Of a stretch of DNA of 34,703 bases, positions 1-34,703 are shown piece after piece. The position numbers and the translations under genes were made by a program. The notes beneath the pieces are model-generated. The model did no database searches. It had not been told where the DNA came from and saw nothing but the letters and a program-made list of their open reading frames with translations. Where the stretch lies: positions 1 through 34,703 of the forward strand of contig JAHQWC010000001.1 in NCBI GenBank assembly GCA_019634025.1, written 5' to 3'. Positions within the stretch are counted from its first letter, which is position 1, and each line of letters opens with the position of its first letter. The DNA is from Vampirovibrio sp. (lineage in GTDB: Bacteria > Cyanobacteriota > Vampirovibrionia > Vampirovibrionales > Vampirovibrionaceae).

Positions 1-1
1 G

Positions 2-364
2 GCTGTGGTGGTGGTGGTGGCCTTAAACGGGATTGTGCCCCGGGTAAACAACATTACCCAAGGCGATATGCTGGCGTTTTTGGACATTGCCGGAGAGAGT
101 CCGCTGGCGACCTATGAGATTGTACGCCCCAGCCTGACGTTCTACGCGAAACGGAAGGTGCCTCGTGTAGGTAAGGGGGACGAGGACCTGTTTAACGCTT
201 TGGTGGCGCCGGTGGCGAACCTTGAAGGGCAGGTATATGTAATTACGAAGAAACGGTTTATTGAAACATTATCGGAACGCCGGTCACCGAAGATTGATTT
301 GGAAGTTGTGAAAACCGGCAACGTTTACGCCCTGGTATTATTGAAAAGCCAGCAGACCCTTTAA
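2..364 (+). CDS. C-terminal fragment of a probable ArnT/PMT-type membrane glycosyltransferase (truncated by the left window edge)
   Basis: ORF open to the left edge; soluble C-terminal segment (TYEIVRPSLTFYAKRKVPRV...YVITKKRF) resembles the C-terminus of ArnT-like enzymes, and the next gene is a GT2 DPM1/ArnC-like transferase. Confidence 0.55.
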   Translation, partial: AVVVVVALNGIVPRVNNITQGDMLAFLDIAGESPLATYEIVRPSLTFYAKRKVPRVGKGDEDLFNALVAPVANLEGQVYVITKKRFIETLSERRSPKIDLEVVKTGNVYALVLLKSQQTL

Positions 365-382
365 AGGAGATTTTCACGCTTT

Positions 383-1420
383 ATGACTGCCGTCTCCAAT
401 ATTTCAGAAGAGTCGATTCAAACCACTCAAGCTGCTTCTCGGATGCCGAAGACGACCTATGCAACAGACGTGTCGTTTATTGCGCCGATTTATAACGAAG
501 AAGAAAATCTAGTGCCGCTGGTATCTGAGGTCATGGCTGCCGGGCGGGAGTTAAACCGGCCGTTTGAGATTATTTTGGTGGACGATGGCTCTAGCGATGG
601 GTCGGTGGAGAAATACCGGAAGCTGGCCGAGATAACCCCAGAGTTAACCGTTGTGAGGTTGCGGCGGAATTATGGTCAAACCGCTGCCACAGCAGCAGGG
701 TTTCGTCAGGCGCAGGGTAAGTTTATTGTGACCCTGGACGGGGATTTACAGAACGATCCGGCGGATGTGCCCCGGTTAATTGAGATGATGGAAGCCGAGG
801 ATCTGGATATCATCAGCGGTTGGCGGAAAAACCGGCAGGACAAAGCGATTACCCGCAAGCTGCCGTCAGCCATTGCCAATTACATTATTGCCCAGGCCAC
901 CGGGGTAAAAATCCACGATAACGGGTGTTCATTAAAAGTGTACCGCTCTGAAGTGGCCAAAGATGTGCCGCTGTACGGCGAGATGCACCGCTTTATTCCG
1001 GCGTTGGCCAGTATTGATGGGGCTGTGATTAAAGAGGTGCCGGTGAATCACCGGGCCCGGACGCGAGGCACCAGCAAATACGGGTTATCTAGGACTTTTA
1101 AAGTGATTTTGGATCTGCTGACAGTGCTATTTATGCAGCGGTTTTTTACTCGCCCCCTACATATGTTTGGCCGGTTTGGGTTCCTGTTTTTTGTGGCCGG
1201 CGCCGCCATTAACTTATATTTGCTATACGATAAAGTCGTTCTTGGAGAGAGTATCGGCTCTCGTCCGTTGCTGACGTTGGGGATGCTGTTGTTTATTACC
1301 GGCATTCAATTGATTAGCACCGGACTGATTGCGGAGATTCAGGTACGGACTTATTTTGAGTCTCAACAGAAGCCCATTTACAAGGTCAAAGAGATCGTTG
1401 CAGTTAGCGCTGAAGCATGA
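383..1420 (+). CDS. Glycosyltransferase family 2, DPM1/ArnC-like (polyprenyl-phosphate sugar transferase)
   Basis: SFIAPIYNEEENL, ILVDDGSSDGS, TLDGDLQNDP motifs plus C-terminal transmembrane segments. Confidence 0.9.
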   Translation: MTAVSNISEESIQTTQAASRMPKTTYATDVSFIAPIYNEEENLVPLVSEVMAAGRELNRPFEIILVDDGSSDGSVEKYRKLAEITPELTVVRLRRNYGQTAATAAGFRQAQGKFIVTLDGDLQNDPADVPRLIEMMEAEDLDIISGWRKNRQDKAITRKLPSAIANYIIAQATGVKIHDNGCSLKVYRSEVAKDVPLYGEMHRFIPALASIDGAVIKEVPVNHRARTRGTSKYGLSRTFKVILDLLTVLFMQRFFTRPLHMFGRFGFLFFVAGAAINLYLLYDKVVLGESIGSRPLLTLGMLLFITGIQLISTGLIAEIQVRTYFESQQKPIYKVKEIVAVSAEA

Positions 1421-1484
1421 AACAGGGAAGCATGAGGCGGGATTTGCAGGCGAAACGGATTCTGCAACCGCAGGTGAAAAGACG

Positions 1485-2435
1485 ATGAGCCAGTTTAAGT
1501 TCATTGTAAAGCTGGTGCTGAGTTTTGGCCTGCTGGCGTTTTTTTTGTGGAAAACAGGGATTGACCATACCTTAGCGGAGCTGGCGTCTGCGAACCTGTG
1601 GTATGTGCCGATTGGCGTTGGGATCTACCTATTTAGCCAAACGGTTAGTGCGTATCGGTGGCAGTTTTTGGCGAAGGCGTTGAATTTTAACCTGTCGGTG
1701 CGGGAATATTTTGATTATTACATGATGGGGATGTTCTTTAGCCTGTTTTTGCCCGGCGCCATTGGTGGGGATGTGGGGCGAATGTATTATTTGGCGAAAA
1801 GCGCCAACCGTAAAAAGCGGGAAGCTATGCTGACGGTGCTGGCGGAGCGAGGCGTGGGGATGGCTGCGATTTTGATTATTGCAGGTGTACTATTAGCCAC
1901 GCCAGTGACGGAAAGTGTTTCTGACAGTGTTCGGTGGGTGGTGTGGGCTTTGTGTGCCGGATTTGTGGGTGGGTTTGCAGTATTACAGATGGTGCCTATA
2001 GAGCGAATCGTTGAAAAGTTTCCGAAACTGGGGTTGTTTACCCAGGCGAAAGTGTATTGGCAGGATAAGCCTTTGTTCATTAAATCTGTGGCCATTTCGT
2101 TTTTGGTGCACAGCTGCATTTTAGGGCTGCATATGGCGATTGCTGTGGCACTGGGAATTGGCAGTGAGGTGCCGGTTTTGTATATGGCGACCGTATACGG
2201 CATTGTGAGCCTGGTGAGTGCATTGCCTATCTTTTTTAACGGCATTGGCGTACGGGAAGGGGCGTATCAGTTAATGCTGGGGTATATTGGGATTCCGCCG
2301 GAGACGGCCCTGGCCTTTGGGTTGTATTGGTTTTTGATTTCGACCCTGACCAGCCTGATTGGCGGGCTGATTTTAGTGAAGGGGCACTACAAAACCCCAC
2401 CTCCACAGGAAGCTGAGCTGACGATTGAGTCATAA
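1485..2435 (+). CDS. Lysylphosphatidylglycerol synthase TM-region / UPF0104 (AglD-like) flippase family membrane protein
   Basis: Multiple TM helices, SAYRWQFLAKALNF and FFSLFLPGAIGGDVGRMYYL motifs; ATG at 1485 (MSQFKF) is preferred over the longer ORF from 1329, which overlaps the upstream gene. Confidence 0.8.
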   Translation: MSQFKFIVKLVLSFGLLAFFLWKTGIDHTLAELASANLWYVPIGVGIYLFSQTVSAYRWQFLAKALNFNLSVREYFDYYMMGMFFSLFLPGAIGGDVGRMYYLAKSANRKKREAMLTVLAERGVGMAAILIIAGVLLATPVTESVSDSVRWVVWALCAGFVGGFAVLQMVPIERIVEKFPKLGLFTQAKVYWQDKPLFIKSVAISFLVHSCILGLHMAIAVALGIGSEVPVLYMATVYGIVSLVSALPIFFNGIGVREGAYQLMLGYIGIPPETALAFGLYWFLISTLTSLIGGLILVKGHYKTPPPQEAELTIES

Positions 2436-2498
2436 CCCAGGTAAATATTATGCGAGAGGCAAATAGTATCGTGGATGTGTTTTTAGTAAGATTATTCG

Positions 2499-2520
2499 TA
2501 TTCAAAAATATATTTGAATA
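2499..2520. promoter_or_regulatory. Perfect inverted repeat upstream of bamA (possible operator)
   Basis: TATTCAAA-N6-TTTGAATA, about 26 bp upstream of a TATAAT box at 2547-2552. Confidence 0.4.
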
Positions 2521-2595
2521 TCCGGGAAATATTGCTCTGCCTTCTCTATAATAAGACGTATACCGTTCTCCCTGAATGTAGGAATTGACCCATAC

Positions 2596-4506
2596 ATGTT
2601 CATTAAACACCACGCCCACCTTGCCGCCATTGCTGTTGTATTTGCCCTTACGGCAACGGGTATGACCTCTGTTACTGCCCAGGCTCAAAATTTTGAAGAA
2701 GAAGAAAAAGGGCCCACTCCGGTAAGCGACTTTGCGCCGGATGAGGTTCGGTCTTCTCGGCGGGAAGTGTATGACGAAGGGGTGACCATTAATCGGGTGA
2801 GTATTGAGGGGAACAAGCTCATCACCGAGGAAAACATTAAAGACAGTATGGCGATTCGCCCGGGAAGCTTGTATAGCAAGAATACCCTGCAAAAAGATTT
2901 ACGCCGTATTTATGACATGGGCTATTTCACCGAAAAAATCCGGGCGGTGCCGGTGGCCACCAACCGCGGGATTCACCTGCGGATTCAGGTAGAGGAAAAC
3001 GCCCCGGTGACAGGCGTGGATGTGACCGGCAACAGCGTGGTGAAAGACAGTGAGATTATGGAGGTGTTCTCGGAGCAGACCGGGATGCCCCAGAACATTG
3101 GGCAGCTGAACGAGAGTATTGAGAAAATTGAGCAGCTCTACGCCGATAAAGGCTATATCTTGGCCCGGGTGAATAATATTCAGGATGACCCGGATGGGGT
3201 GATTAACCTGGAAATTAACGAAGGCCGGATTAATAAGGTTTATTTTGTGGGGAACCGTAAAACCCGTGAGAACGTTGTGCGCCGGGTGATGGCCACCAAG
3301 GACGGGGATGTATATAACGAGAAACTGCTGGCTGATGATTTGAAGCGGTTGTATTCGTTACAGTCTTTTTCAGATGTTCGCCGGGTCATTTCGGTGTCAC
3401 CGGAAAACCCGGATGAGTATGATTTAACGGTTGAGCTGGACGAGAAGAAAACCGGCGCCATTTCTCTAGGTGGCGGTTTGGATACCGGGACCGGCGTATT
3501 TGGGTCGGTGGGATATACGGACCCCAACTTCTTGGGCCGGGGACAGAACTTCCGGTCCGTGTTTTCTGTGGGAACTGGGACCATTAACCGGGGACAATTC
3601 CAGGCCAACACCCGGACCTATCAGTTTGAAGTGGGTTGGACCAACCCCAGCCTGTTTGAATCTGTTAATGCCCTGGATGTGAATGCTTATGGGCGGGATC
3701 TGTCTAGCTTTAACGTGCCGCTGGCCATTGAACGGCGGATTGGAACGGCGGTGACATGGTCACGACCGATTCTCTCTAAGAAGAATACCTCCTTTAGCCT
3801 GGCCTTGGGCGGTGAGCGTGTAAGCCTACGGGAAGGCGGTAGTGCATCGGATTTGGCCAGGTTTGGCGCGAATCCCAACCGGACCCTGGACGGCGGCACC
3901 TTTGTGAATATTACGCCAACCTTGGCGTTTGATAGCCGGAACAACCGGTTTAACCCCAATAAAGGTTGGTACAACACGGTGTCGTTAACCGGCGCTTACG
4001 GGCTAAGTGGTGATAGTTACGGGACGGCAAATGTGAATTTGCGGAAGTACATTAAGATATGGAAAGACGTAACCTTGGCGGTAAACACCCAGGCGGGCTC
4101 CTCTTTGCTGGGAAATGTGCCGGATTTCAATATGTTTAGAATGGGTGGAGCTTACTCGGTCCGGGGTTACCAGGAAGGTGGCTTAGGTGTTGGTAGCGGA
4201 TTCTTACTGGCCAGTGCCGAGGTGCGGAGTGGAATTCCGTTCCTAAGCAAGTTTGAGAAATTAAAAGCTTTGCCCATTGCTAACTCGTTGAAGACGGCTT
4301 TCTTTGTGGATGCCGGTACGTTGATTGACGAATCGGATAACAACGCCACCTTCGGTCTGGCAGGCTCAGGAGCTTCTATCGGCGCCGGCATCCGGTTTAA
4401 TATTCCTGGCGTCGGACCAATTCGGGTAGATTATGCACTGCCACTTAGCGGCGGTAACAGCGATTATACCCGCCGGATTAACTTTGGCGTGGGCAACAAG
4501 TTCTAA
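2596..4506 (+). CDS. bamA: BamA/Omp85 outer membrane protein assembly factor
   Basis: Signal peptide, POTRA repeats (VTINRVSIEGNKLI; VTGVDVTGNSVV; INKVYFVGNRKT), C-terminal barrel with GGAYSVRGYQEG and GPIRVDYALPL, terminal aromatic residue. Confidence 0.92.
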   Translation: MFIKHHAHLAAIAVVFALTATGMTSVTAQAQNFEEEEKGPTPVSDFAPDEVRSSRREVYDEGVTINRVSIEGNKLITEENIKDSMAIRPGSLYSKNTLQKDLRRIYDMGYFTEKIRAVPVATNRGIHLRIQVEENAPVTGVDVTGNSVVKDSEIMEVFSEQTGMPQNIGQLNESIEKIEQLYADKGYILARVNNIQDDPDGVINLEINEGRINKVYFVGNRKTRENVVRRVMATKDGDVYNEKLLADDLKRLYSLQSFSDVRRVISVSPENPDEYDLTVELDEKKTGAISLGGGLDTGTGVFGSVGYTDPNFLGRGQNFRSVFSVGTGTINRGQFQANTRTYQFEVGWTNPSLFESVNALDVNAYGRDLSSFNVPLAIERRIGTAVTWSRPILSKKNTSFSLALGGERVSLREGGSASDLARFGANPNRTLDGGTFVNITPTLAFDSRNNRFNPNKGWYNTVSLTGAYGLSGDSYGTANVNLRKYIKIWKDVTLAVNTQAGSSLLGNVPDFNMFRMGGAYSVRGYQEGGLGVGSGFLLASAEVRSGIPFLSKFEKLKALPIANSLKTAFFVDAGTLIDESDNNATFGLAGSGASIGAGIRFNIPGVGPIRVDYALPLSGGNSDYTRRINFGVGNKF

Positions 4507-4513
4507 TCAAGCC

Positions 4514-4543
4514 TTTACGCAGCTTTATCATTCTGTCTATAAT
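4514..4543 (+). promoter_or_regulatory. Candidate sigma70-type promoter for the ompH/skp-like gene
   Basis: TTTACG (4514-4519), 18-bp spacer, perfect TATAAT (4538-4543), upstream of the ATG at 4592. Confidence 0.5.
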
Positions 4544-4591
4544 AGAGCGTTATGCAAACGGCAACGTCACAACAATAAAGGAGTTTGATGC

Positions 4592-5059
4592 ATGAAGGGT
4601 CTCAAAAAGTCAGCGGTGTTTTTCGTTCTGTTGTTCAGCTTTTTTCTGTCCACTGGAGCAAGCTACGCTGATAACGTGGGTTATGTAGATATTCAAAAAG
4701 TGTTAACCAACTACGACAGAGCTCAAAGCTTAGCGGCTGACGTAAAAGTGAAAGAAGCCGAACTGCGGAAGATGCAGGCTGACTTCGTAAAACAGCTGGA
4801 ACAAAATCGTAAAGCCCAATCCAAAAACCCCGTGGGGAACTCCAGTTTGGAAAAAGAGCTGAACGACAAGTGGACAGCTAAAGTCAACGAATTTCAGAGC
4901 TGGGCCAACAACAAGCAAAAAGAGCTGGATAAGTCTATTGAGGTCTCTATTCAGGACGTAGCCAGACTTAAAGGTGTGGATGTTGTTTTGTCCCGGCAAA
5001 CCGTTCTGTTAGGCGGCATCGACATTACCACGGAAGTATTGAACAAGCTGAATCAATAG
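4592..5059 (+). CDS. OmpH/Skp family periplasmic chaperone
   Basis: Signal peptide followed by NVGYVDIQKVLTNYDRAQ and coiled-coil region; located directly downstream of bamA. Confidence 0.88.
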   Translation: MKGLKKSAVFFVLLFSFFLSTGASYADNVGYVDIQKVLTNYDRAQSLAADVKVKEAELRKMQADFVKQLEQNRKAQSKNPVGNSSLEKELNDKWTAKVNEFQSWANNKQKELDKSIEVSIQDVARLKGVDVVLSRQTVLLGGIDITTEVLNKLNQ

Positions 5060-5083
5060 ATTCTGGTTCTTTCAATCTTTTAG

Positions 5084-5116
5084 AAAAAGACGCATTTTAA
5101 ACAATGCGTCTTTTTT
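5084..5116 (+). terminator. Rho-independent terminator after the ompH/skp-like gene
   Basis: Perfect 13-bp stem AAAAAGACGCATT / AATGCGTCTTTTT with a 6-nt loop and T-run. Confidence 0.88.
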
Positions 5117-5160
5117 CTGGCCTAAAGCTCTATTCAGAAATAAAGAACGGGCGCATTCTT

Positions 5161-5189
5161 TTGAATCCGCTGTGTGGATTCTCTATACT
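5161..5189 (+). promoter_or_regulatory. Candidate sigma70-type promoter for the mechanosensitive channel gene
   Basis: TTGAAT (5161-5166), 17-bp spacer, TATACT (5184-5189), about 48 bp upstream of the ATG at 5237. Confidence 0.6.
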
Positions 5190-5236
5190 GTTAAATGTTA
5201 CCTATGAAGCATCATCATTTGACAGGAGTCCGCTTT

Positions 5237-6340
5237 ATGGACTGGGATATTATTCATCCGGTACTGGATCTGACATTTTGGGATAATACGGTTCAAGCTT
5301 GGCTCATTGCTTTTGCGCTGTTCTGTGTAGCCTATATTGGGCTTGGTTTTTTTAAAAATTTAATTGCAAACCGCTTGGCTTCGCTGGCCAAACGAACGGT
5401 TAATAATGTAGATGATTTCGCCACAGAGCTTATTGCTGATATCCGGGGCTTTCTCATCGCTGCCATTGCCTTGTACATAGGTTCTTTGGCCCTTACGTTA
5501 CCCAAAGGACCCACACACGTTATTCAGGCTTTACCCATCCTTGCCTTACTTCTGCAATCGGTTTTTTGGGGCAACAGGCTGATTTCTTTCGGCCTCGATA
5601 AATACTTAAACAGCATTCAGGACGAACAGCGCCGATTAGGCACCCAAACCATGTTGGGACCCATGAAATTTGTGGCCCGACTCCTGCTCATCTCTATTTT
5701 GGTCCTGCTGGCTCTGGACAACATGGGCATGGACATCACCACGCTGGTTGCTGGTCTTGGTGTGGGTGGCGTGGCAATTGCACTAGCAGTGCAAAGCATA
5801 TTAGGCGATCTGTTTGCAGCCATTTCCATCATCATCGACAAGCCCTTCGTCGTGGGAGATTTTATTGTAGTGGGCGACTTTATGGGCCATGTAGAGCACA
5901 TCGGCCTGAAAACGACTCGTGTTCGTTCACTGGGTGGTGAGCAGCTTATCTTTTCTAACAGTGACATGCTCTCCAGCCGGATCCGAAACTACAAGCGGAT
6001 GAACGAGCGCCGGATAATGTTTCGTTTTGGGGTCACCTACCAAACTCCTTTAAAGCAACTGGAGGAGATTCCCGGCATCGTTAAGCAAATTATTGATGCG
6101 ATAGAGTTGGCTCGGTTTAGCCGGACTCATTTTTTCAGCTATGGCGATTCCTCGTTGGATTTTGAGGTGGTGTATTTTGTTCTTAGCTCAGAGTATGACG
6201 ACTATATGGACACCCAACAGGCAATCAACCTTGCTTTGTTTAAGCAGTTTACCGACGCTGGCATAGAATTTGCTTATCCCACCCGTACCTTGTTTGTCAC
6301 CCACGAAGGCGAGAGTCACAAAGAACCTCATTTAGTTTGA
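5237..6340 (+). CDS. Mechanosensitive ion channel, MscS family
   Basis: GLGVGGVAIALAVQSILGDLFAAISIIIDKPFVVGDFI core motif; ATG at 5237 preceded by GGAG-type RBS. Confidence 0.93.
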   Translation: MDWDIIHPVLDLTFWDNTVQAWLIAFALFCVAYIGLGFFKNLIANRLASLAKRTVNNVDDFATELIADIRGFLIAAIALYIGSLALTLPKGPTHVIQALPILALLLQSVFWGNRLISFGLDKYLNSIQDEQRRLGTQTMLGPMKFVARLLLISILVLLALDNMGMDITTLVAGLGVGGVAIALAVQSILGDLFAAISIIIDKPFVVGDFIVVGDFMGHVEHIGLKTTRVRSLGGEQLIFSNSDMLSSRIRNYKRMNERRIMFRFGVTYQTPLKQLEEIPGIVKQIIDAIELARFSRTHFFSYGDSSLDFEVVYFVLSSEYDDYMDTQQAINLALFKQFTDAGIEFAYPTRTLFVTHEGESHKEPHLV

Positions 6341-6501
6341 TGGTCTTACCTGCTCAGTTTAAAAAATTTGTTTTTTAATATTAAAATTTGTTAATTATTG
6401 GGTTTAAAAATTCAGCCCCATGGGAAACCGTCGATATTCTAAGTAGCTTATTGATCTATTGATATCAGGCGGAAAGACACGGATAAATAGAGGGGGCTCT
6501 C

Positions 6502-6948
6502 ATGAGAAACAAACGGTCGCATAAGTCCAAAGGGCAAAACCTGGTAGAGCTGACCATGGTGTTTCCGTTTTTGTTGATCATGATTCTGGGCACCATTGAG
6601 TTGGGCCGCCTGTGGCAGACTTTTGAAGCTGCCAAGATGGCCGCTACTGACGGCGCTTATACTGCTACCATCTTTCAAGGCAATACTGCCGCTAAAATTG
6701 CCGCCGGCACCAATCAAATTCAAACCCGAGCCAACAGCGCCAATCTGGATTTGACCAACTCTCAGATTCAAACGGTCAATGCGTCTCCCAGTTCAGCAAC
6801 CCCTATCGGTTTTCAGGCCAGCATCACCGTCAACTACACGCCGTTAATGGGTGGTCTATCTATTCCCAGTATGTCTGGCCCACTCACTATTATTCCCAAC
6901 GGGTTTCCCATCTCTTACCAGAATGTTTCCTATTACTCTGTATACTAG
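6502..6948 (+). CDS. TadE-like pseudopilin family protein
   Basis: Short basic N-terminus, GQNLVELTMVFPFLLIMILGTIELGRLW TM segment typical of TadE-like proteins. Confidence 0.78.
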   Translation: MRNKRSHKSKGQNLVELTMVFPFLLIMILGTIELGRLWQTFEAAKMAATDGAYTATIFQGNTAAKIAAGTNQIQTRANSANLDLTNSQIQTVNASPSSATPIGFQASITVNYTPLMGGLSIPSMSGPLTIIPNGFPISYQNVSYYSVY

Positions 6949-6954
6949 CCCAGT

Positions 6955-7479
6955 TTATTGGCCGCCCATCTGGGATAGCATACCGACTAGACCTTGAAAC
7001 AGCTGTAGCATCATACCCAAAGGGTTTTGTTGTGCCGCTGCAGGATTTAGCCCGCCAAATCCACCAGCGCCAAGTCCACCGGCTCCAAGTCCACCCTGTA
7101 AGCCAAACCCTGCACCTAACCCGCCAAACAACGCCTGTTGTTGTTGTGCTTGCTGTGCTTGGGCAAACTTTGACTGGGCTTCTGGCGATAGCTGAGTCCC
7201 CAGGCCGACCAGCCTCCCGAAAATCGGATTGGCATCCAATGCTGCTAAGGCTGAATTCATTTCAAGCGGATTAGACGCACCGGGGAACCCACCAATACCC
7301 AAGCTTGAGAATCCACCTGCAACAGCGTTTAAGCCATTTCCAAAGGCCAAGTTATATAGCCTCGGATCCGTGAAGGCTAACTGCTGCTGGTACAAGGCCG
7401 ATCGCAAAAACTGCGGCTGCTGAGGCGCTAAGCCCGCACCTGGCGGTATACCAATTCCTGGACCAATTGGGGTGGCCAT
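6955..7479 (-). CDS. Hypothetical Gly/Ala/Gln-rich low-complexity protein
   Basis: 174-aa ORF with QAQQAQQQQALFGGLGAGFGLQGGLGAGGLGAGGFGG segment; ends tail-to-tail with the TadE-like gene. Confidence 0.6.
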   Translation of the reverse strand: MATPIGPGIGIPPGAGLAPQQPQFLRSALYQQQLAFTDPRLYNLAFGNGLNAVAGGFSSLGIGGFPGASNPLEMNSALAALDANPIFGRLVGLGTQLSPEAQSKFAQAQQAQQQQALFGGLGAGFGLQGGLGAGGLGAGGFGGLNPAAAQQNPLGMMLQLFQGLVGMLSQMGGQ

Positions 7480-7535
7480 AGACAGAATCTTCTCACTTTA
7501 TCTCTACGCAAACAAAAACATACTCAAAATAATAA

Positions 7536-7551
7536 AAACATTTTTATGTTT
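7536..7551 (-). terminator. Possible weak intrinsic terminator for the GHL10-like gene (minus strand)
   Basis: AAACAT/ATGTTT 6-bp stem with AAAA loop followed on the minus strand by a TTATTATTTT tract. Confidence 0.3.
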
Positions 7552-7587
7552 CGGATTGCGTTTTTTTCACTTAATTTTAAAACACTG

Positions 7588-9636
7588 TTACATTTCTGTC
7601 TGCAGAACCATGGCTGTTGAGCCTGATGAATCTTTACCAGTGGAATCTCCCACCATGACAGACGGATGTGTTTTTACATAATCAAATAATCTGACCAATT
7701 GAGCGGTTTGGCGATCAAAGTAATCTGCCCGGTAGGGATGAACCGCTCGCTCCTTTTTCAACCAATGCTCCGAGGTCTGCCGGAATTGCGAGAGAGCAGT
7801 TTGCAGCGGCACAATTGAAGGCAACTGAGCCGGAGAAAATTTTGGACTGGTGTCGTCAGTCTGATCGACATCAGTGTCGGTATTTACAACTGTCTGAGAC
7901 TTTCGGATGGCGTCTAGACCAGCCTTTAAGTGCGCCAATTGTTTCTGAATACCGTCAATCTCTCGGCGGTTAAGCAGGGTCAAATTATTTTTGGTGGCCA
8001 GCCGATTAAATTTTTCATTGTACCCCTGTACCAATACATCCATGGCTTTTACCGGATCCTGATGTGGAGAGACGGATTTTCGCTCTTTATAGGGACCCAT
8101 TTTCAGCGCAAGGGCTTTTGCAGGATCTAAGTGCACGCTGGAAAACAGAGTACTGCCCATAGCGCCTTTGCTACGAATAGTCTCTACTTGGTCAATTAAC
8201 TCAGCAGCGTCCAAGCGATCAATGGCGATACCTGGATAGACAAACACCGGCTTGTCGATAGAGGTCACCACATAATCAATCATTCGCTCCAGTCGGCTAC
8301 GGGAGGTGGTATAGATCATGGGGCTCAGCGTGTCTACCCAGCCTTTGTTCATCCAGGTTTCCCAGTCCTGCTGAATCGCCAGAATCCGGCCGGCACGGCT
8401 CATGGGGAAAACAGCCGCCGAAATCTTCAAATCTGGATCAATGGCCTTTAACCGCACGGAGGTGTCTCGCACAAATTTATTCACCTGGAGGGTCTTCCAA
8501 GCAATCCAGGCTTTGAGGCTGCCTGGAGAAAGCCCTGTTTGACGAGCGAACTGCTGGACGCCAACAGCTTCATAGCCCATTTGGTAGTTGCTTTTTTGAA
8601 ACGGGTAACGGATATAATCCAGTTGTAATCCGTCTACATCATAGTTGGCAACGATTTCGGCATATACGTCTTGCAAAAACTGTCTGGCCTTAGGACTGGC
8701 TGGACTGAGCCAAAATTCTGTTTGGCGGGCCGGGACCAGTGCGCCACTAGAAGACCGTAATGCCTCACTCATCAATCCACCGGATAGGATCGGTCCAGGG
8801 TAGTTATCTTCATACCCCGCTACGCGGTTATGCCGCATATTACCCACAGCAAAACACCACACCCAAGCATGCACCTCCATGCCCAGTCGATGGCCTTCTT
8901 CGACCGCTGCTTGTAGCGGATCCCAGCCATCAATCAGTGGGTTCTTTTCAATTAACTTACTGGGGTAGATGGGAAACCCAGCGTTGATGGTTTCTACATA
9001 CACCACATTAATGCCTGCCCGACGCAACTTACGCATCAGTTTCTTCATCCCAGCCGGTGACCCACTGTCTACAATGCTACCCCGGTCTAACCATATAGCC
9101 CGGCCTTCCACTCGAGTAGAAAAGCTGGTAAGAACTAATGCTTGGCTGTAAAGGTCTCTTGCATTCAGATAGGCCTGCTCTGCCAGCCGGTATTGTCCTT
9201 TGGCGTTATAAGAACCAAACTTGGCATACTCCAAATCTGCGGTTAACAGCTTTGTTTGGATTTCATCCACCGGCATACTCACTGGGAGTTGGATAGCAGC
9301 ATCCATGGCATCCAAAATATGCAGCCGGTAGTTATCCAGCTGTTTTTTACGTTTGGCGTTTTCTCGTATTTCACGGCTGCTAAGGGTACGACCTGCTGTT
9401 AGTGGGGCCTCGGCCTCAGGTTCCGAAATTTTCTCATCGGTAAAGGCCTTATCCACCGCTTCCATTTCTGCAAACGGGTCAAAGGCTTCTATGGGCGCTT
9501 TTGCACCTCCTGAGACCGACTCTGCCGGCGAAGCGTTCTGCGCTTTTACGGCAGGCTGCAACACTGTACAGGCAAGCGTTACAGTAAAACAAACGTAAAA
9601 AAAGTTTCGTAAAGACTGGCGAAGCATTAGGCACAT
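7588..9636 (-). CDS. GHL10 (DUF187)-type glycoside hydrolase-like secreted protein
   Basis: Signal peptide; EGRAIWLDRGSI, RAGINVVYVETINAGFPIYPS, GMEVHAWVWCFAVGN, VDGLQLDYIRYP motifs of the TIM-barrel family; start may be the internal ATG at about 9627. Confidence 0.85.
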   Translation of the reverse strand: MCLMLRQSLRNFFYVCFTVTLACTVLQPAVKAQNASPAESVSGGAKAPIEAFDPFAEMEAVDKAFTDEKISEPEAEAPLTAGRTLSSREIRENAKRKKQLDNYRLHILDAMDAAIQLPVSMPVDEIQTKLLTADLEYAKFGSYNAKGQYRLAEQAYLNARDLYSQALVLTSFSTRVEGRAIWLDRGSIVDSGSPAGMKKLMRKLRRAGINVVYVETINAGFPIYPSKLIEKNPLIDGWDPLQAAVEEGHRLGMEVHAWVWCFAVGNMRHNRVAGYEDNYPGPILSGGLMSEALRSSSGALVPARQTEFWLSPASPKARQFLQDVYAEIVANYDVDGLQLDYIRYPFQKSNYQMGYEAVGVQQFARQTGLSPGSLKAWIAWKTLQVNKFVRDTSVRLKAIDPDLKISAAVFPMSRAGRILAIQQDWETWMNKGWVDTLSPMIYTTSRSRLERMIDYVVTSIDKPVFVYPGIAIDRLDAAELIDQVETIRSKGAMGSTLFSSVHLDPAKALALKMGPYKERKSVSPHQDPVKAMDVLVQGYNEKFNRLATKNNLTLLNRREIDGIQKQLAHLKAGLDAIRKSQTVVNTDTDVDQTDDTSPKFSPAQLPSIVPLQTALSQFRQTSEHWLKKERAVHPYRADYFDRQTAQLVRLFDYVKTHPSVMVGDSTGKDSSGSTAMVLQTEM

Positions 9637-9769
9637 GGTTTAAAATAAAAGAATAACAAACGTTTCAACGATACTGCTCGGTTTGGGAGGCTCTAACTGC
9701 CTGGGTAAAAGAAGCGGACCTCGTATTTACCCTGATTTAAATTATTTTATAAACGGCAAACCCATCCAA

Positions 9770-10504
9770 ATGAAAAAATCCATTATTGATATTCTAAAGG
9801 AAAAACAGCAACCGTTGGATCAACGGTTTAATGCTCTCCTCATCATTGCCAACCGGTTTGATATATCTTATTTGCCAGTGATGGAGGCCATTTTGGTAGA
9901 TGAGAGTGAGCATCCTGATATTCGGAGCGCCGTTGCTTTAACCTTGGGTAAGGTTGCCGAACAGGAAATGCCTATATTGGTTTTTCAAGAGTCTGCAGAA
10001 CCCGAGGAAGAAAGTCTGCGGGATATTATTTTTAATCTTCTCAGTGGCTACACGGATACGGAAGATGTGACTTTGAAAAACTATGTCATCCAGGCTCTAG
10101 GCATGATGGGAAGTGAGCGAGTAGCGCCATATCTGATTGATGCCCTGAAGGACGAAAATAATGTGGTGTTTGCCAGTGCTGCTGAATCTTTGGGCTTTAT
10201 CGGCCGCCCGGTAGTGCCCTACCTGATTGAAGTTTTGGACGAAGGCGCTGATGATGCCCGGTGTGTTGCCGCCTGGCAGTTGGGCAAGCTAGGATATACC
10301 GACGCCATTGAGCCCTTGTTGCGAACCATTCGACAAGTAGATAACCCTGAAGTGGTTGCCCTGTCTGTTTGGGCTTTGGGGGAAATTGGCTATGACGGCG
10401 CTGAGGTGTTGGAAACCTTGAAATGGGCCAAAGCTCACCAGGAAGAAGATGTGAGTACCCGGGCGGATCGCGCCATCAAGAAAATCGCTCGGCACATCAA
10501 CTAA
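9770..10504 (+). CDS. HEAT-repeat domain protein
   Basis: Repeated VAPYLIDALKDENNVVFASAAESLGFIG / VVPYLIEVLDEGADDARCVAAWQLGKLG units; ATG at 9770 is a plausible start inside the longer ORF from 9683. Confidence 0.8.
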   Translation: MKKSIIDILKEKQQPLDQRFNALLIIANRFDISYLPVMEAILVDESEHPDIRSAVALTLGKVAEQEMPILVFQESAEPEEESLRDIIFNLLSGYTDTEDVTLKNYVIQALGMMGSERVAPYLIDALKDENNVVFASAAESLGFIGRPVVPYLIEVLDEGADDARCVAAWQLGKLGYTDAIEPLLRTIRQVDNPEVVALSVWALGEIGYDGAEVLETLKWAKAHQEEDVSTRADRAIKKIARHIN

Positions 10505-10591
10505 ATCCAAAATCGTTTAAGAATCTTCACATCCAGGCATTTTTCCCGTTTTTCCCGCCTTTATTAATACATAGAGGGAAATACGAACGAA

Positions 10592-10969
10592 ATGCTTTTG
10601 ATATCCTTTTTACGATCTTGGTTTACCTTTAGTCCGGCACAATGGGAAGTTGCAGGCCGCCTCATTGTGGTGATGCTTGGTTCTGTGTTTTCTCCGGCAC
10701 TACCGTTTATTAAAACGGCCCTAGGCTTTTATATCAACTCAGACGCGCTATTTAACCTGGAAACCTTTTTCGGCGAGTATATCAACCTCATCTTCGTGGC
10801 ACAAAAGCTTGGCCCTTCCTTTGGCCTCTATCTCATCAGCGTGGCTGTTATTTGCCTGCTGATTAGCATTGCTTATTTTTATGTTTGCAGCCAGGTGGGC
10901 CTCAAGGTTACTCGGTATATGTTATCCAAGTTTTCTACCCCTAAAGCCGATATCCAACCTGCTTCTTAG
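10592..10969 (+). CDS. Hypothetical small membrane protein
   Basis: 125-aa ORF with hydrophobic N-terminal and C-terminal segments. Confidence 0.55.
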   Translation: MLLISFLRSWFTFSPAQWEVAGRLIVVMLGSVFSPALPFIKTALGFYINSDALFNLETFFGEYINLIFVAQKLGPSFGLYLISVAVICLLISIAYFYVCSQVGLKVTRYMLSKFSTPKADIQPAS

Positions 10970-10978
10970 CTTAATAGC

Positions 10979-12397
10979 TTACATTGTTGAGGGGACAAAA
11001 TGCCGCATATCCGGCAGCAAGCGGTAACGTTTTAGCGGTTCATAGTGATGACCAGCCCGCTTCGCCAGCCAGACCGATTGATCTTGCATCACCTTGTGCT
11101 TGGTAAACCGGTAGTTCAACAACGGCAATACCAACCCTACCCCTAAACATGTGGCAACCAAGCCGCTCCAATAGTTTCGCCGAGCCATTTTATAGAGCAG
11201 GTGATCTTTCCCCACACTGTCTACAATCTCTCGCAAAGGTGTTTGGGCTGGCAGTCCCCATACGCCGCGTTGAACCAGCTTGGCTTTGAGATCTGGAAAA
11301 AGCTTATCGACCTTCTTTTGCAGGTGATTAGCCCTCAGCCCCGAATAAAGGCTATCGCCCACCATAAAAAAGAAGAAAATCGCCCCGGTGTTGATCAACA
11401 TCTCTCGCTTTTCCTGACCGTCTCTAGCGGCCATAAGTTGAGGAATGATACCGTTGAAAATGGCGCTGGCGAGGATGAGCCAGCGGCTCATAAAAATGCC
11501 GTTATGGTAGTTAAAGTGGGGTATCACGTTTTTCACAACGCGAGCCAGTCCTTTTGATTGCTTTGCCTTGAGTCCGGTCCATAACACGGCAGGAATGGCT
11601 ACCACGCCGCCTAAAAAGCCGGCAGCCATCCCCTGCCAGAACCGTTTGCCTTTCTCTGCCTGATAGTTCTGGTTGGTATCGGTGAGGTAGGCATCAGACG
11701 TGTAGGTAAATTCGCCGGAGAACCCTTGTCGACCGGATAGTTTTTCCGTCATCGCATTTTTGGCCCAGGCCTGTAGTTGCCCCACCGACATCATGGCCAG
11801 TAAATCCAGGGTCATAATGCCAAACTTGCCTTTTAATATCCGAGATTTCACCGCTTTATTCGCCAGAAACGTTTTTAAAGCGTGGGTATCTTTAAAGCCC
11901 AAGTCCTCTGCCAGTCGATTGAAATGGGATGGATTGGTTTTTGTCGCATCAGACTTTGAGGGGTCGAACCATTCAAACGGAAATCTTAGGATACTATCTT
12001 TACCCAGGTTACCGATATATTGGGCCAGCTTTTGGTACCAGGCCCCTTGGTAGGCTGGCTTGGGAATACTCTCTGGATCTTTAAACAAATGCCGGTGCTT
12101 TGGATCTCGTCGAAGGTTGTTTGAAAACCGTCTACTGATAAGTCGCTCTAGTAAAATCGGCGCGGTAAGCCCCAACCCCCACCACAAACAGGAGTGAAGA
12201 AATTTTTCCAAGCGTTCGTAATGGTTGCGAATAGCAAATTGGGACGTAACTTGCAGTCCAAAGACATCAATAAACTCTCGGTTTAACAATTGATTGTTCT
12301 GAAATATTACTGAAAACGGTACAGTGCTAGCACCGACAGTAGCCCCAAATGCTGGAGATGTCTCAAGACTCGTGTTAGCTGCAGGTTGAATATCCAT
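10979..12397 (-). CDS. Hypothetical multi-pass membrane protein
   Basis: 472-aa ORF with several hydrophobic segments (AAGFLGGVVAIPAVLW; INTGAIFFFFMVGDSLY; GLVATCLGVGLVLPLL); no family recognised. Confidence 0.7.
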   Translation of the reverse strand: MDIQPAANTSLETSPAFGATVGASTVPFSVIFQNNQLLNREFIDVFGLQVTSQFAIRNHYERLEKFLHSCLWWGLGLTAPILLERLISRRFSNNLRRDPKHRHLFKDPESIPKPAYQGAWYQKLAQYIGNLGKDSILRFPFEWFDPSKSDATKTNPSHFNRLAEDLGFKDTHALKTFLANKAVKSRILKGKFGIMTLDLLAMMSVGQLQAWAKNAMTEKLSGRQGFSGEFTYTSDAYLTDTNQNYQAEKGKRFWQGMAAGFLGGVVAIPAVLWTGLKAKQSKGLARVVKNVIPHFNYHNGIFMSRWLILASAIFNGIIPQLMAARDGQEKREMLINTGAIFFFFMVGDSLYSGLRANHLQKKVDKLFPDLKAKLVQRGVWGLPAQTPLREIVDSVGKDHLLYKMARRNYWSGLVATCLGVGLVLPLLNYRFTKHKVMQDQSVWLAKRAGHHYEPLKRYRLLPDMRHFVPSTM

Positions 12398-12525
12398 ATC
12401 CCAAAAAGTGATGTCATCTATGTGATTGTTTTATAGTCAAACCCCAGGTTGTTTCTGAATTGATAACAAACGTTCCCTCTTCTCCAACTCCCCATCATGC
12501 GCGTCCAATGCTATGATATTTTTCT

Positions 12526-13338
12526 ATGCAGATGCAGGTGTCAGCCATTCTTTATCCGATGGACTCTCTTGTAAGGAGAGTCCCTCAAGCTCAACGCCAA
12601 CAGCAGGCGCTGGCTTTGCTTCGCATTGTGGTGGGCGTATTTGTGGGTTATCAAGGTTGGCTGAATCTCACAGATCCTAATTTCAGTCTAAACCTTGCCA
12701 GTTTCTTCCGCAGTTGGGCTGCCCAAAACCCATTGTTTTTCTATCAAGATTTTCTCAACTATCTTGCTGCTCCCAACGCATGGTTATTAGGGCCATTGAT
12801 TACCTACAGCCAGTTATTTATTGGCGCGGGTCTTGTGACCGGTACGCTTACCCGCTTTAACAGTTTGCTGCTTCTCTTTTTTACGGCCAACGCTTTTTTG
12901 GCAACCCAGCATACCGGCATGCCGGTATTTGGCCTGAGCTTGTTTATAATGATTATGGCGTGGACTTTGTTTTGGGGTGATGCTGGACGGCATTATGGTT
13001 TAGACAGCCTGTTTTTAGGGAGCAGCCGTCCTGCAAGAGCCGCCAAAAAGCCGACTCCACTCCATCGAAAAACCACTGTAAGAAAGTCTAAAAAACCGAC
13101 GAAGATGGCCCTCCCACCCCTTACCATTGCCAAACGGGAAAATAAGTCGGATACCAAATCCAAAAAACAGAAAACGGCTAAAGTGACGGCAGACTCTCAA
13201 AAACGTCTGAAGGACCTAGCCAGTTCTTTGGATAAAAAGGTCCAATCTCTTACTGAAGATGAAGACGACACCCTGACAGAAGAGATTCCGAAAGGAAAAA
13301 CTAAGCATGTCCGCGCAGACGAAGATTTTTGGAGCTAA
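12526..13338 (+). CDS. DoxX family membrane protein with lysine-rich C-terminal extension
   Basis: LALLRIVVGVFVGYQGWLNL, LGPLITYSQLFIGAGLVTGTLTRFNSLLLLFFTANAFL DoxX-like helices; long charged tail. Confidence 0.72.
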   Translation: MQMQVSAILYPMDSLVRRVPQAQRQQQALALLRIVVGVFVGYQGWLNLTDPNFSLNLASFFRSWAAQNPLFFYQDFLNYLAAPNAWLLGPLITYSQLFIGAGLVTGTLTRFNSLLLLFFTANAFLATQHTGMPVFGLSLFIMIMAWTLFWGDAGRHYGLDSLFLGSSRPARAAKKPTPLHRKTTVRKSKKPTKMALPPLTIAKRENKSDTKSKKQKTAKVTADSQKRLKDLASSLDKKVQSLTEDEDDTLTEEIPKGKTKHVRADEDFWS

Positions 13339-13536
13339 GCTCATAAAATAAAAGCTGTAAACATTCTCCCCTACTTCCCCTTCATTGTTACAGTCGTGTT
13401 ACATTATGGCATGTCCAGCCTTTGTTCAGTCTTAATTAGAGACAGTAAAGGTATAAAAAGGCATTGCCCCTATTACCCGATTTAAGACTGGGTGTTTACC
13501 GCTAAACGTTTCATTATTCAACAGGCTGAGGGCTCT

Positions 13537-16500
13537 ATGGTGTACCGCGTTCAATCCAATGTTTTACCGCCAGGGATTTCTTATGCTCATCCGGCGCCAA
13601 GTTCCGTTCGCTTTGGTCAGACGAACCCCTCTCAAAACCAGAAACCAGATAATGTCTCCTCACGCGCTGTAGATAAGGCTGAGTTAAACACTGCAAACCG
13701 GTCAGCATTTTTCCAAAAGCTCCCCCAACCTCTCCAACAACTTGTCATTCAAACCGCTACCCACAGTGGTGTCCCGGTGATTGGCATTCCGGAGTTTATT
13801 AACCAGGCGGTGGACTTGGCCTTAGATTATAACGTAAGAGCCCAACAAGCTGTTAAAACCAGCAACAGTCAGAGTATTGAAGACAGAACAACATTCCACA
13901 CCCAGGATCTGGGCCAGTTTGCCCAACATGTCTTATTACCCTTTTACCCTTTCCCGGTTGCCGGTATGCCGAAAAAACTCTCCGGAATCAATCAACAACA
14001 GGTTAATACCGCAAAACTGGTGTACCTCCAACGAAAACACAACACATTGACTCAATTGAAACAAGCCTTAAGTCAGAACCAAAATACCCCTGAAACAGCT
14101 ACATTGAGTACAACCAAGAACCAGCCGCCACCCTCTTCTGCAGGGGCAGTTTCTCCATCCGCGCCACTGTCGCAACCTGCTCAACAACCCAGTCAGCCGC
14201 CACCCGCTGCAAACTTTGTTCAAAAGATCGTCCAAGACGTATGGCGTCTGCTTACCTTGCCGATTCGTTTAGCAGTCAATCTGTTGAAGTCCCTCGTACG
14301 CCTTACTGGCCTACAAAAATCTATCCCTCAACAGTCGGCAAATCTTCATCAGTCCGCTAGCACCCCACCGCAAAGCACTGCTGTATCCCCTGATTTACCT
14401 TCAGCTCAACCCTCCTCTTCAACCCCCACCATTAAGCTGGACAAACCACTAACCCGCCTCTTGCAAAAATTTGTGGCAGTAAATGATGTTACTCCTTTTG
14501 AAACCCTTCAGGCGGATAATGTAGACCAGAAAACCGGGCAACTACATCCTTATAACAAAGCTTCCTGGGTGCTCAACACCCTGCTGGACAAACCCGATCA
14601 AGTCTCAGCCCCGGAAAAAGCATCGGCTGGTCTCCAGGCGGTATCTAATGTGTTAAAGCGGGCTAAAACCCAATTTGTCACCACCTCTGTTCATCATGAT
14701 ATTTCTATGATGCTGAAGCACTTGAGCCGCAACAACATGACCCTAGATCCTAGCGGCAAAAATGGCAACGCAGCCCCCCACCCTCTTAAGGTCCAGCAGG
14801 ATTTCTTTTCTCTGCAGGCCCAACACCTGGCCCGGGAGAAAGATGCCCATGAGTCCGGCCAAGTGGAATTGAAAACCCTGAACGACAAGTTTCAGGAAAT
14901 ACTGGCCCAAAAACAGGCTGGAGAAAGCTTTATTACCGATAAGGATTTGGAAAAGCTTCAACGCTCGCTGAAGCGACTGGATAACATCTCACCTCTTAAC
15001 CCAGAGCGGGATATGATCCTGCGCCGGATGGAGACCATATTAGATCTACCTTGGAGCTACCCGCCCCTGCGTCAGGTGGACCCAAGGGCCGTTGAAAAAA
15101 CCATCAATGATGAATTCTACGGCATGGAAAACATTGCCAAGTTGGTAGCCGATGTGGCAACTGCCGAGTTCCACCGTACCCAGCAAGGAGTACGGGAAGG
15201 CAAAGGCCGTATTCTCTGTTTTGTCGGGCCACCCGGCGTTGGAAAAACTGCCGTTGGCAGGGCTATCGCCAAGGCTACTGGTCGTAAGTTTGCTGACGTA
15301 TCTTTAGGCGGCTTACAGGATCCTCACGAACTCCGAGGCCACCGTTCTACGTATATTGGTTCTATGGAAGGCAAAATCATGGAAGCCGTCAAGGAAGCTG
15401 GCACCAATAACTTGGTACTGCAACTAGACGAACTAGACAAGATGGGAGACTCCGGCTGGCGCGGTAACCCTTATCATGCCCTCCTGAGAGCGTTGGATCC
15501 GGCAGTAAACCATAGTTTTAGAGATGATTATCTGGACATTAACTACAACCTGTCTCCCATCATGTTTATTACCACTGCCAACGATGTCGCCAAACTCCGG
15601 GATAATTACCCAGCACTTTACGATCGGATGGAAGTGGTGGAGATGCCAGGATATATCGAAGCAGAAAAGCGTCTGATCATTGATAAGCACCTTATTCCTG
15701 AAGCCCGTCAAACTAATGGTCTGAAAGAAAGCGAGTTTGATCTTACAGATGATGCCAAAAATATGCTTATCAAAGAGTATGCCAGCGGCTCAGGTGTCAG
15801 AGGTGAGGAACGCCATTTGACAAAACTTGCCCGCCGCCAGGCAAGGCAAATTACTCAGGCCAAACTTGAGAATAAACCCTATACCCTACAAGCCTTTACT
15901 CGAGAAAATATACTTGAAACGTTAGATCCACCGAGACCAAATGAAATTGTAGAAAATAAAAAGTTTAATCAGCTTGGTATCGCAAATGCTCTATCAGGGT
16001 CTGGTCGAGGAGACATCTTCCAAACACAGATGATGTTGGAACGGGAACCAATTTCTACACTTGAGCCAACACAGTTAGAAATTGCAGCACAAACAGGTCT
16101 ATTGACCGAGATGACGGATAAGTCTTTAAGACGTGCCTTCCACTATGTCAAAGGAAATGTTTTCCATCCCGATGAGTCACACCGCAAAGCTTTCCGCGAC
16201 GGTTGGGGAATTAATATTTTTGATGATGATAGTGATGATAAAGCTACCTATAAAGTTGTATTCGGTCCAAAACGTGGAGAGTCAACTGTGGATGGCCCCA
16301 GCGCTGGCGGTTTGTTATCAACTCAAGTTATGAGTCTCTTAACACGTCGTCCTGTTCGCGCTGACATTGGCATGACTGGTACTATCTCTTTTACCGGGAA
16401 ACTTGATGTTATTGGTGGGCTAAAAGAAAAGTTAGCTGCTTGCCATCGAGATGGTTTATTTGAAGTTATCGTCCCTTTGAATAACCTTCGGGACATCGAC

Positions 16501-16779
16501 AAATTTCCCGCTCTCTTCCGCCAATTTCTGAGAATCGAGCCCGCACCGGGATTAGATCCAAAACTGCTGGAAACAGAATTGCAAAAGACGACACATACAC
16601 GGGAATTATTGAATCGTGGCCCCGATGAAAAAGCTCCAGACGGCGGGCCTATTCTTACCATCCGACCGGTAGACCGTGTGGAACAGGCATGGGAAATCGC
16701 CCTGGAAAAAGAACCTCTTCCAGAGTTGGGTGAACTCTACAAACGCCCAACCCAAAAAGCCGCTTCCGCCAAAGCTTAA
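13537..16779 (+). CDS. Divergent Lon-like AAA+ serine protease
   Basis: ILDLPWS, GPPGVGKTAVGRAIAKATGRKF (Walker A), LQLDELDKMG (Walker B), DGPSAGG (catalytic Ser) and GGLKEKLAACHR (catalytic Lys); ATG at 13537 with GAGGG RBS preferred over GTG at 13492. Confidence 0.9.
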   Translation: MVYRVQSNVLPPGISYAHPAPSSVRFGQTNPSQNQKPDNVSSRAVDKAELNTANRSAFFQKLPQPLQQLVIQTATHSGVPVIGIPEFINQAVDLALDYNVRAQQAVKTSNSQSIEDRTTFHTQDLGQFAQHVLLPFYPFPVAGMPKKLSGINQQQVNTAKLVYLQRKHNTLTQLKQALSQNQNTPETATLSTTKNQPPPSSAGAVSPSAPLSQPAQQPSQPPPAANFVQKIVQDVWRLLTLPIRLAVNLLKSLVRLTGLQKSIPQQSANLHQSASTPPQSTAVSPDLPSAQPSSSTPTIKLDKPLTRLLQKFVAVNDVTPFETLQADNVDQKTGQLHPYNKASWVLNTLLDKPDQVSAPEKASAGLQAVSNVLKRAKTQFVTTSVHHDISMMLKHLSRNNMTLDPSGKNGNAAPHPLKVQQDFFSLQAQHLAREKDAHESGQVELKTLNDKFQEILAQKQAGESFITDKDLEKLQRSLKRLDNISPLNPERDMILRRMETILDLPWSYPPLRQVDPRAVEKTINDEFYGMENIAKLVADVATAEFHRTQQGVREGKGRILCFVGPPGVGKTAVGRAIAKATGRKFADVSLGGLQDPHELRGHRSTYIGSMEGKIMEAVKEAGTNNLVLQLDELDKMGDSGWRGNPYHALLRALDPAVNHSFRDDYLDINYNLSPIMFITTANDVAKLRDNYPALYDRMEVVEMPGYIEAEKRLIIDKHLIPEARQTNGLKESEFDLTDDAKNMLIKEYASGSGVRGEERHLTKLARRQARQITQAKLENKPYTLQAFTRENILETLDPPRPNEIVENKKFNQLGIANALSGSGRGDIFQTQMMLEREPISTLEPTQLEIAAQTGLLTEMTDKSLRRAFHYVKGNVFHPDESHRKAFRDGWGINIFDDDSDDKATYKVVFGPKRGESTVDGPSAGGLLSTQVMSLLTRRPVRADIGMTGTISFTGKLDVIGGLKEKLAACHRDGLFEVIVPLNNLRDIDKFPALFRQFLRIEPAPGLDPKLLETELQKTTHTRELLNRGPDEKAPDGGPILTIRPVDRVEQAWEIALEKEPLPELGELYKRPTQKAASAKA

Positions 16780-16793
16780 ACAGACACAATTAG

Positions 16794-17375
16794 CTAATCA
16801 TCATCCGCCCGGATCATGCCCTCTTGCACCCGGGTCTTGGTGGGTGTATCCATGCTTTTGGCAAACAGCTTGGCAATCAGGGTTTTGCCTTCTTCTCCGC
16901 CTTCCTTAAAGCTGGTGTCGAAAATCCGCTTCACATCCTTCATCACGTATTCCTGGCCCTGGTTCTCACACACATCCAGGTATAGCTGCACCAGATGGAC
17001 AGATTCGTGAATTTTAAAGCTTAGGGCTGTACGGGCAACCCGGTTAAGGGAGTAAAAATTCTTAAACGCTTTTTGCAGCAGTGGGTTTCCGTCATACCAT
17101 CGCCGCTGGTCTTTGCTGGTCATCACGGCAATCAAGGCGCCGGCAGAAACATCTTTGATGGAGCCAGAAAGTTTTTGCTGCGACCGAATCTTGTCGGCAA
17201 TACCGATAATCAGCTGGCCAACAACCGTTTGCAGCGCAGAATCCATAAGCGCCATCCGCTCAATAATCTCGGTGCATTTAGGTTCTTCATCGTAGTGACG
17301 GCGGGTATGGCGCCGCTCAAATTCTTCCGTCATCCGCCGGGGCTTTCTGTTGAACGTTCTGTCTACCATTATCAA
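16794..17375 (-). CDS. Hypothetical protein
   Basis: 193-aa ORF with balanced charged composition; no family recognised. Confidence 0.6.
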   Translation of the reverse strand: MIMVDRTFNRKPRRMTEEFERRHTRRHYDEEPKCTEIIERMALMDSALQTVVGQLIIGIADKIRSQQKLSGSIKDVSAGALIAVMTSKDQRRWYDGNPLLQKAFKNFYSLNRVARTALSFKIHESVHLVQLYLDVCENQGQEYVMKDVKRIFDTSFKEGGEEGKTLIAKLFAKSMDTPTKTRVQEGMIRADDD

Positions 17376-17528
17376 AGAATCTAGGAAAAAAGCCAGTGCT
17401 TACAATAAATCATTACTTTGGGGAAATGGAATACCCAGAAAGCCGCCTAAATCCATGCGATAAAACACTAATAACCACCTCGCGTTCCAAAAGTCAGATT
17501 TTATCAATTGAGGCGTTATGGAAAAACG

Positions 17529-18428
17529 TTATTGTCCAGCAGCTTTATACAAGGACAATGTATTGCGCATGAGAAGGGCAATGGTCATAGGGCCTACACC
17601 ACCCGGCACCGGGGTGATGTAACCGACTTTTTCCTTCACGGCTTCAAAATCTACATCCCCCACCAGCTTGCCGTCTACCCGGTTAATGCCCACATCAATG
17701 ACGGCGGCGCCTTCTTTGACATGATCCGCCCCAATCAACCGGGGAATTCCCACGGCTGCTACCAAAATATCCGCCTGGCGGCACACAGCAGCCAAATCTT
17801 GAGTTCTGCTATGGCAAACCGTTACTGTGGCGTTCTCTTGCAGTAGCAACAAGCCCACCGGCTTACCAACGATGTTGGATCGCCCCACCACGACTGCATG
17901 CTGACCGGCAATAGGAATTTGATAAGCATGCAGCATATGCATTACTCCTGCAGGCGTACAAGGTAAAGCTGGCGGTAAGTCACCAGAGAGTAACCGCCCT
18001 TGGTTTACCGGATGAAACCCATCTACATCCTTCTCTGGAGAAATTACAGAGAGGATATCCAGGGTATTCATATGTTTTGGCAATGGTAGCTGAACCAGAA
18101 TCCCGTGGACTGACACATCTTTATTCAAATCAAGGATTTCGCGCTCCAAGTCCACCTGAGGCGTTGTTGCATCCAGCCATCGGACTTCTGAGTGCATGCC
18201 CAATTCTTGCGCCACCTTGGCCTTACGTTTCACATAGACTTGGCTTGCCGGATCCTCACCCACAATTACGACCACCAACTTAGGCCGGTGTTGTTCCGGT
18301 AGCACCTGAATTTCCTGCTTGAGGTCAGCCAACAACACTTGAGAAGTCTGTTTCCCGTCCAGAATTACAGAGGGTTTCACCATATCAGCCAAATCCGTCA
18401 CCATCAAAAAGCTTCCAACAGCCAACAA
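17529..18428 (-). CDS. folD: Bifunctional methylenetetrahydrofolate dehydrogenase / methenyltetrahydrofolate cyclohydrolase FolD
   Basis: VGEDPASQVYVKRKAK, GILVQLPLPKH, KDVDGFHPVNQGRL, VVGRSNIVGKPVGLLL, PVPGGVGPMTIALLMRNT motifs; true start may be an internal ATG. Confidence 0.96.
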   Translation of the reverse strand: MLAVGSFLMVTDLADMVKPSVILDGKQTSQVLLADLKQEIQVLPEQHRPKLVVVIVGEDPASQVYVKRKAKVAQELGMHSEVRWLDATTPQVDLEREILDLNKDVSVHGILVQLPLPKHMNTLDILSVISPEKDVDGFHPVNQGRLLSGDLPPALPCTPAGVMHMLHAYQIPIAGQHAVVVGRSNIVGKPVGLLLLQENATVTVCHSRTQDLAAVCRQADILVAAVGIPRLIGADHVKEGAAVIDVGINRVDGKLVGDVDFEAVKEKVGYITPVPGGVGPMTIALLMRNTLSLYKAAGQ

Positions 18429-18459
18429 TACACTCTATTCTAGAGGGTTTTAACAAACC

Positions 18460-19782
18460 CTAGGCAGGCAAAGGCATTGCTTCAGAAACGTCATCCGTTT
18501 CCTCATCCGGCACAAAGGCCAGCATCTTCTCATCATCCAAGATACCTTCCCATCTCGCAACCACTGCCGTGGCCAAGCAGTTACCCACCAGATTGACAGA
18601 GGTGCGGCCCATATCCAAAACGTGGTCGATTCCCAAAATGACGGCAATTCCTTCCAGTGGCAATCCAAACGCCGTACACAGCCCGGCCAAAATCACCAAA
18701 GATGCCCGAGGAACCGCTGCAATCCCTTTACTGGTAATCATCAATGTCAGCATCATCAGTAACTGCTGCTGAATCGGCATGTCAATCCCGGCCATCTGAG
18801 CAATAAACAAAGAGGCTAAAGCAAGGTATAGGGTGCTGCCGTCCAGGTTAAAACTGTAGCCAGTGGGCAACACAAACCCAACAACACTTTTGGGGACCCC
18901 AAATTTTTCCATGTTCTCCATGGCTTTAGGAAACGCTGCTTCACTACTGGCAGTAGAGAAGGCTAACACGAACGGCTCTTTGACGGCCTGTAAAAACTTG
19001 AATATCGGAATCCGAACCACCCAACAGACGGTAAATAGCACCACGCCCATGAAAATAATCAGGGCCAGGTACAAGGAACTGACTAATTTGGCATAAACCA
19101 ATAGCACACTAAGTCCGTTTTTGCCCACCGTAGCTGCAATGGCAGCCATAACACCCATGGGGGCAAATACCATAACAAAGCCCACAAATTTCAGCATGAC
19201 ATCAGCCAAGCTTTCCAGGCCTTGAAGCACCGGCTTACCGGCATCTCCGGCAGCAGAGAGCGCCAGAGCGAAGAATACTGAGAAAACAACCAGTTGTAGA
19301 ATTTCTCCTCGCGCCATGGCATCTACCACGCTGGTCGGGAACATGTTGACCAAGGTATCCCAAAAGCTGTGACCCGCTACATGATGGGCATTTTCGGTAA
19401 TCTGACTCAATTCCGAGACATTACCGGCGCCCAAATCAATTGGGATTCCCATACCAGGCTGAGTGAGGTTTGCCACCAACAGCCCGACAAACAAGGCGAA
19501 AATCGTGGCGACGGTAAAGTAACCAATGGTCTTGGCACCCATCCGGCCTAACGTTTTATGGCTTCCAGTTCCGGCAATACCGACCACCAAAGTGGCAAAC
19601 AGTAAGGGGGCAATCAACATCTTGATCATCCGCAAGAAAATCACGGCAAGAGGCTTAATCTCCATGCCCAGCGCCGGGAAAACGGCGCCAATGGCAATCC
19701 CAATCACCAGTCCGGCAAACACCTGGACGGTGAGGGAGGGCTTTTTCAACTTGGAAAATAACTGTTTGGCTTGTGAAATCAT
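18460..19782 (-). CDS. Dicarboxylate/amino acid:cation symporter (DAACS family, GltP/DctA-like)
   Basis: AFSTASSEAAFPKAMENMEKFGVPKSVVGFVLPTGYSFNLDGSTLYLALASLFIAQ and SKGIAAVPRASLVIL motifs. Confidence 0.94.
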   Translation of the reverse strand: MISQAKQLFSKLKKPSLTVQVFAGLVIGIAIGAVFPALGMEIKPLAVIFLRMIKMLIAPLLFATLVVGIAGTGSHKTLGRMGAKTIGYFTVATIFALFVGLLVANLTQPGMGIPIDLGAGNVSELSQITENAHHVAGHSFWDTLVNMFPTSVVDAMARGEILQLVVFSVFFALALSAAGDAGKPVLQGLESLADVMLKFVGFVMVFAPMGVMAAIAATVGKNGLSVLLVYAKLVSSLYLALIIFMGVVLFTVCWVVRIPIFKFLQAVKEPFVLAFSTASSEAAFPKAMENMEKFGVPKSVVGFVLPTGYSFNLDGSTLYLALASLFIAQMAGIDMPIQQQLLMMLTLMITSKGIAAVPRASLVILAGLCTAFGLPLEGIAVILGIDHVLDMGRTSVNLVGNCLATAVVARWEGILDDEKMLAFVPDEETDDVSEAMPLPA

Positions 19783-20161
19783 CTATCCGACCTATAGCTT
19801 TGGATCAACAGGTACAACTGCTTACAATAACACCCAACCATAGCAAAAAGTTGATAGTGGAAAAAGAAAATCTTTACATTACAGAGGAAGGAAGAAAGAG
19901 CGTTCGGTTAGCATATGCCTTCACAGGTAGCTTAAGAAAGCTTCGACATTCGATAAATTCTAAAAAATCTGAATGGCTCAAGAGAACTCGTTTATATCAA
20001 GCCATCGTATGAACCCTTCATCATATTTTTCAATCAAATTATGCAGATCAGTTCAAGATTTTAATAATTCAGTCGACCACATTGTGTAGGACGGAACGTA
20101 TTACCACCTCCCACTTCCTCCATGGCATTTGCACACTACTTTCAGACCGCACTTAATAAAG

Positions 20162-20187
20162 TGCAAAAGTATACATGTGTATTTGCA
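20162..20187. promoter_or_regulatory. Imperfect inverted repeat upstream of the acidic protein gene (possible operator)
   Basis: TGCAAA-N14-TTTGCA enclosing a near-palindromic TATACATGTGTA, 56 bp upstream of the ATG at 20244. Confidence 0.3.
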
Positions 20188-20243
20188 AATTCCCTTATTC
20201 CGTTGCCGCTTAATCTGTCGGTATTGATTGAAGGAGCCAAGCC

Positions 20244-22100
20244 GTGAAGCTCTGGTCATTATTCAAGCGCGATAAAAAAGAAGAAAAAGGAAAAACCCAA
20301 GCAAAGGGTTCCAAGCGGTCCAAAGGCGGCCCGTTGTTTGGTGGCTGGGTAGCAAACGACTCTGATCATGAAAGTATTTCGGACGGACAGACAGATGTTC
20401 TATTAGACACTGCTTCTTCCCCCTTCCCGGACAGTGCTCATTCTGACGCTTCACTGACACTGGATGATATGAACTTTGACCCAGAGGCACACAATAATGC
20501 CAATGGCCCCGACATGGACGAAGTCGAGCTGGAAGCTCTGCTCTCGATGGATAGCCTTCCTCCAATTGAGGGTAACCACTCTGAAGTTAGTGAGGTAGAG
20601 GACCACACACTTAATTCTACAGATTTAGAGCTAGATACAGGAATGAACTTATCTGGCGACGCTAATACAACAGTAAATATGACACCAGGTATATCTGAGG
20701 AAATACCCTCAATATCGGAGACCTCTTTTGACCTGACTGACTCTCTACAAGAGTTAACGATGTCCGATGATAGCGATATATCCTCGGATCCCTTAGCAGA
20801 CCTGGGATTTTCAAACCAATCAGACTCCCAGGAATTATTCGACCAAACGCTACTTGATCAAGATCCTTTTGATCTGGCTGCTACGGCCAGTGACTCGCCT
20901 TCAGAGAGCGCATCCGAAATGTCTCTAGAGCTTTCATCGCCCGAAGAAAGCTCAATGATAGAGTTATCGGATCCAACTGCTACTACACAAGAGTTTCCAG
21001 AAGTTTCCGGCATTGACGATCTATACCCACCGACAGCAACAACCGACGCACCTGAAGTCCAATCTTCACTTCTTCAAGAAACCGAAGATGCTGAACTTGC
21101 TCTAGAAGCACCGGATCTCGATGTATTCGAACCGCCTGAACCAGAAAATAGTTTGGGAATGAGCTTAGAAATGGATTTGGCTCAGACCCTAGAAGATAAC
21201 GAAGATAATAGTGAAGGCGATAACATTTTCAATCTGGTTGACGAAGAGCTTTTTGAAGAGTCACCTCAAGAAGAACTGGTAACAAAGCTTGTTGAAGAGG
21301 CAAATATATCACCAGCCATAACATCAGATACAAATGATAATTTTGCGGGATCAATAGAACATCCTGATGCTGATAATCCAGACACCACTTTGGATTTAAC
21401 TTCGACTACATCAGATGATGAGACTCCCCTTGAATTGTCAACGAATGCTGAGGCAGATACCGAAGTAGAATCCTTTAACCTGATTCTGGAAGATGGTGTA
21501 ACAGACACTGCAGAAGAAGATTTGTCAGATCTCTACCCTGATGAGACCTTACTGGCAGTTGATCCCGACGGTATGTCACAAACGGAAGAGGATCTAGAAA
21601 GCACCGATCAGATTGAACCTTTACCTTTAACCGAAACAGCCTCTATAGAAGAAGCCGAAGACTATGCTCCTCCCTCTCAAGAACTTAACGAGCTGATGGA
21701 AGCCGCTATGTCTTCTATGGACTCACAGGCTCCTATTGACCCGCAAGAAGTCGCTGTCGAATATGAGAATCTATCTGCCGCAATCGTACTGGAAGAAGAA
21801 AGCGACAATGAAGACAAACCGCTGTTCATCGAAGACTCAGAGCCAGATATAGAGACAGTGACAGAAATCAACCCAACAGTCGATGAACCGGTTTCTGCAC
21901 CTACATTGCAACCTGTTGCCCAAGATATACCTATCAGCAGTCCGGCACCAAAGGATATGGCTGCCAAGAAAACAGTTTCCCTGGCAGATTCCATGATCGA
22001 TTTTGAGATCAACATTATTTTGAATGACGCTCGGTTCGTGAATGACAGCATCAACCATCTGGTTAACCGGTATTTTGAGGTTAACCAAGGCGAAACTTAA
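20244..22100 (+). CDS. Hypothetical highly acidic, low-complexity (probably disordered) protein
   Basis: 618-aa ORF: basic N-terminus (MKLWSLFKRDKKEEKGK), long D/E/S/T-rich centre, short ordered-looking C-terminus (SLADSMIDFEINIILNDARFVNDSINHLVNRYFEVNQ). Confidence 0.75.
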   Translation: MKLWSLFKRDKKEEKGKTQAKGSKRSKGGPLFGGWVANDSDHESISDGQTDVLLDTASSPFPDSAHSDASLTLDDMNFDPEAHNNANGPDMDEVELEALLSMDSLPPIEGNHSEVSEVEDHTLNSTDLELDTGMNLSGDANTTVNMTPGISEEIPSISETSFDLTDSLQELTMSDDSDISSDPLADLGFSNQSDSQELFDQTLLDQDPFDLAATASDSPSESASEMSLELSSPEESSMIELSDPTATTQEFPEVSGIDDLYPPTATTDAPEVQSSLLQETEDAELALEAPDLDVFEPPEPENSLGMSLEMDLAQTLEDNEDNSEGDNIFNLVDEELFEESPQEELVTKLVEEANISPAITSDTNDNFAGSIEHPDADNPDTTLDLTSTTSDDETPLELSTNAEADTEVESFNLILEDGVTDTAEEDLSDLYPDETLLAVDPDGMSQTEEDLESTDQIEPLPLTETASIEEAEDYAPPSQELNELMEAAMSSMDSQAPIDPQEVAVEYENLSAAIVLEEESDNEDKPLFIEDSEPDIETVTEINPTVDEPVSAPTLQPVAQDIPISSPAPKDMAAKKTVSLADSMIDFEINIILNDARFVNDSINHLVNRYFEVNQGET

Positions 22101-22192
22101 CCGCTACGATATTGATTCAAGTATAATAACCAGAGCTTTTCTAATATGGTTCACCTGTTCAAAAAGCTGTAAAAGTCAGCCTGTCTATAAGG

Positions 22193-22591
22193 ATGTCCGA
22201 TCCCATGACCGTTGCCACCCCGGAACAACAAACCTTTCCTCCCATAGAAGTATGGGAAAACAAGCACTCGGATCGGGACTATACCATTACCATTTCGGTC
22301 CCGGAATACACTGCTGTTTGTCCGATGACGGGCTTGCCGGACTTTGGCACAATCCAAATTGAATATATTCCGGACAAAACCTGTATCGAGCTAAAAGCAT
22401 TTAAATATTACATCCTGGCTTACCGGAACTGCGGTATTTTTTATGAAAACGCCGTCAATAAAATCCTAACAGACATTGTAAAAGCCTGTAATCCAAGATA
22501 CTTAAACGTAACTGGTAATTTCACTTCCCGTGGCGGCATCAGCACCAGTGTAGAAGTCGAGCATTATCAGCCTCAGTATCAGGTAGGTTAG
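22193..22591 (+). CDS. queF: NADPH-dependent 7-cyano-7-deazaguanine (preQ0) reductase QueF
   Basis: EYTAVCPMTGLPDFGTIQIEYIPD and CIELKAFKYYILAYRNCGIFYENAVN motifs. Confidence 0.95.
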   Translation: MSDPMTVATPEQQTFPPIEVWENKHSDRDYTITISVPEYTAVCPMTGLPDFGTIQIEYIPDKTCIELKAFKYYILAYRNCGIFYENAVNKILTDIVKACNPRYLNVTGNFTSRGGISTSVEVEHYQPQYQVG

Positions 22592-22603
22592 CCGTTCCGT
22601 TTC

Positions 22604-23689
22604 TTATCCAATTCTTAGCGTCAAGCATTTGGCAGATCCGCCGGATTTGATGAACTCGCTCATATCTACGGGAACAACCTGAAACCCTTTGGCTTTCAGC
22701 TCCTCTTCAAGCCTTGGAGAGCCTTGATTCAAGACAATAGTATCGTTCACATTCACGGCATTACAGGCAAACCGGGCTGCCTCTTCAGCAGTGACAGGAA
22801 CACGCTTATTTTCCGGCACTTGAGATTCAATGACCGCTAAGCCATATGGATCAAAAGCACCGGGGTAATAGATTAAATGACCATCAGAGAGGGGGCAAAG
22901 GCATACATCGATGTGATAGAAACTGGGGTTCACTAACTCCATCGAGAGAACCGGCAATCCGGTTTGAGCCGTAATAAAGCCGTGAGAAGCAATATCGGTG
23001 CGGGTTTTATACCCGGCAAACACTAGACTTTCCCATATCAGGGCATCCCCTGCCCCTTCAAAAACAATGCCCTTAGGCAAGACAAACGTATCAAACCCAT
23101 GAGCCTCAAACCAGTGTTGATCATGAATCTCTTCTCCCTGACGTTCAGGGAATTTATACCGTGCAATAACGGCCTTATTGCCGTAGACAAAGGCCGCATT
23201 GGCCGTAAATACTAGATCTGGGAGACCTTCTACTGGGTCCATACAGTAGATTTGAGCGCCTGCCTGTTTCGTCAACGCTTGATATAAGGCATCCCACTGG
23301 AACTTTGCTTTCTCAACATCTACCCCACCGGCAGAAGGATTCTCGCTCATCCAGGGGTTAATGGCATAGGCTACCGTGAAGTGATCCGGAGGGCACATCA
23401 AAATTTTAGGCGTACCAGGAGATCCCAAGGGAGATTTACCCGGAGTCGTTAATGTTTTCGTCAATTCCCCAGATTGGTAGGGTTTGATCCGATCCAGGAT
23501 AACCTTCAAAACCTTTTCCGCAGGGGCTTCAATCGTCAGTTGAACCAGGGAAAAATCCTGCTTTTGTGACCCAATTTGAATGTCGTCCAGGGTATATTCC
23601 CCCCCGGCAGCATTGATGACATCCAATACCTTAGCCAAAGTCAAAGAATCAATGAGATGACCGGTCAGTTCAATTTGTTGGGAAATCAT
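22604..23689 (-). CDS. Arginine dihydrolase (ArgZ/AgrE-like amidinotransferase-fold) with N-terminal LOR/SDH-type conserved domain
   Basis: N-term IELTGHLIDSLTLAKVLDVINAAGGEY resembles the LOR/SDH conserved region; then ILMCPPDHFTVAYAINPWM, LPDLVFTANAAFVYG, FEGAGDAL, SFYHIDVCLCPL, FACNAVNV, GGSAKCLTLR. Confidence 0.85.
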   Translation of the reverse strand: MISQQIELTGHLIDSLTLAKVLDVINAAGGEYTLDDIQIGSQKQDFSLVQLTIEAPAEKVLKVILDRIKPYQSGELTKTLTTPGKSPLGSPGTPKILMCPPDHFTVAYAINPWMSENPSAGGVDVEKAKFQWDALYQALTKQAGAQIYCMDPVEGLPDLVFTANAAFVYGNKAVIARYKFPERQGEEIHDQHWFEAHGFDTFVLPKGIVFEGAGDALIWESLVFAGYKTRTDIASHGFITAQTGLPVLSMELVNPSFYHIDVCLCPLSDGHLIYYPGAFDPYGLAVIESQVPENKRVPVTAEEAARFACNAVNVNDTIVLNQGSPRLEEELKAKGFQVVPVDMSEFIKSGGSAKCLTLRIG

Positions 23690-24292
23690 AGGATCATTTG
23701 CCTCTAACTATTCCGTTATCTCTTTTATACCAAGATTTTTCCATCTTGGGAGAGATCCCCCAAAAAGAAAGCCCCGACCACAAAAAAATGGTAAGGGCAC
23801 GAACCAATGCGTTACAAAGCAATCCAATCTTACCTCAAAGTCGTTAGGCACTGCAATATAAAACCGAGGTTTTCCCAGAATATTCTTTGCCAAAAATGAA
23901 CGGTGGCAGAAGTTGATAAAGTTTGCTTCAGTTTGTCCTCTACATGGAGGATTCTTGGCACAACCCCTACACTGGATGGTGGATTTTATGTTAGAAGCTG
24001 GTTTCCACCAACATTAGGGAGGGAAATAGAGGGATAGGGTTACAGGTGATACAACCGGCACATGCCTATGGCAATAAGGTTATAGGTTTGCATGGCTAAA
24101 AAAAAGTCAGTACCCGGCTTTTCGTGGTTTTAACAGACGGAGTTCCTTCAACCAGTGGATGAATCCCGGTACCCACAAGCACTAGAGTATAGGTGGGTAT
24201 GTGTACTGGGATAGATAAAAACGACAGACGACAAAACGGACGAAAAACAAACGTCTCAAGGTAGTTCAGGTTAATCAGGGGTCTAACATACT

Positions 24293-24883
24293 GTGACATT
24301 GGTGCATTTACAGCAAACGCTCAATAGAATCCAGGACATTGAACAGCGCCTGGGTGGCCTCGGGCTGTCTACAGATAGACCTACCAGTACTCAAGGCGCT
24401 GAAGCGTTTGAAGCGGTGCTCAATCAGATTCAACCCCCTAAGGAAAGCGTGCCGGAGCTTAAAAACTATTTGGAAGATTTAGTGGAGCGTCAGGCAGGGA
24501 AAGAGGGACTGGATCCCAACCTGGTAAAAGCATTGGTGCAGACTGAATCTGCCTTTAACCCCAAGGCCGTTTCCAAGGCAGGGGCTATGGGCTTAATGCA
24601 ACTGATGCCAGGTACCGCAAATGAGTTAGGAGTCAAAGACGCCTTTAACCCCGTACAAAATATTAATGGCGGCACCAAATATCTGAAGACTCTGATGGGC
24701 AAATATGACTCGGTTCCCAAAGCATTGGCCGCCTATAACGCCGGCCCCGGTGCCGTAGATAAATACAGCGGCATCCCTCCTTACAAAGAAACCCAAAACT
24801 ATGTGCAACGAATTATGAGCCTTCAAAAGCAATATGCTGCCCAAGACGCTCAGATGTCCTCAATTTCAGCGGGAGGGCAGTAG
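24293..24883 (+). CDS. Lytic transglycosylase, SLT domain
   Basis: LVKALVQTESAFNPKAVSKAGAMGLMQLMPGTANELGV...AYNAGPGAVDKYSGIPPYKETQNYV; GTG start. Confidence 0.92.
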   Translation: MTLVHLQQTLNRIQDIEQRLGGLGLSTDRPTSTQGAEAFEAVLNQIQPPKESVPELKNYLEDLVERQAGKEGLDPNLVKALVQTESAFNPKAVSKAGAMGLMQLMPGTANELGVKDAFNPVQNINGGTKYLKTLMGKYDSVPKALAAYNAGPGAVDKYSGIPPYKETQNYVQRIMSLQKQYAAQDAQMSSISAGGQ

Positions 24884-24886
24884 CGT

Positions 24887-25663
24887 ATGTTACGCGGTTT
24901 ATATACAGCAGCTTCCGGCATGATGACCACCATGGTGCAAACCGACACCCTGGCCAACAATTTAGCAAACATCAATACCACAGGGTTTAAAAAGAACTCC
25001 GTGAATTTCCAAAGCTTTCCCGAAATGTTGCTGAACCGAGTCAGTCAGCAAGGAAGTACCGCCATCGGTTCGGTCATGACCGGCAGTAAGGTGCGCTCTA
25101 CCTACATCAACTTTGATCAGGGCAACATTGTTACGAGCAGTCGGGACTTTGACTTTGCCCTTGAGGGCGACGGCTTTTTTACCGTCAAAGATCCCGCCAC
25201 CAATGAAACTCGCTATACCCGCAACGGCAACTTTGTGATTAACCCTGACGGATTTTTAACCACCACCGGCGGCGAACTCGTCCAGGGGAATTTGGGAAAC
25301 ATTGTCATTCCTCAAGATACCCAGGTCACCTTAAGCCAAAGGGGTGAATTAACCGACAAAAACGGTCAAATTGATTCCTTAACCATCACTCGGTTCAAAA
25401 ATAACCATCTGTTAGAAAAGCATGGCTATTCTCAGTTTCGGGCAACCTCTGAAGCAGAGAAACTTCCTCCGCCTTCGGTGGGAGAACCTTTGGGATATAA
25501 AACCCACCAAAAGATGTTGGAAGCGTCCAACACCAACCCGATTTCTGAACTCATCAACACCATCACCGGTCAGCGGTTGTATGAGGCGTTGCAGAAAAAC
25601 ATCCAAATCCAAAACCAAACCCTGGGCCAGGCGGTTCAGGAAGTGGGTCGGTTTCAACGGTAA
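24887..25663 (+). CDS. flgF: Flagellar basal-body rod protein FlgF-like (flagellar hook-basal body protein)
   Basis: MLRGLYTAASGMMTTMVQTDTLANNLANINTTGFKKNSVNFQSF; C-terminal SNTNPISELINTITGQRLYEALQK; precedes flgG. Confidence 0.85.
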   Translation: MLRGLYTAASGMMTTMVQTDTLANNLANINTTGFKKNSVNFQSFPEMLLNRVSQQGSTAIGSVMTGSKVRSTYINFDQGNIVTSSRDFDFALEGDGFFTVKDPATNETRYTRNGNFVINPDGFLTTTGGELVQGNLGNIVIPQDTQVTLSQRGELTDKNGQIDSLTITRFKNNHLLEKHGYSQFRATSEAEKLPPPSVGEPLGYKTHQKMLEASNTNPISELINTITGQRLYEALQKNIQIQNQTLGQAVQEVGRFQR

Positions 25664-25673
25664 GTTCTAACGT

Positions 25674-25688
25674 TAAGGTTCAACCTTA
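25674..25688. repeat. Short palindrome TAAGGTT-C-AACCTTA in the flgF-flgG intergenic region
   Basis: Perfect 7-bp arms with 1-nt centre, just downstream of the flgF stop. Confidence 0.4.
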
Positions 25689-25800
25689 GCAAATCGCGTA
25701 AAAAGAGAAAGGCGAGAAAACCTCACACCAGTCAATAGATTCCACAACGATACAGAACGGTCATCAGGATTGAATAACCAGTCGGAGGTCAACACGGTAT

Positions 25801-26592
25801 ATGTTAAGAGCACTGTATACGGCGGCAACCGGGGCGTATTCGCAACAGTTTAACCTCGATATCATTGCCAACAACGTGTCTAACGTTAACACCACAGGCT
25901 TTAAAAAGGTTCGGGCAGAGTTCCAGGATCTACTGAGCCAAACCTATGAAACGGCAGGCTCCATTGGGGGCCAAGGCACTACGGATCCCGTCGGTATCCA
26001 GGTCGGTTTGGGAACCGAGGTCGCAGCCACCCAGCGGGTATTTTTGCCAGGCTCAGTCTTTCAAACCGGGAACCCATTAGATATTGCCGTTCAAGGCGAT
26101 GGCTTCTTCCAGGTTCAGTTAGACAGCGGCGATGTGGCCTATACTCGAGACGGTACCTGGAAACGGGACGCCAACGGCCAGGTCGTAACCTCGGATGGGT
26201 ATCCGCTGCAACCCGCCATTACCATTCCCAGTGATACGACAGAAATTGTCATCGGCATTAACGGCGTCGTCTCGGTCCGTCAAAGCGGGTCCACCGACCT
26301 GAACCAAATTGGCCAAATTCAGTTGGCCCGGTTTGCCAACGCTGCCGGAATGGAAAGCATTGGCCGCAACTTGTTCGTACAAACACCCGGATCCGGCGAC
26401 CCTATTTTGGGCACCGCTGGTCAAGGTGAGTTTGCCAAAACCACCATTAACCAGGGCTTTTTAGAAAACTCTAACGTCCAGATTGTAGAAGAACTCATTA
26501 ACCTCATTGCCGCCCAACGGGCGTTTGAAGCCAACTCCAACGTCATGCAGGCCGGTGATGAAATGCTACAGGTGGTAAATAACATTGTCTAG
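25801..26592 (+). CDS. flgG: Flagellar distal rod protein FlgG
   Basis: MLRALYTAATGAYSQQFNLDIIANNVSNVNTTGFKKVRAEFQDLLSQ; C-terminal ENSNVQIVEELINLIAAQRAFEANSNVMQAGDEML. Confidence 0.95.
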   Translation: MLRALYTAATGAYSQQFNLDIIANNVSNVNTTGFKKVRAEFQDLLSQTYETAGSIGGQGTTDPVGIQVGLGTEVAATQRVFLPGSVFQTGNPLDIAVQGDGFFQVQLDSGDVAYTRDGTWKRDANGQVVTSDGYPLQPAITIPSDTTEIVIGINGVVSVRQSGSTDLNQIGQIQLARFANAAGMESIGRNLFVQTPGSGDPILGTAGQGEFAKTTINQGFLENSNVQIVEELINLIAAQRAFEANSNVMQAGDEMLQVVNNIV

Positions 26593-27388
26593 ACAGTATA
26601 AAGACTCAGCAATAATCCAACGCCTCATCATTAGCCTCACGGCAATGATGATGGTATGGGCAGGTTTCGGAAACATCGACGCCCATGCCGCCCTTATTGA
26701 CGAGGGGCATATTGGTGAAGCTGTACAGGAATATGTACACGCCATCATCACGGATAAAGCCCATGAAGAGGAGCCTCATTCAGAGCGTTTAAGTGATGCG
26801 CCTGAAAGCGTAAACGTCAGTATCATTCGAGTACCGGGCGCGCCATTCAATTTTGCAGAAGCAGCTCAACCCGAAGACGTTACGCTCTCCCTGGAATCCT
26901 CGCTGGAGAAGCAGTTTTCCAACCGGGCCATTGTCAGAGTCACCATGGCCGACCCCACCGGCAAAACCCATACCATCGGTGTACCGGTAAAAATAAAAAT
27001 TAAAAAACCCGTCTGGGTCGTCAAAAATCGTGTCCGGGCAAACCAAACCCTTTCCAAACGAGACTTCAAACTGGAAACTCGTGACATCAGCATGCACTAT
27101 GACACCGCTGTGGGAAAAGACCGGAACCTCAACAGTTATGTCGCCAGGGTCAACCTACTGCCGGGGCAACTGTTGGATGCCCGGCAAATTAAAACCCCGG
27201 CAGATATTCTACGGGACGATGTGGTGAGTATTGTAATCCACACCGGCAAAACCAAAATCACTGTTCGCGGACTCGCCTTGGAAGAAGGCAATATCGGCGA
27301 CACCATCCGGGTCCGGTATCAGCAGGATCGTCGCAGATCCTATCGGGCAAAAATCATTCGGCCCAAAACAGTTCTGGTGAATATTTAA
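26585..27388 (+). CDS. flgA: Flagellar P-ring assembly chaperone FlgA
   Basis: SAF-like C-terminus (KNRVRANQTLSKRDFKLETRDIS...LLPGQLLDARQIKTPADILRDDVVSIVIHTGKTKITVRGLALEEGNIGDTIRVR); between flgG and flgH; TTG start overlapping flgG is tentative. Confidence 0.87.
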   Translation: MSRQYKDSAIIQRLIISLTAMMMVWAGFGNIDAHAALIDEGHIGEAVQEYVHAIITDKAHEEEPHSERLSDAPESVNVSIIRVPGAPFNFAEAAQPEDVTLSLESSLEKQFSNRAIVRVTMADPTGKTHTIGVPVKIKIKKPVWVVKNRVRANQTLSKRDFKLETRDISMHYDTAVGKDRNLNSYVARVNLLPGQLLDARQIKTPADILRDDVVSIVIHTGKTKITVRGLALEEGNIGDTIRVRYQQDRRRSYRAKIIRPKTVLVNI

Positions 27389-27402
27389 AGGAGGCGACTG
27401 AC

Positions 27403-28080
27403 GTGACGATTTTTTATCACCCGCAAAAAATGCTGCACCGCACGGCTGCCGCTTCGCTTCTACTGGCAATATCTATTGCCTCATTTCAAGGTGTAGGATT
27501 CTGCGAATCCTTATTCCGGGCCGGCGTTTCCCATTCGGTTAATACACCCAGCACACCCAGATCCCTCTACACCCAACCTCGGCCAGAGCACGTGGGTGAC
27601 ATAATCACCATACAGCTCAATGAAACGGGCCAGCAGCAGATTAACGGCGATCTCACCCTCAACCGAAACCAAACTGTAGAAGATAACCAGACCAGCCGGG
27701 TCAACGACATTATTCACAGCTGGGGCGTCCCCAACTTTATTAACTTCCCCACCTTTGACGGCGTGGTAAAAAACAACAACACCACCAGCCGGGTTCAATC
27801 TCTACGCAACACCATTTTGTCGGACAACATTACCTGCCAAGTTATTCAGGTCCTACCCAATGGATATTTAATGGTACAGGGACACAAAACCATTGCCATG
27901 AACAAAGAGCGCCAAGACATGTTTGTCACCGGCATCGTCAACCCGTTTTACCTGAACCGCAACAACCAAATCGCCTCCAACCAAGTGGGCAATCTTCAGG
28001 TCATGATCGGCGGCAAAGGCGTGTTAAGCCGCCAACAGGGTGACGGCATGATCAACAAGCTATATCAACTTTACTACTAG
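27403..28080 (+). CDS. flgH: Flagellar L-ring protein FlgH
   Basis: VGDIITIQLNETGQQQINGD, VQGHKTIAMNKERQDMFVTGIVNPFYLNRNNQIASNQVGNLQVMIGGKG; GTG start with AGGAGG RBS. Confidence 0.92.
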   Translation: MTIFYHPQKMLHRTAAASLLLAISIASFQGVGFCESLFRAGVSHSVNTPSTPRSLYTQPRPEHVGDIITIQLNETGQQQINGDLTLNRNQTVEDNQTSRVNDIIHSWGVPNFINFPTFDGVVKNNNTTSRVQSLRNTILSDNITCQVIQVLPNGYLMVQGHKTIAMNKERQDMFVTGIVNPFYLNRNNQIASNQVGNLQVMIGGKGVLSRQQGDGMINKLYQLYY

Positions 28081-28104
28081 GACTTACTTAATGGAGGCCT
28101 CTCA

Positions 28105-29241
28105 ATGAAACCATCAACACATCAGACAAAACGGCTCCTGTCTCTCTTATTGATGCCAGGACTGTTGATGATGGGATTGATGATCTCATCTCCCACCAAG
28201 ACGATGGCAGCCTCTTTAAGATTAAAAGACATCATTCACATCAAGGGCGTGCGGGTTAACCAATTAGTCGGCTATGGCCTGGTAATGGGACTAAACCGTA
28301 CCGGAGACAAGAGCCGGTCGACTCAGAACGCAGAGTTTAATCTCATCCAAAATTTTGGCGGACGGTTGAATAACGAAAACGACATTCGAAGCACTAACAC
28401 CGCTGCAGTTATCATCACTGCCACTGTCCCTCCTTTTGCAAAACCAGGCGATCAAATCGACGTGGTGGTGTCCTCCATGAAAGACGCCAAAAGCCTGGAA
28501 GGCGGCACTCTTATCAGTACGCAAATGATTGCTCCCAACGGCGAGGTCATTGCCGTCGCCCAAGGCCCAGTATCTACCGGCGGCACCTCGGTTAGCGCCG
28601 GTGGATCTTCGAAAAGAACCGCCATCACCACCACCGGCAGAATTCCCAACGGCGCCATCATGGAACGAGAAATCCACACCGACATTGGCGACGGGACAGG
28701 CATCGAAATCATGATTAACCGCACCGACTTTACCCTGGCCAGCCGGGTAGCTGAATCCATCTCCAAAAACCTGGCGCCGGCCCAAGCCATTGACGGCAGC
28801 ACCATTCGGGTAGAACTACCGGAACAATACATCAGCAACCGCATCCCGTTTATCGCCAAGTTGGAAAACCTAAACGTTGAATCTACCATTGAGGTTGCCA
28901 AGGTCGTGGTAAACGAACGCACCGGCACCATTGTCATTGGCAACAGCGTCCGTCTACTTCCGGCGGCTGTCGCTCACGGCGGTATTACGGTAAGTGTGGA
29001 AACCGAAAATTCAGTCTCGCAACCCGACGCCTTTACCGGTGGACAAACCGTGGGGGTGACCAACAGTGAAATTGAAATCGTAGAAGAGAGCGGCTCGTTG
29101 GTAGAACTTAGCTCTAACGCAACGTTGCAAGACCTGGTGTCCGCCTTAAATGCCATTGGGGTAACCCCCAACGACCTCATTTCTATCTTGCAGGCGCTTA
29201 AAGCTGCTGGCAGCCTGGAGGCAAACTTAGAAATTATTTAG
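28105..29241 (+). CDS. flgI: Flagellar P-ring protein FlgI
   Basis: RLKDIIHIKGVRVNQLVGYGLVMGLNRTGDKS, NTAAVIITATVPPFAKPGDQIDVVVSS, ARTGTIVIG-type and TLQDLVSALNAIGVTPNDLISILQALKAAGSL motifs. Confidence 0.96.
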   Translation: MKPSTHQTKRLLSLLLMPGLLMMGLMISSPTKTMAASLRLKDIIHIKGVRVNQLVGYGLVMGLNRTGDKSRSTQNAEFNLIQNFGGRLNNENDIRSTNTAAVIITATVPPFAKPGDQIDVVVSSMKDAKSLEGGTLISTQMIAPNGEVIAVAQGPVSTGGTSVSAGGSSKRTAITTTGRIPNGAIMEREIHTDIGDGTGIEIMINRTDFTLASRVAESISKNLAPAQAIDGSTIRVELPEQYISNRIPFIAKLENLNVESTIEVAKVVVNERTGTIVIGNSVRLLPAAVAHGGITVSVETENSVSQPDAFTGGQTVGVTNSEIEIVEESGSLVELSSNATLQDLVSALNAIGVTPNDLISILQALKAAGSLEANLEII

Positions 29242-29261
29242 ACAATTATGGAACGTTATTA

Positions 29262-29266
29262 AAAAG
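29262..29266. repeat. Left copy of putative 5-bp target site duplication (AAAAG)
   Basis: AAAAG immediately left of the 13-bp TIR; identical AAAAG at 29401-29405. Confidence 0.6.
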
Positions 29267-29400
29267 AGGACTTACGCAAAATGTGCTATAACGACGCAGA
29301 TACGAGGAACGAGCAGCGGACGCAAGGAGCATACTGGTAGTACGTGACGCCGCGGAGCAGCACAGTGACGAAGTAAATGCGAGTTAGTTGCGTAAGTCCT
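29267..29400. mobile_element. 134-bp MITE-like non-autonomous element
   Basis: Perfect 13-bp terminal inverted repeats AGGACTTACGCAA (29267-29279) / TTGCGTAAGTCCT (29388-29400), no ORF, flanked by AAAAG direct repeats, inserted in the flgI-flgJ gap. Confidence 0.85.
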
Positions 29401-29405
29401 AAAAG
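29401..29405. repeat. Right copy of putative 5-bp target site duplication (AAAAG)
   Basis: Matches 29262-29266. Confidence 0.6.
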
Positions 29406-29432
29406 AGAGATTATTCAGGAGAAGACCCGTTC

Positions 29433-29903
29433 ATGTTGGGAAAATATGTAGACCAACAACCGCAAACCAACTTAGTTCAGCAACAACACAAGCTGGACAC
29501 CTTAAAGTTGCGCGCGTTAAACCAGAACGGGGTCACCAAGCCTTCTAAAGAAGAAGAACAAAAAAAGATGCTGGAGGTGGCCCAGCAGTTTGAAGCCATT
29601 TTTGTCAAACAACTGCTGGACGCCATGGACAAAACCATTGTGCGCAGCGACTTAATGGACGGCGGGAAGGCCGAGGAAACATTTCGGGGCATGTTATATC
29701 AACACATTGCCGATACGGTGAGCAGCCAGCCGGCTGGAAAAACCGGCAACGGCAGTGGTATTGGCTTGGCTCAAGAGGTGTATAAACAAATGGCCCGGCA
29801 GCAAGAAAGCCTGGCAAACACAGAAACCTTAAAGAACCAGACAACTAACAACTCGGTTAATACAGAAGGGTCAAAACAAAATACTAGAGGGCAAACGGGA
29901 TGA
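29433..29903 (+). CDS. flgJ: Flagellar rod-binding protein FlgJ (rod-capping domain only)
   Basis: EEEQKKMLEVAQQFEAIFVKQLLDAMDKTI...GGKAEETFRGMLYQHIADTVSSQ; lacks a muramidase domain. Confidence 0.88.
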   Translation: MLGKYVDQQPQTNLVQQQHKLDTLKLRALNQNGVTKPSKEEEQKKMLEVAQQFEAIFVKQLLDAMDKTIVRSDLMDGGKAEETFRGMLYQHIADTVSSQPAGKTGNGSGIGLAQEVYKQMARQQESLANTETLKNQTTNNSVNTEGSKQNTRGQTG

Positions 29904-30241
29904 TTCAATCAAGCAACATTATTCAACCCAACCCACGTCAGGTCACCCCTGATCAAATTGAGCGTCGGTCACGTTCTGATAAATCAATGGCGGCGCCTCA
30001 ACCTCAGGATGAGGTGGCATTTTCACCGGCGCTTCAAAAAGCGCGTCAGCAAGTTCAACCTGAACAGGCTACACGTGGTTCTCGCATGGCTTCTAAACCC
30101 GTTGCAGATCCGTATAACGGTATTCCGGTTCGTCAGGTACAACAGGTAGCCAAAGATCTCGGCTACGTAGACCTGTCTCCAAAGGCCATCAAACAGGCCT
30201 ATATCATGGGCGAAAGCCTACTGGCAGACTATCGCGCATAA
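29900..30241 (+). CDS. FlgM-like anti-sigma-28 factor (tentative)
   Basis: Small protein between flgJ and the flgN-like gene; disordered N-terminus, DEVAFSPALQKARQQV and C-terminal VDLSPKAIKQAYIMGESLLADYRA resemble FlgM layout. Confidence 0.5.
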   Translation: MIQSSNIIQPNPRQVTPDQIERRSRSDKSMAAPQPQDEVAFSPALQKARQQVQPEQATRGSRMASKPVADPYNGIPVRQVQQVAKDLGYVDLSPKAIKQAYIMGESLLADYRA

Positions 30242-30275
30242 TCGGCTTTCAAGAATAACAGAGAGGACTAGATCC

Positions 30276-30788
30276 GTGACTTCAACCCAACACAACAAGG
30301 CACTAAAACAACTGCTGGAACAACAAGTCGACTTGTCCAACCAGGTAGAAGCCAAAATGTTGGACCGAAAAGCGGCCATTATTGTGGGAGACCCCCAACC
30401 TCTGGGCGCCTTGGATGAAGAATTGCTGACCCTGGGCCGTCAACTAGAGCAGATAGAAAAAAAGCGTCAGGCGCTCATGGTTGAAATGGGTGTTGAATCC
30501 GATCGACTCACTGATGTTATTGACACCCTGCCACCAGCAGATGTCGCCGTCTTTCAGCAACTCCACAAAAAACTGAAAACCGTCACCCAGAATATTCAAG
30601 AAATTAACCAGTCCAGCAAGACACTGCTGGAACTCTCCTTGAAATACATCGAACAAACCGTCCAGATTATTGCCGACGCCTTACTCCCAGAAGGCGCGGG
30701 CTATACCCAAACCGGTGGAAAAACTGACGCTCAGGATACCAGTGGTGTATTGGGGCAATCCAAATCCACCATTGAACACTCAGCATAG
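30276..30788 (+). CDS. FlgN-like flagellar export chaperone (tentative)
   Basis: Helical/coiled-coil protein (LKQLLEQQVDLSNQVEAKMLDRKAAI...QQLHKKLKTVTQNIQEINQSSKTLLELSLKYIEQTVQII) directly upstream of flgK. Confidence 0.72.
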   Translation: MTSTQHNKALKQLLEQQVDLSNQVEAKMLDRKAAIIVGDPQPLGALDEELLTLGRQLEQIEKKRQALMVEMGVESDRLTDVIDTLPPADVAVFQQLHKKLKTVTQNIQEINQSSKTLLELSLKYIEQTVQIIADALLPEGAGYTQTGGKTDAQDTSGVLGQSKSTIEHSA

Positions 30789-30873
30789 TTTTTTTATTAG
30801 GAATCAATACACATCAGGAATCCTTAAAAAGTAGAACCCAGAGAAGAGAGAACGAAATTAAGAGAGAAACCCC

Positions 30874-32403
30874 ATGATCTCACCCGGCTTTTTTAGCTTT
30901 TTTAACTCACAACGGGCGTTGTTTACGGCGCAAACCGCCATGAACACCGTGAGTCATAACATCTCTAACGCCAACACACCTGGCTATAGTAAACAGCGCG
31001 TAGAAATGGAGGCACACTTCGCCTACTCTGCCCCATTGTTAAACGCCAGACAAGAGTCTGGCCAAATTGGCCAAGGTGTTACGATTACCGAGATAAATCG
31101 ATCCAGGGACGTCTTCTTAGATGCCTCTATTCGCCAGGAAAATTCTATTTTAGGCACCAACGTCAACCTGCGAAATGTCTTGCAGCAGCTTGAAGGCATC
31201 TTAAACGAGCCGTCTACCGGCGGTATTAACGGTACTATTCAAAACTTATTTGAAGCCGCCCAAGAACTCAGTTTAAACCCTGAGAGTACCGCTGTCCGAA
31301 CAGAATTTTTACAACAGGGCATCGATCTCATCACGGTATTTCAGCAACAAGGACAGCAACTTCAGGATTTACGGCGCAACCTAGTAGGTGAACCCGGCAT
31401 TGCCGGCAGCTTTGGTGTTAGCCAATTGGCCATTAACGTTCAGGATATTAACGACAAACTAGAGACTATTGCCCAATTGAACCGGGAAATTTTGGCCATT
31501 ACCACTACCGGCGCAACCCCGAATGATCTGTTTGATCAACGAGATCTTATGTTGGATGAACTCTCCCAATTAGTAGATATTGACGTGACGGCTACCGCCA
31601 GCAACCAGATTAACGTAGAGGTCGCCGGACAGTTGATGGTTCGGGGTGTGACTCAACTGGATAGCTTGGAAGTTGTAGAAAACACCGGCGTCATCGATGT
31701 CGCCTTCCCAGTACCGGACAACGATCCTTCTTTGGTTCGAACAGTTACCGGCGGAGTCACCATTAATAACTTGATTCAAGATGGTGCTGTTCGCGGTATT
31801 TTAACTGCTGGCGGCAACGGAACCACCACGACTACTGTTCGAGGAGTCTTAGGCGATCTGGACACATTACTTACGGAAATTGCGACCCAAGTCAACGCAC
31901 TTCAAGCAACTGGTCGAGATATTAACGGCAACCTCAGCCCAGCACCTATATTTGATTTACCTGTCGGTGCGGGATTAGATCTGTTCCGGTACCAGATTAA
32001 CCCAACGGTGTTGGCAGACCCCAACTTAGTAGCTGCCGCAATAAACGACCCCGCTGCAACAGGTCCACCAGCAGGATTTGCAGGTCCAGGAGACGGTAGA
32101 AATGCTTTGCTGATGGGACAACTTCGAGACGGCGCTTTTGCTGGGCTTGGTAATACCGGATTTGTAGAATATTTTAACGGTGTCGTCGCCAACTTGGGGA
32201 TTGATACCCGATCCTTTGAGAACCGCTCTGATGCTCAGGAGAGCCTTACCACATCTCTCGACTTACGTCGGCAATCTATTTCCGGCGTCAATGTAGAAGA
32301 GGAACTCATCGACATGATCCGGTTCCAGCGGGCATTTGAAGCAGCGTCTAAAGTGGTGCAGGTTTTTGATGAAATTGTGCAAAACATTATCAATATTCAA
32401 TAG
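30874..32403 (+). CDS. flgK: Flagellar hook-associated protein 1 FlgK
   Basis: FFSFFNSQRALFTAQTAMNTVSHNISNANTPGYSKQRVEM; C-terminal SGVNVEEELIDMIRFQRAFEAASKVVQVFDEIVQNII. Confidence 0.96.
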   Translation: MISPGFFSFFNSQRALFTAQTAMNTVSHNISNANTPGYSKQRVEMEAHFAYSAPLLNARQESGQIGQGVTITEINRSRDVFLDASIRQENSILGTNVNLRNVLQQLEGILNEPSTGGINGTIQNLFEAAQELSLNPESTAVRTEFLQQGIDLITVFQQQGQQLQDLRRNLVGEPGIAGSFGVSQLAINVQDINDKLETIAQLNREILAITTTGATPNDLFDQRDLMLDELSQLVDIDVTATASNQINVEVAGQLMVRGVTQLDSLEVVENTGVIDVAFPVPDNDPSLVRTVTGGVTINNLIQDGAVRGILTAGGNGTTTTTVRGVLGDLDTLLTEIATQVNALQATGRDINGNLSPAPIFDLPVGAGLDLFRYQINPTVLADPNLVAAAINDPAATGPPAGFAGPGDGRNALLMGQLRDGAFAGLGNTGFVEYFNGVVANLGIDTRSFENRSDAQESLTTSLDLRRQSISGVNVEEELIDMIRFQRAFEAASKVVQVFDEIVQNIINIQ

Positions 32404-32420
32404 CATAGAGGTCCATCACT

Positions 32421-33368
32421 ATGAGTATTAACCGAGTCTCCTCCGGCTTCCTGACGGACCAGGCCATTTTCCACGTCAATACCAACCAACTGCTGATGAG
32501 TAGGTTGCAAGAACGCCTGGCTTCCGGCCAAAATATTAACCAACCCTCTGATGATCCTGTGGGCCTGACCCGGATTTTAAGTTTATCCAACACCTTAAAG
32601 ACAGACGAGCGGTTTGCCCGAAACATTGAGCAGGCAACTGCCGAAGTGAACACCTCAGACACCGTGATGAACAACGTTACCGATCTCATTCACCGGGCAA
32701 AGGAACTGGGTGTCCAGGGCGCTACCTTTACCAATAACCAAAACGGCCGTGACGGCATTGCCTTGGAGATTGATGAAATCATTAACCAAATGGTACAGCT
32801 GGGGAATACTGCCATTTCGGGCAAATTCTTGTTTGCCGGCATGAGAACCAGCACCACACCCTTTAACCGGATAGGCGATGACGTTACCTATGCTGGCACT
32901 CCGGCAACCGAAGATTTCGGCCGTCCAGCAGAAATATCACGAGGGGTTGAAGTAGATATTAATATCAATGGCGAAAACCTATTGGGTCAAGCATCCCTGG
33001 CAACATCAATCCCTCCTGTTTTTAACCCCGGATCTGGTGGGGTATTTCGGACCTTAATAGAATTGAAATTGAACTTAGAGCAGGGAGACACCGATGAAGT
33101 TCGACTAAGGCTCGATGAGCTGGATACAGATCTAAACAACGTTCTGGCGCAACAAGCTCGTGTCGGCTCTGTCTCAAACCGTCTTAATTTAACTGCCAAC
33201 CGATTGCAAGAGCGCGAGGCTATTTTTACCCAGCAGTATGCCTCGATCCAGGACATCGATATGGCCGCAACCATTGCCGACCTAAACCAACAAGAAAGTA
33301 CATTTCAGGCATCCCTGGCAGTTACCGCAAGAGCCATTCAACCCTCGCTTCTCAATTTTTTAAGATAG
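32421..33368 (+). CDS. flgL: Flagellar hook-associated protein 3 FlgL
   Basis: Flagellin-like ends: MLMSRLQERLASGQNINQPSDDPVGLTRILSLSNTL...DIDMAATIADLNQQESTFQASLAVTARAIQPSLLNFLR. Confidence 0.94.
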   Translation: MSINRVSSGFLTDQAIFHVNTNQLLMSRLQERLASGQNINQPSDDPVGLTRILSLSNTLKTDERFARNIEQATAEVNTSDTVMNNVTDLIHRAKELGVQGATFTNNQNGRDGIALEIDEIINQMVQLGNTAISGKFLFAGMRTSTTPFNRIGDDVTYAGTPATEDFGRPAEISRGVEVDININGENLLGQASLATSIPPVFNPGSGGVFRTLIELKLNLEQGDTDEVRLRLDELDTDLNNVLAQQARVGSVSNRLNLTANRLQEREAIFTQQYASIQDIDMAATIADLNQQESTFQASLAVTARAIQPSLLNFLR

Positions 33369-33525
33369 TATCTTTATAAAAAAAACCCTTAGCATCCCGC
33401 CATCACTTTTTTATCCGGGTTTATAGTAAGATAGAGTTGATCTTAAAGTTGGCAGTTTCAGCAGCCAACTTGTAAGTATGCACTTATCCGCCCTGCCTAT
33501 TCAAGCTGTCCGGGAGAGTCTATTG

Positions 33526-34545
33526 ATGATGAATAAATTTTTTTCCTGTCTATTGGCCGTTACTGTATCGTTAAGCATCATGACTCCCACTTGGGCAGCG
33601 GCTGCTACCATCAACCCTGATGAAACCATTCGGGTGGTGGGGACTGAGCAAAATTCTGAAGATGTAAAAAGTATCCTGTCTCTCATCCAAGAGTTGATGG
33701 ACGCCTCTAATAATCATGACCTGCCAGGTGTACTGAAAAACTTTTCTCCCCGGTTTGTCAGCGGCGACAACTTGTCTCTTCAGGATGTCAAAAACCTGAT
33801 TGAAGACACCTGGAAAACATATCCGGATATTAAATACGAAACCAAAACCTTAGAAATTCGGATTAACGGCGACTGGGCCACGGTGGAAAGCATTGACACA
33901 GCCATTGCTACGGCAAAATCTGACGACGGGAACCCGGACAATATCGGCACCCTGCAAAGCAAGTCTAGAGGCTTATTATTTTTACGCCGGTTGAGCCGTT
34001 CGTGGGAAATCCAGAGCGACTACACCATTTACGAACAAGCAAAAATTGCATACGGTAAAGCCAAAAATCTGGATATTATTCTATCCACCCCAGATCAGGT
34101 TTTTGCTGGCGAGTCCTACACAGCACGAGTAGATATCGATGTTGCCTCCGGCAATGTCGCCATTGCTTCCATTACCAATAACCCCCTGATTTATCCTCAA
34201 CCCAAACCGGAAGAGAAATTCCGGACAATGACTGATAGGCAGGCCGATCTAGAGCGGGTGTTTGAGGCCAACTCTGCCAACAAAAACGAGATTGTCACCG
34301 CTACCATTGGCATTACGGAAATTGGTCAAGGCAGCAGCGAGCACCCCACCATTACCCTGAACGGCGTTGCCACTATCGTCAAACGGGTCAACGTACTGCC
34401 GGTGTCTCAAAGCAAGGACGGACAAGATCCAACCAAACTGGTGAAGAAATCGGCAAATGGCAAGCTGGATTATACCCAAGAGCCTAAAGCCGAAGCTGAC
34501 GCCAACAAGTCTGATGGCGATATCGAGGATAAAGATCAAGGGTAA
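33526..34545 (+). CDS. Secreted hypothetical protein with NTF2/SnoaL-like domain
   Basis: Signal peptide MMNKFFSCLLAVTVSLSIMTPTWAAA; SLIQELMDASNNHDLPGVLKNFSPRFVS...GDWATVESIDTAIA...SWEIQSDY resembles an NTF2-like fold; acidic C-terminal tail. Confidence 0.65.
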   Translation: MMNKFFSCLLAVTVSLSIMTPTWAAAATINPDETIRVVGTEQNSEDVKSILSLIQELMDASNNHDLPGVLKNFSPRFVSGDNLSLQDVKNLIEDTWKTYPDIKYETKTLEIRINGDWATVESIDTAIATAKSDDGNPDNIGTLQSKSRGLLFLRRLSRSWEIQSDYTIYEQAKIAYGKAKNLDIILSTPDQVFAGESYTARVDIDVASGNVAIASITNNPLIYPQPKPEEKFRTMTDRQADLERVFEANSANKNEIVTATIGITEIGQGSSEHPTITLNGVATIVKRVNVLPVSQSKDGQDPTKLVKKSANGKLDYTQEPKAEADANKSDGDIEDKDQG

Positions 34546-34551
34546 GGTGCG

Positions 34552-34703
34552 GTGACGCCAAATTCTGTGGAGATGGACTCTGCCTCGACTCAATCTTCCG
34601 GGATAGCTTTCAATCCAATGCCTCTTACCGTTCGGCTAGGTCTTCTGTCTAGCTTAATTCTGTTTTACTTGGCGGATCAATCCGTAAAATCTTCTATCCG
34701 TCA
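34552..34703 (+). CDS. N-terminal part of a hypothetical protein with a hydrophobic segment (truncated by the right window edge)
   Basis: GTG at 34552 opens an uninterrupted frame VTPNSVEMDSASTQSSGIAFNPMPLTVRLGLLSSLILFYLADQSVKSSIR to the window end; absent from the ORF track. Confidence 0.45.
   Translation, partial: MTPNSVEMDSASTQSSGIAFNPMPLTVRLGLLSSLILFYLADQSVKSSIR

What the first reader, a model, noticed from the sequence alone, without database searches (positions are those of the whole stretch)
22604..23689. Arginine dihydrolase with rearranged domain order: LOR/SDH-type domain in front of the amidinotransferase domain, no C-terminal cyclodeaminase
The first ~70 residues (IELTGHLIDSLTLAKVLDVINAAGGEYTLDDIQIGSQKQDFSLVQLTIEAPAEKVLKVILDRI) look like the LOR/SDH conserved region (Saccharop_dh_N-type). 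The rest looks like the ArgZ/AgrE arginine dihydrolase domain: INPWM, FTANAA, FEGAGDAL, YHIDVCLCPL and the C-terminal GGSAKCLT with the expected catalytic Cys. As I recall cyanobacterial AgrE/ArgZ, the amidinotransferase domain comes first, then the LOR/SDH-type domain, then an ornithine cyclodeaminase/proline-forming part. Here the order appears swapped and the protein ends right after the catalytic Cys. That suggests a permuted, stand-alone arginine-to-ornithine/ammonia enzyme, with the LOR/SDH-type domain possibly regulatory or oligomerising.
Basis: partly seen in the sequence, partly recalled or inferred. Interest (0 to 1): 0.72.

Follow-up and report, generated by a model that had tools for sequence, protein, structure and literature searches.

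The report
Arginine dihydrolase fused to LOR stump
This gene encodes an arginine-breaking enzyme with a small domain left over from a lost neighbouring enzyme fused to its front, and relatives that keep the same small domain as a separate gene directly upstream suggest that the domain helps the arginine enzyme itself.

Summary
Window 22604-23689 (-) is one 361-aa ORF: LOR/SDH domain (PF04455, residues 4-71, E 4e-19), a 21-residue linker, then a complete arginine-dihydrolase domain (residues 94-361; best PDB matches ArgZ/AgrE, 46/44% identity, TM 0.95 to ArgZ-N) with its catalytic residues. There is no cyclodeaminase domain, here or elsewhere in the (79% complete) genome. Three related genera carry the same fusion, so it is not an assembly error.

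It is not a permuted AgrE/ArgZ. In Armatimonadota a full ornithine cyclodeaminase (OCD) gene, whose N-terminus is the LOR domain, directly precedes or overlaps the dihydrolase gene (18 of 18 loci). In the window's own class the OCD gene is cut to LOR plus half a domain, to a 75-aa LOR minigene, or to tandem LOR-LOR, always directly upstream of the dihydrolase (21 of 21 contiguous split loci). The window's fusion lies in the same chromosomal locus as some split and LOR-less versions.

Best reading: a LOR stump with an ACT-like fold, kept under purifying selection as a minigene after OCD catalysis was lost, serves the dihydrolase as a regulatory or assembly module. Activity and LOR function are untested. 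New variant of a known kind.

The parts
22604..23689 (-). Whole ORF, 361 aa: LOR/SDH - arginine dihydrolase fusion
   Evidence: same fusion in G001, G002, G003
23474..23689 (-). LOR/SDH (Saccharop_dh_N, PF04455) domain, residues 1-72; predicted beta-alpha-beta-beta-alpha, lacking the last ~30 profile positions
   Evidence: fold relative 3mgj (MJ1480 LOR domain) from the tandem-LOR model
23411..23473 (-). Linker, residues 73-93 (SGELTKTLTTPGKSPLGSPGT); resembles the N-terminal extension of the split dihydrolases; lowest model confidence (residues 77-79)
22607..23410 (-). Arginine dihydrolase domain, residues 94-361; conserved N111, N164, E211, H259, C355
24293..24883 (+). Divergent neighbour: FlgJ/lytic-transglycosylase-like gene at the head of a flagellar rod/L-ring cluster (to about 29241); marks the shared locus in relatives, not part of the enzyme
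   Evidence: same cluster beside fused L046, split L048/L050/L142 and LOR-less L049; gene names from reading the sequence

Best explanation
The protein is an arginine dihydrolase (L-arginine to L-ornithine + CO2 + 2 NH3, Cys355 nucleophile) carrying the N-terminal LOR/SDH domain of an ornithine cyclodeaminase (OCD) whose catalytic part has been lost. Shown here: the architecture; the OCD-gene/dihydrolase-gene order in Armatimonadota; truncated-OCD and LOR-only genes directly upstream of the dihydrolase in the same class; purifying selection on the LOR minigenes; a shared locus for fused and split forms; conserved catalytic residues. Inferred: in the window's family a deletion removed the tail of the upstream stump gene and the dihydrolase start codon, making one protein. 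Inferred, less certain: the LOR domain, a small ACT-like ferredoxin-fold module, binds the dihydrolase as a regulatory or oligomerising subunit, supplied in trans by most relatives and in cis here. Ornithine then cannot become proline through this OCD family; in the window's genome it can re-enter arginine synthesis through ornithine carbamoyltransferase.
For: Domains and catalytic residues. Series of forms: full OCD then dihydrolase in 18 of 18 Armatimonadota loci that have both; LOR plus partial PF21571 (TIGR00300 positions 3-160 of 407) then dihydrolase in g5 and f2; 75-aa LOR then dihydrolase in f3, f6, f48; tandem LOR-LOR then dihydrolase in two f48 genera. All 21 contiguous split loci have the LOR gene directly upstream on the same strand, the stop and likely start within about 30 nt. 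Selection: dN/dS about 0.02-0.09 for LOR minigenes. Same locus beside one flagellar cluster: window and L046 fused, L048/L050/L142 split, L049 LOR-less. LOR and dihydrolase trees both group half-OCD and fused forms. The linker resembles the N-terminal extension of split dihydrolases. PF21570 is absent from the whole order; OTC present. ACT-like fold: two beta-alpha-beta-beta-alpha-beta units, Foldseek hits to MJ1480 LOR, ArgZ/AgrE, then AHAS and aspartate-kinase regulatory subunits.
Against: Activity, substrate and product were not measured; the NCBIfam dihydrolase score is 309, below the curated 450, and the asparagines are also present in distant actinobacterial relatives, so they do not discriminate. 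The dihydrolase occurs without LOR in G005, G011, G013 and G565, so LOR is not always needed. Two 99% complete genomes keep a LOR minigene with no dihydrolase. In the fused/half group LOR evolves faster (40% identity between window and L046) than the dihydrolase (72%). ACT similarity is weak (TM 0.3-0.5).
Confidence: 0.62

Rival explanations
1. The LOR part is a passive leftover: the OCD gene eroded, a stump survived because it carries the ribosome entry and translational coupling for the dihydrolase, and fusion merely captured it. The dihydrolase works without it.
For: Short stumps overlap or abut the dihydrolase start; the dihydrolase is sometimes alone; LOR diverges faster than the dihydrolase in the fused/half group.
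Against: dN/dS 0.02-0.09 for LOR minigenes, similar to the dihydrolase; conserved motif GHIIDSLxLSKLLD; duplication of LOR in two genomes; a LOR gene persisting without the dihydrolase; confident fold in the fused protein.
Confidence: 0.23
2. Permuted AgrE/ArgZ: a cyanobacterial-type dihydrolase-LOR-OCD protein underwent domain shuffling that moved LOR to the front and dropped OCD.
For: Both domains match AgrE in swapped order; the window's class is in the same phylum as the ArgZ-bearing cyanobacteria.
Against: Separate LOR-first gene pairs are widespread in the class and in Armatimonadota; the ~700-aa order was found only outside the window's class in the phylum sample; in the LOR tree cyanobacterial LOR lies apart from the class's LOR (96/92).
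Confidence: 0.07
3. The catalytic domain is a dimethylargininase (DDAH) or arginine deiminase rather than an arginine dihydrolase.
For: Scores 248 bits on a dimethylargininase model (cut-off 300); Asn111/Asn164 also occur in distant actinobacterial relatives.
Against: Dihydrolase models score higher (309 and 352); closest solved structures are ArgZ/AgrE; keeps 89 of 131 columns invariant in cyanobacterial ArgZ against 73-74 for the actinobacterial relatives; genomic pairing with OCD, an ornithine-using enzyme, in Armatimonadota.
Confidence: 0.08

Closest known systems
AgrE / ArgZ (bifunctional arginine dihydrolase / ornithine cyclodeaminase of cyanobacteria; PDB 6lrf-h, 6juy-6jv1)
   Same: Homologous dihydrolase domain (44-46% identity, all catalytic residues) and homologous LOR domain
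   Different: Order LOR-dihydrolase instead of dihydrolase-LOR-OCD; OCD catalytic part (PF21571, PF21570) absent; 361 aa instead of about 700
TIGR00300 ornithine cyclodeaminase (LOR + PF21571 + PF21570), as in MJ1480 and in the Armatimonadota gene next to the dihydrolase
   Same: LOR domain is its N-terminal domain; same order relative to the dihydrolase gene in Armatimonadota
   Different: Only profile positions 1-68 of 407 are present; no nucleotide-binding or catalytic domain
Split LOR minigene + dihydrolase pairs in other families of the same class (for example L054, L057, L062)
   Same: Same two domains, same order, adjacent and closely coupled
   Different: Two genes instead of one protein
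ACT-domain regulatory subunits (IlvH of acetohydroxyacid synthase, aspartate kinase beta)
   Same: Beta-alpha-beta-beta-alpha-beta topology, small partner of an amino-acid enzyme, tandem copies in some genomes
   Different: No sequence match; TM only 0.3-0.5; no ligand known

Membership tests
Arginine dihydrolase (NF052232) | Full-length domain match over the curated score (450 bits) | tested here: not met
   309 bits, full length 4-266/266, E 2e-92; none of the 384 genomes sampled from the class reaches 450, so the cut-off seems set for cyanobacterial members
Arginine dihydrolase (NF052232) | Catalytic Cys and His, active-site Glu, and the two Asn (ArgZ N22/N71) | tested here: met
   C355, H259, E211, N111, N164 conserved in window, relatives and all 22 cyanobacterial ArgZ; roles of the residues from PDB titles and recall
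Arginine dihydrolase (NF052232) | Arginine to ornithine + CO2 + 2 NH3 | not testable with these tools
   needs an enzyme assay
AgrE/ArgZ bifunctional enzyme (NF052231) | Dihydrolase domain followed by LOR and OCD catalytic domains in one chain | tested here: not met
   order reversed, OCD domains absent, 352 bits against cut-off 1025
LOR/SDH (PF04455) | Profile match over gathering score | tested here: met
   69.3 bits against 23.5, though only positions 2-69 of 100
TIGR00300 ornithine cyclodeaminase | Full-length match including the Rossmann domain PF21570 | tested here: not met
   only positions 1-68 of 407, 44 bits against 411; PF21570 not found in this genome or order
ACT domain | ACT sequence profile or close structural match | tested here: inconclusive
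   no Pfam ACT hit; topology fits, weak Foldseek similarity to ACT regulatory subunits

The most novel reading that the evidence does not exclude
The LOR/SDH domain, without an assigned function in OCD, AgrE/ArgZ and lysine-degrading enzymes, is an ACT-like sensing or assembly subunit for arginine dihydrolase. Non-photosynthetic cyanobacterial relatives run a two-gene dihydrolase with a 75-aa regulatory subunit derived from a dismantled cyclodeaminase, and the window's family has fused the two.
Probability: 0.35. Interest if true: 0.65.

Novelty: new variant of a known kind. Interest (0 to 1): 0.5.

Why it matters
As far as I know, PF04455 has been a conserved region without an assigned function. 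Here nature has run a domain-dissection experiment: the catalytic part of OCD is gone in several families, yet the 70-residue LOR domain remains beside or inside the dihydrolase, sometimes duplicated. That makes it directly testable whether LOR serves arginine dihydrolase rather than the cyclodeaminase, with small natural constructs. It also suggests an origin for AgrE/ArgZ: two partner genes were joined in opposite orders in different lineages, and arginine breakdown in the window's relatives should end at ornithine rather than proline by this route.

Tried and rejected
Internal duplication or assembly artefact: rejected, same fusion in three further genera. Hidden OCD elsewhere in the genome: none by PF04455 or PF21570, within 79% completeness. 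Cyanophycin link: the cyanophycinase model hits nothing in the 18 genomes of the order. Riboswitch or other known RNA nearby: none at gathering threshold in 20000-26000. Single versus repeated fusion: not decided; one origin is not rejected (p-AU 0.171), while the separate trees split the fused rows. Literature: no paper found on this architecture in the held library; the AgrE and ArgZ structure papers are not held. A scan of genome contigs with the single protein found only four distant loci, one of which (L032) revealed the OCD-dihydrolase pair.

Full report
WHAT IS THERE. The ORF at 22604-23689 on the minus strand is intact, begins with ATG behind a GAGG stretch and encodes 361 residues. 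Residues 4-71 match PF04455 (LOR/SDH, Saccharop_dh_N) at E 4e-19. Residues 94-361 are a complete arginine-dihydrolase-type domain: best NCBIfam matches are the ArgZ and arginine-dihydrolase models (E 7e-105 and 2e-92, scores 352 and 309, below the curated cut-offs of 1025 and 450), best PDB sequence matches AgrE and ArgZ. TIGR00300, the nickel-pincer ornithine cyclodeaminase (OCD), matches only at its positions 1-68, its LOR domain. The chain ends six residues after Cys355.

STRUCTURE. An AlphaFold2 model from a 60-row alignment has mean pLDDT 92 (pTM 0.78), with a beta-alpha-beta-beta-alpha LOR unit at residues 2-71, a poorly ordered linker (lowest at 77-79) and the dihydrolase fold. Foldseek places the dihydrolase part on the ArgZ N-terminal domain (TM 0.95 to the target, rmsd 1.2-1.3 A). 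N111, N164, E211, H259 and C355 are conserved in every aligned row, including all 22 cyanobacterial ArgZ rows; 6juz and 6jv1 are titled as ArgZ N71S and C264S complexes, which correspond to N164 and C355. These residues also occur in distant actinobacterial relatives, so they do not prove dihydrolase chemistry. The window keeps 89 of 131 columns invariant in cyanobacterial ArgZ; the actinobacterial rows keep 73-74.

HOW RARE IS THE FUSION. Among 384 genomes sampled from the class, 36 have PF04455. My tally: 4 fused (window genome G000 and G001-G003, four genera of one family), 8 with LOR plus part of PF21571 as a separate gene of about 159-182 aa, 13 with a LOR minigene of about 75 aa and a dihydrolase (in one, G260, the two lie at ends of different contigs), 2 with tandem LOR-LOR genes, 2 with a LOR minigene but no dihydrolase, and 7 with full-length OCD, all in one other family (f4). 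The OCD Rossmann domain PF21570 is found only in those 7. In the phylum sample, the lineages outside the class have the ~700-aa dihydrolase-LOR-OCD protein.

WHERE THE ORDER COMES FROM. In Armatimonadota, complete OCD genes of about 405-450 aa, LOR at the N-terminus, sit directly before the dihydrolase gene on the same strand, mostly overlapping by 1-17 nt (18 of 18 fetched loci with both). In the window's class the same order persists with OCD reduced: half-OCD stumps cover TIGR00300 positions 3-160 of 407, that is PF04455 plus positions 1-57 of 84 of PF21571; minigenes cover LOR only. In all 21 contiguous split loci the LOR gene is immediately upstream of the dihydrolase, with stop and likely start within about 30 nt. 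So the LOR-first order is the order of a gene pair, not a permutation of AgrE/ArgZ. The window, L046 (fused), L048, L050, L142 (split half-OCD) and L049 (dihydrolase alone) all lie beside the same divergent FlgJ-like/flagellar cluster, so fused, split and LOR-less forms occupy one orthologous locus. The fusion linkers (21-36 aa) resemble the N-terminal extension of the split dihydrolases, with a P-L-G or P-F-S motif shortly before the core; I infer that a deletion removed the end of the stump gene and the dihydrolase start.

PHYLOGENY. In the dihydrolase tree, fused and half-OCD rows form one group (SH-aLRT 99, with LOR-less G005), and minigene rows form another (99). In the LOR tree fused and half-OCD rows group at 99/88 and lie apart from cyanobacterial LOR (96/92), but only 74 columns are available. 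On joined data one origin of the fusion is neither shown nor rejected (p-AU 0.171). The direction of change (loss of OCD rather than gain) is inferred from the profile content of the half-OCD genes and from the full pairs in Armatimonadota; the root is not tested.

IS THE LOR DOMAIN DOING SOMETHING. LOR minigenes show dN/dS of about 0.02-0.09 in close pairs, like the neighbouring dihydrolase gene; their GHIIDSLxLSKLLD motif is conserved. The tandem LOR protein models as two beta-alpha-beta-beta-alpha-beta units (pLDDT 85, pTM 0.62); its PDB matches are MJ1480 LOR, ArgZ/AgrE, and then, weakly (TM 0.3-0.5), acetohydroxyacid synthase and aspartate kinase regulatory subunits, a putative glycine-cleavage repressor and designed or unrelated ferredoxin-like folds. 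An ACT-like regulatory or assembly subunit is therefore the best guess. Against it: some dihydrolases lack LOR, two genomes keep LOR without dihydrolase (dN/dS about 0.14, one pair), and LOR diverges faster than the dihydrolase in the fused/half group (40% against 72% identity for window and L046).

METABOLIC SETTING. The window genome has ornithine carbamoyltransferase over its cut-off (410 bits), but fused genomes G001 and G003 show only weak transcarbamoylase hits. Cyanophycinase was not found in the order. AgrE is reported to convert arginine to proline through ornithine with release of CO2 and three ammonium (PMC8262935); without OCD the window enzyme should stop at ornithine, which can be recycled where OTC exists. 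The fate of ornithine in G001/G003 was not examined.

TAXONOMY.

VERDICT. As an enzyme it is probably an ordinary arginine dihydrolase; the interest lies in the LOR stump that outlived its cyclodeaminase and makes the function of PF04455 testable.

Noticed in passing
L125:4545-5015 and L126:1083-1553: Tandem LOR-LOR proteins (156 aa) directly upstream of a dihydrolase gene in two genera of family f48.
   Followed up: partly
L064:4720-4947 (+), L063:4460-4684 (-): LOR minigene behind a GspF-like gene in two 99% complete genomes (f11) with no dihydrolase match; LOR may have another role or be a recent orphan.
   Followed up: partly
L185-L202: Armatimonadota: full ornithine cyclodeaminase gene directly before or overlapping an arginine dihydrolase gene, an apparent two-gene counterpart of AgrE/ArgZ.
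   Followed up: yes
window 22193-22591 (+): Conserved 132-aa protein of unknown function convergent with the fusion gene; homologues near the dihydrolase in L048, L049 and L050.
   Followed up: no
window 20244-22100 (+): 618-aa, very acidic, Ser/Asp/Glu-rich, probably disordered protein next to the locus.
   Followed up: no
G314:C1:2979539-2980331 and G194:C1:12861-13351: Broken or frameshifted dihydrolase matches in one genus of the phylum sample (g129), suggesting decay of ArgZ there.
   Followed up: no
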